DNA from: Tautonia plasticadhaerens | GTDB taxonomy: Bacteria > Planctomycetota > Planctomycetia > Isosphaerales > Isosphaeraceae | DNA: 64,000 nucleotides | Direction of reading: 5' to 3' | Assembly (NCBI RefSeq): GCF_007752535.1 | Contig: NZ_CP036426.1 | Location: forward strand, 6,696,001-6,760,000 | Shown: positions 1 through 64,000 of the stretch, one piece after another | How positions within the stretch are numbered: the stretch's first letter is position 1 | Layout: the number at the start of each line of letters is the position of its first letter | Position numbers and translations under genes: made by a program | The notes under the pieces: model-generated | Told to the model about the DNA's origin: nothing | Database searches by the model: none | Seen by the model: the letters and a program-made list of their open reading frames with translations, nothing else

Positions 1-887
1 AAGTCGGTCCAGACGAGGTTGACCTGACCGGGTTGCAGTTTCGCCCGTACGGCAAGGCTTCGAAAGTCGCAGTTGTAAACCCGGGCATCGGCCGGCTGGC
101 GTACCAACGGGGAATTGGCCAGCGCCTCCCGCCGCTCCTGGTGGGCCGCCCTGACGACATCCCGGTTGGTTAAGATGATCTTGCTGGCCGGCAGCTTCTC
201 CGGGTCGATTCGGCTCAGGGTGTCGGCGTGGCGGGGGGCGTGATTGAGCCTCGTGTGGTACACCGGCAGCCGGCGGGGCTTGGTCGCCGGATGGACCTGG
301 CCGTTGCGCGCGACCCGATGGTCGGTCCGTGGTACCTCCCCCGACGCCTCCAGCGCCCGGCGGTAGTTTGCGATCGTCTCCTTGCAGGTACCCACCAGAT
401 CGGCGATAGATCGGTCGGAGAGGTTGGGGTTGCGGAGCAGTTCGGCCCGGCCCAACTGCTGCTTCTCGGCGGTACTCAGGGATCGGTGGCGATTTTCGAG
501 GTGAACCCTGGCCCACTTCTGTTCCTCGCTCAGGCCGACGACGATTTCCACGGGGTAGTCGGTGGAGCCCAGGTGCTCCAGCGCTCGTCGACGGCGGTGG
601 CCGCTGAGGATGTGGCCCTCGGGGGTACAGACGAGCGGTCGGAGCAGGCCGTGCTCGGCGACCTGCCGGCAGAGCGACTGGTACTCCTCGTCGTCCCGGT
701 CGGGGTACACCTTGAACGGCTGCTCAGCGGCGAAGAATGACCTCGACCTCGTGTTCCGCCGGTTCTCCGGCCTGGGCTTCGGTTCGGGCGGCGAAACCGG
801 CTTCCGGAGCGTGTCGGCCTGGTCCTTGGCGGGCGGCTCGGGGGAGTTCCGGCGAGAGGGGCTCTTGGTCGTGGCGAGCCGGTGCAT
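1..887 (-). CDS. ParB-like N-terminal domain protein, probable DNA methyltransferase fusion (3' end cut by window)
   Basis: The reverse-strand reading frame is open from an ATG at 887 to the window edge (295 codons). The start is supported by CAGGAG 8 bases upstream. Residues 1-50 are a Pro/Arg-rich tail. Residues about 55-135 form a ParB/sulfiredoxin-like domain with ILSGHRRRRAL (93-103) and the typical HLENRHR that follows. Residues 155-185 look like a DNA-binding HTH (SIADLVGTCKETIANYRR). The visible C-terminus (YNCDF...VNLVWTD) resembles the entry to the DPPY catalytic motif of DNA methylases, as in the two ParB-methylase genes at 54-58 kb, but the motif itself is beyond the edge. By analogy it would bind DNA through the ParB/HTH part and methylate it. 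The methylase part is inference; the ParB part is clear. Confidence 0.75.
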   Translation of the reverse strand, partial: MHRLATTKSPSRRNSPEPPAKDQADTLRKPVSPPEPKPRPENRRNTRSRSFFAAEQPFKVYPDRDDEEYQSLCRQVAEHGLLRPLVCTPEGHILSGHRRRRALEHLGSTDYPVEIVVGLSEEQKWARVHLENRHRSLSTAEKQQLGRAELLRNPNLSDRSIADLVGTCKETIANYRRALEASGEVPRTDHRVARNGQVHPATKPRRLPVYHTRLNHAPRHADTLSRIDPEKLPASKIILTNRDVVRAAHQERREALANSPLVRQPADARVYNCDFRSLAVRAKLQPGQVNLVWTD

Positions 888-1378
888 GGGGAGGCTCCTG
901 CGGGTACGGACGGAGGACGGGCCGGTCCGAGGCCGGTCATCGTGGCGCCCATGCAGGTAGCGTAGGTCAGGACGGCGCCCCTGGCCGCAAGGCGCATGAT
1001 GCAAAGACATTCCGCCCGGGGTACGCCGACGGCGACGAGGTGGGCCGGGGAGCCGTTCTTCGGGGAGGCCGGGACGGGATTGCCAAACTAGCCAGGGCGC
1101 ACTGCCCGGATGGCGCCCGCCAGGGCGATGTGCATCAAGACCATCCGGCGGGAATGCGATCGGCTGGCTCCTGGCTATGACCGGAGCCGGGGCCGCCGGG
1201 CCATGGGGGAGATGCGGTGCGTCCTCCGGCACGGCGGCAGCATGCAGGATCGTCCTGTTGGACTGATGCCGCGCCCCGCCGCCCTCTGCAATCCTCGATC
1301 TCGGCGGTCCACGAGGAGTCAATGCAGCCCTGGACGCTCTGGTAGGAGGGGCACGCCTCGGCGTAGCGCGGCCCCCGA
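888..1378. other. no gene recognised
   Basis: This stretch lies upstream of the ParB-like gene. Open frames here are high-GC shadows without a ribosome site or recognisable protein. It probably contains the promoter of the leftward ParB-like gene, but no convincing -35/-10 pair was picked out. Confidence 0.4.
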
Positions 1379-1899
1379 GTGCCGGCCAGTCACCCGGCGA
1401 CCCCGGCGAAGATGACGATCAACGAGAACATCTCCGGCAGCGATAACTCCCCGCAGATAGTCGGCACAGCCCTCGGGGGGGCTGGGAATCGACGCACCGG
1501 GGGCGAAAGGGACGCCGCCGTTGGGCCTGGCTCTGGCCGGATCGCTTTGCAGGCGGGTGAACTGGGCCTCCTCGACGGGGCCCCCGGCCTGCGCAAATCC
1601 CTAATGGCTCTCAACTTGGCCGCCAGGGAAACGACCGGCGGGCCACTCCCGCATTTTGCGGGCCTTGCCCCTTCCGGCGGCGGTGTGGTCCTGCATGGCG
1701 AGGATGAGGAGCCGGTGCTCAGCCGACGCCTCCTGGACGCCGGGGCCGCCTGGATCGGGTCCGCATCCTCGCAGGCGGATTCGCCCTGCCGCAGTTCCTC
1801 GATAGCCTGGAGGAGGCAATTTCGGAGGTCGATGTGCGGCCGGTGATCCCTGACCACTCAACGACCTCCTCTACACTACACACCACAGAACACAAATGA
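1379..1899 (+). pseudogene. RepA-type AAA ATPase remnant, frameshifted and truncated
   Basis: In one frame, about 1540-1745 encodes a RecA/RepA-like P-loop segment (LLDGAPGLRKSLMALNLAAR, then GGGVVLHGEDEEPVLSRRL and LDAGA). The matching continuation (DRVRILAGGF..LPQFLDSLEEAISEV) is found only after a frame change near 1745-1760, and runs to a TGA at 1897-1899. Plasmid/phage RepA-like ATPases keep these pieces in one frame and continue for about 200 residues more. The P-loop also has Arg where the second conserved Gly of GxxGxGKS is expected. The gene is therefore judged dead: one frameshift plus loss of the 3' half. It suggests this end of the window once held replication or mobilisation genes of an integrated element. 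Confidence 0.6.
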
Positions 1900-1906
1900 G
1901 ACATCC

Positions 1907-2179
1907 ATGAAACTCGTTTGGAACGAGCGCTCGCCGGGTTACTACCGTTCAGGACGTGGTTCCCACGGGGATTACGCCATCGCCCAGCAGGAGGACGGGA
2001 CCTGGCGGCTTAGCCGACTATCGAGTCTTAACTCGACGACGGGCCGACCTGCGCAGGGCCTCGCCGCCCTGTCTGTCCTAATGATCGGCCAGTTCCCCTC
2101 GGCGGAGGAGGCGATGCGTTACGCCGAGGACCATCGGGAGGAGATCGAAGAGATTCCTCTCCCCCCGATCTACTTCTGA
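1907..2179 (+). CDS. hypothetical protein, 90 aa
   Basis: A complete ATG-started frame immediately follows the RepA-like remnant. The product is a soluble-looking 90-residue protein: an N-terminal part rich in Trp/Tyr (residues 1-40) and an acidic helical C-terminus (SAEEAMRYAEDHREEIEEI) typical of small accessory proteins of mobile elements. No family is recognised. No strong Shine-Dalgarno sequence is present before the ATG. Composition looks protein-like rather than a shadow, so it is kept with moderate confidence. Confidence 0.5.
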   Translation: MKLVWNERSPGYYRSGRGSHGDYAIAQQEDGTWRLSRLSSLNSTTGRPAQGLAALSVLMIGQFPSAEEAMRYAEDHREEIEEIPLPPIYF

Positions 2180-2394
2180 TGTCCGTGCGAGCGGTTTCTC
2201 TCCGTACATGGTCGCCGGGTTGCCACGGCGGCATCACTGTACCCGCCTCGACGGAGGATCGCTCAGGGGCGGCTTGGGAGGGCGGGCCGAGGGCGAGCGA
2301 AAAACAACCACGACCGACGAGGCGACCAGGAGATCGGCCCCACCATCGGTCATGGGAAGGGCCCAGGGGCTCTGAGGCGTTACAGGAGGGTGCG

Positions 2395-2661
2395 ATGGAC
2401 GAGTTCTTCAGGCGCCGGGACGGCGACTGCCCCGGGGAGCCCCCGAGTGATACGCTCCGAAGTGCAGTACGGCGGCGTGGGCTGACCGCCTGGCGACTGG
2501 CGAAAATATCGGGGGTAAATGAGCATGTGGCCCGCCGCTTCATGAGGCAGGGCTCCCGGTTGAGGAGCGACACGTTCGATCGGCTTTGCACGGCTCTGGG
2601 ACTGATTCTCCTGGACCCGGATCATGAAGAGGACCCCAGGGATAGGGCCGGGGGAGGCTGA
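2395..2661 (+). CDS. small helix-turn-helix (XRE-like) DNA-binding protein, 88 aa
   Basis: The ATG at 2395 was chosen over longer in-frame starts because it has a good ribosome site (AGGAGGG, 5 bases upstream). Residues about 18-70 have the pattern of a Cro/CI-type HTH: LRSAVRRRGLTAWRLAKISG, VNEHVARRFM, then a Ser/Arg turn and FDRLCTALGLILL. This is the usual layout of single-domain XRE regulators in which a helix asks for low-complexity operators. It lies just before a non-coding stretch with several palindromes (for example 3796-3824), which could be its targets; that link is inference only. Confidence 0.65.
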   Translation: MDEFFRRRDGDCPGEPPSDTLRSAVRRRGLTAWRLAKISGVNEHVARRFMRQGSRLRSDTFDRLCTALGLILLDPDHEEDPRDRAGGG

Positions 2662-3012
2662 GAGGTCAACCGGACGCATGCGGTGGGGGCCAAGCCTCGG
2701 CCACGCGAACGTCGTCTCCGGTGTAGGACCGGGCGCCCTGGTACCGGGCGACCTCGGGCTGGAAGCCCTGCTGGTGGGCGTATGGGACGCGATGCCGATC
2801 ATTGCCCCCGATTCGACTGGCAGAGTCACTGATAGACAACATGATCACCTCGTACCCGAGGACGAAGGAGACCTGCCGGCGCCGAAAGGAATAGGGGTCT
2901 CGTTGTAGATGGATTGGTTCGGGAGGTTCATGGACGATTGCCTGATCTCAATTGCCTAGACCAAGAGTAGTAGAGTACATACCCCGTCTCTTCCCCTTGT
3001 GATTTTACTCTT

Positions 3013-3509
3013 TGCCCCCCTTTCTTTGGGGGAGAGTTAATAAGGGTAGAGACAGAGCACGCACCTCGCTTGGCCCCTTTACGGCAGTTGAACGCAGTCG
3101 GCAATGTTTGCGCGTCTTGGTCTGGCCTTTCGGCCATATCACGAGTGGACCGGCAGCAGGGTGTTATCCCTGCCGGGGCGGCTTGACCCGCCCGACGTAT
3201 CGACTAAGACAAATCCCGTGAAGGATTCGAATCCTGCATCCTCTAGCAGGCCGTTGCCCGGAAAACCCCCGCCTTGCGGCGGGTCAAAACGATTGCATTG
3301 CTCGATCCCATCCCGACGGCGACGACTCGGATCGGTCCGTCAGGCCAGGCCACCCCCCTTAACCTAACGCCGGGCAACCGGCGCCAGGATTTGTACTTGA
3401 GTGGCCGTTTCGTCGGGGTTGCCGGTCCCGCTCTATTGCGGTGCTCTGCGGCTTACCCCTGCCCGAGAAGTTGGTACCTTCTCGGGCCGCCTGTTACCCC
3501 TTGCGGGGT
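3013..3509. other. cluster of stem-loops, candidate structured RNA or element remnant
   Basis: Eight hairpins occur in 500 bases. The clearest are TGGCC-TTTC-GGCCA (3123-3136), an imperfect stem at 3150-3177, GGGCGG-CTTGAC-CCGCCC (near 3176-3193), CCCGCC-TTGC-GGCGGG (3268-3283), CGCCGG-GCAA-CCGGCG (3368-3383), CCCGAGAAG-7nt-CTTCTCGGG (3462-3486) and ACCCC-TTGC-GGGGT (3496-3509). Three of these give GNRA tetraloops (GAAA, GCAA, GCAA) if the minus strand is transcribed; one gives GCAA on the plus strand. No known RNA family was recognised, and the strand is not settled. Confidence 0.35.
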
Positions 3510-3795
3510 CCGGAGTCTTTTTACTGGTAGAACCAGAGGGAGAGATACTCCGAAGAACCTGGAGCCAAGCCGTATTGTCAACGAGCGTGATAGTTGATGG
3601 AAGTCGGTGGAGGTTGTCAGCAGTTGTCAGTATAGTAGAGTGCAACGGCGCGATTATTTGTGGACGCCACAAATTTTCCCGTCATCACCTCATAGCCTGG
3701 TCCGACACCATTCTTCAGGTCTAAAAATATGGCCACCCCGAGACACGCAACCTCGCCGGGGCGGCCGGGAGGCGAACCCTCTGGTGCCCCGGATA

Positions 3796-3824
3796 CCTCG
3801 ACTGGATGAATCATCCAGTCGAGG
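3796..3824. repeat. perfect 29-base palindrome
   Basis: The arms are CCTCGACTGGATGA and its exact reverse complement, separated by a single A. A closely related palindrome (17 of 19 core bases identical) occurs at 5198-5216. It may be a regulator binding site or a recombination-type site; nothing in the sequence decides. Confidence 0.7.
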
Positions 3825-4235
3825 CGGCGCGGACGTGAGGCAACATCCAGCCGGGCAGGCGTCGAACGAAGGGAACCTCCAGGATGTGGGCCAGGACCTC
3901 GGGCCGCCGCAATAATATTCCACGCCGAAGTGCCCGACAGCCGGCGATCGGACCGGACTCCGAATCCATTAAAAGAAGACGCCCCGGTTGCCCGTTTCCC
4001 GACATGGAGGCTCTGCAACGACTTGCGGCAACAAACTTTAAGACAAACGGGTTGTTACTTATTATCACATTTTGATATTGACCCAAGGCCGGTCCCTCGC
4101 TAATGATGGATGGGGCGGGACGAGAGGCTGACGGGCGAGGGACGCCCGCCTCTGCGATGGATCATCAGCGGGCCGGAATCCGCCGGAAAGCGACCGGCTG
4201 GCTCTCGCCGACAAGATACTGGAGGGGACATCGGC

Positions 4236-4448
4236 ATGACGCTAAACGATTACCGCCGGGTACGACTGATCATCTCCAAGATTCTGGAGTACGCCGAGGC
4301 CGGTGGCATGGCACCCCGGGACTGCGGACTGATCTACGAATCCCTGGACGCCACCCTTGGCCAGCCGGGCGACCCCGAGGGCCTGATCGCCCAAATCCGC
4401 CAGATCATCGACGCCCGAGAGTGGCAGTCGCCTGGAAACCACGGTTAG
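4236..4448 (+). CDS. hypothetical protein, 70 aa
   Basis: The ATG at 4236 is preceded by GGAGGGG with 8 bases of spacing, so it is preferred over an upstream in-frame start. The product is a small, mostly helical protein (MTLNDYRRVRLIISKILEYA..., then IYESLDATLG and LIAQIRQIIDA). No family is recognised. Good ribosome site and normal composition support a real gene. Confidence 0.55.
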   Translation: MTLNDYRRVRLIISKILEYAEAGGMAPRDCGLIYESLDATLGQPGDPEGLIAQIRQIIDAREWQSPGNHG

Positions 4449-4886
4449 TAGGGCTTGGAGGACATGAACCAGCACAAGATGCTGTTCCGGCGCCGCCCGG
4501 ACCTGGGCGTCTGATGGGCACGGGCCGGGTCGGGTCGAGGCCATCAGGTCCCTCGGCTTCACCCGGCTCGCTGCGTTCGCACGGGATGCGGGAGGCCGTG
4601 GCGACGGGCTCGCTCCGCTCACCCGTGCCGACGGCCGCCCGATCGAGTCTCCCCGGTCATCGGTTGTATCGTGACCCCAGCCTCGCGTCGACGACGACGG
4701 CACGGGGGTCGATCATGAGCAGGAGGAATGGCTCGGTGTTTTAGACTCGCTCATCCCCTCCTGGAGTCACGCCGAGACGGTGTCCGGAGGCCCGTCCCCG
4801 TCAGGGGCGGTGTCGAACGGACATCGACCTCAGTAGTTGCCGCAGGCAGCCCATCTCTGAAAGTCTCCGCAAGGGGACGATTTGTT
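4449..4886. other. no gene recognised
   Basis: Only low-quality overlapping frames are present. Nothing regulatory was identified with confidence. Confidence 0.4.
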
Positions 4887-5108
4887 GTGGAGTACAAAAA
4901 ACCCGATGAGGCAAACGTCCCGGGCGAGTCAATTGTGGCGTACGATACAATCCCGATCGAGGAGCCGGATCGAGACGAACGGAGGCGCCCCTTGCTGACC
5001 CCAGAACAGATCAAGCCCTTCCTGCTGAACGAAGACCCCGATGCCCGGGAGGCTGAGGGTGGGGAGTGGGCCGGGGCCCGTGCCCCTGACGGTCTGTCTC
5101 GTGGATGA
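4887..5108 (+). CDS. possible small acidic protein, 73 aa
   Basis: A GTG at 4887 follows an AGGGGA stretch about 8 bases upstream and opens a frame whose first 60 residues look like a genuine charged protein (EYKKPDEANVPGESIVAYD, IPIEEPDRDERRRPLLTPEQ). The last 15 residues look like random high-GC translation, so the 3' end may be truncated or the frame spurious. No family is recognised. Confidence 0.35.
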   Translation: MEYKKPDEANVPGESIVAYDTIPIEEPDRDERRRPLLTPEQIKPFLLNEDPDAREAEGGEWAGARAPDGLSRG

Positions 5109-5475
5109 CCCTGGGGTCCACACGCCCTACCATCTCGATGGCCTCGCCTACCGGGATCAGGCAGGGATGCGATCTCATCGACGCCAGGCGTCCGTCAACT
5201 GGATGATTTATCCAGTGAACGCTCCCGGCACATCCAGGAGGCGAGGCGTATCGCATGGGCCGCAGAATGGCATCGGAGGCCGAGAGTTTTTGGTAGAGGA
5301 AGGGACCCGAACTCGGTGGCGTTCCACCCTCCCCGGTAGGGTCCCCCGGCTGGGACGAAACAGCGAAGAATTAGACAATTGACCATTCGGCGACGGGATC
5401 GTCGCTACACCCCGCTCATCAAGGGGCAATCGGCGGGATTCCCGGCCCCTGAGATGGCCGCCCTCCGGAGGGGGG
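5109..5475. other. no gene recognised; contains a palindrome
   Basis: No supported frame. It contains the inverted repeat at 5198-5216 (separate entry). Confidence 0.4.
5198..5216. repeat. inverted repeat related to the 29-base palindrome
   Basis: The arms ACTGGAT and ATCCAGT flank GATTT. It differs from the core of the 3796-3824 palindrome at two positions. Confidence 0.55.
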
Positions 5476-6200
5476 TCAGGTCGGGGTATCGACCTCATCC
5501 CAGTCGGCGTCCAGGAACCGCACGAGCCAGTTCAGGGCATGGTGCCTCTGCTCGACGACGCCGACGGCGGCGCACTCCGACACGTCGACCGGTTCGCCCC
5601 CCTCAGACCAGTCGAGGTGCTCGGGGACCATGTGACCCTTGAGCCAGGCGTCCCGGACGGCCCAGTGGACCCGCATGATGAGGTCCTGCTCATCCAGGAT
5701 TTCGGACGCTGGCCTCAGCGTCCCGCCCGTGACGAGTTCGGATGACCCCTCGAAGGGCTTCACCAGTTCGACGAGGTGGGGCACGTCGCACATCCCGACC
5801 GGCCAGCCCAACTCCTCGACCCGCCCCAACGCCCAGAGCAGCACCCAGATGGCCTCCAGGCGCCAGTATACGCCCGGCTCGTGTCCGGGTCGGGCTCGGC
5901 ATCCGCCAGGAAGCCCTCCTCCTGTGGGCTGAGGGCCTCCCGCAGGACGAGCCGGTCGATCAGGTCCCACGCCTCCAGCCGGGGCATCCCCTCGGCCCGC
6001 AGGACGACGACCCAGAGGGACAGCATCCGGCCGGCGACCTCGGGTCCGGACCGAAGGGCGACCTCCTCGTCGTCATCGACGTAGAGGGGGCCCCGGTACA
6101 TGGGCACCCGGCGGGCTCGGAGCATGCCCCTGGAGCGCTCGGCACGGGCGACCTGCCGCCCCGTCGGCCTCCACGGCTCCTCATCTCCGGGATCGCTCAT
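5476..6200 (-). pseudogene. DUF4272 protein, split by a frameshift
   Basis: The N-terminal half (ATG at 6200: RSGPEVAGRMLSLWVVVLRAEGM, EALSPQEEGFLADAEPDPD) and the C-terminal half (WRLEAIWVLLWALGRVEELG, CDVPHLVELV, RPASEILDEQDLIMRVHWAV, RHHALNWLVR, WDEVDTPT at the end) are both characteristic of DUF4272 and together make one protein of about 241 residues. They lie in different frames. The change falls near 5865-5880; one missing base after TATACT would restore the expected TWRLEA. Either the gene is broken or this is a sequencing error. DUF4272 proteins are widespread and of unknown function. Confidence 0.75.
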
Positions 6201-6593
6201 CGGTTCCCCCGTGCCGTCCCCTCTGCCGGGCTATCGAAGGCCCGCCCGTCGGAGACGATCATAGGGGACTCCGGGGGTCCCAGGTAGACCGCCGGGGCGG
6301 CCGGCGGCCAGGGTCGTCCACGCCCGGTCATTCATCGGGCTGCCGGCTCGGGGCGGTGACCCGATGCCGTGGGCCCAGGAGGCAACCTGTTGCCAACCGG
6401 AGCCGCGCAAGAAAGAAGGCGGGCCGCCGCCTGCGGACACCGCCTGTTGCTGGTCAGGTCGTGAAGGGGTCCTCGGGCAAGGTATCGCCTCCTTTCGACG
6501 CATCGACCGTGGGCCGCCCGGCTCAACCCTCGGGGGCGGCCCAACTGAATGCTATGTCTAGGTTGCCCTCGCCGCAAGCCCGTTCGCCGAAGC
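6201..6593. other. no gene recognised
   Basis: The stretch lies between the start of the DUF4272 gene and the end of the carboxypeptidase-regulatory-like gene. No supported frame or clear terminator was seen. Confidence 0.4.
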
Positions 6594-7916
6594 TCAGGGC
6601 GTCTCCTCCGGGGCGCCCCGCAGCGGGCTGTCCCTCCGGCGTTGATACTCCTGATAGTCCTCCTGGGTGAACCCTCCGGAGTCCCGCTCCGGCGGCGGGC
6701 CGGGTTCGAGCAGGAACCGCAGGCCGTCGGTGTCGCCCTCGACCATCCCCAGCAAGCCGCCCTGGTTCAGCAGGTCGAGGCTGGCGTTGCGCGGCGACGG
6801 GTGATAGCCGGGCACCCGGGCAGACAGCCCCACGCGCTCGGCGGGGACGCCCTCGAAGGTGAAGCCCCCGTCCGGCCCGACGACCGCAGTCTGGCTGTCC
6901 CAGGCGTCGTCGCGCGAGAGGAGCACCCGGGTCTCCGGCGGCACCGGCCCGCCATCGGCCAGGACGACCCGGCCGCTGACCCGATGGCCGGGGCCGACCT
7001 CCACGTCGCCCAGGTCGATGGACTCCCCGTGGGCAGTGGTTCTCAGTGGTCGTAACGGGATCGCCCCGTGGGGCTTCAGGCTATCCATCAAGCCGTAGAG
7101 GTACCAGTCCTCGTCCGGCGGGATGTTGACGAATCCGAACTTGCCGTCCTCGTCGGCGGCGAACTGGAACTCGCCGACGAACCGCTCGGAATTGCGGTCC
7201 TGCTGCACCATCCCCAGCGCCACGCCCGGCAGCGGCTTGCCGTCCTTGACCACCCGGCCGACGACCGTCAGGCCGACGCCCAGCCGGATGGGGTGGACCT
7301 CCGGGCCGGCGGCCAGGGGCGCGAGCCGTACGGGGGCCAGGAACGGGGCCTTGACGCTCAGGTAGAGCCGCTCGCCGGCCTCGCCGACGCCGAGCCGGAA
7401 CGCGCCGTCGTCCTCGGAGACCGCCAGCGGGTCGATGCCCAGGTCGTCCACGCCGCCGAAGCGGTGGTATTGCTCCCGGGCCACGCCGATCGGCTCGATC
7501 ACCACCCGAGCCACCGGGTTGCCGCCGCCGTCCATCACCCGTCCCATCAGAACCCGGTCCGGGTCCCGGCGGTCGAGGTCATGAGGAGCCAGGGCGATCT
7601 CGTGCGGCCCCTCCTCGGGGACCAGCAGGGGCGTGGAGGCCGGGACGTAGCCGCGCGCCACCACCAGCAGGCGGAACTTCAGGTCGGGGTCGAGGTCCTC
7701 CAGGGCAAACTTGCCCCGCCCGTCGCTGACCGCAGACTTGCGGCAGTCCGGGTAGCAGGACGGTCAGAGGACGCCGACGCCCTGCCTGGGGGCGGCGGTG
7801 CTGACGAACACGGTGGCCCCGGCGACCGGACGCCCCTGGTCGTCCTGGACGGTGCCGGAGAGGGGGCCGGGGGAGGCGACCTGGGCGACGGCGGCGAGCA
7901 GCAGCGGGGCGATCAT
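6594..7916 (-). CDS. carboxypeptidase-regulatory-like domain protein with in-frame UGA at codon 51 (possible selenoprotein)
   Basis: The ATG at 7916 starts a signal peptide (MIAPLLLAAVAQVASPG), followed directly by a carboxypeptidase-regulatory-like beta fold (LSGTVQDDQGRPVAGATVFV). Codon 51 is TGA (7766-7764); the same frame then continues without interruption for 389 codons to 6594, with further repeats of the same fold (GRVMDGGGNPVARVVI; VVGRVVKDGKPLPGVAL; VSGRVVLADGGPVPPETRV). The residues after the TGA are PSCYPDC, so the TGA sits where a Cys would give CPSCYPDC, a form I recall from planctomycete relatives. A SECIS-like hairpin follows (separate entry). Two readings remain: selenocysteine (UxxC redox-type motif) or a simple nonsense mutation. 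The protein would be exported; its substrate is unknown. Confidence 0.7.
7726..7766 (-). promoter_or_regulatory. candidate bacterial SECIS element with UGA
   Basis: On the transcribed strand the UGA (7766-7764) is followed after 17 bases by a stem-loop (7746-7726). Its stem is CUG+CCGC paired with GCGG+CAG, with one bulged U, and its loop is AAGUCU. The loop and closing pairs (GC-AAGUCU-GC) differ by one base from the E. coli fdhF SECIS apex as I know it (GC-AGGUCU-GC), including the GU needed by SelB. The UGA-to-loop distance (24 bases) is in the usual bacterial range. The bulge is on the opposite arm from E. coli. Whether it works depends on selA/selB/selC/selD elsewhere. Confidence 0.45.
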
Positions 7917-8050
7917 GGCGAAACCCTCGTCGGGATGAGTCGTGCGAGACGACGTTGGCGAGTCTAACCTGGCCCTCCCCGGGAAGCAGCCCGGTCTTGT
8001 CCGCGCGGTGATCCGAAAGGCATCGGACCCGGGGAGGATCACTCGCCGCC

Positions 8051-9712
8051 TTACTCCGCTCCATCCTCGGCGGATTCGAGAGCGGCATCAATCAGGGCTC
8101 GCAGATCGAAGTGCTCCCACTCGCCTGTCTTGCCGCTGAATTCATGGACGTGGCCGTCATACTCGACCACGATAGAGTCCGGGGTCACGACCGGCGAGAT
8201 TTGATCCCTCCCGAAACCGGGCATACCAGAGGGTACGTCGTCACCCTGGGTCATCACAACCGGACCCATCCGAAGCCCTTCGGGTAATTCGAGGATGCTC
8301 CACTGCTTCGAATCGCTGCTGAAGGCATAGATGGAGCGGTCTTGCGTATAGGCGACCACCGTGCGGCCCATCGTCGGGTCGAGTCTCCCGGAGGCGGGCT
8401 CCTTCAGGTCTTGAGGATGCCACTCCCAATCGTCGAGGCTGAAGACGTAGAGCCTGTTGATCTCCGGCCCTTCGAGCATCAGCGACACGAGCCGATCGGA
8501 GAGGATGGGGGCCACATTGAGGGGGGATTCCTTCGATCCGGGCAGCCGGATCGTGCTGACCTTCTTCGTGGCGGCGTCGTAGATCGAGAACCTATCCCCC
8601 ACGGGCGAGATCACGAAGAAGAGATCGCCCTGCCGGATGTAGCGGGGCTCGTCTGGGCCGCCGCCGAAGAAGCTCTGCCTGCTCCCCGGTAGTGCGGCTT
8701 TCGCCTCTTCAGGGTAATCGGGGTAGTCCGGCGGCTCCTCAGCATCGTCCCTACCGGCGGCTTGGGTTTCGTGAACTTGTGGTTGCTTGGAGCCGGCTTG
8801 GTCGCCCTGCGAGACGCCGCCTGTATCCGCCTCTGTTGCCTGTGCCCAGTGGGCGAGGCCCGTTCCCCCGACAGCGAGAGCGAGGCTCACGAGAAGGACC
8901 ACCATGACGATCTTGATCTTGGACAGCAGCATCATCTTCATCACCTCCTCCGTCAGGGCGGCGATCTCGGCAGAGACCATCCCCGCCATCATCGCCCGCC
9001 TCGCCGCAATCAGGCTTGCGGCCTGAGCCGTGGAACCGATGAGCGCGTTCGGCATGCCGGCCGACGCCTCCCCGGCCAGCAGCACCGCCAGCGACCCACC
9101 CGAGATCGCCTCGCCCCGGCGGGACAGTTGCCTCGCCAGCATCGCCCTCGCCCTGGACAGCCGCCCCGAGACCGTCCCGACGGGCACGCCGAGTTGCTCG
9201 GCCGCCTCCCGGTGGGTCCTGCCCTCCAACTCGCAGAGGACGATCGGGATGCGGTACTTCTCGGGCAGGCGGCTCAACTGCCGGTCGAGCCGGGCAAGCA
9301 GGTCGTCCCGATTCTGTTCCCGAATTTCGGGCTCCGGCACGTCCGGCACCTGAACCTCCCGTGCCTGCCGCTTCGCCCTCGTCGCCCTCGCCTTCATGGC
9401 CGTCTGGTATGCCACGCCGTAGAGCCAGTTGCCGAGCTTCTCCCGGTGGGCGATCGACGCCGCCTTGCGGGCGAGGACCAGGAAGGTGGCCTGGTAGGCA
9501 TCCTGGGCGTCGTGGTGATCCCGGAGCACCCGGCGGCAGACGCCCCAGACCATCGGCCCGTGGCGCCGCTCGATCGCCTCGAAGACGGCCTCCTCGTGCC
9601 GCTCCACGAAGCGATCCAGCAGTTGCCCGTCCGACAGCCCCCCGACCGCCCCCACGTCGAAGAGGGTGCCGAGGTCTCGGATGGCCGTGCTTGTCACGCC
9701 CTTTTTCACCAC
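8051..9712 (-). CDS. ECF RNA polymerase sigma factor with membrane anchor and C-terminal sensor-like region, 553 aa
   Basis: Residues about 30-110 are sigma region 2 (VFEAIERRHGPMVWGVCRRV, DAQDAYQATFLVLARKA); residues about 140-200 are region 4 (LSRLPEKYRIPIVLCELEG, then an HTH ending SGRLSRARAMLARQL). A transmembrane helix follows at about 265-295 (KIKIVMVVLLVSLALAVGGTG), and then about 230 residues resembling the blades of a beta-propeller or a galactose-oxidase-like repeat (RLYVFSLDDWEWHPQ; SIYAFSSDSKQWSILELPEG; HVHEFSGKTGEWEHFD). This is a planctomycete-type ECF factor with a built-in membrane anchor and extracytoplasmic domain. The start is GTG at 9712, with another GTG at 9697 equally possible. 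It is divergent from the ECF gene at 9959. Confidence 0.85.
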   Translation of the reverse strand: MVKKGVTSTAIRDLGTLFDVGAVGGLSDGQLLDRFVERHEEAVFEAIERRHGPMVWGVCRRVLRDHHDAQDAYQATFLVLARKAASIAHREKLGNWLYGVAYQTAMKARATRAKRQAREVQVPDVPEPEIREQNRDDLLARLDRQLSRLPEKYRIPIVLCELEGRTHREAAEQLGVPVGTVSGRLSRARAMLARQLSRRGEAISGGSLAVLLAGEASAGMPNALIGSTAQAASLIAARRAMMAGMVSAEIAALTEEVMKMMLLSKIKIVMVVLLVSLALAVGGTGLAHWAQATEADTGGVSQGDQAGSKQPQVHETQAAGRDDAEEPPDYPDYPEEAKAALPGSRQSFFGGGPDEPRYIRQGDLFFVISPVGDRFSIYDAATKKVSTIRLPGSKESPLNVAPILSDRLVSLMLEGPEINRLYVFSLDDWEWHPQDLKEPASGRLDPTMGRTVVAYTQDRSIYAFSSDSKQWSILELPEGLRMGPVVMTQGDDVPSGMPGFGRDQISPVVTPDSIVVEYDGHVHEFSGKTGEWEHFDLRALIDAALESAEDGAE

Positions 9713-9958
9713 CCCGCCCCTTCGGTCTTGCCGGGCCTTTACCTGACTACTACCCGGTCGTGCCCGATCTCATACGCTTTTTCCCCGACCGATCCCTCCA
9801 GCCGCCATCATGCTCGCTTCTTCCGGGCAGGACTACGGGGACGGGCTGGACCATAACTCTCACGGCAGTTTAGGCTTGGAAATTCTCCCGGGAAACCCGT
9901 GAGGGCGGGCCCTCCTCCGGGCAGTACATCGGGATTGGGCATCCAGGGGGACGAGGCG
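9713..9958. promoter_or_regulatory. divergent promoter region between two ECF sigma genes
   Basis: Two ECF sigma genes face away from each other across this 246-base gap, so it must hold both promoters. No individual -35/-10 elements are assigned, since ECF promoters of this group are not known to me. Confidence 0.4.
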
Positions 9959-12169
9959 ATGGCGAGCGGAGATGCGGGCGTCCTCCGGCAGGTCCAGGCG
10001 CTTTTCGGCGTCGGGACGGTCGTCGGGATGACGGATGCCGAACTCCTGGGGCGGTTTCTCACCCGGCATGGGGATGCCGCCGAGGTCGCCTTCGAGGCGA
10101 TCGTCCGGCGCCACGGGCCGATGGTGCTCCGGGTCTGCCGGGACGTGCTGGGCGACCCGCACGCCGCCGAGGACGCCTGCCAGGCGACCTTCCTGGTGCT
10201 GGCCCGCAAGGCCGGCGGCATCGGCGGGCGGGAGCGGCTAGGCAACTGGCTCTACGGGGTCGCCTATCGGACCGCCCTGAAGGCCAGGGCCGGGGCCGCC
10301 CGGCGGCGTCGGCACGAACAGAAGGCCGCCGAGATGGTCCCCGAGGCCCAGGCCAAGGAGCGGAACCGGCACGATTTCGCCCCGGTGCTCCACGAGGAGA
10401 TCGGCCGCCTGCCCGAGAGATTCAGGGCCCCGGTGGTGCTCTGCCATCTGGAGGGGCTGAGCTATGCGGCGGCGGCCGGGCACCTCCGGGTGACGGAGGG
10501 CACGGTGCGGGGGCGGCTGGCCCGTGCGCGGGTCCTGTTGCGGGATCGGCTGGGCCGCCGGGGGGTGGCGCCCGCCGCTGGGCTGGGGGCCTTGGCCTCG
10601 TCCCGGAACGCCCTGGCCGTCCCCGCCCCGCTGATCGAGGGCACGGTCCGGGCGGCGATGCAGATCGTGACGGGGAGGGTGGCACCGGCCGGGGCGGTCT
10701 CGGCGGCGGTCGCCACGCTCACGCAGGAGGTCTTGAGGGCGATGACCATGATGAGGCTCAAGGGGATCACCACGGGGCTGCTGTTCATCGGCGGGCTCGT
10801 CTCGGGGGCGGGATGGCTGACGCACCATGCCCTGGCGGATCGGCCCGAGGGGCAGCAGGAGGGGCAAAAGGCCGTACCGGCCGTCGAGGTGCCCGACCGG
10901 GACGAGGGAGATCGCCGGGTGATCCTGGGGACCTGGACGACGGAGATCGTCATCCCCAGGGCCGTCGACGGCGAGCCTCAGCCGCCGCTGAGGCTGGAGG
11001 AGACCTGGGTCATCACGGGCGATCGGATCGTCACAGCCCAGGACGAGGAGGCGCTCAAGGTCGGTGCCGTCCACGAGTCGGTCTACCGGTACACGCTCGA
11101 CCCCGATGTGACCCCCAAGGCCATCGATCTCACCGAGCCCGGCTGGGGCACCTTCCCGGGCATCTACGAACTGGACGGCGACCAATTGAGGATCAGTTAC
11201 GGCGTCGGAGAGCGTCCCACCGAGTTCACCCACGACGACCAGCGGGGGCCGTTCCTCAAGACCCTCAAGCGGGTCAGCCCCGACCCCCGCCCGGTCACGC
11301 CGCTGTTCGCCACCGCACCGGGAGGCTCCTGGGCGATCCATCCCGACGACCCGGGTGGGGCGACGGACAAGCTGACCAGCACGATCGGCGGGGTCGTCCT
11401 GCTCACCGAGGACTCGCCCGACGGCTCCCTGCAAGTCACGCTGGCCCATCCGGTCGATCCCGGCGCCGGGCCGAGGCCGGAATACCGCGCGGTCGCCTTC
11501 GACGAGGACCGGAGGCGTTACCTCCTGGAGCCGACCCTCGGTGGCACCGGCGGCAGTGCCCGAGGAGGCGTGCGGGTCTCGCTCCAGCGGTTCCGCATGG
11601 ACCCGGAGGTCCTGCCAGAGGAGGAGATCGCCTACCTGGGCGTCGAGATCGTCACCCCCGGGGCCCTGCTCATGGAGGCCGATCGGGCGTTCGAGCGGGC
11701 CGAGGCCGCCGGGGTCGAGGTGCTGCCGCCGCCACGGGTCGGGGAACCCTTCGAGTTCGCCCTGACGACGATGGACGGCGAGGTGGTCCGCTCCGAGGAC
11801 TTGAGGGGCAAGGTGGTCCTGATCGACTGCTGGGCCTCGTGGTGCTCGCCCTGCATGGCGAAGATGCCGGGGCTCAAGGCCCTGCACGAGCGCCACGACG
11901 GCGGGTTCGAGATCGTGGGCGTTTGCTTCGACAAGGATGCGGAGAAGGCGAAAGAGGCGATCGAGTCGCTGGGGATGACCTGGCCGCAGGTCCTCGTGCC
12001 GGACGACGAGGAGGTGCGGCGCCTGTGGTCCGAGGGCTCGATGATCGACGGCCTGCCCCGGCTGCTGGTGCTGGACCGGCGGGGCGTCCTGCGGGTGGAT
12101 TGCGCCCCGGAAGAGGTCGAGGAGCAGGTCGTCCGGCTGCTCGGGGAGCCGGGGCAGCCGAAACCGTAG
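9959..12169 (+). CDS. ECF sigma factor fused to TIGR03067-like and thioredoxin (TlpA-like) domains, 736 aa
   Basis: The ATG at 9959 is chosen because the homologous start (VLRQVQALFGVGTVVGMTDAELL) begins there; an upstream GTG-like extension is less likely. Residues 43-110 are sigma region 2; 145-200 are region 4 (LPERFRAPVVLCHLEG, GTVRGRLARARVLL). A transmembrane helix lies at about 268-288. Residues about 318-420 resemble the TIGR03067 lipocalin-like domain of planctomycetes (LGTWTTEIV, EETWVITGDRI, GIYELDGDQLRISYG). The C-terminus is a TlpA/ResA-like thioredoxin with a CSPC active site at 629-632 (DCWASWCSPCMAKMPGLKAL). A transcription factor carrying its own redox domain beyond a membrane helix suggests envelope redox sensing or a moonlighting anchor; that function is inference. 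Confidence 0.88.
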   Translation: MASGDAGVLRQVQALFGVGTVVGMTDAELLGRFLTRHGDAAEVAFEAIVRRHGPMVLRVCRDVLGDPHAAEDACQATFLVLARKAGGIGGRERLGNWLYGVAYRTALKARAGAARRRRHEQKAAEMVPEAQAKERNRHDFAPVLHEEIGRLPERFRAPVVLCHLEGLSYAAAAGHLRVTEGTVRGRLARARVLLRDRLGRRGVAPAAGLGALASSRNALAVPAPLIEGTVRAAMQIVTGRVAPAGAVSAAVATLTQEVLRAMTMMRLKGITTGLLFIGGLVSGAGWLTHHALADRPEGQQEGQKAVPAVEVPDRDEGDRRVILGTWTTEIVIPRAVDGEPQPPLRLEETWVITGDRIVTAQDEEALKVGAVHESVYRYTLDPDVTPKAIDLTEPGWGTFPGIYELDGDQLRISYGVGERPTEFTHDDQRGPFLKTLKRVSPDPRPVTPLFATAPGGSWAIHPDDPGGATDKLTSTIGGVVLLTEDSPDGSLQVTLAHPVDPGAGPRPEYRAVAFDEDRRRYLLEPTLGGTGGSARGGVRVSLQRFRMDPEVLPEEEIAYLGVEIVTPGALLMEADRAFERAEAAGVEVLPPPRVGEPFEFALTTMDGEVVRSEDLRGKVVLIDCWASWCSPCMAKMPGLKALHERHDGGFEIVGVCFDKDAEKAKEAIESLGMTWPQVLVPDDEEVRRLWSEGSMIDGLPRLLVLDRRGVLRVDCAPEEVEEQVVRLLGEPGQPKP

Positions 12170-12246
12170 TGGGCCGGGGGTGGCCTCGCGTGCCCCTACC
12201 CAGCCGGGCCGATCCGGGCCTGGAGCATGCCACACCCGGGACCCGA

Positions 12247-12603
12247 TCAGTTCCCGGGAGCCCGCCCCTGGTTCGCTCGGGTCAGGGCGTAGACGATGGC
12301 GTTGATGCCCATCGGGAACGCCTTCAGCGACATCTCCCGAGTATAGCGCTCGTCAACGCCGACCCGCTCCCAGCCGTCGCCCAGGTCGGTGTTGTGGCAG
12401 ATCAGCACCATCAGCCGGCCACCCTCGTCCGAGATGCCCAGGTATTGCGCCTCGACGGCATCGCCGAGGCCGGGTTCCGCCCCCGACAGGAAGCTGTGGA
12501 TGCTCCAGACCTGCGGCTTCTCCCGGAGGTCGAAGGCGCAATGGAAGATCGGATGGTCCGGGGGCAGTTCCTCGGGTTCACGGCCGGGGAGGACGACCAC
12601 CAT
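12247..12603 (-). pseudogene. DUF4159 domain C-terminal fragment
   Basis: The 118-residue frame matches the C-terminal half of DUF4159 proteins: LPPDHPIFHCAFDLREKPQV, GRLMVLICHNTDLGDGWERV, MGINAIVYALTRANQ. Family members are about 200 residues or longer, with an N-terminal half that is absent here; upstream in-frame sequence (RRSNAGACPSRD) does not resemble it. The truncation point is close to the low-GC HEPN-like gene at 12670, so an insertion may have removed the 5' end. Function of DUF4159 is unknown. Confidence 0.65.
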
Positions 12604-12669
12604 ATCCCGTGACGGACACGCACCTGCATTGCTTCGCCGGGACGGAAGGCCCCGCTTGCCGTACCACTT

Positions 12670-13323
12670 TCAAACCGCCCCCGAGACATCAATCCCATAA
12701 TTTGATGTAAACTTTCGCTTGAACATCAGTCGCAGATTCTCGTTTGAGGGATCGGGATCAAGCAATTGGGCGATGTAGCTCTCATAAACCCCTTCCAACT
12801 TCCTGAATAGGCGGATAGGGTCCACAAAGACGGAGGAACAATCGGTGCCGTCGGCGTAGACAGCGTGACCAGCGGCAACGTACCGGACGATCCCAGGCTC
12901 GGGGTTGATTGCTGCATAGGGTGGGATGTGGGCCTCATGAACGATACCACATCGGAATCCGGAGTATAGCACGTCCGCACCGGTCACGAGGTCCGGCCTA
13001 GTGGGACGCCTGATAGGAGCCGGAAGATTCGGCGCGAACTCAGGCAATTTCCTCTTGACGAAATCGACATACATCGAGGCACTCGATTCGGCCGCTCCCT
13101 TCTCAAACTGAGCGAGCATGTCAATCAACAAGCAGTCGATCGCCATGACTGAAAACGCATTATGCCAGTCGGAGGCAAGGTTGCTACCAGGTCCGATGTA
13201 CCAGTCGGTTATCCTATCCATGAATGCGTACACTACTGAGGATAATTTCGACCAGTCGATCTTCACGTACAGGGTAGAGCGGCTGAAATGGCGGTCCGGT
13301 GCCTGCACTGGCCTGTGAAACAT
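12670..13323 (-). CDS. HEPN-like protein, 217 aa
   Basis: This gene has clearly lower GC and different codon use from its neighbours, which suggests transfer. The protein is soluble and mostly helical. Residues 124-129 read R-CGIV-H, matching the Rx4-6H motif of HEPN domains, preceded by MAIDCLLIDMLAQFEKG (60-76) and followed by EA, as in the family of HEPN-like proteins with the pattern iRcGlvHea. HEPN proteins are often RNases in defence or toxin-antitoxin systems, but many are adaptors. No antitoxin partner is evident next to it. The assignment rests on motif and layout only. Confidence 0.55.
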   Translation of the reverse strand: MFHRPVQAPDRHFSRSTLYVKIDWSKLSSVVYAFMDRITDWYIGPGSNLASDWHNAFSVMAIDCLLIDMLAQFEKGAAESSASMYVDFVKRKLPEFAPNLPAPIRRPTRPDLVTGADVLYSGFRCGIVHEAHIPPYAAINPEPGIVRYVAAGHAVYADGTDCSSVFVDPIRLFRKLEGVYESYIAQLLDPDPSNENLRLMFKRKFTSNYGIDVSGAV

Positions 13324-13715
13324 GGTTCTCCTCTCCCGATAGTAATGCTTTTCCGAGGGACATTGAGGTTAGATTCCGACGCAGACGCGATAGAGCGGCC
13401 AATTATCGCGCCTCGTCTGTTCGTTCTGACGACACACATTTAATGAGGAAAATTGTATATTATCACCTGGTTGCTGTCGTTGCGAGCTTCTTTGCAAGCG
13501 TTCTCGTCTCGTTTGTCGATCATCCTGCGATCCATGTGATATTGCAAGCCAGCCAGGGATTCAAGGAGCCGAGCCAGCCACGAAGGGTTTTCCGGCCTAT
13601 CTACCCGATTCGATGGACGCCCCCCCCAATGCATCTACGACATGCCGGACCAAGGGACCCTGCGGTAGACTGGCTCCCCGACGCCAGACCGGGAGGACGA
13701 GGGGCGAACGGCCCG

Positions 13716-14825
13716 ATGCGAGACTTCCTGAGCCGACACCTCTTCAGCCCCCTCCAGGGGATGACCGCCGGAGCCTGGGCCACGACCCTGCGGCAGAACC
13801 GCCTCGCCGTCGGCCCCCCGTACTGGCCCCGGGCCGCCTTCCAGTCGGCAGTCGTCCCGTTTAACTCGGCCATCGCCAGACTGGAGAACGCCGTGCATGG
13901 CCGGGCGGTCGAGGCCACCCGGGTCGAGCCACCCCTGTTCATCCTCGGCCACTGGCGGCAGGGCACGACCCACCTGCACAACCTGCTGGCCCGGGACCCG
14001 CAGTTCGCCTACCCGACCCTCTACCAGACGCTCTATCCCCGAACCTTCCTCACGACCGAGGGCCTGGTCCCCCGGCTCGGCCGTCCCCTCCTGATGCGCC
14101 AGCGGCCCCACGATCACGTCGCCCTGGACTTCGGCGTACCCAACGAGGACGAGATCGCCCTGGTCAACGACTCGGGCCGCTCGCCCTACCTGGCCTGGGC
14201 GTTCCCCCGGCACGCCGCCTCCTACGACCGCTTCCTGACGCTCCGGGAAGCCACTGGGGACGAGGTGGCGGCCTGGAAGGCGTCCCTGCTGCGGTTCCTC
14301 AAGAAGCTGACCCTCCGGCACGGCAGGCCGCTGGTCCTGAAGTCGCCGCCGCACACCGCCCGCATCCGGCTGCTGCTGGGGCTATTCCCCGACGCCCGGT
14401 TCGTCCACATCCGCCGGGACCCCTACGAGGTGTTCCGCTCCACCAGGCACATGGTCGCCACTACGATGCGCTACTGGCGGTTGCAGGAGGCGCCGCCGGG
14501 AGGCGAGGACGAGGAGGGTCGCATCCTCCGCATCTACCGGGAGATGTACGACGCTTACTTCGAGCAGCGGGGCCTGATCCCGGCGGGGAACCTGTGCGAG
14601 GTGGCCTACGAGGACCTCGAACGCGATCCGATCGGCCAGGTCGGCGCCATCTACGACGCCCTCGGCCTGCCCGGCTTCGAGGCCGCCCGGCCCCGGCTGG
14701 AGGTCTACCTCGGGTCGATCGCCGGCTACCTCAAGAACTCGCACCTGGGCCTGCCAGAGCCCCTGCGCCGGCGGATCGCCCGGGACTGGGAGCGGAACTT
14801 CGAGGCGTGGGGCTATCCCCGATAG
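13716..14825 (+). CDS. sulfotransferase family protein, 369 aa
   Basis: The ATG at 13716 (MRDFLSRHLFSPLQGM) is preferred; an open frame extends upstream to 13299 but its composition is AT-rich and not family-like. Residues about 65-80 (LFILGHWRQGTTHLHNLL) form the 5'-phosphosulfate binding loop, and LVLKSPPHTARIRLLLGLFP with FVHIRRDPYEVFRSTRH is the 3'-phosphate binding segment of PAPS-dependent sulfotransferases. The C-terminus has the usual LCEVAYEDLERDPIGQVGAIYDALGLPG. It likely transfers sulfate from PAPS to a carbohydrate, lipid or protein; such genes are numerous in planctomycetes. It stands alone. Confidence 0.88.
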   Translation: MRDFLSRHLFSPLQGMTAGAWATTLRQNRLAVGPPYWPRAAFQSAVVPFNSAIARLENAVHGRAVEATRVEPPLFILGHWRQGTTHLHNLLARDPQFAYPTLYQTLYPRTFLTTEGLVPRLGRPLLMRQRPHDHVALDFGVPNEDEIALVNDSGRSPYLAWAFPRHAASYDRFLTLREATGDEVAAWKASLLRFLKKLTLRHGRPLVLKSPPHTARIRLLLGLFPDARFVHIRRDPYEVFRSTRHMVATTMRYWRLQEAPPGGEDEEGRILRIYREMYDAYFEQRGLIPAGNLCEVAYEDLERDPIGQVGAIYDALGLPGFEAARPRLEVYLGSIAGYLKNSHLGLPEPLRRRIARDWERNFEAWGYPR

Positions 14826-15191
14826 GGCCTGCCTCGCCTTCGGGGATCGTGCTCGATGGTCCCCGATGGGGACGAATCGAACCGATGCGGCCGTCGAGGA
14901 ACCAAGGACTCTGGCAGTCCGGCGAGATGGTCCCGGCGGGGCAGGTGTTGCAAACGCAACCCCTGGCCGGCTTCGGGTGGCAATGGCGCATTGGGGAATT
15001 CCCCAACCTGATCCAGCCATCGGGGCCGAGCACGGATGGGCCCGAGGCTCCCCGGTCGAGGTTGAGGCCGGCAGCGTATGCGATCCGCTTCCTCCCGGCC
15101 CCCATCTCGAACGACATCCCCGAGAGTTAACTCGTATCCGGACACTGCCCCCCAGCGGAAGACGAGCACCAGCAACCCGGGGCTACCAACA
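14826..15191. promoter_or_regulatory. intergenic region with palindromes upstream of the DUF1257 operon
   Basis: No gene is recognised. It contains a perfect 16-base palindrome (TTGGGGAATTCCCCAA, 14991-15006) and the hairpin GTTGC-AAAC-GCAAC (14947-14960). Both are placed to act as operator or regulatory sites for the operon that begins at 15192, but this is positional inference. Confidence 0.4.
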
Positions 15192-15563
15192 TTGAGCCAC
15201 ATCGTCACGATCAAGACCGAGGTGCGGGACGCCGAGGCGGTCAGGGCCGCCTGCAAGCGGCTGGGCCTCGACGAGCCGGTCCACGGTACCGTCCGACTCT
15301 TCAGCGGCGAGGCCACCGGCCTGCTCGTGAATCTGCCCGGCTGGCACTACCACGCCGTCGCTGACCTCGCTACAGGTCAGATCAACTTCGACAATTACGA
15401 AGGCCAGTGGGGCGAGCAGCGGCACCTGGACGCCTTCGTGCAGGCGTATGCCTTGGAGAAGGCCAAGATCGAGGCCCGCAAGCGGGGCCATTCCGTCCAC
15501 GAGCAGCCCCTCCCCGACGGGTCCATCAAGCTGGTGATCCAGGTCGCCGGAGGTGTCTCGTGA
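15192..15563 (+). CDS. DUF1257 (Ycf35-like) protein, 123 aa
   Basis: The protein begins SHIVTIKTEVRDAEAVRAAC, the standard N-terminus of DUF1257, so the start is taken as TTG at 15192 although the frame opens earlier. Other family features are LVNLPGWHYHAVADLATGQI and FDNYEGQWGEQRHLDAFVQA, then YALEKAKIEARKRGHSV. DUF1257 is related to plastid/cyanobacterial Ycf35; its biochemical role is unknown. The stop overlaps the start of the DUF2997 gene by 3 bases, and the Ycf46-like ATPase follows, so the three are almost certainly one operon. Confidence 0.88.
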   Translation: MSHIVTIKTEVRDAEAVRAACKRLGLDEPVHGTVRLFSGEATGLLVNLPGWHYHAVADLATGQINFDNYEGQWGEQRHLDAFVQAYALEKAKIEARKRGHSVHEQPLPDGSIKLVIQVAGGVS

Positions 15564-15757
15564 GCAAGGTCATCGAGATCACCGTCGGCCCCAAGGGCGA
15601 GACCAGGGTCGTGACCAGGGGGTTCGCCGGGGCCGAATGCCGGGTCGCCAGCCAGTACGTTGAGCAGGCCCTCGGGAAGCGAACCGCCGAGCAGATGACC
15701 GCCGAGTTCTACCAGGGCCAGCAGCAGGCCAGCCAGGACCTCCGGCAGTCGAACTGA
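15560..15757 (+). CDS. DUF2997 protein, 65 aa
   Basis: GTG at 15560 overlaps the upstream stop (GTGA). The product has the DUF2997 pattern: KVIEITVGPKGETRVVTRGF, then GAECRVASQYVEQALG. DUF2997 and DUF1257 genes commonly sit side by side; the function is unknown. Small size and tight coupling suggest it binds or assists the DUF1257 protein. Confidence 0.85.
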   Translation: MSKVIEITVGPKGETRVVTRGFAGAECRVASQYVEQALGKRTAEQMTAEFYQGQQQASQDLRQSN

Positions 15758-15834
15758 TCACCTCCGGGCCGTGGCCCCCTCCTACGGCCCTCTCCCCATC
15801 TTTTGTTTACACCTTCGAGCATCTGGAGCACGTC

Positions 15835-17334
15835 ATGACGCTCGGCGAGCGCCTGTCGGAGTACGTCCGCGCCGCCTTCTCTGGGGTCTGGATTCAGTCC
15901 CACGAGCACGACGACGCCATCCTGGAGATCGCCCAGGTCGCTCGGGAGAACGGCTGGGACCTCGTGACCTGGGATATCGACCGGGGCTTGAGCATCAACG
16001 GTCAGGTCCCCAATTCGGACATTACGCCCGCCGCCGCCGACCCGCTGTCGGCGGTCAAGGTGCTGAACTCCCTGGGTATTCCCGGCGGCACGACCATCCT
16101 GGTACTCCGCAACTTTCATCGGTTCCTGGGGTCTGCCGAGATCGTCCAGGCTCTCGACTCGGCGATCAGTCAGGGCAAGCAGGCCGGGAAGATCATCGTG
16201 ATCCTGTCGCCCGTGGTGCAGATTCCGGTCGAGCTTGAGCGCCTCTTCGCCGTCGGCGAGCACGACCTGCCGGGCCGGGACCAACTGGACCAGATCGCCC
16301 GGGGGATCGCCACCGAGCCGGGGGAACTGCCGGAGGGCGACAACCTGTGCATGGTGCTCGATGCGGCATCGGGCCTGACCCGGATGGAGGCCGAGAACGC
16401 CTTCTCGCTGTCCCTGGTACGCCATGGCAAGGTTGTCCCGGAGACCCTCTGGGAACTCAAGAATGGGATGCTCAAGAAGTCCGGGCTACTGACTTTGCAC
16501 CGGGGCGGCGAGACCTTCGACGACCTGGGCGGTCTGGAGGCACTCAAGGCGTTCACGAAGAGGGCCCTGACCGGTGGCCGTCGTGGTACGGGGGTACGAC
16601 CTCGGGGCGTCCTGCTCCTGGGCGTGCCGGGCACCGGGAAGTCAGCTTTTGCGAAGGCGCTGGGGAATGAGACGGGACGCCCGACCCTCGTCATGGATGT
16701 CGGTGCCCTGATGGGAAGCCTTGTAGGCCAGACCGAGGCTAACATACGCCAGGCGTTGCGGGTCGTTGATGCGATGGCCCCGGCGATCCTCTTCGTCGAC
16801 GAGATCGAGAAGGCGTTGGCCGGGGTCCAATCCTCGGGCCAGACCGACAGCGGGGTCGGTGCCCGCCTGTTCGGCACCCTCCTCGGTTGGTTGAACGACC
16901 ACGAATCCGATGTGTTCGTCGTCGCCACGAGCAATGACATCTCCAAGTTGCCCCCGGAGTTCAGCCGGGCCGAAAGATGGGACGGGACGTTCTTCCTCGA
17001 CCTCCCCGGCCAGATGGAACGGCTCGGCATCTGGGACCTCTACATCAACAAGTTTGGCCTGAACCCGGACCAGTCGTGCCCGATCGACGAGGGCTGGACG
17101 GGGGCCGAGATCAAGTCGGCATGCCGCCTGTCGGCCCTCCTGGACGTACCCCTGGTCGAGTCCGCCCGGAACGTGGTCCCGGTCTCTGTGACGGCGGGCG
17201 AGTCGGTCGAGCGGCTCCGCAACTGGGCCAGTGGGCGCTGCCTGGCGGCCGATCGGCCGGGAATCTACGTCCGCAACCAGGGAGGGATGCTACCGCCCGG
17301 CAACCCGTCGCACTTCAACCCCTCGATGAACTGA
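15835..17334 (+). CDS. Ycf46-like AAA ATPase, 499 aa
   Basis: Residues 1-215 match the N-terminal region of Ycf46-type ATPases (DLVTWDIDRGL, TILVLRNFHRFL, KIIVILSPVVQIPVELE). Residues 225-430 form a classical AAA module: DLGGLEALKAF, Walker A LGVPGTGKS (262-270), Walker B ILFVDEIEKAL (318-328), VVATSNDISKLPPEFSRAERWDG as sensor 1 and arginine-finger segment. Ycf46 is known from plastids and cyanobacteria, where it has been tied to photosynthesis regulation; here, in a non-photosynthetic context with DUF1257 and DUF2997, its job is unknown. The unfoldase/remodeller role is family inference. Confidence 0.9.
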   Translation: MTLGERLSEYVRAAFSGVWIQSHEHDDAILEIAQVARENGWDLVTWDIDRGLSINGQVPNSDITPAAADPLSAVKVLNSLGIPGGTTILVLRNFHRFLGSAEIVQALDSAISQGKQAGKIIVILSPVVQIPVELERLFAVGEHDLPGRDQLDQIARGIATEPGELPEGDNLCMVLDAASGLTRMEAENAFSLSLVRHGKVVPETLWELKNGMLKKSGLLTLHRGGETFDDLGGLEALKAFTKRALTGGRRGTGVRPRGVLLLGVPGTGKSAFAKALGNETGRPTLVMDVGALMGSLVGQTEANIRQALRVVDAMAPAILFVDEIEKALAGVQSSGQTDSGVGARLFGTLLGWLNDHESDVFVVATSNDISKLPPEFSRAERWDGTFFLDLPGQMERLGIWDLYINKFGLNPDQSCPIDEGWTGAEIKSACRLSALLDVPLVESARNVVPVSVTAGESVERLRNWASGRCLAADRPGIYVRNQGGMLPPGNPSHFNPSMN

Positions 17335-17410
17335 TCCGGCGGAACTTGTCCGGGAACCCTGCCAGGCGAACGACGAACGCAAAGTTGGATTGACACCACG
17401 GAGGTTACCG

Positions 17411-18376
17411 ATGGACGCCCTTCTCGACGTACCCCGGAGCAACGCCCGGAGCAACCAGTCTACTGCCCAGAACCTCCGGGCCAACATGGCGGCGGTGCGG
17501 GTGTCCTTCACCTGGATGGGCACGAGGAAGACCCTGACCCCGGAGCAGCGGGCCCAGGCCGCCCAGCCGTTCGAGGCCGAGGGCCAGTACCTCTCGGCCG
17601 GCAAGAAGCTGCTCGACACCAGCCATTCCGCATTCAAGGCCGTGACGGCGATCCGGGGCAAGATCGCCTCGACCTGGAAATCGATGTCGCTGCCGTTTCC
17701 CGAGCCGGGGGTACGGCTGATCCGGCAGGACGAGGTGGCTAATTTCTCCTTCCTGATGACCGACTACCGGGCCGAACTCGCCGATGCCGTCGCCAACCTC
17801 GACCGGCACTACAGCGAGTTGAAGGTCGCCGCCGCCGAACGCCTGGGGCGCCTGTTCAACCCCGGCGACTATCCGGAGACGCTGGTCGGCCTGTTCGATG
17901 TTTCGTGGGACTTCCCCAGCGTCGAGCCGCCGGACTACCTCCGGGAGTTGAACCCGGCCCTGTACGAGGCCGAACGTGCCCGGGTCGCCGCCCGGTTCGA
18001 CGAGGCCGTCCAGCTTGCCGAGTCGGCCTTCCTGGAGGAGTTCGGCAAGCTGGTCTCCCACTTGACCGAGCGGATCGGCGGCGTCGGGGAGGATGGCAAG
18101 CCCAAGGTCTTCCGGGACTCGGCAATCGGCAACCTGGGCGACTTCTTCGACCGGTTCAGAAATCTGAACGTCCGGAGCAACGAGCAACTGGACGAGTTGG
18201 TCGCCCAGGCCCAGCGGGCGGTACGGGGCATCGGTGCCCAGGACCTACGGGACAGCGGAGACCTCCGGCAGCGGGTGGCGACCGAGTTGAACCGGGTCCA
18301 GTCGGCCCTGGACGGTCTGATGGTCGATCGTCCCCGTCGTCGCATCATCCGGCCGTCCAAACCCAGCGAGGTGTAA
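17411..18376 (+). CDS. hypothetical protein, 321 aa (DUF3150-like)
   Basis: ATG at 17411 has GGAGG 7 bases upstream. The protein is long, helical and charged, with no signal peptide: SAGKKLLDTSHSAFKAVTAI, a region of paired helices at about 120-260 (ARFDEAVQLAESAFLEEFGK) and a basic C-terminus. It resembles phage/plasmid DUF3150-type proteins in length and composition, but the match is by impression only. It directly follows the Ycf46-like ATPase (77-base gap) and precedes a small conserved gene by 2 bases, so it is likely the ATPase partner or substrate in the same operon. Confidence 0.7.
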   Translation: MDALLDVPRSNARSNQSTAQNLRANMAAVRVSFTWMGTRKTLTPEQRAQAAQPFEAEGQYLSAGKKLLDTSHSAFKAVTAIRGKIASTWKSMSLPFPEPGVRLIRQDEVANFSFLMTDYRAELADAVANLDRHYSELKVAAAERLGRLFNPGDYPETLVGLFDVSWDFPSVEPPDYLRELNPALYEAERARVAARFDEAVQLAESAFLEEFGKLVSHLTERIGGVGEDGKPKVFRDSAIGNLGDFFDRFRNLNVRSNEQLDELVAQAQRAVRGIGAQDLRDSGDLRQRVATELNRVQSALDGLMVDRPRRRIIRPSKPSEV

Positions 18377-18378
18377 TC

Positions 18379-18753
18379 GTGTATTTGATCATCGAGCGGG
18401 ACGGGTCGGTCCGGGGCATCTACGGCGAGGAGATTGCCCTGGATGCCCTCGGGCAGCCGAAGATCACCAGGGCCAGCCACGTCGAACCGGACGACCAGGG
18501 GCGCTGGCTGGCCGACCTGTCACCCGTCGGGGGGCCGGTGCTTGGCCCCTTCGACGGGCGTTCGGAGGCCCTGGAAGCGGAGGTGGCCTGGCTGGAGGAG
18601 CACTGGCTGGAGGCCCGGAGGGAGGCCCGGTTTCCGATCCGCCGTGCCCCGGGCCATGCGGCTCCCCTGGCTGCTCGACCGATCTCTGAACGCTGGGGAG
18701 TCACCCGAGGAGCCGTAGTTCAGGGTCACGAACTGGACCGATGCGGCGATTAG
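18379..18753 (+). CDS. conserved hypothetical protein, 124 aa
   Basis: GTG at 18379 begins 2 bases after the preceding stop. The N-terminal half (YLIIERDGSVRGIYGEEI, then ITRASHVEPDDQGRWLADLS and VGGPVLGPFDGRSEALEAE) is a small conserved protein I associate with planctomycete clusters of this kind; the C-terminal third is less ordered. No catalytic motif is visible. The gene closes the first part of the operon before a minus-strand insertion. Confidence 0.7.
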   Translation: MYLIIERDGSVRGIYGEEIALDALGQPKITRASHVEPDDQGRWLADLSPVGGPVLGPFDGRSEALEAEVAWLEEHWLEARREARFPIRRAPGHAAPLAARPISERWGVTRGAVVQGHELDRCGD

Positions 18754-18759
18754 GCTGGG

Positions 18760-19356
18760 CTATTCGTATTCCGACATGGCTAAGCGCAACCCGTGTCTTA
18801 CCATATCGTCGAACCGGGACCTTGAGTGGTGCTGCCCTGCAAAGTCGAATGACTGAACAGCGAAGATCACTTCTCGTAGCTCATCAGGCTCACTCCGGGC
18901 GTACTTTGTAATCGGGACCAACTCTTTATCCAAATGATATAAGCTGATGCCAAGTGCCTCCGCTTCTCGGACTGCCCCCGATTGGAAACCGATGGTTGTT
19001 ACGATCGAGCCCTTGGCCCGACCGACGCCGATGCCCTGAATCTTACTGTGCAGTTCATGCACTGTGCCGATCTCGACTTCGCGTTTGCTCTTTTGTTTGC
19101 ATTCCCAAAGCCAGATGAGGAAAGGATCGGTTGAACCCTGCCGAAACGCCTCAAGTGAAACCTCGATTCTTATCGCGTTACCTGATGCACGGCTATGGTA
19201 AGTGGCGTTGCGTCTGACTTGGACATCAGCAGTGAAGGGGAAGTAACCCCTCGTTACCGCCGAACGAACGGCGTTGTAGACTTCATCCTCGAAACTCCTC
19301 CAAGGGATGCCTTCATCAAGCGGTTCGCTCACCGAAAACCTCGGGCTATACACCAC
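18760..19356 (-). CDS. Mrr-like restriction endonuclease domain protein, 198 aa
   Basis: Lower GC than the neighbours. The central part is an Mrr-type PD-(D/E)XK fold: FEDEVYNAVRSAV at 22-34, then D77-PFLIWLW-E85-C-K87 carrying the acidic/Lys motif, and IVTTIGFQSGAVREAEALGI with SLYHL after it. This matches nuclease domains that cleave (often methylated) foreign DNA. There is no cognate methylase beside it. It lies 6 bases beyond the end of the plus-strand gene and seems to have been inserted into the DUF1257-type gene set. Confidence 0.7.
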   Translation of the reverse strand: MVYSPRFSVSEPLDEGIPWRSFEDEVYNAVRSAVTRGYFPFTADVQVRRNATYHSRASGNAIRIEVSLEAFRQGSTDPFLIWLWECKQKSKREVEIGTVHELHSKIQGIGVGRAKGSIVTTIGFQSGAVREAEALGISLYHLDKELVPITKYARSEPDELREVIFAVQSFDFAGQHHSRSRFDDMVRHGLRLAMSEYE

Positions 19357-19618
19357 CTAAATCAAAATGTGCAGGAGAAATGCGAGCACAATTCCTTGTC
19401 GTCCGTGTATTGTCCCCCGTCTGCCCGATCATCCCGAGTTCTTTGAGTCGTAGCAAGCGCATCTCGGGGATAGACGGACGATAAGGGGGCGGCAACCATG
19501 CCCAGGCTGCCGCAGTCAGCAGGTCTGATGAGGACGGATGTCTTCCAGGATACCCCCATCTTGCGGGGGAAGCAGCGAAGCCGAGCACCTCTTCGACCGC
19601 TCGCCCCTGACCCCTCGG

Positions 19619-20677
19619 CTACCCGCCACCGATTGAATTGAGGGCCAGGAGGAAGTTTCGCAGGTCGGCGGCCAGGCGATCCGCCGACAGGTAGCGGTCC
19701 TCCGGGCCCTTCGCCAGGCACCGCAGGCAGGCCCGCTCCAGCCCCTCCGGCACGCCGGCCTCGATCGACCGGGGCGGGGGCGGTTCACCGCCGACGATCT
19801 GCTCCCGCAACGCCACGGGATCGCTGTCCCGGAACGGCCCCCGGCCGGTCAGCAATTCATAGAGGACGACCCCGAGGGCGTAAAGGTCGGCCCGCCGATC
19901 GACCAGCCCGCCGCCCAACTGCTCCGGCGCCATGTAGGGCAGCGTCCCGGCGGCGTCCACGTCTTCCAGCAGGTATGCCTCGGCCACGGCGATGCCGAAG
20001 TCGGTCAGGTAGGCCCGAAAGGCGGCGTCGAGCAGGATGTTGGACGGCTTGATGTCCCGGTGGATGAAGCCCCGCTCATGGGCGTGGTGCAACGCCTCGG
20101 CGACCTCGGCCACGATCCGGGCCGTCTCCCGATACGAGGGGCGGTCGATCCGGAGCCGTCGCGCCAGGTCTTCGCCGTCGATCCACTCGCTGACGATGAA
20201 GCAGGTCGGCCCCTCCCGGCCCACGTCGTAGACCGGCACGATGCCCGGGTGCCGCAGCCGGGCGACCTTTCGGGCCTCGACCCGGCACTGGTCCACCTCG
20301 GCCCCGGTGACCGGCCGATCCACCCGGGGGACCTTCACGGCCACCGGCCGCTCCAGCCAGGTGTCGAAGCCCCGGAACACCCGCCCGAAGCCGCCCTCTC
20401 CAATCAGGGCGTCGAGCCGATAGCGGTCGGCCATCGTCCGGGGCAGGTCGCTGCCCGTGGTCACCACGGCCGCCGGGCCGGGGGAAGTCGTCGGGTCCAC
20501 GATCGGCTCGTCGAGCCAGGCGACCTGCCCCAGCTTCTCGACCTGCCGCCGGAACGCCTCCAGGAGCCCCGGGGCATCGGCACAGAACTCCTCCGGTGTC
20601 GGGGCCTGGCCCCGTGCCCTGGCCTCCTCCCAGCGGACGATCCGGTCGAGCAGGGCGTTGCGGTCCGGTATCGTCAT
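19619..20677 (-). CDS. Hanks-type serine/threonine protein kinase, 352 aa
   Basis: Complete kinase domain: glycine loop LIGEGGFGRV (91-100), VAVK with Lys115, catalytic HRDIKPSN (206-213), DFGIA (226-230), APEQLGGGLVDRRADLYALG, and a final LRNFLLALNS typical of planctomycete kinases. The first 80 residues are an extra N-terminal region. There is no transmembrane helix or large sensor tail, unlike many planctomycete kinases. The start overlaps the cupin stop by 4 bases (ATGA). It is the last gene of an ECF-cupin-kinase operon. Confidence 0.92.
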   Translation of the reverse strand: MTIPDRNALLDRIVRWEEARARGQAPTPEEFCADAPGLLEAFRRQVEKLGQVAWLDEPIVDPTTSPGPAAVVTTGSDLPRTMADRYRLDALIGEGGFGRVFRGFDTWLERPVAVKVPRVDRPVTGAEVDQCRVEARKVARLRHPGIVPVYDVGREGPTCFIVSEWIDGEDLARRLRIDRPSYRETARIVAEVAEALHHAHERGFIHRDIKPSNILLDAAFRAYLTDFGIAVAEAYLLEDVDAAGTLPYMAPEQLGGGLVDRRADLYALGVVLYELLTGRGPFRDSDPVALREQIVGGEPPPPRSIEAGVPEGLERACLRCLAKGPEDRYLSADRLAADLRNFLLALNSIGGG

Positions 20678-21288
20678 CGGCCTCCCCCCGCCGCCCCCGG
20701 GGCCGGTCCCGTCGGTCCTCCGGTCGGGTCGGAACCGGCCCCGCGCGGGGAGTCAGCCGGCGGATGCTCGTCGGCCGAGGAGCCCTCGAAGACCTCGTAG
20801 GGCGAGGCCGACGGCCAGCGGGGCAGCAGGGGCACGAGCATGACCCCGCCGACGACGACCAATTGCAGCACCCCCGTCCCAGTGTTGAAGACCCGGTGCT
20901 GGACGCCGGGGCGGTTCAGCACGGCACAACCGGGAGAGATCGGGCAGCGGCGCCCGTCGGACTCCAGTTCGCCAGAGCCGCGCACAACGTAATACACCTC
21001 CTCGCAACGGTGTCGGTGCAGCGGAGAGTGATGGCCAGGGTCGATCTCGACGACGCCCAGGCAGAGGGTCATCGCGTCGAAACCGGTCTCCGGGTAGATC
21101 AGCTTCAGGTCGCGCACGCCGCCGTGGGCCTGCTCCATCGCCGAGCCGCCCAGCCGCTCCTCGGGCCGGATGACGACCCGTGGTCCTTCGTCCCTCTCCC
21201 CACCCTCGCCCATCTCGCCTCCCCACGTCTCCCCGGCATTCATCGACGACGAACCGGGTATGAGGTCGCCGACCCGCACAGGGGTCAT
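20674..21288 (-). CDS. cupin domain protein, 204 aa
   Basis: ATG at 21288 overlaps the stop of the sigma gene (ATGA), which decides the start. The cupin core lies at about 75-150: HHSPLHRHRCEEVYYVVRGS (cupin motif 1 with metal-binding His/Glu), and CAVLNRPGVQHRVFNTGTG (motif 2). It lacks a signal peptide; the last 40 residues are a Pro/Gly-rich tail. Role unknown; its place between an ECF factor and a kinase suggests sensing or signalling. Confidence 0.8.
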   Translation of the reverse strand: MTPVRVGDLIPGSSSMNAGETWGGEMGEGGERDEGPRVVIRPEERLGGSAMEQAHGGVRDLKLIYPETGFDAMTLCLGVVEIDPGHHSPLHRHRCEEVYYVVRGSGELESDGRRCPISPGCAVLNRPGVQHRVFNTGTGVLQLVVVGGVMLVPLLPRWPSASPYEVFEGSSADEHPPADSPRGAGSDPTGGPTGPAPGAAGGGR

Positions 21289-21929
21289 TCGCTCACCGGA
21301 AGCTCCCCGTCCAGGGCGTCCCGGATCAGCAGCCGGGCCGAGGCCCACCGCCGCTGGACGGTCTTGGTGGCCACCCCCAGCGCCTCGGCGGCCTGGGCGT
21401 GGGTCTTCCCCTGGTACCAGAGCAGGTCCACCACCCGGCGTTCCTCCTCGGGCAGCCGGACGACCGCCTCGTGGAAGGCCGCCCAGCCTTCCAGCGACTC
21501 CGGCCTGCCGGTGCCGTCGGCGACCCCGGCCAGCCGCCCGTCCGGGCCGGCGCCATCGGTGTGGTGGTTGGCCCCGAGCCCCTCGGGTCCATGGTAGCGA
21601 CGGGCCAGGTCGATCAACTCCCGACGAAGCTGGGCCGCCGACAGGTGGTCGAAATGCGGCACCGACTCGGGCCGGACCTCGGCCAGGCTGCGGTGCAACC
21701 GCACCAGGGCCGCCTGGAGCAGGTCGTCGGTCTGCTCCCAGCGATGGACGTGGGGATAGCGCCGGAGCATGAGGCGGGCCAGGGCGAGGAACCGCCGCTG
21801 GGCCAGCCGGATCAGGCCCGCGCGGGCCTCGCAGTCGCCGGCGCGGAGCCGCCCCAGCAGGTCGTTCGCCTCGGTCGTCTCGCCCATTGGATCGCCCTCG
21901 CCGCCGGCCCCGGCATGGGGCACCCCCAT
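21285..21929 (-). CDS. ECF-like RNA polymerase sigma factor, about 200 aa
   Basis: Regions 2 and 4 of a small ECF sigma factor: FLALARLMLRRYPHVHRWEQ with TDDLLQAALVRLHRSL, and LPEEERRVVDLLWYQGKTHA with ALGVATKTVQRRWASARLLI. A start at 21887 (MGETTEANDLL) is more likely than 21929, which adds a Gly-rich tail. It resembles the planctomycete ECF group paired with kinases. It heads an operon with the cupin and kinase genes, each joined by 4-base overlaps. Confidence 0.88.
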   Translation of the reverse strand: MGVPHAGAGGEGDPMGETTEANDLLGRLRAGDCEARAGLIRLAQRRFLALARLMLRRYPHVHRWEQTDDLLQAALVRLHRSLAEVRPESVPHFDHLSAAQLRRELIDLARRYHGPEGLGANHHTDGAGPDGRLAGVADGTGRPESLEGWAAFHEAVVRLPEEERRVVDLLWYQGKTHAQAAEALGVATKTVQRRWASARLLIRDALDGELPVSE

Positions 21930-22148
21930 CTTAACTCATCGGCCCGATCCCGGCAGCCGCACCCCAGGACGGGGGGCCCCGGCGCTCGGCGGTGAACCCG
22001 TCCACGAACCCTCCCGCCCTGAGCGATCCGGAGGTCGCTGTCCACCGGGGCGGGCGCCTCTCGCATTCACTGAAGGCGTTCAGCGCCGGGTTATGCCCGG
22101 CGTCCCACGGTTCAGACCCAGGCCAATCGACTCGAAAGGACGACGACC

Positions 22149-22472
22149 ATGACCCGAGAGATCAGCCAATCCGAGTACGAAACCGAGGTGCTCGGCTCCC
22201 CCATGCCGGTGCTGCTGGACGTGTACGGCGAGCACTGCCCACCCTGCCGGACGCTGGCCCCGGTCCTCGACCGGCTGGCCACCCAGTACGAGGGCCGGGC
22301 GAAAGTGCTGAAGGTCGAGGCCGGTGCCAATCGGGACCTGGCCGGCGGCCTGGGCATCTCCTCCGTCCCGACGGTCGTCTCCTTCCGGGGTGGTAACGAG
22401 GTGGGCCGGTTGGTCGGCCTGCGGCCCGAGTCGGCCTACCGCACGCTGCTGGAGCAGGCCGGGGTTCAGTAG
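22149..22472 (+). CDS. thioredoxin family protein, 107 aa
   Basis: Single thioredoxin domain. The active-site segment is VLLDVYGEHCPPCRTLAPVL, a CPPC variant of the usual CGPC, followed by LGISSVPTVVSFRGGNEVGR with the cis-Pro. Acts in the cytoplasm as a thiol reductant or small redox partner. CPPC usually makes the thiol more oxidising or targets a specific partner. It starts the second run of small plus-strand genes. Confidence 0.88.
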   Translation: MTREISQSEYETEVLGSPMPVLLDVYGEHCPPCRTLAPVLDRLATQYEGRAKVLKVEAGANRDLAGGLGISSVPTVVSFRGGNEVGRLVGLRPESAYRTLLEQAGVQ

Positions 22473-22580
22473 ACGGGCGCTCGGGGTCGTCGTGCCGACC
22501 TCGCCGACCCCGCACCTATCTCGTCCAAGGACCCTCCCGACCAGAAAGATCATCAGGCCATCAACCTGGAGGAGCCCCCC

Positions 22581-22787
22581 CTGGAGCACGAGACCGATCT
22601 TCTCGTCGAGTCCCACGGTACGCTCGTCCTGGTCCACCCCATCAGCGACCTGGGCCGGGCCTGGCTCGCCGAGCACTGCCCCAAGGGCAGCGAGCACACC
22701 TACGTCGGGGACGCCCTGGTCGTCGAGCACCGGTACGCGACCGGCCTCGCCGAGGGCGCCGCCGCCGACGGGCTCCTGGTGTCGTGA
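22581..22787 (+). CDS. conserved small protein, 68 aa, apparently CTG-started
   Basis: The frame encodes a short protein I recognise in planctomycetes and phages (TDLLVESHGTLVLVHPISDL, then AWLAEHCPKGSEH, DALVVEHRYATGLAEGAAAD). No ATG, GTG or TTG occurs in-frame between the upstream stop (22470) and the conserved region. A CTG at 22581 sits 6 bases after a perfect GGAGGAG (22568-22574) and gives the expected N-terminus (EHETDLLVES). The rare start codon is the best explanation. Function is unknown. Confidence 0.7.
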   Translation: MEHETDLLVESHGTLVLVHPISDLGRAWLAEHCPKGSEHTYVGDALVVEHRYATGLAEGAAADGLLVS

Positions 22788-22880
22788 TCCGTCAACGTCG
22801 GCCGACCGAGACCGACCCATCCCCGGCCTCGCCCGTGTCCGGGTACCGCAAATCCCAACCAGCAACCCGAGGAGCTTCCC

Positions 22881-23384
22881 ATGTCGGTCCGTGCCATGGT
22901 CTGGTTCCAGGGCAACGGCCAGGACGCCAACGAGAAGGGCACCTACGTCTTCGCCCACGGCGGCGGCGACCCCGAGTGGATCATCCCGATGCTCCTGAAG
23001 GCCCACGACCTGGGCCGGACGCCGGTCAAGGGCGTGGCCTGGCCCGATCGGGAGTACGACGAGTCGTGGAAGATGGGCCGGGCCGGGTACGCCGCCAGCC
23101 TCTTCTGCTCGGCCGATCCCAAGGGCCTCCAGGTTGATACCTACCCGCTCCTGGACGAGGGCCGCCTCTACGGCGACCTCGACTACCTCTACGTGGTCCG
23201 GCCCGTCGTCGGCGACGACCGCCGGTACACCTGGCATGTCGAGGTCCGGGTGCCAACCCGGGCGTTCCTGGACGAGCCGATCCCCGAGAACACCCGGGTC
23301 CTGGCCCGCAGGCAGCCGGTCGCCAAGCTGGCCCGCTACTACCGGCGGAAGGCCGAACGGCGTCGGTCTGCCCGGGTCGCCTGA
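22881..23384 (+). CDS. hypothetical protein, 167 aa
   Basis: ATG at 22881 follows GAGGAG. The sequence is a soluble, unfamiliar protein with an aromatic-rich middle (FCSADPKGLQVDTYPLLDEG, YGDLDYLYVVRPVVGDDRRY) and a basic C-terminus (ARYYRRKAERRRSARV). No domain is recognised. It is in line with the genes around it (short gaps, same strand). Confidence 0.6.
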   Translation: MSVRAMVWFQGNGQDANEKGTYVFAHGGGDPEWIIPMLLKAHDLGRTPVKGVAWPDREYDESWKMGRAGYAASLFCSADPKGLQVDTYPLLDEGRLYGDLDYLYVVRPVVGDDRRYTWHVEVRVPTRAFLDEPIPENTRVLARRQPVAKLARYYRRKAERRRSARVA

Positions 23385-23428
23385 GCCTGACCCACTTCCA
23401 TCGGACGACGCACCATCGGAGGCGTTCC

Positions 23429-23881
23429 ATGAAGGTCTACAAGGGACGATTCGAGACCCATCGGGTTGGTACGAAGCGACACCCACGCCATGTCATCGGC
23501 GACGAGCAACTCCGGGACGATTTCCGCCTCTACGCAGGGGAGGCCGGCTCCAACTGGACCCGAGACGGGCGACGGGCCCGGCTGTACTACCGCAGGGAGG
23601 ACGCCGAGGTCGACATCGAGGGGATCGCACGCCGAGACCCGCTGCTGGAGCCCGAGGACCGCTACACGTTGGAGGTCGAGATCACGACCCTCGGGGCGCC
23701 CGAGCGGGAGGATGTCGAGCGGCTGCTCCGGGACGCCCTTGCGGTTGGCCTGCGGCGGGTGCGGTTTCGCCCGGATCGGTCGTTCGTCGATTCGCTGGTC
23801 GTCATCGACCCGGAGACAGCGAGGTTGCGTCCCTGGGACGGGGCAGCCAGTGACGAGCAACCCGAGCACGGGGCGTCTTGA
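23429..23881 (+). CDS. hypothetical protein, 150 aa
   Basis: ATG at 23429 follows GGAGG with 6 bases of spacing. The protein alternates charged helices and strands (LRDDFRLYAGEAGSNWTRDG, REDVERLLRDALAVGLRRV). No family recognised. Part of the same plus-strand run. Confidence 0.6.
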   Translation: MKVYKGRFETHRVGTKRHPRHVIGDEQLRDDFRLYAGEAGSNWTRDGRRARLYYRREDAEVDIEGIARRDPLLEPEDRYTLEVEITTLGAPEREDVERLLRDALAVGLRRVRFRPDRSFVDSLVVIDPETARLRPWDGAASDEQPEHGAS

Positions 23882-23897
23882 GCGGGGATGGGCACCG

Positions 23898-24131
23898 ATG
23901 GCCGCCAAGTCGAGCCCCGACCCGATCTGCCTGGCCTGTGGCGATCCGCTGGACTATCGGACGGCCGAGACGGACCAGAGGCACGTCGAGGAGCGGCTGA
24001 CGCTGTGCGTGGCCTGTTACGAGGAGATCGTCCTGGGAATCCTGCGAGTCTGGACCTGGAGCCCCTATCCGCCAGCGGGGGCCGGGCAGGTGGCCAGGCA
24101 GCGATGGGGTCGCCGGAAGACCGATTGTTGA
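23898..24131 (+). CDS. small zinc-ribbon-like protein, 77 aa
   Basis: ATG at 23898 opens a short frame with two CxxC knuckles (PICLACGDPLD and LTLCVACYEE), the pattern of a zinc ribbon. The rest is basic. No specific family is recognised. It begins 16 bases after the upstream stop. Confidence 0.55.
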   Translation: MAAKSSPDPICLACGDPLDYRTAETDQRHVEERLTLCVACYEEIVLGILRVWTWSPYPPAGAGQVARQRWGRRKTDC

Positions 24132-24157
24132 AGCTCGATTTCGATGGGGGGACGCCG

Positions 24158-25009
24158 ATGGCAGGGAACCAGGAGATCGACCTAGGAGCCGAGGTCGAGC
24201 GAGTTCGAGGCGAGTTGTTTCTGTTCCGGGACGTGATCCTGCCGGTGTTCTACCAGCCAGGCGGCATCAACCCGGTGCAGGCTGCCAGCGGTGGCGCGGG
24301 GCTCCTCGCCGAGATCACGCACGAGATGATCGACTGGCAGCGGGCGTCGACGAGGCTGGTCGAGGCGCTCCCCGCCGGCCCGGAAAGTGGCGAGGTGCCC
24401 GCACCGGATCGAGACTCCTTCAAGCCATTCATGTTCCAGGAGGCGAGTGCCTCGTACTCGGCCCGGGGCGGCCGGATCGCCTGGCGAATCGCGCCCTACC
24501 TGGACTGGGACGTGGCCGCTGCCCAAGCCTTCTGGTACCTGGGGGACGAGTCTCCGGACGACCCGCTGGCGGCGATCCTGGGCGACCTGCACGGCTTCAG
24601 CCGCAGGGTCCTGGAACTCCCCGTGGACGGGTCCCCGCTCATGGACATCCTCTGCCTGACGGCCCCGATGGTGGCCGACGCCGACCCGGCCATGATCAGG
24701 AGGATGCTCGACCCGGAGACCTATCGCCGCCACATCCGCACCGCCCGTGGCATCACGCCCGAGGCCCGGGAGCGCCGGCTGGGGAGGCTCGACGGGTACT
24801 TCCGGCACGCCCTGAACAACGCCCTCCTCCACGCCCTGGGTGGTCTGGCCTGCAACCGCTTCGAGGAGCTTCCGGACCTGCTGGGGCACCCCGACCTGCT
24901 GGGCGGGTACACCGAACTGATGCCCCACTACTTGTTCGCCGTGTTGTTCGAGAAGGTGTCGATTCTACATAGGATCGCCCGAGAGAGTCTGGACCCCGGA
25001 TCACCGTGA
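24158..25009 (+). CDS. hypothetical protein, 283 aa
   Basis: ATG at 24158 is preceded by a GGGGGG tract. Mostly helical soluble protein (GAEVERVRGELFLFRDVILP; ITHEMIDWQRASTRLVEALP; AAILGDLHGFSRRVLELPVD; RFEELPDLLGHPDLLGGYTE). There are no Cys/His clusters or P-loop. Not recognised. Codon use matches the neighbours. Confidence 0.6.
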   Translation: MAGNQEIDLGAEVERVRGELFLFRDVILPVFYQPGGINPVQAASGGAGLLAEITHEMIDWQRASTRLVEALPAGPESGEVPAPDRDSFKPFMFQEASASYSARGGRIAWRIAPYLDWDVAAAQAFWYLGDESPDDPLAAILGDLHGFSRRVLELPVDGSPLMDILCLTAPMVADADPAMIRRMLDPETYRRHIRTARGITPEARERRLGRLDGYFRHALNNALLHALGGLACNRFEELPDLLGHPDLLGGYTELMPHYLFAVLFEKVSILHRIARESLDPGSP

Positions 25010-25030
25010 GTCGAGCCGTAGGAGGCGATC

Positions 25031-25303
25031 ATGAGCGGGGAGAGGGGACGCTGCCCCGATTGCGACAAGCGGCGGGTCCTGGGGCCGGACGGGATATGCA
25101 GGCAGTGCAGCGCCGAGTTCTACCGGGGGGCGACGTGCTCCCGGTGCGACCTGGACCTCGACGACTGGGGGTATTGCCCCAACGATCGCTGCCCGTTCTT
25201 CGCCCGCCACCAGGACGAGGGCGGGGCCGACGACGAGCCCGTCACGCCCGAGGAGAGGGAGCACATCGAGCGGTTCGTCCAACGCCGTCGCACCGGGCGA
25301 TGA
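25031..25303 (+). CDS. small double zinc-ribbon protein, 90 aa
   Basis: Cys pairs are arranged as CPDCDK, CRQC, CSRC and YCPNDRC, giving two zinc-ribbon knuckles in residues 8-55; the C-terminus is acidic then basic. Likely a nucleic-acid or protein binding adaptor. Unnamed family. Confidence 0.6.
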   Translation: MSGERGRCPDCDKRRVLGPDGICRQCSAEFYRGATCSRCDLDLDDWGYCPNDRCPFFARHQDEGGADDEPVTPEEREHIERFVQRRRTGR

Positions 25304-25331
25304 GCCGACATCGGGATTCGAGGGATGAGCG

Positions 25332-25895
25332 ATGAGCCACCTGGGCGATTCCTTCCGGCATCGGCGGCTTGAGCGCAACCTGACCACCGGGCAACTGGCC
25401 CGGTTGGTCGGTTACAAGAACCTCAGCCGGGGCAGCAATCGCATCCAAGCCTTCGAGGCCGGCGGCAATGTCGCCCCTGACCTGCTGGCGAAGCTCTCCG
25501 AGGCCCTGGAGATCGACACCAACGAGGTTCGCCAGTTCGCTGCCGAGGACTACCAGGGATGGCTGGCGTGGGCCGACGAGCCGGTCCGGCCCTACCTCGT
25601 CCTTCGGTGGACCGCCTGTGCGTACCAGCGGGTCGAATTGCCCGACGACGCCTTGGAGCTAGAGGCGGCGGAAGCCTTCGCCAGCCGAGTTGCCGTGGAG
25701 CGGGGTCTGAAGGTCGCTCTGGTCCTGTCCCGACGCCTGTCCGTCTACTTCGACGCCCGTGGCCTGGCCTATGAGCGGCGGGAGGCAACGCCAGACGTTC
25801 CCTGCGTACCGTACGCCGTGTTCGGCGGGCGGAAGTGTCAACTCGACTTTGATGGTGGCGAGGTCCTGCGGCCAATCGACGAGCCGGGACGTTGA
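25332..25895 (+). CDS. XRE-family HTH protein, 187 aa
   Basis: Residues 5-60 form an HTH_3-type domain (FRHRRLERNLTTGQLARLVG, IQAFEAGGNVAPDLLAKLSE, ALEIDTNEV). The C-terminal 125 residues (WLAWADEPVRPYLVLRWTAC, RLSVYFDARGLAYERRE) are a separate domain not recognised. It is probably a DNA-binding regulator of this gene set, with a sensor domain attached; the ligand is unknown. Confidence 0.75.
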   Translation: MSHLGDSFRHRRLERNLTTGQLARLVGYKNLSRGSNRIQAFEAGGNVAPDLLAKLSEALEIDTNEVRQFAAEDYQGWLAWADEPVRPYLVLRWTACAYQRVELPDDALELEAAEAFASRVAVERGLKVALVLSRRLSVYFDARGLAYERREATPDVPCVPYAVFGGRKCQLDFDGGEVLRPIDEPGR

Positions 25896-25914
25896 ATCGG
25901 GAGGTTTGACGGAG

Positions 25915-26457
25915 ATGCCGCCGCAACAGGTCCAAGTCTTCGAGAGCCGGATGATCGTTCGAGGGCCGGACGAGATCAAGGGCCAGGTCGGATCGCTCGC
26001 ATTCATCTACACCAAGTACCCCGACCCGGGCGGCAACCGCTGGTTCGTCCGGCCCGGGTACGTCGGCCACGAGCAGATGACCAACTCGGCTGGGATGCTC
26101 CAGGCGTTCTTCGGCCCCGAAGCCGAGGAAATGTACCAGAAGGTCGTGACGATCGGCGATATCTTCGCCCCTGATGAACGGTGCCAGTATTCCCCGACCG
26201 GGGCGAAGCGTGAGAACTGGGACTGGTACACAATCCGGCAGTTAGCCAAACGGGAGAACCTCTTCGGTAGGGCCGGCACGCTCTGCGGCCGCCAGGTGGT
26301 CATGCTCTGGGGCAACCCACCGGGTTGGGAGGCGATGCTGGTCGAGGTGCTCGGCTATCTTGGGATCGGCCCTGAGAGCGAGGCGGTCGTCGTCGTCGGC
26401 AACTCGGCCCAGTACCAGGCCAGGGACTTCTTTGCGACCAACCCCCGAGGAGAATGA
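25915..26457 (+). CDS. hypothetical protein, 180 aa
   Basis: ATG at 25915 follows GGAGG and GGAG just upstream. Soluble protein with strands and aromatic residues (FESRMIVRGPDEIKG, NRWFVRPGYVGHEQM, MLQAFFGPEAEEMYQKVV). No recognised domain. Confidence 0.6.
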   Translation: MPPQQVQVFESRMIVRGPDEIKGQVGSLAFIYTKYPDPGGNRWFVRPGYVGHEQMTNSAGMLQAFFGPEAEEMYQKVVTIGDIFAPDERCQYSPTGAKRENWDWYTIRQLAKRENLFGRAGTLCGRQVVMLWGNPPGWEAMLVEVLGYLGIGPESEAVVVVGNSAQYQARDFFATNPRGE

Positions 26458-26460
26458 CCC

Positions 26461-26730
26461 ATGGCGATAGCCGAGTCGGATCAGGGTCACGAGCCCACGA
26501 TCCTGCCGTTCACCGGCCCCCGCAATCGGCAGGAGGTGGTACGGGGCGACGAACTCCGGAGACGCATCAAGCGGGCCGGGCACGTCCTCGTCCGCTATCG
26601 GTCGGGGCCGAACTGGTTTGGCTACGCCGCCGTGACCAAGACAGAGGCGTTGCGGTGCCTGGACCAGTACCCTGCCGAGGCGCCCCACTACGTCGAGGGC
26701 CACCAGGACGGGATAGTCCTCGGTGCGTGA
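26461..26730 (+). CDS. hypothetical protein, 89 aa
   Basis: Starts 3 bases after the previous stop, so it is probably co-translated. Charged, alpha/beta-looking (NRQEVVRGDELRRRIKRAGH, VLVRYRSGPNWFGYAAVTK). Not recognised. Confidence 0.55.
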   Translation: MAIAESDQGHEPTILPFTGPRNRQEVVRGDELRRRIKRAGHVLVRYRSGPNWFGYAAVTKTEALRCLDQYPAEAPHYVEGHQDGIVLGA

Positions 26731-26759
26731 GATCAGATTCGGCCGGAGAAATTGATGCG

Positions 26760-27074
26760 ATGTGGGGTATGAACCGGAAGCTGATCGGGGCGGCACTGCT
26801 TGCCGTCGCCTGCCTGTCGCTCCTCGGGGCACGTCCGAAAGAGGGGCCCACCGGCCTCTTCGCCGGCCTGGAGGTCGGTCAGGCCGTCGGCGTCAAGGAC
26901 CTGGGCAACGTCTACGAGGTCACGGTGTTCGAGGGCGGTCACCCCGCCGGGTACGAGGTCACCGAGGTCGGGGCGGATCACCTGGGCGTCCGGGATCATG
27001 CCGGCGTCGTCGAACGCCGCATCCCGGTCACCTCGATCAAATCGGTGGCCTGGATGAGGGTCGGCGGGCGATGA
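26760..27074 (+). CDS. small exported protein, 104 aa
   Basis: The first 25 residues are a signal peptide (MNRKLIGAALLAVACLSLLG from the second Met). The mature part (VGVKDLGNVYEVTVFEG; GYEVTEVGADHLGVRDHAGV) looks like a small beta-barrel. Overlaps the next gene by 4 bases (ATGA). Function not known. Confidence 0.6.
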   Translation: MWGMNRKLIGAALLAVACLSLLGARPKEGPTGLFAGLEVGQAVGVKDLGNVYEVTVFEGGHPAGYEVTEVGADHLGVRDHAGVVERRIPVTSIKSVAWMRVGGR

Positions 27075-27898
27075 CCGAGTTGCCAGCTTCGCTGGGGTAC
27101 CCGATCGTCGCTGTTGGCGACCTGCACGGCCAGCGGCGGGAACTGGAGCGGCTGGTCGGGAGGCTGGAGGGCCTCGACGACTGGCCCCGCTGTGCCATGG
27201 TCTTCCTGGGCGACTTCGTGGACCGGGGGCCAGACGTTCGGGGGACGATCGACCTGGCCCTCGGACTGCTCCGACGACCGCCGGGGGGCTCGGCGGTGAT
27301 GGGCAACCACGACCTGGCGCTCGTACGTGCCGCCCGGCTGGACGACGGCCCGCCCTCGCCCTACTGGGTCGAACGGTACCGGACCAATTACGACTGCCAC
27401 GAGACGTTCGAGGGCTACCTCGGTCGGGCGGCGATGGCCTGGGGAGCCGCCTGGACCAAGGACCTCGGGGCGCTCCGCTCGGCGATGCCCGAGGACCACC
27501 GCCGGTTCCTGGGCTCGCTGCCCTGGGTGGTCGAGGCGCCGGGGCACCTGTTCCTGCATTGCGGCCTGTCGCCCGAGTTGGGGGCGAGCCCAGGGCAGCA
27601 GGTCGATGCCCTCCACGGCAGGCAATGGGACCGGGCGTTGCTGAGGCCGATCCCGGGTACGACGACCGAGAAGCTCTGGGAGCCGGAGTACCCGGTCTGG
27701 CTGGGGGCCGACCGGGGCCTGGCCGAGGCGCCCCTGCCGCATCCGGGCAAGGTCCAGGTCAGCGGGCACGTCCGGGTACGCAGGCCGGATGCCAACGCCG
27801 TCCGCATCCGACTCGATACCAGCGGGGGGGCCGGAAAGCTGACCGCCTGCCTTCTCCGATCTGCGACGGCCGAGCCGGCGTTCTTCAGCAGCCGGTAA
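27071..27898 (+). CDS. metallophosphoesterase (serine/threonine protein phosphatase-like), 275 aa
   Basis: Contains the calcineurin-like motifs: VAVGDLHGQ (14-22), VFLGDFVDRGPD, VMGNHDLALV, and LFLHCGLSPEL. These are the metal-binding Asp/His residues of PPP-type phosphatases and bis(5'-nucleosyl)-tetraphosphatases. Likely dephosphorylates proteins or nucleotides in the cytoplasm. ATG overlaps the upstream stop. It ends the run before the HNH gene. Confidence 0.88.
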   Translation: MTELPASLGYPIVAVGDLHGQRRELERLVGRLEGLDDWPRCAMVFLGDFVDRGPDVRGTIDLALGLLRRPPGGSAVMGNHDLALVRAARLDDGPPSPYWVERYRTNYDCHETFEGYLGRAAMAWGAAWTKDLGALRSAMPEDHRRFLGSLPWVVEAPGHLFLHCGLSPELGASPGQQVDALHGRQWDRALLRPIPGTTTEKLWEPEYPVWLGADRGLAEAPLPHPGKVQVSGHVRVRRPDANAVRIRLDTSGGAGKLTACLLRSATAEPAFFSSR

Positions 27899-27945
27899 TC
27901 GAACGAGTCGCCCGGAAAATCGGTCCGTACCCCCTACATAGGGGC

Positions 27946-28494
27946 ATGGACAATCAATATCGACTCATCGAAGGATTCCCGGGCTACCGTGTCAGTCGGG
28001 ATGGCGTGGTTGAATCATGCTGGTTGAAGGCCGGGAATCGCTCACGGTTGACCGAGACCTGGAGGCCGCTGAAGCCGATCAGGAAGCACTGGGGGCACCT
28101 CACCGTCAACCTCCACCGTGATGGCATCAAACGCCCCTACTACATCCACCGCCTCGTCCTGGAGGCGTTCGTCGGCCCCCAGCCTCCGGGCATGCTCTGC
28201 TGCCACTGGGACGGCAATCCCGCAAATAACAACATCGACAACCTGCGATGGGACACGCCGAAGGCCAACGGCGCGGACACCATCCGGCATGGGAGGCGGA
28301 AGTTCGGGGAGCAAGCGGGGTCGAAGCTCAAGGAGGCCGAGGTCCTGGAGGTTCGCAGGCTGTTCGCCGAGGGCGTCTCGATGACGAAGCTCGGAGCAAG
28401 TTTCGGCGTCAGCCAACCCATGATCTCGTACATCGTCAAGGGATTGGCCTGGAGGCACCTCCTGCCGGACTTCGACCCGATGAACCCGATCTGA
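27946..28494 (+). CDS. HNH endonuclease with NUMOD4-type start, 182 aa
   Basis: The N-terminus (RLIEGFPGYRVSRDGVVESC) is NUMOD4-like. The HNH core is IHRLVLEAFVGPQPPGM, CCHWDGNPANNNIDNLRWDT (His/Asn residues of the ββα-metal site). The C-terminus has an intron-encoded-nuclease-type HTH (KLKEAEVLEVRRLFAEGVSM, KLGASFGVSQPMISYI). This is the layout of free-standing homing endonucleases. It may have inserted next to the phosphatase gene. Confidence 0.85.
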   Translation: MDNQYRLIEGFPGYRVSRDGVVESCWLKAGNRSRLTETWRPLKPIRKHWGHLTVNLHRDGIKRPYYIHRLVLEAFVGPQPPGMLCCHWDGNPANNNIDNLRWDTPKANGADTIRHGRRKFGEQAGSKLKEAEVLEVRRLFAEGVSMTKLGASFGVSQPMISYIVKGLAWRHLLPDFDPMNPI

Positions 28495-28529
28495 GCCGTA
28501 ACAGGTGCCCGCAGCAGCTTCCTGCCCCC

Positions 28530-29273
28530 TTATGACCGCTTGCGGGCCCTCGGGAACGGCAGCAGCATGCCCGCCTGCTCCCGGTATGCCTCATAGCTTT
28601 CCCCATGGAACCCGGCCAAATCCCGCTCCTCGAACCGCAGGGCGATGAGGATGTACGCGGTCGTCGACCCGGCGAACAGCAGGTGCCCGACGGTCATCTC
28701 CGGGGTCGCCCAGAAGGCCAGCAGGAAGCCCGTCATGAGCGGGTGACGGACGTAGCGATAGGGGCCGGGCGTCTTGAATGCGATCGGGGTGTACGGCCGA
28801 CCGGTGACGTGGAGGTAGACCTGACGCAGCCCGAACAGGTCGAAGTGGTCGATCAGGAAGGTAGAAACGAGCACCAGCGCCCAGCCGGCCCAGAAGATCG
28901 CACCCATCAGCCATCGGCCGACCGGATTGTCGACGTGCCAGACGACGATCGGGATCGGCCGCCATTGCCAGAAGAGGAGGCCCAGCAGCAGGCTACTCGT
29001 GAGGACATAGGTGCTCCGCTCGACCGACGGCGGGACGAACCGGGTCCACCGCCGCTTGAACCACGGCCGGGCCATCACGCTATGCGGGACGGCGAAGAGG
29101 CCGAGCAGCAGGAGGTCGACGGGCACCGCTACGCCCAGCGGGCTCCTCGGCCCCCCCGCATCGACCGACCTCGGGACGAGGAAATCGCCGACGAAGCCGA
29201 CCGCGTACAACAACGAGGCGAGGAAGGCGAGATAGCTCGCCACGCCGTAGGCCAGGGCCAGGATTCTGCTCAT
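28530..29273 (-). CDS. methanethiol S-methyltransferase-like (MddA/NnrU family) membrane protein, 247 aa
   Basis: The ATG at 29273 is fixed by overlap with the upstream gene (ATGA). At least five hydrophobic helices (for example GVASYLAFLASLLYAVGFVG, VDLLLLGLFAVPHSVMARPW). The C-terminal ICMT-like core is PYRYVRHPLMTGFLLAFWAT, with RHP and the ending FEERDLAGFHGESYEAYREQ, which binds AdoMet. MddA methylates methanethiol to dimethyl sulfide in bacteria; NnrU and isoprenylcysteine methyltransferases share the fold. Substrate is not settled by sequence. Confidence 0.7.
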   Translation of the reverse strand: MSRILALAYGVASYLAFLASLLYAVGFVGDFLVPRSVDAGGPRSPLGVAVPVDLLLLGLFAVPHSVMARPWFKRRWTRFVPPSVERSTYVLTSSLLLGLLFWQWRPIPIVVWHVDNPVGRWLMGAIFWAGWALVLVSTFLIDHFDLFGLRQVYLHVTGRPYTPIAFKTPGPYRYVRHPLMTGFLLAFWATPEMTVGHLLFAGSTTAYILIALRFEERDLAGFHGESYEAYREQAGMLLPFPRARKRS

Positions 29274-29890
29274 CGCCGCACGAAGACCCCGTAGGTGAAC
29301 GCCTGCTGGAAGCCCCAGGGGGTCGTGTGCGTCTCCCCGGCACCCCCGACGAGCGAGAAGCCATTGCCGAACTCCGAGGCCAGCGACCCCGGGTTGTAGC
29401 GGCAGACATCGAGGTCGCTGCACCGCCTCGGGCCCTCGTCGGCGAAGGTGGCGACGATGAGATGCCCCCCGGCGGGGACCGTTCGACGCGCCAACTCGAC
29501 ATACCTCGCCCGATCCGCCGCCTCGGTCAGGAAGTGGAACACGGCCCGGTCATGCCAGATGTCGAAGGTGCCGATGTCCCCGGCCTCGGTCACGTCGGCC
29601 TCGATCCAGCGGACGGCCCCCGAACGGCGCCCCAGACGCGCCCTCGCCGTCTCCAGGGCCGTCCCGGAGATGTCGAGCACGGCGACCGTCTCGAAGCCGA
29701 GGTCGAGGAGCCGATCGATCAAGACCGAGGCCCCGCCTCCCACGTCGATGATCCGCCCTCGTGCATCGGAAGCGACGGACCGGATGAGTTCGAGCGAGCG
29801 GGTGGGTTCACTCTGGTACCAGCTAACCCCCGTCTGGCCCCTGGTCGAATAGACCTGCTCCCAATGCTCCTTGCGGCCCTGTTGGGTCAT
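29270..29890 (-). CDS. class I SAM-dependent methyltransferase, 206 aa
   Basis: Motif I IIDVGGGASVLIDRLLDLG binds AdoMet; later motifs are VAVLDISGTALETARARLG and WIEADVTEAGDIGTFDIWHD. The N-terminus (EHWEQVYSTRGQTGVSWYQ) is typical of small-molecule methylases of this group. Overlaps the MddA-like gene by 4 bases, so they are likely co-expressed; a joint sulfur or thiol methylation is possible but not shown. Confidence 0.8.
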   Translation of the reverse strand: MTQQGRKEHWEQVYSTRGQTGVSWYQSEPTRSLELIRSVASDARGRIIDVGGGASVLIDRLLDLGFETVAVLDISGTALETARARLGRRSGAVRWIEADVTEAGDIGTFDIWHDRAVFHFLTEAADRARYVELARRTVPAGGHLIVATFADEGPRRCSDLDVCRYNPGSLASEFGNGFSLVGGAGETHTTPWGFQQAFTYGVFVRR

Positions 29891-30770
29891 GGCGATTGTC
29901 CACCAGGGGAGATCGTGGTGATCGTGCCCGTCGTTCCTTCGTGCCCGTGTCTAACGCCGAGTTGCGTCCCGTCCCCGCCCTGCGTGCCGCCGCCAGCGGG
30001 GTCTCCAGCATCCCCCGGAGGCCCTGCCACTCCGGCGCGTCGAACTCGTCGAGGCCGAGCCGGATCGTCCGGGCATCGTCCCGGGGCCGGAAGGTGCGGA
30101 ACATCCGGTCCCACCAGGGGAGGACCGAGCCGTAGTTGGAGTCCGTCTCCGGCCGCCACCGGCTGTGATGGACCCGATGCATGGCCGGGGTGACGACGAG
30201 GGCCATCAGCCCCCGGTCGACCCACCGGGGCAGCCCCACGTTCGCGTGGTGGAAGAGGACGATCGGGGCGAAGAACGCCTCGTAGGCGGCCACCTGCCAG
30301 AGAGCCATCCCGATGATCGGCAGGAGGACGAGGCGGGCCAGGGCCGACAGGAGCACCTCGCCCATGTGGAAGCGGATGCCCGTGGTCGCGTCCATCTCGG
30401 CATCGCTGTGGTGCATCCGGTGGAACCGCCAGAGCAGCGGGACGGCGTGATTGGCCCGGTGCCAGAGGTACATCCAGAGGTCGAGGAGCACGAGGGCCAG
30501 CAGCGTCTCGGCCCAGGACGGCCAGGCGAGCCGCCGGAGCAGCCCGAGCCCCCGGGCCTCGGCCCACCGCTCGGCCATCAGGAACAGCCCGGCGAAGATC
30601 ACGGCGCCCAAGGCGGCATTGGCGAGCCCGAAGGACAGGTTCCTGCCGTCATGCCGCAGCCGATCCCTGAAACCACCTCGGAATTGCGAGTAGAAGGGCA
30701 CGAGGCCCTCGGCCACCCACAGGAGGGCCAGGGCCGAGGGAGCGAGGATCAACTTGTATTCGGCGATCAT
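29823..30770 (-). CDS. sterol desaturase/fatty-acid hydroxylase family membrane protein, 315 aa
   Basis: Three-histidine motifs: LWHRANH, FHRMHHSDAEMD and MHRVHHSRWRPETDSNYG. Hydrophobic helices occupy residues 5-100. The family uses a di-iron centre to hydroxylate or desaturate lipids. The start at 30770 (MIAEYKLILAPSALALLW) gives a family-like N-terminus; the 60-residue tail at the C-terminus is disordered and overlaps the methyltransferase start by 68 bases. Confidence 0.85.
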   Translation of the reverse strand: MIAEYKLILAPSALALLWVAEGLVPFYSQFRGGFRDRLRHDGRNLSFGLANAALGAVIFAGLFLMAERWAEARGLGLLRRLAWPSWAETLLALVLLDLWMYLWHRANHAVPLLWRFHRMHHSDAEMDATTGIRFHMGEVLLSALARLVLLPIIGMALWQVAAYEAFFAPIVLFHHANVGLPRWVDRGLMALVVTPAMHRVHHSRWRPETDSNYGSVLPWWDRMFRTFRPRDDARTIRLGLDEFDAPEWQGLRGMLETPLAAARRAGTGRNSALDTGTKERRARSPRSPLVDNRHDPTGPQGALGAGLFDQGPDGG

Positions 30771-30834
30771 CTCGAACTTGCCCCAGGCAGCCGGGGGATC
30801 GTCGTCCGGGCCCCGCCGTGAAGGCAGCCACGGT

Positions 30835-31404
30835 TTACCTGCCCGGCCGGTAGTCGGGCGGGGGTGCCGGTTCGCAGCCCGAGAGAATCCGCTCGCCCGA
30901 GGGGCCGAAGGTCGGACTCGGGGGCGGTAAGGGCGGGGCACTCTTGACCGAGGCGAAGGCAAGTGCCGCCCCGAGCAGGGCGGCGGTGACGCCCCCCGCC
31001 CAGGGACGACGGGCGGCCTCGGACCGCTCGGAGAGGGCACCGATGGCGAGCACCCCGGTCAGCACGAGATATCCGGCGAGGCTCTGGTCCGGTGCGTGCC
31101 CGAGCCCAAGTACCCCCGGCGGGCAGTCGAGGACCCCCGAGCGGTCGAGGTAGACGTGGAAGGCGGCCAGGCCCAGGCCGGCGACCGCCAGCGGCAGGGC
31201 CAGCAGGCCCAGGGCCCCGGCCCGGACGGGGGGCCTGGCCACGAGCCCGACGCCGAGCACCCCCACCACGCCCATGACGAACGTCCGCTCGTAGAGGCAG
31301 AGCGGGCATGCCTTGAGGCCCAGCCCGACGCTCAGGTAGAGCGAGCCCACGAGCATCGAGGCGGCGATTGCGAGGGCGAGGCCCTCCCGGATGTTGGTCT
31401 TCAT
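30835..31404 (-). CDS. DsbB-like disulfide-bond membrane protein, 189 aa
   Basis: Start at 31404 (MKTNIREGLAL) removes an unlikely Pro-rich extension. Four hydrophobic segments, with C33-PL-C36 in KACPLCLYERTF after the first, as in DsbB; a single Cys in LDCPPGVLGLGHAPD stands where DsbB has a second pair. It would reoxidise a periplasmic thiol oxidoreductase using quinone. The partner DsbA is not in the window. The missing second Cys weakens the call. Confidence 0.65.
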   Translation of the reverse strand: MKTNIREGLALAIAASMLVGSLYLSVGLGLKACPLCLYERTFVMGVVGVLGVGLVARPPVRAGALGLLALPLAVAGLGLAAFHVYLDRSGVLDCPPGVLGLGHAPDQSLAGYLVLTGVLAIGALSERSEAARRPWAGGVTAALLGAALAFASVKSAPPLPPPSPTFGPSGERILSGCEPAPPPDYRPGR

Positions 31405-31539
31405 CCCGATCCGTCCCGGGCGCCGGCGGGGCTCCGACTGCTCGCCCCGGGCGGGGGGCGGCACGACGAGGCCCATGATGGACGATGCCCGCCGGGCGGG
31501 GCCACCGAACTTCTCGTGATCGCCCGCAAGCGGGCCATA

Positions 31540-31558
31540 AGCCCCGCTAATGGGGGCT
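31540..31558 (-). terminator. stem-loop after the LysR gene
   Basis: AGCCCC (31540-31545), loop GCTAAT, GGGGCT (31553-31558). A second hairpin GCCCG-CAAG-CGGGC lies at 31521-31534. The T-run is weak, so it may act with Rho. Confidence 0.4.
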
Positions 31559-32496
31559 CAACGCCGATCGGGATCGAGGGGGTGGGCCTTGAGGAAGTGC
31601 AGGAAGACGGAGGCGGCCGGCGAGAGCGGCCGACGGCCGTGGTGGATCACGTAGAGGTGGCGTGCGAGGTCTAGGCCCCGGACCCCGACCGCCCGCAACG
31701 CGCCCGAGTCGAGGTCCGGCTGCACGGCCGAGCGGGAGAGGAAGGCCACGCCGAGCCGGCGACGGACCGCATCCCGGATGGCCGAGTTGCTGCCCAGTTC
31801 GAGGGCGACGTTCATCCCGGCGAGCGAGGCACCGGCCCGCTCCAGGCCCGCCTCCAGGGCGCGGCGGGAGCCCGATCCCGGCTCCCGGATGACGAGCGGC
31901 TCGATGGCGAGCGCCTTGAGGGAGATCGCCTCCCGGGAGGCCCAGGCGTGCCCCGGGGGCACGATGAGCACCAGGAGGTCCGTGCCGATGGGCCGGGATT
32001 CGAGGGCGGGCGTCCCGGCCTCCTTGCCCACGAGCCCGAGCGTGGCCCGCCCCGCCACGACATCCCGGACGACCGAGCCGCTGTCGCCCGCCGAGGCCCG
32101 GACATGGACCCGGGGATACGCCTGCCGGAAGGAGGACAGCAGGGCCGGCAGGTAGCACTCGCCGGGGACCGAGCTTGCGGCGATCGGCAGGTCGCCCGAG
32201 ATGGGCGGCCGGTGGCCGCCGAGGTCCCTGCGGGCCTGCTCGTGGAGGTCGAGGATGCGGCGGGCGTAGTCATAGAGCCGGTGTCCCGCCTCGGTCAGGG
32301 CGATCCTGCCGGCCCGGCGGTCGAACAGCGAGACGCGCAGCCCTCGTTCGAGGAGGGCGATCCGCTGGCTGACGGCCGCCTGGGTGATGCCGAGGTCGAG
32401 CGCGGCGGCGGTGAAGCTGCCCCGCTCGGCGACCCTGGCGAACGTCCCGAGGTGCGGGAGTTCATCGGAGCCGGGGGTGGGCGGGGATTCGTCCAT
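31558..32496 (-). CDS. LysR family transcriptional regulator, 312 aa
   Basis: N-terminal wHTH: LGTFARVAERGSFTAAALDL, ITQAAVSQRIALLERGLRVS, LFDRRAGRIALTEAG. The C-terminal substrate-binding domain follows (ISGDLPIAASSVPGECYLPA, RATLGLVGKEAG, VAFLSRSAVQPDLDSGALR). It is of the CbbR/CysB-like length. It is separated from the DsbB-like gene by 153 bases and has no obvious divergent target. Confidence 0.9.
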   Translation of the reverse strand: MDESPPTPGSDELPHLGTFARVAERGSFTAAALDLGITQAAVSQRIALLERGLRVSLFDRRAGRIALTEAGHRLYDYARRILDLHEQARRDLGGHRPPISGDLPIAASSVPGECYLPALLSSFRQAYPRVHVRASAGDSGSVVRDVVAGRATLGLVGKEAGTPALESRPIGTDLLVLIVPPGHAWASREAISLKALAIEPLVIREPGSGSRRALEAGLERAGASLAGMNVALELGSNSAIRDAVRRRLGVAFLSRSAVQPDLDSGALRAVGVRGLDLARHLYVIHHGRRPLSPAASVFLHFLKAHPLDPDRR

Positions 32497-32690
32497 CGCT
32501 CACGGGGGCCATCGGGAGAAATGGTGCCGGCCGGGGAACGCCGTCCTTGATGATACCCGGGGATCGTCCGAGGTGCTGGTGGAAGGCCCCAAGGGGGGCT
32601 GAGGACGCGCCGGCCCGTGTCAGCCACGATCCGCCGCTCGCCGATCAGGGCCGGGCCGCCGTCCCTGGGCCTTGATCGGTCGGGGCCGGG

Positions 32691-34688
32691 CTAGGCGATC
32701 AACTCGGCGATCGTCTCCAGGTCCACAGGCTTCGTGAGGTGGTGATCCATCCCCGCCTCCTTCGCCCGCTGCCGGTCCTCGTCCTGGCCGTACCCCGTGA
32801 TGGCGATGATCCGAGTCTCCCGGAAGCCCTCCCGCCGCAACGCCCGCGCCACCTCAAACCCGTCCAGGAGGGGCAGGCCGATGTCCAGCAGGATGACATC
32901 CGGGCGGAAGGCGTGGGCGGCCTCGATGCCCCCGGGGCCGTCGTGGGCCACCTCGACCTCCCGACCCAGCAGCCGCAGGTGCCGCGCCAGCCCCCGGGCC
33001 AGGTCCCGGTTGTCCTCGACGATCAGTACCCGCCCGGCGGGCCGGTCGGCCGATCGCGCCCCCGGGGGCGATGGGGCGGCGGGCAGTCCCTCGGCGGCGG
33101 GCAGCCGCACGACGAACTCGCTGCCCCGGCCCGGCCCGGCGCTGCTGGCCGAGACGCTGCCCCCGTGAAGCTCCACCAGCTTCCGGACGAGCGTCAGGCC
33201 GATGCCCAGGCCCCCCTCCGACCGGTCCAGGGTGCGATCGGCCTGCACGAACAGGTCGAAGATGCGCGGCAGGACCTCCGGCGGGATGCCCATGCCGGTG
33301 TCCCGGACCCGGACGACGACCTGATCGCCGGCCCGCTCGGCGTCGAGCGTGATCTCCCCGCCCGAGGGGGTGTACTTGGCGGCGTTGGTCAGCAGGTTGA
33401 CCAGGACTTGCTCCAGCCGCACCGGGTCGGCCTCCAGCCACAGGGGCCCCCGAGGGGCCGGGCGCACGAGCCGGTGCTTGCGGTCCTCGATCAGGGGACG
33501 GAGCGCCTCGACGGCCTGGTCGATCACCGGGCCGGCGTCGATCAACTGCTTGCGGACCCGGACCAGCCCCCGGGTGATCCGGGACACGTCCAGCAGGTCG
33601 TCGAGCAGGTGGGCCAGCAGGGCGACCTGCCGCTCGACGACCTCCCTGGCCCAGGCGCCGTCGCCCTCGCCCCCCGGCTGGTCCAGCGCATCGACGGCCA
33701 GGCGGATGGCCGCCAGGGGGTTGCGAAGCTCGTGGGAGAGCATCGCCAGGAACTCGTCCTTGCGGCGGTCCTGCTCGCGTAACGCCTCCTCGGTCCGCTT
33801 CTGGTCGTCGATGTCGGTGCTGGTCCCGAACCACCGGACGACCTGGCCGCCGTCGTCCACCATCGGCAGGGCGCGGCCCAGGTGCCAGCGGTAGGCGCCG
33901 GTCCTGCTGTCCCGGAAGCGGTACTCGATCTCATACGGGGTGCCGGACCGCACGGCCTCCTGCCACGCCGCGCGGCTGCGTTCCACGTCGTCGGGGTGGA
34001 GGATCGGCAGCCAACTCTCGTCGCCCCCCCGGCCCGGCGGGGAGCCGGTGAACTCGTACCATCGCCGGTTGTAGTAGTCGGTGTAGCCGTCGGGAAGCGC
34101 CGTCCAGGCGATCTGGGGCATCGCGTCGGCCATCTGGCGGAAGCTGGCCTCGCTGACCCGCAGTTCCCGGGTTTGCTCCTCGACCCGCCGCTCCATCTCG
34201 TCATGGGCCCTCCGAAGCCCCTCCTCGGCCCGTTTCCGCTCGGCGACCTCCTCCTCCAGCCGCCGGTTGATGAGCCGCAGGTGCTCGGGGCTCGGCAGGG
34301 CGAGGGCCTGCGGCAGCAGCCGCCAGAGCAGGCCCGCCGTCCCGACCGACGCCAGGGCGGTGGCCGCCTTGACCAGGCCGTCCAGGCGGTAGAGCGGCTG
34401 CCAGAGGGCCCAGACCCCGAAGGCGTGGGTCATGCCGCAGAGGATGATGAAGAGGGCGAAGAGGAGGAACATCCAGTTGAAGGCCAGGTCCTTCCGGCGC
34501 CGGACGAAGACGACCAGGGCGACGGGGATGGAGAAGTAGGCCAGGGCGATGAGCAGGTCGGAGACGAGATGGGTCCAGATCACGTCGGCTTCGTAGTTCA
34601 TGCACTGGCGGCGGGGCGTGAAGACCTCGAAGAGGCCCGCCAGGGGCCCACCCCCGCCGTCGTCGTGCGTGTGGACGTGATCGGCCAT
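32691..34688 (-). CDS. ethylene-receptor-like hybrid histidine kinase, 665 aa
   Basis: ATG at 34688 follows GGAGG. Residues 40-120 form a three-helix membrane domain of the ethylene receptor (ETR1) type: SDLLIALAYFSIPVAL carries Asp44 and Tyr51, and FIILCGMTHAFGVW carries Cys84 and His88, the copper-binding pair. Coiled coil (140-175) and a PAS domain (180-295) follow, then HisKA with His319 (LSHELRNPLAAIRL), HATPase (LVNLLTNAAKYTPSGG, GLGIGLTLVRKLVELHGG) and a C-terminal receiver (VLIVEDNRDLARGLARHLRL, PDVILLDIGLPLLDG). Likely senses ethylene or another small ligand through copper. No response regulator gene is beside it, so output may be via the internal receiver. Confidence 0.85.
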   Translation of the reverse strand: MADHVHTHDDGGGGPLAGLFEVFTPRRQCMNYEADVIWTHLVSDLLIALAYFSIPVALVVFVRRRKDLAFNWMFLLFALFIILCGMTHAFGVWALWQPLYRLDGLVKAATALASVGTAGLLWRLLPQALALPSPEHLRLINRRLEEEVAERKRAEEGLRRAHDEMERRVEEQTRELRVSEASFRQMADAMPQIAWTALPDGYTDYYNRRWYEFTGSPPGRGGDESWLPILHPDDVERSRAAWQEAVRSGTPYEIEYRFRDSRTGAYRWHLGRALPMVDDGGQVVRWFGTSTDIDDQKRTEEALREQDRRKDEFLAMLSHELRNPLAAIRLAVDALDQPGGEGDGAWAREVVERQVALLAHLLDDLLDVSRITRGLVRVRKQLIDAGPVIDQAVEALRPLIEDRKHRLVRPAPRGPLWLEADPVRLEQVLVNLLTNAAKYTPSGGEITLDAERAGDQVVVRVRDTGMGIPPEVLPRIFDLFVQADRTLDRSEGGLGIGLTLVRKLVELHGGSVSASSAGPGRGSEFVVRLPAAEGLPAAPSPPGARSADRPAGRVLIVEDNRDLARGLARHLRLLGREVEVAHDGPGGIEAAHAFRPDVILLDIGLPLLDGFEVARALRREGFRETRIIAITGYGQDEDRQRAKEAGMDHHLTKPVDLETIAELIA

Positions 34689-35090
34689 CTCGATGCCTCC
34701 GGTCCGACGATCGCTGGCGAACGCCGTGCCACCCCGGGACCGGGCCGATCCTCGCCGACCGGGGCGTCCACCGTCGGCGTCCAATCCGCCATCAGGCCGG
34801 CTCCCGACCCGATGGACGGCGGTCACGACCGTCGGCGCCGGCCCTACGTCCTTGGAGATCGTGAGACTCGTCGGGCGATGGACGGCGAGGCGGGTGGCCG
34901 GTGCCCCGGGCAGGCGGAATTCGATCCCTGCGGTGGGAGCCTGCCACGGCGCAGGCGCAACGCCCCGAGACGACACCATGCCGCCTGGCCTATTATAGCA
35001 TCCGCCCAAAGATGCTACAATCTTCGGGGCCCAGGGAACACCCGATTGAATAGGGTTCTGGACGCATCTGCTGCGACCCCAGGCGGCCTC
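34689..35090. promoter_or_regulatory. upstream region of the hybrid kinase; inverted repeat
   Basis: No gene is supported. A 7-base inverted repeat (TAGCATC-8nt-GATGCTA, 34996-35017) lies in the AT-rich part, and the kinase ribosome site (GGAGG) is just upstream of 34688. Promoter elements are not assigned. Confidence 0.35.
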
Positions 35091-35894
35091 CTACAGCCCG
35101 CACATCCCCTCGCACTCGGAGTGGGCGACCCCGCCGGTCACGTCCCGCCCTCCCAGATCGGCCTGGGCCAGCGGCAGGCAGGACCGGTGCAGGTAGATCG
35201 ACTGCTCCAGGTTCCGGTTGGCGACCGTGCCTGGCCGCCGAAGTGCCTCATCCACCTCGACGGCCCTTGCCCAGCCCGCCGGGTCGGTGTCCCGCAGGTG
35301 CCGCCACTCGGCGTTCGACCGGTACGGGCAGAACACGCAGGCGCTCCTGGGGACCTCGTGCGGGATCGCCTTGCCCTTCAGGTAGGCCGCGCAGTCCGAG
35401 TGGGTTATCTCCAGGTCGAACAGCGGGAACCGGCCCTCGGCCCAGGGGTGCCCCACGAACCGGTTCCTCACCTTGGAGACCCGCCGGGGCTCGTCGTGGG
35501 ACAGCCCGAAGTACTGGACGACCTTCACGCCCTTGGGCATCCGCTGGCGATACTTCAGGCCGACGACCTGGCGCCGGATGACCCGCTCGACTACGTTGAT
35601 CTTGTACTCGGCGGTGCATTGCCGCCGGAGCATGCCCCCAGTCTGTCCCGGAGTTGCCGAGGTGAAGGCCGGGATCGAGGCGAACCGCTGGCCCATGCTG
35701 TTCGTCCCGCCGATCAGGTCATCACCGAGGCGCCCTGCGGTGTCGACCAGGATCGGCGGCCCGCCCAGGGATTGGAGCCACCGGAGGTGGTCGTAGACGG
35801 GCTCCGGCTCCTCCTGGGTGTCGGCGAAGATGGCGTAGTCGATCCGGTCGTCCAACTCGCCGTCTGGGCTGGCCACCTTGCATAACGTAATTAC
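35091..35894 (-). pseudogene. PAPS-reductase/adenine nucleotide hydrolase-like gene lacking its PP-loop
   Basis: The frame encodes most of a phage-type PAPS-reductase-like protein: YAIFADTQEEPEPVYDHLRW, MLRRQCTAEYKINVVERVIR, YFGLSHDEPRRV, and Cys-rich RSACVFCPYRSNAEW. The N-terminus should carry the SGGxxS PP-loop, but the open frame reads RRVITLCKVASPDGELDD and has no usable start there; the next upstream frame belongs to the small gene at 35932. Deletion of the loop would inactivate it. The DNA joins the DUF6338 island at this point, so the truncation looks like an insertion scar. Confidence 0.6.
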
Positions 35895-35931
35895 ACGGCG
35901 GCCAGGCCCGAACGGATGCGCTCTCTTTCTA

Positions 35932-36087
35932 CTACTTCTTTCCCGAGTTCGTTGGCGGTGGAGCCGGTGAGGCCGGCGGCTTCGAAGTGGCGGAAACGGG
36001 TGCCGGGCCGTTATAGCCGCGCTCCTCACCTTTCGGAGCGGGTCGGGTTATCGGCTGCGATGATGATCGGGGCGTTTGCTCTGCCAT
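35932..36087 (-). CDS. 51-aa proline-rich GYNGP protein
   Basis: ATG at 36087 (MAEQTPRSSSQPITRPAPKG) after CCGAGG. The product has the motif RGYNGP and ends KPPASPAPPPTNSGKK. Its C-terminus is nearly the same as that of the 36-aa frame just upstream (GEKPPASPAPPPKK), so the two are likely duplicates. It is disordered, with no signal peptide. Such short GYxP proteins I associate with small membrane proteins like DUF6338. Function unknown. Confidence 0.6.
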   Translation of the reverse strand: MAEQTPRSSSQPITRPAPKGEERGYNGPAPVSATSKPPASPAPPPTNSGKK

Positions 36088-36111
36088 GACCGAATCCTCG
36101 GAGATTTGATA

Positions 36112-36222
36112 TCACTTCTTCGGTGGCGGTGCAGGCGATGCGGGGGGCTTCTCCCCTCTGGGTGGACCCGTGTAGCCCGTCTCCACGTCGCAAGGCGGTG
36201 CGACGGTTCTAATGGTCCCCAA
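36112..36222 (-). CDS. 36-aa proline-rich GYTGP protein
   Basis: The frame (TTG 36222 to TGA 36112; alternative GTG at 36186 gives 24 residues) overlaps the end of the DUF6338 gene by 14 bases, so it may be translationally coupled. It has ETGYTGPPRGEKPPASPAPPPKK near the C-terminus, given here in two parts: GYTGPPRGE and KPPASPAPPPKK. The start codon is uncertain; the homology to the 51-aa gene is the main support. Confidence 0.5.
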   Translation of the reverse strand: MGTIRTVAPPCDVETGYTGPPRGEKPPASPAPPPKK

Positions 36223-36961
36223 CGGTGGCAACGCCGGCGTTGGGGGTGTCTGCGGGCGATTCGGCGCCGGATTCGGCTGCTTGGCTCCCATTCTCCTCGC
36301 TCCTGTGCATTTGGATCAAAGGTGCCTGCATGGCACCCAGATTTTCTTGGGCGATCGAATACTCATGTGGGAATGCAAGAAACTCGACGCGCTCGACTTC
36401 GCAGGCGGCGATCAGGAATTTGTTCGCTTGGAAGATTGGTACTTGCGTGCCGTCATCCAAGACCCATTCCGGCTGATCGATGACGAAATGCCCTTTATCC
36501 GGATGATCGGGCCACTCTTCCGGCCAGCCGTAAAGGCGGCGTTCGCCCTTCAAATGGAGGATGATCCAACGATCGCCGCTCCGCTTGAAAGCGCCGTACC
36601 ACTCGGAAGGGTAAGATGTGCGAGTTGTCAATCCCCGTGCTCTGGCCCATTGATGCCACCTGTCGGTGTTCGCAATCCAGGCGAAAGCGAGACCGAGGGG
36701 AATAGCCAAGATAATCATCCAGGTCAGTTCGACATCAGGTGTCCATAGGCCGAGAGAAACCCAGTGCGAGCCGGTGGCCAGGAACAGGCTGCGGATGGGC
36801 AGCAGCAGGGTCTTCAGGATGACCGTGAAGATAAGCGCCTGGACAACCCGCTCGAACTCGTTCGATTTCGGGTGCGCCGTCAACGTGTAAACAATGCCGG
36901 CAGTGATGAAACCAGGCAGAAATTGAAAAATCGTGGTCAGATTTTGCGACAACCAGCCCAC
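36209..36961 (-). CDS. DUF6338 family membrane protein, 250 aa
   Basis: Lower GC than neighbours. Three to four hydrophobic helices (FLPGFITAGIVYTLTAHPKS; ALIFTVILKTLLLPIRSLFL; LTWMIILAIPLGLAFAWIAN), then a cytoplasmic SH3-like region (SEWYGAFKRSGDRWIILHLK, GERRLYGWPEEWPDHPDKGH). The pattern fits DUF6338 as I know it. Role unknown; coupled to the two small GYxGP genes downstream. Confidence 0.75.
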   Translation of the reverse strand: MGWLSQNLTTIFQFLPGFITAGIVYTLTAHPKSNEFERVVQALIFTVILKTLLLPIRSLFLATGSHWVSLGLWTPDVELTWMIILAIPLGLAFAWIANTDRWHQWARARGLTTRTSYPSEWYGAFKRSGDRWIILHLKGERRLYGWPEEWPDHPDKGHFVIDQPEWVLDDGTQVPIFQANKFLIAACEVERVEFLAFPHEYSIAQENLGAMQAPLIQMHRSEENGSQAAESGAESPADTPNAGVATVGDH

Positions 36962-37084
36962 GGGTGATCTCCCCGGGGAGTGACGTTTACCTGCCTACAT
37001 CCACCGACGGATATTCTATACAAAAGCTACCTAGTTTCGGGCGACCAAGCAAGTAGATTCTGGACTAATTCGGCCGAAAACGAT

Positions 37085-37185
37085 CGAGGTCGCCCGAGGA
37101 TCGCCAGGTCGAGACCCTCGCCGGGGTAGTTCTCTTCCGCCCGGCGGGCCATCTCGTCGATCAGGCCGCCGAGCACTTCCAGGCG
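37085..37185 (-). pseudogene. carbon-nitrogen hydrolase fragment
   Basis: In a different frame from the adjacent hydrolase, the DNA reads RLEVLGGLIDEMARRAEENY and PGEGLDLAIL. This resembles a stretch of carbon-nitrogen hydrolases with the continuation PE(T/V)AV missing. It is joined directly to the alpha/beta-hydrolase end at 37185/37161. A deletion between two genes is the simplest reading. Confidence 0.45.
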
Positions 37186-37595
37186 CCCGCCGAGCCGCCG
37201 TAGTTGCCGATCCGGTCGGGGTCGATCCCGTAGTCCTCGGCGTGGTGGCGGATGAAGCGGACGGCGCGGTGGAGGTCCCCGAGGATTTCCGGGATGGTGA
37301 ACTTCGGCTGGCTGACGTGGACGACGGCGAAGACGGTGTAGCCCCGCCCGACCAGCGACTCGATCAGCGGCACGGGGATCGCCTCGTGGGCCGAGAACCA
37401 GCCGCCGCTGACGACCATGACGAGGCCGACGCCCTTGGCGTCCTCCTCGGGAGTGAACACGTCCATGGTCAGGGCGGTGCCGTGCTTGCGGCCGTAGATC
37501 ACGTCCTCCTGGCGGGTGAAGGAGGGCTCGTCGGCTGCCACGCCGAATGGGGTACAGGCGAGCGTCAGGACGGCGATCAGTGCGAGGAGTTTCAT
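37161..37595 (-). pseudogene. secreted alpha/beta-hydrolase, truncated
   Basis: Signal peptide MKLLALIAVLTLACTPFGVA and the first half of an alpha/beta-hydrolase (YGRKHGTALTMDVFTPEEDA; VVSGGWFSAHEAIPVPLIES; FIRHHAEDYGIDPDRIGNYG). It stops just after the nucleophile elbow GGSAGA with WKCSAA, so the remaining half with catalytic Asp and His is missing. The sequence changes into the nitrilase-like fragment at the breakpoint. Confidence 0.7.
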
Positions 37596-37901
37596 CGGCT
37601 TGGGCCTCGGATGGGATCGGTTCGGATGGGACGAGTTGACGATACCGGAGGGGGAACTACCCGAATCAGGGCGGGGAGAGCCAGGCCAATAGGATAATCC
37701 AGGCGGGCGCCTGGCTCACGAGCTATGTCCGGATCGGAGGGGTGGGGGTCGGCTCCCCGCCACCCACCCGGCTCACCCCTCGCCGGAGTACTGCTCGCCG
37801 GAGTACTACTCCCTCGCCCTACCCCAGGTGCCATTGCTCGAAGTCCGACGGGACACAGAACGCATTTCGAGGGAAAGTCGGACAATGGAGCAGCCTGGGC
37901 G
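37596..37901. other. no gene recognised; short tandem repeat
   Basis: A 15-base unit (CTCGCCGGAGTACTG) occurs as two near-perfect tandem copies at 37779-37808. No gene or terminator is supported. Confidence 0.4.
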
Positions 37902-38771
37902 TCACGGTGAATCGCTGAGCACGCTGCTCTCGGGGTACAGGCCCCGTACGAACTCCATGCTCTCCTCGTACGCCCGCCGGTAACCGGGGCTCAGCATGCC
38001 GCCCCATCCGAAGGCGAAGAAGAACGGGCTCCGCTTGCACGCCTTACCCTGCGGGGTCGCCAGGAACTCCTCGATCCCCGAACGGCCGGCGAACTCCAGC
38101 CCTGGGTAGTACGCCCCCACCGAGTCCGGCAGCGTCGGGTCGATGATCACCCCATCCCGCACGATCCATCCGTGCTCGATCGGCCCGAAGCCGTCCTTGA
38201 GGACGATGTGCCCCTCGACGTAGCTGGCATCGGCATATTCGTCGAGCTTCTGGATCGCCTTGCGTGCGTTGAACCAGCACAGCTTCGGCTTGGCCTTGAT
38301 CCGACTGCGGAGTCGTCTGGAGGCCGCTTCGTCCTTGAGATGGGGCCGAGCGAGCGGCTGCCAGCCCTCGTAGAATCGCCGCTCCTCCTCGGTGTGCTCC
38401 TCGGGTTCGATGGTCCCATCGGCCAAGACAACTATCGGTTTCACATTCGCCGTAGGCGCTTCCGTCCGATGCACGACTGGTTCGCCGCCGGTTCGTACCA
38501 GTGCCGGGGTCGTCGTCGGCCAGGCCCCGGTCCAGGCCGACGCCACCGGGTCGTGTTCCTCGCAGCCGCCGCAAGAAATCCGCTGGCAGCCGCACACGGA
38601 GCAGCGCTGTACATCGCAATTGGCCCGGTGGACGTGTCCCGGCAGGCATCCGCAGTCCGGGCAAGTGGATGGATTTTGGTCGTACACGGTGTCTGGTCCT
38701 TCGGTACGGCACGTCGTCGTGCCGGCGTTCCACATTTCGGCGTTTCCATGGTCGGCTCCGTCGCCGACCAC
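37902..38771 (-). CDS. phage-like hypothetical protein with zinc-binding N-terminus and papain-like core, 289 aa
   Basis: Residues about 36-75 have many Cys/His: CPDCGCLPGHVHRANCD, CSVCGCQRISCGGCEEHDP, likely zinc sites. The C-terminal half (KPKLCWFNARKAIQKLDEYA, YVEGHIVLKDGFGPIEHGWI, IIDPTLP) resembles small papain-like peptidase/amidase folds with Cys, His and Asp/Asn; the family I recall has Cys in CxxNA and His in EHGW. The start at 38735 (MWNAGTTT) is an alternative. No assigned role. Confidence 0.5.
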   Translation of the reverse strand: MVGDGADHGNAEMWNAGTTTCRTEGPDTVYDQNPSTCPDCGCLPGHVHRANCDVQRCSVCGCQRISCGGCEEHDPVASAWTGAWPTTTPALVRTGGEPVVHRTEAPTANVKPIVVLADGTIEPEEHTEEERRFYEGWQPLARPHLKDEAASRRLRSRIKAKPKLCWFNARKAIQKLDEYADASYVEGHIVLKDGFGPIEHGWIVRDGVIIDPTLPDSVGAYYPGLEFAGRSGIEEFLATPQGKACKRSPFFFAFGWGGMLSPGYRRAYEESMEFVRGLYPESSVLSDSP

Positions 38772-38794
38772 GGGTCTGATGATGAGGTTCGTTC

Positions 38795-39364
38795 TCAGGC
38801 TTCCAACCAGGCAAGCTCATCGTCGATCATGTCGAGGAGGTCGTCGAGGATTCTGGCCCTGATGCCGAGGGATTCCGCCTCGTAGAACCAAATGCCACGG
38901 CGGTTGATCGTTTTGATCTCGAAATCTCGATATTCGATCAACATGCGACAGCCGGCCTGGAGCTTGGCGATGCGGCGCTGTGCCCGGATGCTGGGTAGTT
39001 CGAAGTCATCGGTCTCATCGACGGCAATCCGCACCGCCGCTGCCTGGCCCAGCGACCCGCCTCCGAGAAGCGCCCGGGTCCGACGGCGGGCGGCGATGAT
39101 CCAGCGGCGGTACGGCTCGTCGAGATGGGGGAGGATGTCGGCGTCTGATGCCAGGCCGTTCTGGCGTCGGTACTCCTCAGCCGACATGCCGAGGATTGCC
39201 TTGTAGATCGCCCGGTAGGCGCTGCCACCCGCAGTGCAGGCTCGCCCACTCTTGTTCGGGGCGGGAGTCGGCTTGATCCCCGGATGATCCGGACGATCTT
39301 GGTTTCCCGGGTGTGTACCGAGGGGGGCGTCGAAGCCTGCTCCCGCCAAGATGTTGGTGTTCAT
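38795..39364 (-). CDS. hypothetical protein, 189 aa
   Basis: Start at 39364 (MNTNILAGAGFDAPLGTHP). Residues 50-110 have GSAYRAIYKAILGMSAEEYR, RRQNGLASDADILPHLDEP; the end is helical and acidic (RILDDLLDMIDDELAWLE). No recognised family. It runs in the same direction as, and 23 bases before, the zinc-binding protein gene. Confidence 0.5.
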   Translation of the reverse strand: MNTNILAGAGFDAPLGTHPGNQDRPDHPGIKPTPAPNKSGRACTAGGSAYRAIYKAILGMSAEEYRRQNGLASDADILPHLDEPYRRWIIAARRRTRALLGGGSLGQAAAVRIAVDETDDFELPSIRAQRRIAKLQAGCRMLIEYRDFEIKTINRRGIWFYEAESLGIRARILDDLLDMIDDELAWLEA

Positions 39365-39747
39365 TGTCTGCACTGGTGTTGTCCCTGCTGGCACGCCGTC
39401 GTGCCGGTGTCCTTCTGGGTGGTGTAACCTTGTCGGCAACGTCGCCGACGGGACCTATTAAAGCAAAAGCAGAAATTGGGTCAACCCCAGCATATTGAGA
39501 ATCTCACACGTCCAAGTGTGATTTTGGTTGTAAACCAAAATCGGCCCTCAGACCGCATGCCCGTGGACAGTGGAGGAGTGGTACCACTCCCTGATTTCTC
39601 GAACCCCATGGAAAATGTAGGGGTAAAAAACCGGGTCCGGGCCGGCGTCCGACGCGATCGGTGGGCCATCGCCATTTCGCGTTGCCGGCGCCGCAGGAAA
39701 CTGCGGGTCCTGCACTACTATAAAGGGAAAGGGCCGGTCACCCGTAC
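39365..39747. promoter_or_regulatory. AT-rich control region of the primase-like gene
   Basis: No gene is supported in this stretch. It includes the adjacent inverted repeats at 39504-39542 and the repeat overlapping the primase start (separate entries). Confidence 0.45.
39504..39542. promoter_or_regulatory. two adjacent inverted repeats
   Basis: TCACAC-6nt-GTGTGA (39504-39521) is followed by GATTTTGGTT-GTA-AACCAAAATC (39520-39542), a perfect 10-base pair repeat. Position ahead of a replication-type gene suggests operators or an origin element. Confidence 0.45.
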
Positions 39748-39754
39748 GTGACCG
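39735..39754. promoter_or_regulatory. inverted repeat over the primase gene start
   Basis: CGGTCAC-6nt-GTGACCG. It spans the GTG at 39748, so it could be an operator or hide the start codon in the mRNA. Confidence 0.4.
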
Positions 39755-41352
39755 ACCCTCCCAGTGCAACAACCTTCTCGAACTCAAACGTGCAACCTAT
39801 GGTAGTCCCCCCACCACGAAATTCCTCCAAGAAGCGCCAGAAAATCCACACCTGGCTCCGGAAGCGGATCAGCCCCCTCGACTTCGGGTTCAAGCACGAC
39901 GGCAGGCCGATCCACGCCAATGCCAACTACGAGGTCCTCGACAAGCTCAACGGCGGCCGGGGTTGGCTCGCCCGGCTGAGCAACGCCGACATGGACGCGC
40001 ACTTCGCCGACGAGCACACCTACTACTTCTCCGGCAACGGCTCCCGGAAGTCCGACGAGACGTTGGCGATGATCGACATCGACTGCCACAGGCGGGGTAC
40101 TGCGGCGGGTGCGATGGCGTACGCCGAGTACATCCGCAGCAAGCCCCTGTTCCGGGGCCTCTACATCGAACGCTCCACCAATGGGGTTGGTATCCACGGC
40201 TACCCGGTGATCTACAAGGGCTGCGCCGACGACCGGATCGTCAACGTCGCCCTCAAGGTGCTGGACCTGTACCTCAAGGGCCTGAGCTACCTGGCCGACT
40301 GCGACATCGAACTGGTCGAGGTCAAGGGCCTGTGCCCGGAGACGACCTGGGGCAAGGAGCGGGGGCTACTGAAGGGCTACAAGAGCGGCACGCTCGCCAA
40401 GCTGCCCCGGGAGGCCCATCACCGCGCCGACGAACTGATGGGCACGAGCAGGGTCCACGTCTCCCGGCTTCGCCGGCTGGGATTCGACCTGGCCGACGAG
40501 GCGGAAGCCCTGGGCGTACCCGCCGAGGTCGTCGAACGAATCCGGTCTGCGAGCGAGCCACTCCAGAAGCGGACGTGTCCCGAGCACCTGGAACGCTTGA
40601 GGGAGGCCGTGAAGGGCCTGGAGTGCTGGAAGCGAGGCCAGTCGACCGACCCGACGACCATCCCGGTCACCTTGCCCCTCGCCGTTGCCGGGGCCGAGGG
40701 CAGGCAGGTCGGTGATGGCGAGCCCTCGAAGAAGGCCCGGGGTTCCACCGAGGCGCCGACCGTCTCCGACGAGATCGCCGGGCTGATCCGGACCACGCTG
40801 CTCCGCTTCGCCAAGAACTGGGCCAACTCGGGGTTCCGGTCCGGCAAGGGGCGCCGGGTGGTCCCCATGGACATCGCCACGCTGATCGCCGTCGTGGCCC
40901 ACACCAAGGACCATCCCAACCGGGATGGTTCCACGCCCACGGTCTGGATCATGCGGCTCTGGAAGGACCTGAAGGAGCGGGGGTACACGGACCGTGCCTG
41001 GGACCACCACAACTACAAGGCCGCCAGAGATTTCCTCAGCCGGATGGGCTGGCTGGTCTGGCACGACGAGAACTACGTCGTCGGGCAGGAGGTCAACGGC
41101 GTGTTCCGGAAGGGCCAGGCGGCGAAGTGGGAGGCCACGGGCTACCTGCGGAGCATTGCCGAAGTCGAGGAGGAGGTGGGTACAGGAGAGGATCGGGAAG
41201 AAGTTGAGAGGGAAGAGGGGCATATTTATGGGCAGCACCTTGAAGACCCCGCCACCCTGGGCTTCATCCAACGCCTCCGGGACGAGTCTGGCCACTGGAA
41301 GACGCCCCAGTTCGCCGGCTACGCAGGGCAGACGACCCGGATAGCTGCCTGA
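39748..41352 (+). CDS. archaeo-eukaryotic primase-like replication protein, 534 aa
   Basis: Residues 105-190 carry AEP motifs: LAMIDIDCH (Asp110, Asp112) as motif I, and RSTNGVGIHGYPVIYKG as the SxH motif II, then LADCDIELVEVKG as motif III. The C-terminal third contains a helical region (AGLIRTTLLRFAKNWANSGF; AARDFLSRMGWLVWHDENYV) that looks like a winged-helix DNA-binding part. Most likely a primase/initiator of a plasmid or phage-derived element. A later ATG at 39799 is possible. Neighbours do not include a helicase. Confidence 0.6.
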   Translation: MTDPPSATTFSNSNVQPMVVPPPRNSSKKRQKIHTWLRKRISPLDFGFKHDGRPIHANANYEVLDKLNGGRGWLARLSNADMDAHFADEHTYYFSGNGSRKSDETLAMIDIDCHRRGTAAGAMAYAEYIRSKPLFRGLYIERSTNGVGIHGYPVIYKGCADDRIVNVALKVLDLYLKGLSYLADCDIELVEVKGLCPETTWGKERGLLKGYKSGTLAKLPREAHHRADELMGTSRVHVSRLRRLGFDLADEAEALGVPAEVVERIRSASEPLQKRTCPEHLERLREAVKGLECWKRGQSTDPTTIPVTLPLAVAGAEGRQVGDGEPSKKARGSTEAPTVSDEIAGLIRTTLLRFAKNWANSGFRSGKGRRVVPMDIATLIAVVAHTKDHPNRDGSTPTVWIMRLWKDLKERGYTDRAWDHHNYKAARDFLSRMGWLVWHDENYVVGQEVNGVFRKGQAAKWEATGYLRSIAEVEEEVGTGEDREEVEREEGHIYGQHLEDPATLGFIQRLRDESGHWKTPQFAGYAGQTTRIAA

Positions 41353-41471
41353 TGATCGGCCGATTTCGACTCCAAACCAGGACTCCCAGCCGGTCGCTGA
41401 CCCCGGCCCCGTCCTCCGACCGCCTACGCCTGCCCCGGATTGCTTCCGATCCGGGCGGGGTCCGATGCCGC

Positions 41472-42374
41472 TCACGGGCCCCGGTCGTCTCGTTGCCGGT
41501 CCGAGTAGGCCCCCCGCACGACCACCCAGACGACACCGGCCATGTGGCGGTGCCCCTCTTGGGTGAGGTGGATCGAGTCGAGGGTCGCCCCGCCGCGCCC
41601 CAGGATGCCGAGCAGGACCCGCTTGGGTACCAGCAGGGCCCGATGGCGGCGGGCCAGGCGGCGCTGGATGCGGCCGTAGGCGTTGTAGGTGGGCGGCAGC
41701 GGCAACTCCAGCAGGACCACGACCCGTCCGGGGCGGCTGACGGCCGACACCAGTGCGTCGAGCCCCGCTTCGAACTCCTCGGGCGTCGTCTCTCCCAGCA
41801 AGTCGTTGCCGCCGATCTCCAGCAGGACCAGCCGCTCCTCCGGGGACAGATTCTCCGCTTGCCGCAATGCGGAGGCGACGTTTGCCCCCATCTGCGAGTG
41901 ATCGTGGACCTCGACGCCGTTGCGGTCGGCCAGGAGCGCGGGCCAGGTGACGGCCTCGTAGCCGCCGATCCCCGCCGTCACCGAATCACCGATGACGCCG
42001 AGTGCCGGGTCGCCCAGCGGGGGGACGCGAGGCATCAGGTGGTAGGGGACCTCGGCGAGCATGGCGGCCGACCAAACCAGGGCGACGGACATCCGCAGCC
42101 TGGAGGCCCACCGGTCCGGGAGACGCTTCCGGTATGCCTCGCCGGCGAGCCAGGTCAGCGTCACGGTCGCCAGGAGGAGATAGGCCCAGGGCATCAGCGG
42201 TGTCGCAGAGACGATGACCGCCGAGCCGCCGACCAGGACGAGGACGTTGCGGGCCGTGCGGATTCCCCGCCTCCGGGCGTAGTACGACAAGCAGGCCGCC
42301 ACGATCAGGCATACCGCCCCCGTGAAGAAGGCATGGCCGCTGGCGACATGGTAGACCAGCCATCGCGTCAGCAA
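41472..42374 (-). CDS. SGNH/GDSL-type hydrolase with N-terminal membrane helices, 300 aa
   Basis: About four hydrophobic helices precede the SGNH domain: GVIGDSVTAGIGG (block I Ser), SQMGANVASALRQ (block II Gly), LLEIGGNDLLG (block III Asn), DSIHLTQEGH (block V Asp/His). Predicted to be an esterase or acetylesterase acting at the membrane surface, perhaps on acylated sugars. It ends the window of unrelated single genes before a discoidin-like gene. Confidence 0.85.
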   Translation of the reverse strand: MLTRWLVYHVASGHAFFTGAVCLIVAACLSYYARRRGIRTARNVLVLVGGSAVIVSATPLMPWAYLLLATVTLTWLAGEAYRKRLPDRWASRLRMSVALVWSAAMLAEVPYHLMPRVPPLGDPALGVIGDSVTAGIGGYEAVTWPALLADRNGVEVHDHSQMGANVASALRQAENLSPEERLVLLEIGGNDLLGETTPEEFEAGLDALVSAVSRPGRVVVLLELPLPPTYNAYGRIQRRLARRHRALLVPKRVLLGILGRGGATLDSIHLTQEGHRHMAGVVWVVVRGAYSDRQRDDRGP

Positions 42375-42399
42375 GGCGCTCTCACTCCACTCGTCCCCC

Positions 42400-42882
42400 T
42401 CACCGCAGGGCCAGCGACGTGATCGTGGCCCTGCCTATTGAGCCGCCCTTGTCCGGCCTGATCACCAGGCGTAGGTGGGTGACCCCCTCGGCCTGGACCG
42501 CCCATTCCTCCTGCTCGAAGGTCGATCCCTGGGGGCTGAAGTTGAACTCCTGCCGGAGCAGTTCCCGGTAGGTCTGCCCGCCGTCGGCCGAGGCGGCAAG
42601 CTGGAGTTCCTGGGTGCGGGTTACTTCCAGTTCCTCGACTACCAGGAGGACCTGGCGGATCACCTGGGGGGTGTCGAAGGCCAGGATGATGGTCTGCTCG
42701 CCGGGCTCTCCTGCAACCCAGCGGGTCCCGCCCGGCCCCCGATGGTCGTCGAAGGCGTGATCGATGGGGTGCTCGGGGTCCTCGGAGGTCACCAGCACGG
42801 TGGCCACGGCGGCGATGTCGATCTCGCCGGGCGTGGGAGCCGGAGGCTCGGCTTGTGGCTTGATGATCTGCTTGCGGAGCAT
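42400..42882 (-). CDS. discoidin-like (F5/8 type C-like) protein, 160 aa
   Basis: ATG at 42882 follows GGGAGA. The core has the jelly-roll features of a carbohydrate/lipid-binding discoidin fold: VLVTSEDPEHPIDHAFDDHR, VAGEPGEQTIILAFDTPQVI, ELQLAASADGGQTYRELLRQ, and a final VTHLRLVIRPDKGGSIGRAT. No signal peptide, so it may bind a ligand in the cytoplasm or belong to a complex. Confidence 0.65.
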   Translation of the reverse strand: MLRKQIIKPQAEPPAPTPGEIDIAAVATVLVTSEDPEHPIDHAFDDHRGPGGTRWVAGEPGEQTIILAFDTPQVIRQVLLVVEELEVTRTQELQLAASADGGQTYRELLRQEFNFSPQGSTFEQEEWAVQAEGVTHLRLVIRPDKGGSIGRATITSLALR

Positions 42883-43016
42883 GGTTTCTCCCGGTGGTTC
42901 GAGGTCGATCCGCTCACACAAGGCCCGTCCGGGAGAGCGGGAAGTTGACGGTGTTCGATCTGCCCGGATGGGTCAAAAGCCCCGCTCGGGGCGGCACAGA
43001 AGGCCGACAGGTAATT

Positions 43017-43730
43017 TCAAAATCCCTTAATTCCGAACATCTTGATTGGTCCGAGATCCCGGTGGATGTTCGGATAGGTCGACCAGTACGACCGGACTAC
43101 CGGACAGGGGTCACACCATCCATGGCCGACCAGATAAGAGGGTACCCCCGATGGGTTGGTGAGGACCGCCTCGGCCAGGTGCGCATCCGGATCTCTAAAA
43201 TCGGTCCAGTTGCCGCCGAACCCGACACCGGGACAAATGATCGCCAGGACTCCCGGCGTCATCTCGTTTCCTCGATAGAGGGAATGGAAGGTCGTGACCC
43301 CCTCGTATCGGACGTAGAGCAGGCTGAACCGACTCGGGCCGTGGTCTGGCCCGAAGTCTGGGGTGCGTTGGAGGATCGCCCAGCAGGCGAAGAAATCCGG
43401 GTAGAACGGATTGGGCTTTTGTTCGATCCGTCTAATTACCCCGATCGGTATCGGCAGGAGGCCATTCGGCATCAACTCGCCCGCTTCGACCTCTCGGTAG
43501 GCTAGGGGGCGATAACCTCTGAAGGTGGACAGCTTCTTAATTAATTTCTTCGGCGTGACGCCGAAGTCGGAATAGACGAAGCTGTGGTATTCCTTCCCGA
43601 GGAACTCGACCGGGCTACCGTCGAATCCGGCCGCTGGGTAGTAGACGGAACCCCTTAATAGTTCGAGAAGCGGTATCCGCCCGATGATCGCTGGCCCACC
43701 TCGAAGCCATTCGGGGAGTTCGCTCATCAT
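43017..43730 (-). CDS. conserved hypothetical protein, 237 aa
   Basis: Start at 43730 (MMSELPEWLRGGPAIIGRIP). The pattern GSVYYPAAGFDGSPVEFLGK, SFVYSDFGVTPKKL, CWAILQRTPDFGPDHGPSRF and SLYRGNEMTPGVLAIICPGV followed by GFGGNWTDFRDPD is one I recognise as a scattered conserved family, often in accessory regions, without a name or function. Lower GC. It lies 86 bases from the WYL regulator, transcribed in the same direction. Confidence 0.65.
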   Translation of the reverse strand: MMSELPEWLRGGPAIIGRIPLLELLRGSVYYPAAGFDGSPVEFLGKEYHSFVYSDFGVTPKKLIKKLSTFRGYRPLAYREVEAGELMPNGLLPIPIGVIRRIEQKPNPFYPDFFACWAILQRTPDFGPDHGPSRFSLLYVRYEGVTTFHSLYRGNEMTPGVLAIICPGVGFGGNWTDFRDPDAHLAEAVLTNPSGVPSYLVGHGWCDPCPVVRSYWSTYPNIHRDLGPIKMFGIKGF

Positions 43731-43815
43731 CGTTCCTCTCTGCTCGGGAGCCCGTTGATCGTCCAGGGATCGGGACAGGGCTTCCGGGAGAGTTCCCTGC
43801 CCGCCCATCTCCGGG

Positions 43816-44874
43816 TCAGCTTCTTGGTAGTCCAATTCCGTTCATCGCAAGTGCCGATCTCAGCCGCTCGACGACCATCGCCCTGAGTTCCGGCGGTTGG
43901 ACCACCTCGACCCGGCCCGTCCAGCCGAGGACCCACCAGACGATCTCCTCCAGGCCGTCGACCCGGAACTCCAGCGTGAGCGAGCCGTCCTCGTGGCGCC
44001 GCTCCCGCTGAGTATGGTGCCAGTTCGTCTCCGTCACCAGCGCCGCCGCCTCGGGGACGAACCGCACCTCGACCTCGTAGCCCCGCTCGCCCCGGTAGAC
44101 CGCCCAGGCGTCCCCGAAGTAGGCCCGCAGGTCGAAGACCTCGGGGACGGAGGCGGGGGCTCCCGTGCCCGAGATGGCCCGGAACCGGGCGACCCGATAG
44201 GTCGTCGGGCGATCGGAGCCTTCGGGGCGGGCGATGAGGTACCACGCCTGCTTCACGAAGCACAGCCGGTAGGGGTGCAGGACGAGCCGCTTCTCCCCGG
44301 ACTGGTAGGGGCTGGCATAGGTGCCCTCCAGGCATCGCCCGCCCAGCAACGCCTCCTGGATCGTGCGGATTGCCGGTCCGCACTGGCCGTGATCCGCCAG
44401 CTTCATGCCGAGGACCGCCGTGACCCGCCGGGTATCCTCCAGCAATTCTCGGGCGGGTCTCCTGCTCGGATTTTCCGGCCTGCGGACGTGTGTCTGCCTC
44501 GCCTTGCCGTCGGGGAGCCCCATCGCCCCGGCCAGCGCCGCCGAGGTCACCCGCCCCAACGCCTCGAAGCCGGTCAGCCCCGTACCCGGGAACTGCCAGC
44601 CATCCGGAAGGAGGTAGCAGCCCTCGGCCCGGTCGAAGTCCCAGGGCACCCCGGCCAGCCGCAGGACCTCCAGATCCCGCTGGACGGTCCGGACCGTGAT
44701 CTCCAACTCCCTGGCGAGGAAGGGCCGATTGCAGCGAGGGTATCCCTGGAGCAGTTCGAGCAACTTGAGGATGCGGGCGAACCGGTCGGCCTGGCGCAGC
44801 CGACGCTCGGGCTCGGGCCTGCGGGCGGCGTTGCCCTGCGGCATCATCCCAGGTTTCGTGCGGTTCTTGCCCAT
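43816..44874 (-). CDS. WYL-domain transcriptional regulator, 352 aa
   Basis: N-terminal HTH_11 (FARILKLLELLQGYPRCNRP, ELEITVRTVQRDLEVLRLAG). The WYL core lies around residues 200-240 with the motif AWYLIAR after RLVLHPYRLCFVKQ; the C-terminal WCX-like region follows. WYL proteins often control DNA-repair and phage-defence genes and respond to nucleic acids or nucleotides. The nearest likely target is the gene at 43017. Confidence 0.88.
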   Translation of the reverse strand: MGKNRTKPGMMPQGNAARRPEPERRLRQADRFARILKLLELLQGYPRCNRPFLARELEITVRTVQRDLEVLRLAGVPWDFDRAEGCYLLPDGWQFPGTGLTGFEALGRVTSAALAGAMGLPDGKARQTHVRRPENPSRRPARELLEDTRRVTAVLGMKLADHGQCGPAIRTIQEALLGGRCLEGTYASPYQSGEKRLVLHPYRLCFVKQAWYLIARPEGSDRPTTYRVARFRAISGTGAPASVPEVFDLRAYFGDAWAVYRGERGYEVEVRFVPEAAALVTETNWHHTQRERRHEDGSLTLEFRVDGLEEIVWWVLGWTGRVEVVQPPELRAMVVERLRSALAMNGIGLPRS

Positions 44875-44958
44875 GAGGGGACCCGCCTGCGTCCCTTGCC
44901 GTCGTTATTCATTGGTGGGGAGGAGGGCGATGCCCGCCCCCTCCGGAGAGAACATACG

Positions 44959-45798
44959 ATGCATCACGACGACGAGGGACGCCCGAACCCGCCGCCCCGG
45001 CGGCGATTCCTGGGGGGATGCCTGGGGCTCGGGGCCTCCGCTGCGATCCCGGCGGCGCCGCCCGACACCGCCGGGCCGTCCGACCGAACTCCGGCCCCGG
45101 AGATCGCCGACGACGGGCTGCTCTCCTGGCCGATCGATCGGTTCACGTCCCTGGGCGTCCCCGAGGACTGGTCGGCGGTCAAGCTCGGGCTGCACCCGTT
45201 CGCCCCGCAGCGGGTCGTCATCCTGCCGTCCGGGGCCAGATTGCGGAACGACCTCCGCTGCGCCGGGGAGTTGCGCGAGCGGATCAAGGAGCGGATCGAC
45301 CAGGGGCGGGCCGAGATCGCCCACGAGCCGGCCCCGCTGCACTGGGAGAAGCGGGAGATCATCTTCCGGCTGCTCGACCGGATTACCGAGCACTATGACC
45401 GCCCCGACCTCTACGAGGACTGGGCGGTCGAACTGGCCGATCGGGAGTCGTTGGCGAGCACGGCGCTGGGGGGTCATGTCGGGATCTTCCACCAGTTCCA
45501 GCAGCGGGGGGAGGTCGCCGTCGACTGCCCGCCGCTGGACTGGTGGCTGGTCCTGATCCCCGGCGGCATCGACTGGGCCAGCCCGGACGGCGAGCCGGTC
45601 CATGCGCTGATCGGGCACATCGGCGAGGTCCCCTGGTATGCCGTCGAGGGCGAGGTGATGGAGCGTGCCCTTCGCCTGGCGGTCGCCGTCGCCCGGTCGA
45701 TCGAGGACTGGCCGACGGTGAGCCGGAAGGGGCGGATCGAAGCCTGCCTGCACCTCAACGCCATCGCCGCCCGGCTTCTGGGCGAGATGGAGCCCTGA
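44959..45798 (+). CDS. Tat-signal protein with PTS EIIA-like domain, 279 aa
   Basis: The N-terminus has a twin-arginine signal: PPRRRFLGGCLGLGASAAIP (12-31). Residues about 135-275 resemble EIIA-Ntr: DWAVELADRESLASTALGGH, VGIFHQF with His178 in place of the phosphorylatable His, and IDWASPDGEPVHALIGHIGE matching the DGxPV segment. EIIA domains normally act in the cytoplasm, so export would be unusual. Start of an operon with the paralogue at 46420. Confidence 0.65.
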   Translation: MHHDDEGRPNPPPRRRFLGGCLGLGASAAIPAAPPDTAGPSDRTPAPEIADDGLLSWPIDRFTSLGVPEDWSAVKLGLHPFAPQRVVILPSGARLRNDLRCAGELRERIKERIDQGRAEIAHEPAPLHWEKREIIFRLLDRITEHYDRPDLYEDWAVELADRESLASTALGGHVGIFHQFQQRGEVAVDCPPLDWWLVLIPGGIDWASPDGEPVHALIGHIGEVPWYAVEGEVMERALRLAVAVARSIEDWPTVSRKGRIEACLHLNAIAARLLGEMEP

Positions 45799-45886
45799 AG
45801 TCGTGGCACTTGGTAATGATCATGGCGATCCGCTGGCAACACGGCAGCGGATCGGAGGACGAACCACCAATTCTCGGAGGAGATCG

Positions 45887-46423
45887 TTGACGAACGAAGG
45901 GATCGAGGGGCGTTGTCCGGGTGGTGAGCAGGGGCGAACTCCGGCCTCGGGCGGCTATTACTGGCTGCCCAGGCCGGAGGGAGGCTCAATCACTTGGGAG
46001 GTCGTCACCTGCCACGACCTGGGGCACGACGCCGCCCATTCCCACCGGGAGCTATGGCCGGCGCTCGTCCGGAGCCTCGCTGGGGCGTGGGGCCTGGGCA
46101 CCGACGAGATGGGTCGCCTGCTGGAGGACCGCTACTACGGGCTCCCGAGGGGGCGGGTGACCCGCCCCGGGGGCAAGTGGATGATCCTGCACGGGGAGGA
46201 CGCCCCGGTCGCAGACTGGCTCCCCCCGGTGCTGGCCGCCTTCCGGCTCGATGGTCGTCCGATCCGGGTGCTCTCCGACGATCACGAACGCACGCTCTCG
46301 GACGACCGATGGAGGGTCGAGGAGGCGCTCGGGATCACCATCGGGGGGCAACCAGCCAATGGGGCGATGCCCCGGGATGACGACCAGGATTGCCCCGACC
46401 AACGGGAGGATGACCCACGATGA
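45887..46423 (+). CDS. hypothetical protein, 178 aa
   Basis: TTG at 45887 follows GGAGGAG by 4 bases, which decides the start. The protein (SITWEVVTCHDLGHDAAHSH; RSLAGAWGLGTDEMGRLLED; VADWLPPVLAAFRLDGRPIR) has a His/Asp-rich patch. No family recognised. It overlaps the next gene by 4 bases (ATGA). Confidence 0.55.
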   Translation: MTNEGIEGRCPGGEQGRTPASGGYYWLPRPEGGSITWEVVTCHDLGHDAAHSHRELWPALVRSLAGAWGLGTDEMGRLLEDRYYGLPRGRVTRPGGKWMILHGEDAPVADWLPPVLAAFRLDGRPIRVLSDDHERTLSDDRWRVEEALGITIGGQPANGAMPRDDDQDCPDQREDDPR

Positions 46424-47133
46424 ACCACCCTGATGACCAAATGACGACCGAGAGCCGCCGAGGCTTTCTCGGCTCTGCCCTGGGCGTCGGGCTCGGGGCG
46501 TCCTTGGGATTCCCCGGCCCCCTCCGGGTTGTCGGGGAAGATAAAGCGCCCCATCCCTTCTCGCCGGAGCGGACCGTCGTCCTGCCCCGGCGCCTGGGCC
46601 GGGAGCACCTCCAAGTCCGTCGGGCGATCGGACGCAGGATCGAGAAGCTCGACGTACACGGGCTGTGGCGGCTGCCGGGTCCGAAGGTCGAGGCCCTGCT
46701 CCAGGTGGCCGACGCGATATCAGAGCGCCACGGGGTCGGGCACCGGCTGGGGGAGTGGGCCGCCCGCCTCGCCTCCCAGCAGTCGATCATGCCGGAAGGC
46801 TTTGCTGGGCTCGGCGTGCTGGGCTACTGGCAGGCGCTCGGGCCGGTCCCGGGGGCCGACTCGCCCCTGGACTGGTGGCTGTTCCTGTCGCCCGAGCCGA
46901 TCGAGTGGGGCGGCATGGACGGGGTGTCGGTCCATGTGCTGGTCGGGCACGTCTCGCCCGTCACCTCCTTCCGGTGGATGGACATGATGCACCGGGCCTG
47001 GTCGGACACATGGCACCTCCACGCCTCCCTCGGCGGCCCCGAGGGCTGGGCACGGCTCGCCCGCCTGGAGCCCCGGGAGGCCGTCTGGCGCCTGAACCGG
47101 GCATTCGCCTCGATCCCCCGGGAGGGCCGATGA
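46420..47133 (+). CDS. second Tat-signal EIIA-like protein, 237 aa
   Basis: Tat signal ESRRGFLGSALGVGLGASLG. The domain matches the gene at 44959 (GEWAARLASQQSIMPEGFAG; SPLDWWLFLSPEPIEWGGMD; GVSVHVLVGHVSP), but the catalytic His is replaced: the segment reads LGYWQALG. It is thus a paralogue that could not be phosphorylated, maybe a partner or regulator. Overlaps the deiminase gene by 4 bases. Confidence 0.6.
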   Translation: MNHPDDQMTTESRRGFLGSALGVGLGASLGFPGPLRVVGEDKAPHPFSPERTVVLPRRLGREHLQVRRAIGRRIEKLDVHGLWRLPGPKVEALLQVADAISERHGVGHRLGEWAARLASQQSIMPEGFAGLGVLGYWQALGPVPGADSPLDWWLFLSPEPIEWGGMDGVSVHVLVGHVSPVTSFRWMDMMHRAWSDTWHLHASLGGPEGWARLARLEPREAVWRLNRAFASIPREGR

Positions 47134-48017
47134 TCTCGGACGATCAGGCCGATGAAGTTTACATCTCCGACCTGCTGGAGGGACGACACCCCTCGCTCGT
47201 CGAGCGCCTGCGGAGCATCCTGGTCGACCACGGCGTCCCGCTGGGTGTCATCGGGGGGACCCGGGACATCTGGTGCCGGGATTACATGCCGATCCAGGTC
47301 GGTCCCGGCGAGTTCGTCCGGTTCCGTTACGCCCCGGACTACCTGCGGGGCTACGAGCACCTCATCACCGCCCCGGGGGACATCGGGACGATCGCCGAGA
47401 TCCGGACGCTGGTCCGCTCGGAGATCGTGCTCGACGGGGGCAACGTGGTCAACTGGGGCAACCGTTGCATCGTGACGGACAAGGTGTTCCGGGAGAACCC
47501 CGGCATCTCCAGGGACACGCTGATCGGCAGCCTGCGGGACCTGCTCCGGGTCGAAGACCTGATCGTCATCCCCAACGAGCCCTACGACGTGGTGGGGCAC
47601 GCCGACGGGGTGGTCCGGTTCCTCGACGAGGGGACCGTCGTGGTCAACGACTACGGAGCGGTTGCCCCCTGGTATGGGAGGCGGCTGAGATCGGCCTTGA
47701 GGGGAGCAGGGCTCGATTGGGTCGAGTTGCCCTATCGGCCCGAGGAGTCGAGCGGCGGCGACCTCCCCTCGGCGGTGGGCTGCTACGCCAACTTCCTGAT
47801 GGTCCGAGGGCTCATCGTCGTGCCGAGCTACGGGGACGGGAACGACGATCGGGCCTGCCGGGTGTTCGAGGAGAACAAGGACGGCGTGGCGGTCGTCCCG
47901 CTGGGTTGCCGGAGCCTGGCACGGGAAGGCGGCGTCCTGAACTGCGTGACCTGGACGATCGCCGAATGCCGAAATCGGATTGCATCGTGTCCCCACGAGG
48001 AGAACCATCAACGATGA
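47130..48017 (+). CDS. peptidylarginine/agmatine deiminase-like protein, 295 aa
   Basis: Motifs of the PAD/agmatine deiminase fold: GTRDIWCRDYMPIQV, EIVLDGGNVVNWGNRCIV, YDVVGHADGVVRFLDEG (catalytic His/Asp) and REGGVLNCVTWTIAE (catalytic Cys). No signal peptide. Would hydrolyse a guanidino group, on agmatine or on protein arginine; the substrate is not evident. ATG overlaps the stop of the upstream gene. Confidence 0.82.
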   Translation: MISDDQADEVYISDLLEGRHPSLVERLRSILVDHGVPLGVIGGTRDIWCRDYMPIQVGPGEFVRFRYAPDYLRGYEHLITAPGDIGTIAEIRTLVRSEIVLDGGNVVNWGNRCIVTDKVFRENPGISRDTLIGSLRDLLRVEDLIVIPNEPYDVVGHADGVVRFLDEGTVVVNDYGAVAPWYGRRLRSALRGAGLDWVELPYRPEESSGGDLPSAVGCYANFLMVRGLIVVPSYGDGNDDRACRVFEENKDGVAVVPLGCRSLAREGGVLNCVTWTIAECRNRIASCPHEENHQR

Positions 48018-49015
48018 GTCGAGCGATTGCGTACAGGCAACCGTTGCCGGAGCTTCCATGTCCCCTCTGCGGCCAGATGCTCGTGGCAAGACCCGGACAG
48101 ATCACTCCCTCGAACTCCTGGTCGGATTGCCTCCGACGTTGCCCGAGTTGCCGGGTCGGATACTCGAACGCCCGCCGAGACCCCACGATCCTATTCAACG
48201 ACCCCGAGTTGAACGTCCCGCCCGAGGTTCGAGGCGGGGTGCTCGAAACCCTGGTCAACGCCCTGAACGAAAGGAATCAACGCAACAAGGGGACGAAGTT
48301 CGGCTTCAGCACCTCCGAGGACGCCCTGACCTGGACGGTCTTCAGATACCTCTTCGACTCGGGCCAGTTGCTCGGCGTGCTGCGGGGAGCGGGCCTGCCG
48401 GTCCCCGATCGGGAGAACCGGCCAGAGTCGATGCTCCTCTGGGGCGTCCCCGTACCGCTCGACCGGGACGCCAACAAGGCGGGATGGCTCCTCCGTGACC
48501 GCCTGGTGGCGATCTCCGACGACCTCGGGGAAGACCCGAAGTCGAGGACGGAGCCGGACGTGGTGATCGACCTCGGGGCCGATGGGGTGATCATCATTGA
48601 GGTGAAGCATCGCAGCGGGACCGATTTGAAGAAGCCGACGTATTCCGGCTGGGATCGCTACTATCCGGCCGACAGCCCGCTCACCTACTCCGGCGCCGTG
48701 CGGGCGTCGTGCTGCTACGAATTGGCCCGGAACTGGAGATTCGGGCTCGAACTGTCAGCAGATCCGGCCCGGCCCTTCACGCTTGCCTGCCTGGGACCGG
48801 AAGCCCTGTTCCGTGGGAAGAACGAGGAGGTTCTCCGTCCCTTCGAGGCAAGCGTGCCGGCGACAGGGACAGCACTGTTCCGGAAAATCCGCTGGGATGC
48901 ACTGATCGGGACGATCAACGAGCCGCTGGATTGGATCACGGATTTCGTCGAGACCAGGGGCTATCGTTGTGGCGGGGACGGCTATGGGCTGGGAGGTCGC
49001 TTTGACTGCCCGTAA
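48014..49015 (+). CDS. zinc-ribbon and PD-(D/E)XK nuclease-like protein, 333 aa
   Basis: ATG at 48014 overlaps the deiminase stop (ATGA). Residues 16-45 have CPLCGQMLVARPGQ and CPSCRVGY, a zinc ribbon. Residues about 185-205 read EPDVVIDLGADGVIIIEVKH with D and E-V-K as a PD-(D/E)XK active site. The fold is used in restriction, repair and phage-defence proteins. Coupling to a deiminase is unusual. Confidence 0.65.
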   Translation: MSRAIAYRQPLPELPCPLCGQMLVARPGQITPSNSWSDCLRRCPSCRVGYSNARRDPTILFNDPELNVPPEVRGGVLETLVNALNERNQRNKGTKFGFSTSEDALTWTVFRYLFDSGQLLGVLRGAGLPVPDRENRPESMLLWGVPVPLDRDANKAGWLLRDRLVAISDDLGEDPKSRTEPDVVIDLGADGVIIIEVKHRSGTDLKKPTYSGWDRYYPADSPLTYSGAVRASCCYELARNWRFGLELSADPARPFTLACLGPEALFRGKNEEVLRPFEASVPATGTALFRKIRWDALIGTINEPLDWITDFVETRGYRCGGDGYGLGGRFDCP

Positions 49016-49059
49016 CCACCAGCGGCAATCCTCATCCAACTGCCGAGAGGTACCTTTCG

Positions 49060-49869
49060 ATGCCAAGCGACTCGATCATACCTTCAGGAAGACGATTGAA
49101 ACCTATCGACCCAACGAAGGCCCTGCACGAAATCCTCGATTCTGTGAGACAATTGGGCTACATGGAGCAGCACGCCAGGTCCTTGATCGACCAATTCGAT
49201 GACAAGATCGAACTGACGTATCACAATGCTCCTGCTAGTCGAAAAACGTACAAACTTTGCCGGTCCGAAAGGCGAGACCCCCGTGTCCCTGAGCGACTAT
49301 TGGAAAAGCAAATTTGGCTCCAATGGAATCATGCTTCCACCGTCGAGCGTGGCCGGTCTTTTTACGGGGAGGAGTGCGAATTTATCCAGACGTACCAGAT
49401 GCCTCTCCAGCAAAAGCTTTCCGACAATGGATGGGGGCGGATCGACCTCGTGGGGGTCTCGAGCAGGTGGATGCCCGTGGTCATCGAGTTGAAGCAAGCA
49501 AAGGGCAACGACACCTTGCTGCGGATGTTCTGCGAAGGGCTCGCTTATGCGTGCGCCCTAAGAAGGGCCTGGGATGGTGGGTCATTCAAAGCGGAATGGA
49601 AGGCGGCCATGGACCGCTACGGGATCACGCTCGTTGACGGGGAGACGATCCACGAAATTCCGGTCATTTTGCTCGCTCCGGCTGAATTCTGGGATCGGAA
49701 GGTGGGAAAGCCAGGCGTACGGTCCAGAGAAAAGGTGCCAGATGGGGCTTGGCAACCATTCCTTGAGTTAATCAAGCTAAGCAAATCAAAAGGTTACCCT
49801 ATACATTTCGTCAGCTTAGATATCATCATTGGAAGTGGATTGGCTGTGAAGATACCCGGGGTGACCTGA
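49060..49869 (+). CDS. PD-(D/E)XK nuclease-like protein, 269 aa
   Basis: Lower GC. Residues 125-148 read WGRIDLVGVSSRWMPVVIEL then KQAKGND; Asp and E-L-K give the nuclease signature. Helical flanks (IWLQWNHASTVERGRSFYGE; LRMFCEGLAYACALRRAWD). Possibly the partner of the zinc-ribbon nuclease 44 bases upstream. Function otherwise unknown. Confidence 0.6.
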   Translation: MPSDSIIPSGRRLKPIDPTKALHEILDSVRQLGYMEQHARSLIDQFDDKIELTYHNAPASRKTYKLCRSERRDPRVPERLLEKQIWLQWNHASTVERGRSFYGEECEFIQTYQMPLQQKLSDNGWGRIDLVGVSSRWMPVVIELKQAKGNDTLLRMFCEGLAYACALRRAWDGGSFKAEWKAAMDRYGITLVDGETIHEIPVILLAPAEFWDRKVGKPGVRSREKVPDGAWQPFLELIKLSKSKGYPIHFVSLDIIIGSGLAVKIPGVT

Positions 49870-50087
49870 ATTGCACAACCTTGGCTCATTCGGCCGGCGG
49901 TCCGGCGGGCAGCGGAGGAGGGAACGACACCGGCGAAGAGGGAACAGCGGCCGAATGCCTTGGAGGCGATGGGCGGTGACGAGATGGACCGGTTACTGGT
50001 CGGGCCGGGGCGGCTCCGGGCCGGGAGGGGGGCGATGGGGGCGAGCGATCTCCCCATCGAGAATCGAGCCCGAACCGGGGCACCCCC

Positions 50088-50654
50088 TCACTCTTCCTCG
50101 TCTCGCTCGACCAGCCCACCATACTCCTCCGAGAGGATGTAGCGACCGGCTTCCAGGTCGTTGGTGAACCCCTCAAGCCATGACCGGAAGCTGCCGGCGA
50201 CCCGAGGACGTGACGGCTCGTCGTGCCACATCTCGATGACCTGTCCGGCCTCCCTGCCGGGCGCCGGGTCGAGGTCCAGGCAGCGATGGTCGCCCGACCC
50301 GTTGTAGGTCAGCGGTATCCAGCGGGGGTTCCACCAGTCGTCCCGGACGCCCTCGTCCAGATCGCTCCGAATCCCGTCGAAGTCGCCGCCGTCCGGCAGG
50401 CCCTTCCAGACCGCCCACTCGGACCTGATCCGCCCTAGCGAGAGGAATTCTTCGGCGTCGAGCAGACCGGGGCCGTCCGACTCCTGCCCGTCGTGGATAC
50501 GGTAGGATGCCCGCACGTCCTCGGGGAAGCTCACCTCCAGGTATGCTTCCGCCTCGGCGATCTGCTCGTCGGTCGCCCCCGGGCGCAGGCTCGCCAGGCA
50601 CTCCGGGGCGTTGGCCCGGAGCCAGGTCTCGATACGGTCCCAGACGTGTTCCAT
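50088..50654 (-). CDS. SMI1/KNR4 family protein, 188 aa
   Basis: The N-terminal pattern LRPGATDEQIAEAEAYLEVS, FPEDVRASYRIHDGQES and WIPLTYNGSGDHRCLDLDPA fits SMI1/KNR4 (SUKH). This superfamily supplies immunity proteins for toxins, and also housekeeping adaptors. No toxin gene is adjacent. Confidence 0.8.
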   Translation of the reverse strand: MEHVWDRIETWLRANAPECLASLRPGATDEQIAEAEAYLEVSFPEDVRASYRIHDGQESDGPGLLDAEEFLSLGRIRSEWAVWKGLPDGGDFDGIRSDLDEGVRDDWWNPRWIPLTYNGSGDHRCLDLDPAPGREAGQVIEMWHDEPSRPRVAGSFRSWLEGFTNDLEAGRYILSEEYGGLVERDEEE

Positions 50655-50908
50655 GGCGGTCCGTCTCGCCTCGATCGAACTCCCGTGGTGGGCGGTTTCC
50701 CGGGCGGTCCATTATGCGGCGCCTGGTTCGCCTGGGGAACGAGGGACTCGGGATGATCGGCCGGCATCCGAAGTGGCGAGGTCAGTGATGGTCGCAGGGT
50801 GGAAATCGTCGCCGGGATGCTCGACCCCGGCGGCGTGGGCGAGGATCTCCGACCCGGTTCAGTTACGATCCGGGCCGTCTCGGACACGTCTCAAGGGAGA
50901 CCGAAGCG

Positions 50909-51949
50909 ATGAGGATCTGGACCGCCTTGTCGATCGTCATCCTCGTCACCGGTGTCTGCCCGGCCCAGTGGGAGCCCCAGGACAGCGGGACGGAGGCTCG
51001 GCTCCGGGGCCTGGGCGTCGTGTCCCGGGACGTTGCCTGGGCCAGCGGCAGCGGGGGCACGGTCCTCCGGACCACCGACGGCGGCAAGACCTGGACTCCC
51101 CGTCCGGTGCCGGGAGCCCCCAGCCTCGACTTCCGGGACATCGAGGCAATTGATGCCGACACCGCCCACCTGCTCTCGATCGGCGAGGGAGAGCAGTCGC
51201 GCATCTACAAGACGATCGACGGCGGGGAATCGTGGGGATTGCAATACACCAACCGGGACCCCGACGGCTTCCTGGACGCCATCGCTTTCTGGGACGCCGA
51301 GCATGGCCTGGCCCTGGGCGATCCGGTGAACGGTCGCTTCATTGTCCTGACGACCGACGACGGTGGCCGGAACTGGGAGCCGATTCCGGCCGAGGGCATG
51401 CCTCCGGCGTTACCCGGCGAGGCCGCCTTCGCCGCCAGCGGGACCTGCCTGGTGGTCCACGGAGAGGATGATGCCTGGTTCGCCACGGGCGGCGGCGGGG
51501 TGGCCCGAGTCTTCCGCTCGGCCGACCGGGGGAGGACCTGGACGGCCCACGAGACCCCCGTGCGGGCCGGCAACACCGCCTCGGGCCTCTTCTCGATCGC
51601 CTTCCGGGATGCGGACCACGGGGTCGCCGTCGGGGGCGACTACCAGGAGCCGGGGAAGACCGGGGGCTTCGTGGCCCTGACGTGCGACGGTGGAAAAACC
51701 TGGAGGTTGGCCCAGGGGGAACCGCCATCAGGCTATCGCTCGGCAGTGGCCTACGTGCCGGGGCTGGAGACGCCCACGCTGATCGCCGTCGGCCCCACGG
51801 GGTCGGACATCTCCGTGGACGGCGGCGAGTCCTGGCGACCGTTGGGCGAGCAGGGCTTCCATGCCGTCGGGTTCGCCGGTGCCGATGCCGGCTGGGCTGT
51901 GGGCGAGGACGGGTCGATCGCTCGCTTCATCGGGCCGACGGACAGATAG
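50909..51949 (+). CDS. secreted BNR/VPS10-type beta-propeller protein, 346 aa
   Basis: Signal peptide MRIWTALSIVILVTGVCPAQ. Repeated Asp-box-like units follow: TVLRTTDGGKTWTPR, RIYKTIDGGESWGLQY, FIVLTTDDGGRNWEPIP, RVFRSADRGRTWTAHE, ALTCDGGKTWRLAQGE, SDISVDGGESWRPLGE. These make a BNR or YCF48-like propeller. Exported; may bind glycans or assist an envelope complex. Standalone. Confidence 0.85.
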   Translation: MRIWTALSIVILVTGVCPAQWEPQDSGTEARLRGLGVVSRDVAWASGSGGTVLRTTDGGKTWTPRPVPGAPSLDFRDIEAIDADTAHLLSIGEGEQSRIYKTIDGGESWGLQYTNRDPDGFLDAIAFWDAEHGLALGDPVNGRFIVLTTDDGGRNWEPIPAEGMPPALPGEAAFAASGTCLVVHGEDDAWFATGGGGVARVFRSADRGRTWTAHETPVRAGNTASGLFSIAFRDADHGVAVGGDYQEPGKTGGFVALTCDGGKTWRLAQGEPPSGYRSAVAYVPGLETPTLIAVGPTGSDISVDGGESWRPLGEQGFHAVGFAGADAGWAVGEDGSIARFIGPTDR

Positions 51950-52233
51950 GGAGGCCACGCCTCGTCGGGCACGTCCTCTTCAGCGGCCTGCCGATCGTGA
52001 CGGCGGCCGGGACCATCGAGGCCCTCCGGAGCCCACCGCCGCCGGCATTGGACGAGTCTGGCCTCTGGAAAGCGCCCCTGTTCTCCGGCTACACGCCGCC
52101 GTGGCGTACAAATCGCCAGGAATCGACCGATCATCACGCCTGCCGTCTCTAGCCTACAGTTCTCAAGATCGGCCTAACCTCCCGATCTCGAACTTGCTTC
52201 GATGACCGGTTATGTCCCCGAGGAGACGACCTC
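51950..52233. other. no gene recognised; remnant of primase-like 3' end
   Basis: Bases 52052-52095 are about 86% identical to 41284-41327 of the primase-like gene by hand count, encoding DESGLWKAPLFSGY here versus DESGHWKTPQFAGY there. It ends in a stop at 52150-52152. It appears to be a leftover of a second, lost copy. No active gene. Confidence 0.5.
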
Positions 52234-52899
52234 GTGAAAGACACCCGACCGAGCCGCCCCGCCGCTTCGAAGGAACCCAGGCCGACGAAGGGGGCGCCGA
52301 AACAGGAGGACTTCCCGGGCGAAAAGCCCCGGAAGGACTGGTCGGTGGAGAAGCTGACGGAGTATATCCTCGACGGGCTGGAGCAGGCCCGCCAGGAGCG
52401 CGAATCCCTGGTCCAACTCGGCGGCGGGGCGGCGGTCCGGACCTTCCGGGTGGGCCGGGCGCTGACCTACGTCCGGGACGGCCTCAAGCCGAAGAAGCAG
52501 TGGAAGGCGTGGCAGGAGGAGCACAAGTTGGCGGCCGGGACCGTGAGCGAGGCCATCCGGCTGTTCGAGCGGGCCAAGAGCGAGGACAAGATCAAGGGGC
52601 TCTCGATCACGGATGCCAAGGTCCGCTACCGGGTCATCGCCAAGCCGTCCGATCCGAAGGCGCCGGCCTCGATCCTCAAGCGATTGAAGCGGCACGGCAA
52701 GGGCCTGGCCGAGGCCCTCACGGAAGCCGCCGCCGTGGCCGACTGGGGCGATCTCGACATTTCAGAGGTGTGCGACATGATGTTGATGGTCGAGAAGGCC
52801 ATCGAGGCGACCCATCCCGATCTGCTCATTGCGGTCAGGTCAACCGCCCGGATCGTAACCGATCGCCCCGTCTCCCGCGCTCCCGTGGCGGGGCAATAA
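52234..52899 (+). CDS. hypothetical protein, 221 aa (DUF3102-like)
   Basis: GTG at 52234 follows GAGGAG. Residues about 60-115 (TFRVGRALTYVRDGLKPKKQ, WKAWQEEHKLAAGTVSEAI) resemble DUF3102-type proteins of phage and plasmids. The rest is helical and charged. It precedes the ParB-methylase cassette and may be part of the same element. Confidence 0.6.
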   Translation: MKDTRPSRPAASKEPRPTKGAPKQEDFPGEKPRKDWSVEKLTEYILDGLEQARQERESLVQLGGGAAVRTFRVGRALTYVRDGLKPKKQWKAWQEEHKLAAGTVSEAIRLFERAKSEDKIKGLSITDAKVRYRVIAKPSDPKAPASILKRLKRHGKGLAEALTEAAAVADWGDLDISEVCDMMLMVEKAIEATHPDLLIAVRSTARIVTDRPVSRAPVAGQ

Positions 52900-53203
52900 C
52901 TCGTGACGATCCCTCGTTCGAGCAAGAAGTAATGGCGATCCCGCCCTGCGAGGGTTCAGATTTCTGAACCTCCGACGTGCCCGTTGTCCCGTTGTGACGG
53001 CCACGAGGATGCCGAGGAGGAGTCCGGCATCCTCGTCATCTTTCGATCGAGTGACGCGATCAAGTTACCGGCTCGATGCAACTCACAACGTCGTTGCTCG
53101 GGCTGTTTACCATCGTACTGACCGAGTAGGCGGCAGTGCCCGTCGTCGCAGGCCGGGGCGGATGAGCAGGTAGTGCCCTCTCCTCCTGCCATCGTATTAA
53201 GCC
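52900..53203. other. no gene; contains a terminator
   Basis: Contains the strong hairpin 53003-53036 (separate entry). No supported frame. Confidence 0.45.
53003..53036 (+). terminator. strong hairpin, probable terminator
   Basis: ACGAGGATGCCG and CGGCATCCTCGT form a perfect 12-base stem around a 10-base loop, followed by CATCTTT. It likely ends transcription of the 52234 gene; the stem is symmetric, so it could also serve the DinB gene from the other side. Confidence 0.6.
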
Positions 53204-53785
53204 CTACGCCCCCCGATCCGCCGCCTCGACCGAATACGTCGGGTCGGCCTCGTCCCAATGCACGTCCCCCGACGGCCCGTAGATCGCCGGCACCTGCCGC
53301 CCGGCCAGCCGCAGCCAGGTCTGCACCTGCGTCCGGTGGTGGCCGGTGTGCAGGACCCGCCGCCAGAACGTCCAGATGCGCTGCCGCTCCAGGCCCCCGA
53401 AGAACGGCCTCTCCTCCAGCCACCACTCCTTCGATGCTTTCGCAAGCTGGGGCAATCGCAGTTTCGCCAGGGAGACGTACCGGTCCAGGTAGGCTTGGAC
53501 CGTGGGCCGCTCGCCCTCCGGAAGTAGCGCCCCGGCGGGCGGCTCCTCGGTGCCGACGAACTGGGCGAAGAAGCGGCGCTCCGAGAGTAGCTGGTGGACC
53601 AGGATGGCCCGGATCGAGTTGGTCTTCTCGTGCGGCCTGTAGTCCAGCAGGTCGTCGGGGACCGCCCGCCACATACTGGCCGTCTTGTTGGTCTCGCTGG
53701 CGTAGGTGGCGACGAGGTGGTCGAAGATCGGGTCCGCTGCCCAAGGGACCTCCTCGTCGGGGATGGCGACGTAATCGTAGTGCAT
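53204..53785 (-). CDS. DinB family protein, 193 aa
   Basis: Four-helix bundle with metal-binding His: AILVHQLLSERRFFAQF, and RRVLHTGHHRTQVQTWLRLA. The group often carries thiol-dependent metalloenzymes (for example YfiT-like transferases). It has no coupled neighbour. Confidence 0.85.
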   Translation of the reverse strand: MHYDYVAIPDEEVPWAADPIFDHLVATYASETNKTASMWRAVPDDLLDYRPHEKTNSIRAILVHQLLSERRFFAQFVGTEEPPAGALLPEGERPTVQAYLDRYVSLAKLRLPQLAKASKEWWLEERPFFGGLERQRIWTFWRRVLHTGHHRTQVQTWLRLAGRQVPAIYGPSGDVHWDEADPTYSVEAADRGA

Positions 53786-53928
53786 GGCTGCTCCTGCTGG
53801 GCCCCAAAGGACGATCAGACCTGCCGCCCGAGTCGAGCCTGACGACCACAGAGACTACCCGTCCCATCGGTTACACTATGGATACTGACACCTCCCACTC
53901 CGGATCAACTCCAGATGGAGAGCATTCC

Positions 53929-54402
53929 ATGACGACCGAGAAGAGGCAGAGCAAGGCCGGGTTCCTCCGGGAACTCTTCCGTGAGGACCCCGGCCTCACG
54001 CACGCCGAGGCCAACCAGGCTTGGAGTGCAGCGGGTTACGAGGGCGAGATTGGCGAAAGCTCGTTCTACAACGCGAAGACCGAGTACAACAAGCAGGCCG
54101 CCGGAGGCGCCGGGGTCGGTACGGGCCCCGGAAGGCGTGGTCCCAAGGTGGGGCGGGGCCCCGCTACCAAGCGGACCACCGGGCCGGCGGCGACCACGAC
54201 GAACGGTCAGGAGCCCGTGGTGGCTACCGCCCCTCGTGCCCAGCCTTCCCGTGGTACCGAAAATCGGGAGCGTGTGCTGGTCGAGGCCGAGGCCGACATC
54301 GACGAACTGATCCTTAAGCTGAGGGACCAGGACGGCCTCCCCGAGGTCCTGGAGGCGCTGCGGCGGGCACGCCGGCTGCTGGCCCGGCAGCACGAGGCGT
54401 GA
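53929..54402 (+). CDS. hypothetical protein, 157 aa
   Basis: ATG at 53929 with GGAGAG upstream. N-terminal 50 residues (GFLRELFREDPGLTHAEANQ) could be a small wHTH-like module; the middle is Gly/Thr-rich and disordered; the C-terminus (EADIDELILKLRDQDGLPEV, LEALRRARRLLARQHEA) is a coiled-coil. Converges on the triple fusion gene (45 bases apart), and looks like a plasmid/phage accessory protein. Confidence 0.5.
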   Translation: MTTEKRQSKAGFLRELFREDPGLTHAEANQAWSAAGYEGEIGESSFYNAKTEYNKQAAGGAGVGTGPGRRGPKVGRGPATKRTTGPAATTTNGQEPVVATAPRAQPSRGTENRERVLVEAEADIDELILKLRDQDGLPEVLEALRRARRLLARQHEA

Positions 54403-54447
54403 GGGGCCGGATCACAGGGCGTGCATCCGGCCGGAGACCCGTGCCGC

Positions 54448-56514
54448 TCATCCCCCGGAGATGCGACGACGGGCGATCTCCAGGTACTTAGCCTCCTTCT
54501 CGATCCCGATGACCCTCGACGCCCCGTGGTCGAGGGCCGCCTGGAGCATGGTACCGCTGCCGCAGAACGGGTCGAGCAGCACGCCGCCCTCGGGGAGCAG
54601 GTATCGGCACCACCAGGCCGCCACGTCGTACGGGGTCGCCGCCGGATGGCCACCCGTACCACCCTGGGCCCCGACGGCGACCGGCAGCAGGTTGAACGGC
54701 GTCGTACCGCCCCGCTCGTCGGCGGCCCCGGCGATCCGCCCGTTGCGGTAGGTCCGGCCGATCGAACTGGTACGCATCGCCATGTCCGCCCGGTTGCGGG
54801 CCGAGGTCGTCTCCGAGGGCGTCCAGAGCACGTTGTCCTGGTTGCGGTAGCAGTCGGGCGGCCCGAGCCAGACGCACAGCTTCACCGAATGACGCATCAA
54901 CCCCTGCTTCCGGTTTGTGCCCGTCAGGGGCATGGCGTCGACAGCCCACCAGTAGGCGTCCTGCACGAGGTTCCACTCGCGTCCCGCCCGGAGCAGGAAC
55001 TCCCAGGGCCAGAGCCGCATCCGCCCGACCCGCTCATAGTTGGGTTGGATGACGACGACCATCGAACCCTTCGGCTTGAGTAGCCGGCGGCACTCGGCCA
55101 CGACGACCCGCATCAGGTCGTGCCAGTCGGCCTCGGTGATTCGGCCGTACTCCCGGTCCACCTCGGGGTAGATCGGGTCGGTGACCACGGCATCGACGCT
55201 GGCGTCCGGGAGCGACTTGAGCGCCTCCCGGCAATCGCCGTGGATCAAGGCGGTCGCGTCGATCCTCGCCCGCCGCTCGGCTTCCGATCGGGGGGCAGTC
55301 CTGATGGGCTTCGGCGCCTGGGGGAGTTTGAGATCGCCCGCCTTGGAGGGTCGATCGAGGGGGACGAAGGTGCCGTCCAGGCCGCAGGTACGAAGGGCCT
55401 CTCGATTCGAGTCCTTGCCTGGCGGGTCGTAGGCGATCAGCACGCTCGGGGCCACGGCGTTCTCCCCAGCCGGGGTGCCATCGGCCCGGCAGAAGCGGAC
55501 CCGTCCCCGCAGGAACAGCAGGGCCGACGCCGCCCCCCAGACGCTCTCGGCGAACCAGGAGGTCTCGGTACGGGCGTACGTGAGGGCAATCCCGTCGCCG
55601 TGCTCGGCCAATCGCCTCAAAAAGTGCTGGGTCTGTGGGCCGTAGGGGGGATTCAAATAGACCCGACCGATCCAGAGCCGATGCAGGGCGTCGTCGGCCT
55701 CGGTGTAGTGGGTCCGGGCCGTTTCCCAGGGGCGCTCCGCAGGGGCACAGGGGTCGAGGTCGAATGTGCCGAGGGCGTCGAGCACGTACCGTGGCGTCAG
55801 CCACACATCCGTCTGGCCCCGGTAGGGCGGCTCGTGCCAGCCCATCCTCCCCGAGCGGTCGAGGTCGGGTGGAGGCCCCGGCCTCTCGTCGTCCTCGGCA
55901 TCTTCGCCGTCGAGGTTGATGGCCAGGTCCGGCGGCTTGCGAGCGTACCCCTCCATCCCCCCGGCCTCGCCATTGACCGCCGGCTTGTGGGCCGGCTGGT
56001 TACGCTCGTCGACCCCGATCCGGGTCGGGCAGTGGAAAATCTTACCAGTGACCTCCATCTGCTGCCGGACGCTGGCGACCGTCGGGTGGCTCACCCCCAA
56101 CTGCTTGGCGACCCAGCGGTCGGAACGCCTCGGAGTGTCCCTGAGTTGATCGGCGATGAGCGCCCGCTTGCTTGCCTGGTCGAGTTGCCTCCGGGCGAGG
56201 TTGAGCATCCGGGCCAGCGTACGCTTCTCCTGGTCGCTCAGGTCGGGCTTCACGATCTCCGGGCATACGTACCCCAGTTCGTCGGCGACCTGCTTGCGGT
56301 GGTTGCCGTCGATGATCCGCCGCCGGGGTCCGTCGGAATCGACCAGGATCGGGACGAGGACGCCGTTGAGGGCGACGTTGGACCGCAGGGCGTCGTACTG
56401 GTCGGCCGGGAGCGGCGGGAGTTCGAGCACGGCTTCGTAGACCGGCTTCGTCGCCTTCGAGGATACGCCGTCCCGGGTCGTCTTCCTGCTACTGCTACGA
56501 GGTGCTGTCGCCAT
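54448..56514 (-). CDS. ParB-Dam-methylase triple fusion, 688 aa
   Basis: Residues 25-110: ParB/sulfiredoxin-like domain (RRIIDGNHRKQVADELG). Residues 125-155: HTH (WVAKQLGVSHPTVASVRQQM). Residues 230-365: phage-type N6-adenine methylase, DVWLTPRYVLDAL, FDLDPCAP, and catalytic YLNPPYG (286-292). Residues 420-688: a second AdoMet-dependent DNA methylase of the N4C/N6A type with TDPIY (445-449, Ile replacing Pro in DPPY) and DPFCGSGT (648-655). Both methylases could be active. The set resembles DNA-modification modules of phage and mobile elements without a restriction partner. Confidence 0.85.
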   Translation of the reverse strand: MATAPRSSSRKTTRDGVSSKATKPVYEAVLELPPLPADQYDALRSNVALNGVLVPILVDSDGPRRRIIDGNHRKQVADELGYVCPEIVKPDLSDQEKRTLARMLNLARRQLDQASKRALIADQLRDTPRRSDRWVAKQLGVSHPTVASVRQQMEVTGKIFHCPTRIGVDERNQPAHKPAVNGEAGGMEGYARKPPDLAINLDGEDAEDDERPGPPPDLDRSGRMGWHEPPYRGQTDVWLTPRYVLDALGTFDLDPCAPAERPWETARTHYTEADDALHRLWIGRVYLNPPYGPQTQHFLRRLAEHGDGIALTYARTETSWFAESVWGAASALLFLRGRVRFCRADGTPAGENAVAPSVLIAYDPPGKDSNREALRTCGLDGTFVPLDRPSKAGDLKLPQAPKPIRTAPRSEAERRARIDATALIHGDCREALKSLPDASVDAVVTDPIYPEVDREYGRITEADWHDLMRVVVAECRRLLKPKGSMVVVIQPNYERVGRMRLWPWEFLLRAGREWNLVQDAYWWAVDAMPLTGTNRKQGLMRHSVKLCVWLGPPDCYRNQDNVLWTPSETTSARNRADMAMRTSSIGRTYRNGRIAGAADERGGTTPFNLLPVAVGAQGGTGGHPAATPYDVAAWWCRYLLPEGGVLLDPFCGSGTMLQAALDHGASRVIGIEKEAKYLEIARRRISGG

Positions 56515-56586
56515 CGTCGGTTCCTGGGCCTCGGATGTATCTGGCTGCCCGATATCAACGTCGAACGGGGATGCTTGCCGATCGCC

Positions 56587-57861
56587 TCATGACGATCCCG
56601 TCGCCAGGGGTACGGCCCCGCCTCCGGCCTTCAAGACCTCGTGGACCCTTCGCCGGGCCGCCCTGACCAGATCGCCGTCAATTTCCGTCCCCTCGAACCG
56701 CCTTCCTTCGCCGACCGTCGCCACAGCCGCCGGTACGGTCCCCGAGCAGACGAAGAGGTCGGCGATCACGTCCCCCGGCTCGCTGAGGGTCTTGACGAAC
56801 TGGATGGCCTCCTCGATCGGTTGCTGCCACGGGTGGCTCGCCTTCTCCCGCGCCCCGGACTCGATCAGGTCCCGCAGAATCCTGGGCGTCTTGGTACGCC
56901 CGCCGAGTTTTTGAAAGAGCAAGACCGGCCTCCAGAGGGTCAGGATCGAGCCTCCGGAGCGAACGGCCCCCATCGAATCCTCATTGGTACAGGCGATCAG
57001 CCAGCGGTACGTCAGCCCTGCCCCGCAGAGCACGTCCAGGAACTCTTTCAGGTGAAAGTGCCCTGAGTACACGCAGGCGAACCCGCCCGGCTTGAGGATG
57101 CGGGAGACGGCCTCGGCGAATGGCACTCGTAACTCCTCATACTCCCCGAGCCAGGGCGGATCGGTGACGACCAGTTGGACCGATTCCGATTCGATCCGGC
57201 CACCCAGCTTGCGGAAGTCGAGGGCGTGGATTTTGAAGTCGGTGGGCAGCGCCGGGGCGGTCCGGCCCAGGAGTTCTTTGCATTCCAACTCGAATCGCCG
57301 CTTGTTGAGGGTCCGAAGCGAGGCCCCGCCCTCGGGGGCATCGTCCCCCAGTTCGGCGAGCAGCCGGCCGGCAATCCGAGCCACGCTGGGGTTCTCGACG
57401 GAGGTCGCCGGGTAGTGGTAGGTCTTTCCGTCCCGGCCGGTGATCGCCGCAGGTGTTGTAAATGCACCACCTGAGACGAGCCGCTTGCGGGCCCGGCTCA
57501 CCGTGCTGTGATCGACCCGGAACAGGTCGGCCACCTCCCGGGTGGACTTGCTCGGCGACTCGGCGAGGACCATCTCCAGGAGCCGCTGCCGCTCGGCCCG
57601 GCTGAGGTGCCGCCGCTCGACGTTCAGCCGGATGGCCAGTTCCTTGCGCTCGGCGTCGGAGAGTGTGCCCAGGACCCGCAGCGGGTACTTGGTCAGCCCG
57701 AGTTCCCGAATCGCCCGCCAGCGCTCATGGCCGTCGATCAGCAGATGGTCGGCGGTGATCAGGAGCGGTTGGAGGACGCCCCGATCCCGGATGCTGTCGC
57801 GTAGCTGCTCATACTCCTGCGGCGGCAGCGGCGGCAGGACGGGGGCCTCGGTCAACTTCAT
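56587..57861 (-). CDS. ParB-methylase fusion, 424 aa
   Basis: ATG at 57861 follows AGGAG in a leader (CCAGGAGCCGCCCCC) similar to that of the gene at 887. N-terminal ParB-like domain (LLIDGHERWRAIRELGLTKY), HTH (EVADLFRVDHSTVSRARKRL), and DNA methylase with VVTDPPWLGEYEELR (DPPW variant) and IADLFVCSGTVPAAV. Presumably methylates adenine or cytosine in DNA. It is co-directional with the triple fusion, separated by 72 bases. Confidence 0.85.
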   Translation of the reverse strand: MKLTEAPVLPPLPPQEYEQLRDSIRDRGVLQPLLITADHLLIDGHERWRAIRELGLTKYPLRVLGTLSDAERKELAIRLNVERRHLSRAERQRLLEMVLAESPSKSTREVADLFRVDHSTVSRARKRLVSGGAFTTPAAITGRDGKTYHYPATSVENPSVARIAGRLLAELGDDAPEGGASLRTLNKRRFELECKELLGRTAPALPTDFKIHALDFRKLGGRIESESVQLVVTDPPWLGEYEELRVPFAEAVSRILKPGGFACVYSGHFHLKEFLDVLCGAGLTYRWLIACTNEDSMGAVRSGGSILTLWRPVLLFQKLGGRTKTPRILRDLIESGAREKASHPWQQPIEEAIQFVKTLSEPGDVIADLFVCSGTVPAAVATVGEGRRFEGTEIDGDLVRAARRRVHEVLKAGGGAVPLATGSS

Positions 57862-57940
57862 GGGGGCGGCTCCTGGTTCGGTGTCCATCCCCAAGATAGG
57901 ACGTGGGACGGGACGTACCAGGAGATGCCGATGCCGGGGC

Positions 57941-58513
57941 CTACGAAGAGGGCCGTGGGCTCTGGAGGAGGGCCTTGATCTCGGGGCCGGTCAGCTTGCG
58001 TTTGTCGAGTAACTCGTCGGCAAGCCCCAGGAGCCGGTCCCAGTAGGTGTTCAGGACGAGTACCGTCTTTGATGCGAGTTCCTTCATGTGGGCCTCGACA
58101 TCCTCCCCGGCTTCGGCCGCCAGGGCGGCGGCATGAACCATCGGATCGAGGTCGGTCTCGGTCGGCTCTTTCCTCAAGGGCGTGCCCCGATACAGCCGGA
58201 CGGCGAGGTCTCCGGCCATGCCGACCATGGCTTCACGGTCGGCGAGGGGGCGACTATGCCGGTCTTTCGAGGCCCAGGCGGGCGGCCCGGGGTAGTACGC
58301 CTGCCCCCACGAGTTCAAGGACCGGGGCCGCCTGCGGAGGCGGGCGTACTCCTCGTCGGAGACCATCGCCAGGCCGAGGATCGGGCGACCCGTGGCCCAG
58401 GCCAGGACGGCGTGGGCGGCCTCGTGTACGGCGATCTCATACAGCGACATCGCCAGGCCCCTGGACCCGGCGGCGATTCGCCGACGATCGCGTGCTCGTG
58501 CTCGGTTCCCCAT
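57941..58513 (-). CDS. small zinc metallopeptidase-like protein, 190 aa
   Basis: Start at 58513 or 58450. VHEAAHAVLAWATGRPILGL carries HExxH (HEAAH) in an M41-like context, and DREAMVGMAGDLAVRLYRGT and DLDPMVHAAALAAEAGED resemble the downstream helix with the third ligand. No membrane segment. It could be an FtsH-like protease fragment that became independent, as seen in mobile elements. Confidence 0.6.
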   Translation of the reverse strand: MGNRARARDRRRIAAGSRGLAMSLYEIAVHEAAHAVLAWATGRPILGLAMVSDEEYARLRRRPRSLNSWGQAYYPGPPAWASKDRHSRPLADREAMVGMAGDLAVRLYRGTPLRKEPTETDLDPMVHAAALAAEAGEDVEAHMKELASKTVLVLNTYWDRLLGLADELLDKRKLTGPEIKALLQSPRPSS

Positions 58514-58816
58514 GCCGTATGTATGCTTGGGGTTCGAAGAACCTGCCCACGGCCTCCCCGTTATGAACAAAAGAACAGGAGACCGGGTGGCTAAAACCTC
58601 CTCCTCGGGACCCTGGCCGGGACTCCGGAGTCCCCGCTTCGACGAGCCCAAAGCGCCTGCCCTACCGTTGCCGTTCCATCCACCCCGGCAGATGGGACCC
58701 ACTCCAGATTTTTTCTCCGAATTCTTTAGTACTTGGAAGCCAAACGGGGGCATCACTCGTACCTGCGTCCCTGGGTCCGTGAACGTCGGGCTCGGGGTGG
58801 CCCGAAATCGCCCCGA
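58514..58816. other. no gene recognised; short palindrome
   Basis: GGGACTCCGGAGTCCC (58619-58634) is a perfect 16-base palindrome. No gene is supported. Confidence 0.4.
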
Positions 58817-59431
58817 TCAAGTCCCGGACGCAGCAGGAGCCTGACCCTGTACCTCCTGGTCTGGGCGTCTGCTTTGCAACCACCGGGAAAAGTGGCCCCC
58901 CAGGTAGGCCAGCAGAAGGGCAACGAGCGTGTGGCCGACCCGCAGGAAGTGCTCCGAGGTACCACCCGGCCCGCCGATCGGCTTGCCCGTGGTCACGTCC
59001 CAGATGCGGACCGACCCCTGGCTCCCGGAGGCCAGGATACGCCCGTTCGGGGAGAAGGCGACCGAGGCGAGGGCGTTGGCCCGATTCCCGGGGCCGATCG
59101 TCCAGACGGAGGAGGAGATCAGGTCATCCCTCCCCGGCATCCGGGCGTCGAGGGCAACAAGTGCCCGGGTCGTCAGCAGCCGGGCCTCGATCGGCGGGAC
59201 CAGGCTGGCCCCCAGGTAGGCCCCGCCGACCAGGGCGAAGCCAAGCCAGTACGCCCGTCGGCCCCCGGGGCGGTGGACGGCCACCAGGACCGCCAGGGCC
59301 AGCAGGCCAAGGGCCAGGCTGAACAGGGCGCTATCCCAGAGGGCGTCGGCCTGCCGGAGGGCGGCGACGGCAACGGCAACGAACAGGACGACGACCAGCA
59401 TGGCGGCGATCGAGAACCGAAAGCGTCTCAT
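58817..59431 (-). CDS. membrane protein with a single WD40-like motif, 204 aa
   Basis: ATG at 59431. Three helices at the start (FRFSIAAMLVVVLFVAVAVA; LALGLLALAVLVAVHRPGG; WLGFALVGGAYLGASLVPPI). One WD40-like repeat (VAFSPNGRILASGSQGSVRI then WDVTTGKPIG) and a fourth helix (LVALLLAYLGGHF). A propeller needs seven repeats, so the protein is a remnant or a distinct type. Planctomycete-like. Confidence 0.65.
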   Translation of the reverse strand: MRRFRFSIAAMLVVVLFVAVAVAALRQADALWDSALFSLALGLLALAVLVAVHRPGGRRAYWLGFALVGGAYLGASLVPPIEARLLTTRALVALDARMPGRDDLISSSVWTIGPGNRANALASVAFSPNGRILASGSQGSVRIWDVTTGKPIGGPGGTSEHFLRVGHTLVALLLAYLGGHFSRWLQSRRPDQEVQGQAPAASGT

Positions 59432-59532
59432 GGCCGGCTCCGGAAGTTCGGATCGAAAGGTGACCGGACGCCGGACGCGATCGTAATTCCTTCGGGGATG
59501 GGCTTCAACGACGATTCGCAGGCCGACGTAGC

Positions 59533-60288
59533 TCAAGGGTCCGCCGTCACCCGCCCGACCCGCAGGTGCAGCGGCCAGACGACCTCCCGCTCTCGGCCCG
59601 GGTCGCCCCAGGCCGCTTCGAGGTCGTCCCGAATCTCGTCCAATGGGTCCCGGCCACGGTCGGCCCGGTAGCGCTGCGACGACGACCATGTGCCCAGGTA
59701 GCCGACCAGGCGTTCCAGGTCCCAATGCTGGATCATCTCGAAAGAAGGAGATGTAAACTCATCGAAGGGGAACGGCAGGGTCCGGTAGCCGGCCTCGACC
59801 AGCAGCCGCTCCGGCGGCCAGTAGCCCCCGACGACCTCGGCGTAGTAGCGCCCGACGACGGCATCGACCCCCGGGTCGATCGCGTGCAACTGGTAGCACC
59901 AGCACGCCAGGACGGCCCCGGGGCGGCAGGCCCGCCGGACCTCGGCGTAGAAGCGGTCGTGGTCCAGCCAGTGGAGGGCCTGGGCGACGGTCACCAGATC
60001 GACCGTTCCGTCGGGGATCGGGGTCCGCTCGGCGGGGGCGACGAGGTAAGCGATCCGCTCGTGGGGACGGGCCTGGGCGACCTGGGCGGCGCTGGCGTCG
60101 GTGGCGACGACGGAGCGGAAGTGGGGCGTCAGGCCGTGGGCCGCCTGACCGCTGCCGGTGGCACAGTCCCAGGCCAGGTCATGGCCCGGGGCCAGGGACG
60201 CCAGGTAGGCGAAGAGGGCCTCCGGGTAGGTGGGGCGGAAGGCCCCGTAGCGGTCGGAGTGCCCGGAGAAGTGGTCCTTGAAGGTCAT
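59533..60288 (-). CDS. class I SAM-dependent methyltransferase, 251 aa
   Basis: ATG at 60288 (MTFKDHFSGHSDRYGAFRPT). Motif I DLAWDCATGSGQAAHGL and the following VATDASAAQVAQA, IPDGTVDLVTVAQALHWLDH are typical of the UbiE-like/class I methylases of small molecules. Single gene, divergent from brxA. Confidence 0.88.
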   Translation of the reverse strand: MTFKDHFSGHSDRYGAFRPTYPEALFAYLASLAPGHDLAWDCATGSGQAAHGLTPHFRSVVATDASAAQVAQARPHERIAYLVAPAERTPIPDGTVDLVTVAQALHWLDHDRFYAEVRRACRPGAVLACWCYQLHAIDPGVDAVVGRYYAEVVGGYWPPERLLVEAGYRTLPFPFDEFTSPSFEMIQHWDLERLVGYLGTWSSSQRYRADRGRDPLDEIRDDLEAAWGDPGREREVVWPLHLRVGRVTADP

Positions 60289-60634
60289 GAGCGTCCTACC
60301 CCGGGCATCATCACTCACCCCTGGCCCCTGCGGCTCTGCCGGGCGACCTATCGTATCATTGAACTACGCCTCCAAAGCCGATAGTCTAGCCATCTGAAAC
60401 CAACCAATCACGCAAATCGTGCAGGTCGGCGTGGACCTGGATCGAACGCCGCAAGTTCATGGTGCATCAATGGTTGCCGGGCAACAGCCGTTCCCAGCCG
60501 AGAGGCAATCTGCTAGAATCGTCCCCCGATTCGGCGTCGTGACCCCGGCCGGTGGCTTCGACCCGTCGGGGGGACCGACCGGGCACCCCGGGCGGGCCGG
60601 TCGGACGGCCGGTGACGGTGCCCGAGGGGAACGG
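60289..60634. promoter_or_regulatory. divergent region upstream of the BREX operon
   Basis: No gene is supported in this gap. It separates the leftward methyltransferase gene from brxA. Besides the candidate promoter at 60491-60519 (separate entry) it holds the inverted repeat GTTGCC-G-GGCAAC (60473-60485), which is placed to be a repressor site for the BREX operon. That role is inferred from position only. Confidence 0.4.
60491..60519 (+). promoter_or_regulatory. candidate promoter of the BREX operon
   Basis: TTCCCA and TAGAAT are 17 bases apart, upstream of brxA. Weak -35. Confidence 0.3.
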
Positions 60635-61225
60635 ATGCGGTATCGGGCGAACCTGACGGCGGGGGGGATCAAGCTGCGGGAGAGCCGGGTCATCGCCGAC
60701 CTGCTGCTCCGGGGGGTCGATGCGGCGGGGTGGCGGGCCGCCATCGTCGAGGACAACGCCCTCCAGGCCCGGAGCCCCGCCTCGGCCAGGAGGCTCACCA
60801 CCCTGATCCGGGGGCGCCTGGCGACGATGGGGCCGGGCCTCTGGGGGCTCGTGAGGGACGGCTCGGCCACCGTCGCAACCCACGCCGTCCTGGCCGCCGC
60901 CGTCAAGCAGTGCCCCCTGCTCGCCGACTTCCTCGATCTGGCCGTCCGGGAGCAATACCGGCTCTACCGGGACGTGCTGACCTATGGCGTGTGGGACGAC
61001 TACCTCGAAGGCTGCCGGGAACGCGACCCCGAGATGCCCGAGTGGCACGATTCGACGCGACACCGGCTGCGGTCCTCGGTGTACCAGGCCCTCGCCCAGG
61101 CCGGCTACATCGAGAGCACCCGGACCCGGAGGCTCCGCGCGGCCTACCCCTCCGGCGAGGTGACCCGCTACCTGGAGGACCACGACGAGCGCCACGTCCT
61201 CCGCTGCATCCGGGTGGCCCCATGA
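60635..61225 (+). CDS. brxA: BREX protein BrxA (DUF1819), 196 aa
   Basis: ATG at 60635 follows GAGGGGA. The sequence has the DUF1819 pattern: LTAGGIKLRESRVIADLLL, ATVATHAVLAAAVKQCPLLA, DFLDLAVREQYRLYRDVLT, and a C-terminal winged-helix-like part ending ATRYLEDHDERHVLRC-type (here VTRYLEDHDERHVLRCIRVA). BrxA is a small DNA-binding protein conserved in BREX defence. It overlaps brxB by 4 bases. Confidence 0.9.
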   Translation: MRYRANLTAGGIKLRESRVIADLLLRGVDAAGWRAAIVEDNALQARSPASARRLTTLIRGRLATMGPGLWGLVRDGSATVATHAVLAAAVKQCPLLADFLDLAVREQYRLYRDVLTYGVWDDYLEGCRERDPEMPEWHDSTRHRLRSSVYQALAQAGYIESTRTRRLRAAYPSGEVTRYLEDHDERHVLRCIRVAP

Positions 61226-61794
61226 GCGACGACCTCAACGAGCGGCTCAACCGCATCCTGCCCCGGATCACCTCGGACGACTTCCTCAGCGGAGGCGGGA
61301 TCGGCAACGAGATCGCCTTCTACATCTTCGACTACCCGCCCGAGGACGAATTGCGGGTGCGGGACTTCATCCGGGTGCTGCTGGAGCACCTGCCCAAGCA
61401 GCGGCCCGACCTGCGGGTCAAGCACGTCAACCTCTTCGACTTCGTGCTGGACTACCTCCGGGGCCGCAGCCTGCTGGAGAAGGCCATCCGGATGCAGCGA
61501 GAGAAGGGGGACGAGGCCCTCATGAAGGCGCTCGCCGGCCCCCTGCACGAGACGAAGCTGGCCGCCGTCTTCGCCGAGGTGGCCCGGCCCGACCGGCACG
61601 ACCTCGTGCTCGTCTCCGGAGTCGGCGGCGCGTGGCCGCTGCTTCGGTCGCACACGCTGCTGAATAACCTGCACCCCGTCATGGGGCAGACGCCGCTGGT
61701 GATGTTCTACCCCGGGCGCTACGACCGCCAGTCGCTCCGGCTGTTCGGCAAGGTGAAGAGTAACAACTACTACCGGGCGTTCAAGCTGGTCTAG
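61222..61794 (+). CDS. brxB: BREX protein BrxB (DUF1788), 190 aa
   Basis: Pattern of DUF1788: ITSDDFLSGGGIGNEIAFYI, FDYPPEDELRVRDFIRVLLE, VLVSGVGGAWPLLRSHTLLN, PLVMFYPGRYDRQSLRLFG. Needed for BREX; molecular role is not settled. Overlaps brxA (ATGA) and is followed by brxC after 14 bases. Confidence 0.92.
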   Translation: MSDDLNERLNRILPRITSDDFLSGGGIGNEIAFYIFDYPPEDELRVRDFIRVLLEHLPKQRPDLRVKHVNLFDFVLDYLRGRSLLEKAIRMQREKGDEALMKALAGPLHETKLAAVFAEVARPDRHDLVLVSGVGGAWPLLRSHTLLNNLHPVMGQTPLVMFYPGRYDRQSLRLFGKVKSNNYYRAFKLV

Positions 61795-61808
61795 CTGGGG
61801 AGGCCGCC

Positions 61809-64000
61809 GTGCTGATCAAGAACCTCTTCGAACGCGACATCTTCCGGCCCATCAACGGGGTCGTGAAGGCCGACCAGTTGGACGAGTCCTCCGTCTGGCA
61901 GGAGTTGGACGAGTTCGTCGTCACCCGGGAACTCGACGGGCACTTCCGCAAGTTCTTCGCCTCCTACACCGACGCCCTGGATCGCCCCCTGGACCCCAAC
62001 GTGGCCGGCGGGATCGGCGTCTGGGTCTCCGGCTTCTTCGGGTCGGGCAAGTCGCACTTCCTCAAGGTCCTGTCCTACTTGCTGGAGAACGCCCCCCACG
62101 CGCACGACGGCGAGGATCGGCGGGCGGTCGAGTTCTTCGACGGCAAGATCAAGGACGCGATGCTCCTCGGCGACATCAAGCGGGCCGTCGCCTCGGACAC
62201 GGATGTCATCCTCTTCAACATCGACAGCAAGGCCGACCACCGCGCCGGCCGGGACGCCATCCTGTACGTCTTCCTCAAGGTCCTCAACGAGATGCAGGGC
62301 TACAGCGGGGACCACCCGCACATCGCCCACATGGAGCGCCACCTGGAGGCCAAGGGGCGGCTGGCGGCGTTCCACGACGCCTATCGCAGGCACACCGGCA
62401 CCGAATGGGCCGACGAGCGGGACGCCTACCAGTTCAACCGGGATGAGGTCGTCAAGGCCCTGGCCGAGACGCTGGGCCAGAGCCAGCAGGCCGTCGAGAA
62501 GTGGATCGACGGGGCCGAGGACAACTTCTCGATCACCGTCGAGAACTTCTCCAGGTGGGTCCGGGAGTACCTCGACTCCCGGGGGCCGGGACGCCGGATC
62601 ATCTTCCTGGTCGATGAGGTCGGCCAGTTCATCGGCACCGACTCGCACCTGATGCTCAACTTGCAGACGATCACCGAGAACCTGGGCACGGCCTGCAAGG
62701 GCCGGGCCTGGGTCGTGGTCACGTCGCAGGAGGACATCGACGCCGTGCTGGGGGAGATGAAGACCTCCAAGGCCAACGACTTCTCCAAGATTCAGGGCCG
62801 GTTCAAGACCCGGCTGTCGCTCTCCAGCGCCAACGTCGATGAGGTGATCCAGGCCCGGCTCCTGGCCAAGGTGCCCGGGGCCGTGGGCGAACTGGAGGGG
62901 CTGTACAAGACGCAGGGCGACATCCTCAAGAACCAACTGACGTTTAAGGACTGCGGGATGACCTTCCGGCCCTACCGGGACGGCGAGGATTTCGTCCGGA
63001 ACTACCCGTTCGCCCCGTACCAGTTCCAGCTTGTCCAGAAGATATTCGAGGCGATCCGCAAGGTCGGGGCCTCGGGGATGCACCTGGCGCGCGGCGAGCG
63101 GTCGATGCTCGACGCCTTCCAGACGGCGGCCAAGGCCGCCTCCATCGAGGAGGTCGGCGTCCTGGTGCCGCTCCACGACTTCTACCCGTCCATCGAGAGC
63201 TTCCTGGACACGGCGGTCAAGAAGACGATCGACCAGGCCGAGTCGAACCCGGGCCTGGAGCCGTTCGACATCCGCCTGCTCCAGGTCCTCTTCCTGATCC
63301 GCTACGTGGAGGAGATGAGGGGGAACGTGGACAACCTCGTGACCCTCTGCCTGGAGCGGATCGACGCCGACCGGCTGGGCCTGCGGCGGCGGATCGAGGA
63401 GGGCCTGGCGCGGCTGGAGAAGGAGACGCTGATCAGCCGCAACGGCGACCTCTACTCGTTCCTCACCAACGAGGAGCGGGACATCAACAAGGAGATCAAG
63501 CTCGTCGAGTTGTCGGGCGGCGCGGAGGCGAAGCTGCTCGGCGAACTGGTCTTCGACGAGGTGCTCCGTGGCCAGCGGAAGCACCGGTATTCCGCCAACA
63601 AGGTGGACTTCGACTTCAACCGCCGCTGCGACGGGCACCCGATCGGCAACCAGAAGGACGGGGCGCTGCTCGTCTCGGTCATCACGCCGATGGCCGACGA
63701 CTACGAATACTACCTGGACAAGGGCAAGTGCGTCCTGGACAGCAACGCCGAGGGGGGCATCGTCCTGATCCGCCTCGGCAACGAGGGAAGCCTGGGACGG
63801 GACATCCGCACGTATCTCCAGACGGAGCGGTATCTCACCCAGAAGAACGACGGCACCCAGGGAGACTCGACCAAACGCATCTTCCGGGGACTGGCCGACG
63901 AGAACCAGGAACGCCGGAAGCGGCTCGCTGCCCTGCTGGCCGAGATGGTCGCCGAAGCCGAGTATTTCGTGGCGGGCCAACCGCACAAGGTCAAGGCGAC
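61809..64000 (+). CDS. brxC: BREX ATPase BrxC, partial (3' end beyond window)
   Basis: GTG at 61809 follows GGGGAGG, giving VLIKNLFERDIFRPINGVVK, the standard BrxC N-terminus. Walker A is GFFGSGKSH (75-83); Walker B-like RRIIFLVDEVGQFIG lies near 260. 730 residues are visible; the family is about 1200. BrxC is the large ATPase of BREX, thought to assemble with PglX methylase and PglZ. brxX/pglX, pglZ and brxL are expected beyond the edge. Confidence 0.95.
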   Translation, partial: MLIKNLFERDIFRPINGVVKADQLDESSVWQELDEFVVTRELDGHFRKFFASYTDALDRPLDPNVAGGIGVWVSGFFGSGKSHFLKVLSYLLENAPHAHDGEDRRAVEFFDGKIKDAMLLGDIKRAVASDTDVILFNIDSKADHRAGRDAILYVFLKVLNEMQGYSGDHPHIAHMERHLEAKGRLAAFHDAYRRHTGTEWADERDAYQFNRDEVVKALAETLGQSQQAVEKWIDGAEDNFSITVENFSRWVREYLDSRGPGRRIIFLVDEVGQFIGTDSHLMLNLQTITENLGTACKGRAWVVVTSQEDIDAVLGEMKTSKANDFSKIQGRFKTRLSLSSANVDEVIQARLLAKVPGAVGELEGLYKTQGDILKNQLTFKDCGMTFRPYRDGEDFVRNYPFAPYQFQLVQKIFEAIRKVGASGMHLARGERSMLDAFQTAAKAASIEEVGVLVPLHDFYPSIESFLDTAVKKTIDQAESNPGLEPFDIRLLQVLFLIRYVEEMRGNVDNLVTLCLERIDADRLGLRRRIEEGLARLEKETLISRNGDLYSFLTNEERDINKEIKLVELSGGAEAKLLGELVFDEVLRGQRKHRYSANKVDFDFNRRCDGHPIGNQKDGALLVSVITPMADDYEYYLDKGKCVLDSNAEGGIVLIRLGNEGSLGRDIRTYLQTERYLTQKNDGTQGDSTKRIFRGLADENQERRKRLAALLAEMVAEAEYFVAGQPHKVKA

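Follow-up and report, generated by a model that had tools for sequence, protein, structure and literature searches.

Among the bacterial selenoproteins catalogued in 2026 (PMC13188914), those with a UxxC motif (for example TlpA/redoxin, DsbA-like and CYCXC proteins) have an in-frame UGA in the place of a Cys codon, homologues with Cys at that position, a SECIS element downstream of the UGA, and SelABCD in the genome. Among these, the recognised redox enzymes adopt a thioredoxin-like or similar fold. For the planctomycetes, a 2016 paper (PMC4807772) reports that both Isosphaera and Gemmata have genes for selenocysteine (Sec) use, and that two further planctomycetes have selenoproteins.

The locus described here lies in a window of 64,000 nucleotides from Tautonia plasticadhaerens (NZ_CP036426.1, positions 6,696,001 to 6,760,000). 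Like the UxxC selenoproteins it has an in-frame UGA for Cys, the UxxC spacing, Cys homologues, candidate SECIS hairpins downstream and SelABCD in the genome, but its site is placed in a loop inserted into a transthyretin-like beta-sandwich (Table 1). The UGA is very probably read as Sec, because TGA and Cys codons exchange among the homologues, the Sec machinery is present and SECIS-like hairpins are enriched in the TGA forms.

Table 1. Features of the putative selenoprotein gene (positions in the window)
Feature	Position	Strand	Remarks
Putative selenoprotein gene	6594..7916	-	440 codons, one internal UGA (probable Sec codon); CarboxypepD_reg (transthyretin-like) multi-domain protein, predicted to be exported
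Terminal stop TGA	6594-6596	-	
Probable Sec-UGA codon, residue 51	7764..7766	-	Next base C (UGAC context); TGA/Cys column in homologues
UPSCYPDC motif (Sec51, Cys54, Cys58)	7743..7766	-	C/U-P-S-C-x-x-D-C invariant in alignments
GAGGG, Shine-Dalgarno-like	7924..7928	-	7 nt before ATG 7916; direct reading
Putative signal peptide, ~residues 1-15	7872..7916	-	MIAPLLLAAVAQVAS; hydrophobic, signal-peptide-like by eye
First CarboxypepD_reg/transthyretin-like domain, residues 19-102	7611..7862	-	Sec motif in an insertion
SECIS candidate B	7716..7743	-	Stem-loop, bulged U, apical loop GGUCA (7731-7727), 32 nt after UGA; GGU-loop hairpin in TGA forms; spacing as in own selD
SECIS candidate A (of the initial annotation)	7719..7752	-	Apical loop AGUC within AAGUCU (7738-7735), 25 nt after UGA; fits published model

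The initial annotation had described a lone UGA (7766-7764) in a frame of 440 codons, in the context GVL-UGA-PSCYPDC; on re-reading the sequence, the frame runs as stated from the ATG at 7916 to 6594 and the UxxC motif is the same. An open frame is by itself weak proof of coding in a GC-rich genome. The frame is judged to be coding before as well as after the TGA, because third-position GC reaches 0.98 in the upstream part and 0.93 in the downstream part, and because homologues align across residues 1-440. A global reassignment of UGA is rejected, since the gene's own terminal TGA sits where the homologues end. Export had also been proposed: the hydrophobic, signal-peptide-like start is there, and export remains a prediction from sequence. 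The counterpart of this start in one homologue (L024) reads MTRSARFVLAALALAPLALAQ.

Homologues were sought in the phylum (392 genomes), in the class (398) and in the source organism's own bacterial family (45), by a scan of the genomes of 84,980 species, and in 388 and 320 genomes around a Verrucomicrobia member (L058). All searches together gave ~58 distinct homologues with the motif, which is invariant as [C/U]-P-S-C-x-x-D-C in the alignments, in the form [C/U]PSCYxDC; no other stretch of the protein is as conserved. The codon of the first Cys is TGA at seven loci in six genomes (the gene itself, L022, with L024, L058, L066, L092, L094 and L096) and TGC or TGT in all other homologues, the very alternation of TGA and Cys that the initial annotation had suggested looking for. 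The six further TGA loci lie in five genomes, planctomycete and Verrucomicrobia, so two phyla in all: L024 (identical to L077) is from a Planctomycetota MAG, and the other five are from Verrucomicrobia and one further MAG. Four of the seven copies are otherwise intact, with ~385 codons downstream of the TGA, and the three of these other than the gene itself show 39-45% identity to its protein (L024, 43-44%; L058, 45%; L066, 39%). Truncation or a frameshift affects each of the remaining three (L092, L094 and L096). Two TGA copies, L092 (JAQBVM010000181.1) and L094 (JAQBVM010000051.1), belong to a single Verrucomicrobia MAG, casp150-mb.181, and both are frameshifted or truncated, through decay or assembly error.

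TGA in relatives, likewise asked for in the initial annotation, was thus found in five further genomes, but these belong to other families and to another phylum and none to the own bacterial family. No additional TGA forms were seen in 45 genomes of that family or in 12 of the class of L024, nor around the L058 genome, where its phylum (388 genomes) and its order (320) were covered; viral contigs gave no match. Across the 45 genomes of the own bacterial family the gene is patchy and mostly missing or decayed. L036 and L042, both from that family, retain only decayed fragments of it; of all relatives found, L036 shows the highest similarity, with 56% over residues 158-406.

The source genome (9.4 Mb, 99% complete) contains all four of the genes selA, selB, selC and selD to which the initial annotation had pointed: SelA (E 2e-128) and SelB (E 1e-103) are encoded by adjacent genes, SelD has E 1e-104 and tRNA-Sec scores 65.9 bits and is called SeC by ARAGORN, with anticodon tca. 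SelD has one in-frame TGA of its own, making selD (L018, C1:1193090-1194028, minus strand) itself a selenoprotein gene. A strong SelA, defined as E below 1e-50, is present in six of six TGA genomes and in 13 of the 36 that carry Cys (p 0.005, Fisher test), and ARAGORN reports tRNA-SeC in all six of the former. The search for tRNA-SeC in four Cys genomes without SelA gave weaker best matches only, of 86-88 nt. Because a tree of 58 rows needs five changes of the TGA label, at least four of them forced by well-supported branches, Cys/Sec exchange is, to judge by these codons, recurrent in the family, with at least four switches.

In the SECIS of E. coli fdhF, a bulged U lies below a GGUC loop, which follows the UGA by ~18 nt. 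The gene described here offers two overlapping fits to the published bacterial SECIS model (PMC13188914), with a G[G/U] pattern required. Candidate A is the SECIS-like hairpin AAGUCU of the initial annotation. It exists and fits the model, with apex GC-AAGUCU-GC, an A-U pair closing the AGUC loop and -18.0 kcal/mol for the folded stretch, but conservation of the apex does not extend to the other TGA forms, and a more conserved hairpin with a GGU loop had been missed. This is candidate B (apex GC-GGUCA-GC, -14.6), which overlaps candidate A, the two being mutually exclusive. Candidate B resembles the fdhF element as a short apical stem-loop with a GGUC loop and a bulged U below, and differs in having the loop 32 nt after the UGA.

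Across the family the published model (PMC13188914) is fitted by 7 of 7 TGA forms versus 11 of 51 Cys forms (p 1e-4). A more strictly defined hairpin, with GGU at the start of the loop, occurs in 6 of 7 TGA forms (-9.4 kcal/mol or better) versus 0 of 51 Cys forms (at -2), a comparison that uses a criterion chosen post hoc on sequences already inspected and counts Verrucomicrobia TGA forms that are partly related. L024 has a weak hairpin only. When single genes are shuffled synonymously, 0-7% of the shuffles reach the observed GGU-hairpin value. The GGU loop stands at +34 in the Verrucomicrobia TGA forms, and the hairpin after the selD TGA of the source genome (CGCGCA-GGUCC-UGCGCG) has its loop start 32 nt past the UGA. 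Since candidate B shares its loop type with the Verrucomicrobia forms, and both loop type and spacing with the organism's own selD, it is preferred over candidate A as the likelier SECIS of the gene. The folding energy of the whole region is left out of the evidence because it shows no group difference between TGA and Cys forms (p 0.2; own gene versus synonymous shuffles, p 0.0075). Synonymous-site conservation over the SECIS region among the Verrucomicrobia TGA forms is high in some pairs but not in all, and is not counted as evidence either.

The plain alternative of the initial annotation was that an ordinary nonsense mutation has turned a Cys codon into TGA, to which a sequencing error may be added. 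Only one base separates TGY from TGA, and a decaying gene would be in keeping with the fragments L036 and L042 in the own bacterial family and with the broken TGA copies. This explanation fails because six unrelated assemblies, from two phyla and all with Sec machinery, have TGA at this one codon, and because the four intact TGA forms keep the entire downstream frame; the enrichment of SECIS-model fits in TGA forms also speaks against it, and we regard it as very improbable. Readthrough without selenium, with a near-cognate Trp, Cys or Arg inserted, could profit from leaky termination, for UGA followed by C is a leaky context and the invariant Pro creates UGAC in every TGA form. It would leave unexplained the presence of SelA and tRNA-Sec in all TGA genomes, the SECIS enrichment and the strict pairing of Cys with TGA, and its chance of being correct is minimal. 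On the favoured reading, Sec insertion, SelB and Sec-tRNA held by the SECIS hairpin just downstream would decode the UGA at 7766-7764, and the terminal UGA of the gene would remain a stop.

The protein had been described as carboxypeptidase-regulatory-like, and Pfam agrees: PF13620 (CarboxypepD_reg) matches with E 3e-24 and 85.4 bits against a gathering score of 32.3. Its Pfam matches include neither a zinc peptidase domain of the metallocarboxypeptidase kind nor a thioredoxin family, and NCBIfam gave no match over the cut-off. A sequence search of solved structures found none, and no thioredoxin-fold chain is among the structural matches listed, which is not proof of absence. The AlphaFold2 model (mean pLDDT 94, pTM 0.84) consists of tandem beta-sandwich domains, the first of which (model residues 1-95) resembles the transthyretin-like domain found in carboxypeptidases D and N, with Z ~11 and rmsd 1.5-1.6 over 73-76 residues. 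The protein is like these enzymes in sequence family and in the fold of domain 1, but it is without the peptidase domain, and its domain 1 is longer by ~20 residues that are taken to hold [C/U]PSCYxDC. Sec51, model residue 33, is placed in this insertion just before a short helical stretch (model residues 34-41); the surroundings of the motif in the model are beta-sandwich, not thioredoxin-like, and local pLDDT is lower around Sec51 (block mean 72). The protein described here is shorter than some of its homologues. One of these, of ~1000 aa, the Verrucomicrobia Cys homologue L074 (L074:3001-5946), has a C-terminal AhpC-TSA/TlpA-like domain, which hints at a redox partner.

The product would be exported and consist of transthyretin-like beta-sandwich domains in a row. 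Sec51 would stand where the otherwise invariant CPSCYxDC has its first Cys, before the short helix of the insertion in domain 1. Sec51 would most likely pair with Cys54 as a redox-active selenenylsulfide, with Cys58 as second partner, and the site may act in the cell envelope, being thiol- or peroxide-active or engaged in disulfide exchange. The motif, the fusion in L074, general knowledge of Sec sites and the position of Sec in the AlphaFold model together make such an exported redox site moderately probable. A selenoprotein whose UxxC...C binds a soft metal (Hg, Cu or Ag), or forms a structural selenenylsulfide, would also account for three thiol or selenol ligands near each other, and it suits tandem beta-sandwiches that resemble adhesive or scaffold proteins and in which no thioredoxin fold is seen. 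Repeated exchange of Cys for Sec is, however, usual at redox-active Cys, and with the redoxin fusion in L074 this makes a metal-binding or structural role rather unlikely.

The 2026 catalogue of prokaryotic selenoproteins (PMC13188914) contains no carboxypeptidase-regulatory, PF13620 or UPSC entry, the 2025 deep-Sep list contains no carboxypeptidase-regulatory family, and neither mentions Planctomycetes or Verrucomicrobia. The family is apparently undescribed so far, as the initial annotation had proposed in calling it new. No literature on it was found, although the supplementary selenoprotein table of PMC4807772 may hold an earlier listing. It is moderately probable that this undescribed family, which has switched between Cys and Sec at least four times, carries a catalytic selenenylsulfide on a transthyretin-like beta-sandwich exported to the cell envelope in both Planctomycetes and Verrucomicrobia; if so, its members would be redox enzymes of the envelope with a fold not otherwise listed for selenoproteins. 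The selenoprotein family as such is well supported, in two phyla and on a scaffold absent from the 2026 catalogue. Automatic annotation is expected to call the gene broken or truncated, so that the family stays hidden in databases. The invariant CPSCYxDC of the Cys homologues would mark an envelope redox or metal site for which natural Cys/Sec pairs can serve as controls, and the repeated switching makes the family useful for the study of selenocysteine gain and loss.

The genomic neighbourhood is not conserved, the flanking sigma-factor genes not being found near the homologues. Directly upstream of the selenoprotein gene, at 8051-9712 on the minus strand, lies a gene for a protein of the Sigma-70 family whose long C-terminal extension matches no Pfam family. 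Two genes away from the selenoprotein gene, at 9899-12169 on the plus strand, an ECF-type sigma factor is fused, unusually, to a C-terminal redoxin/thioredoxin-like domain with the motif WCSPC.
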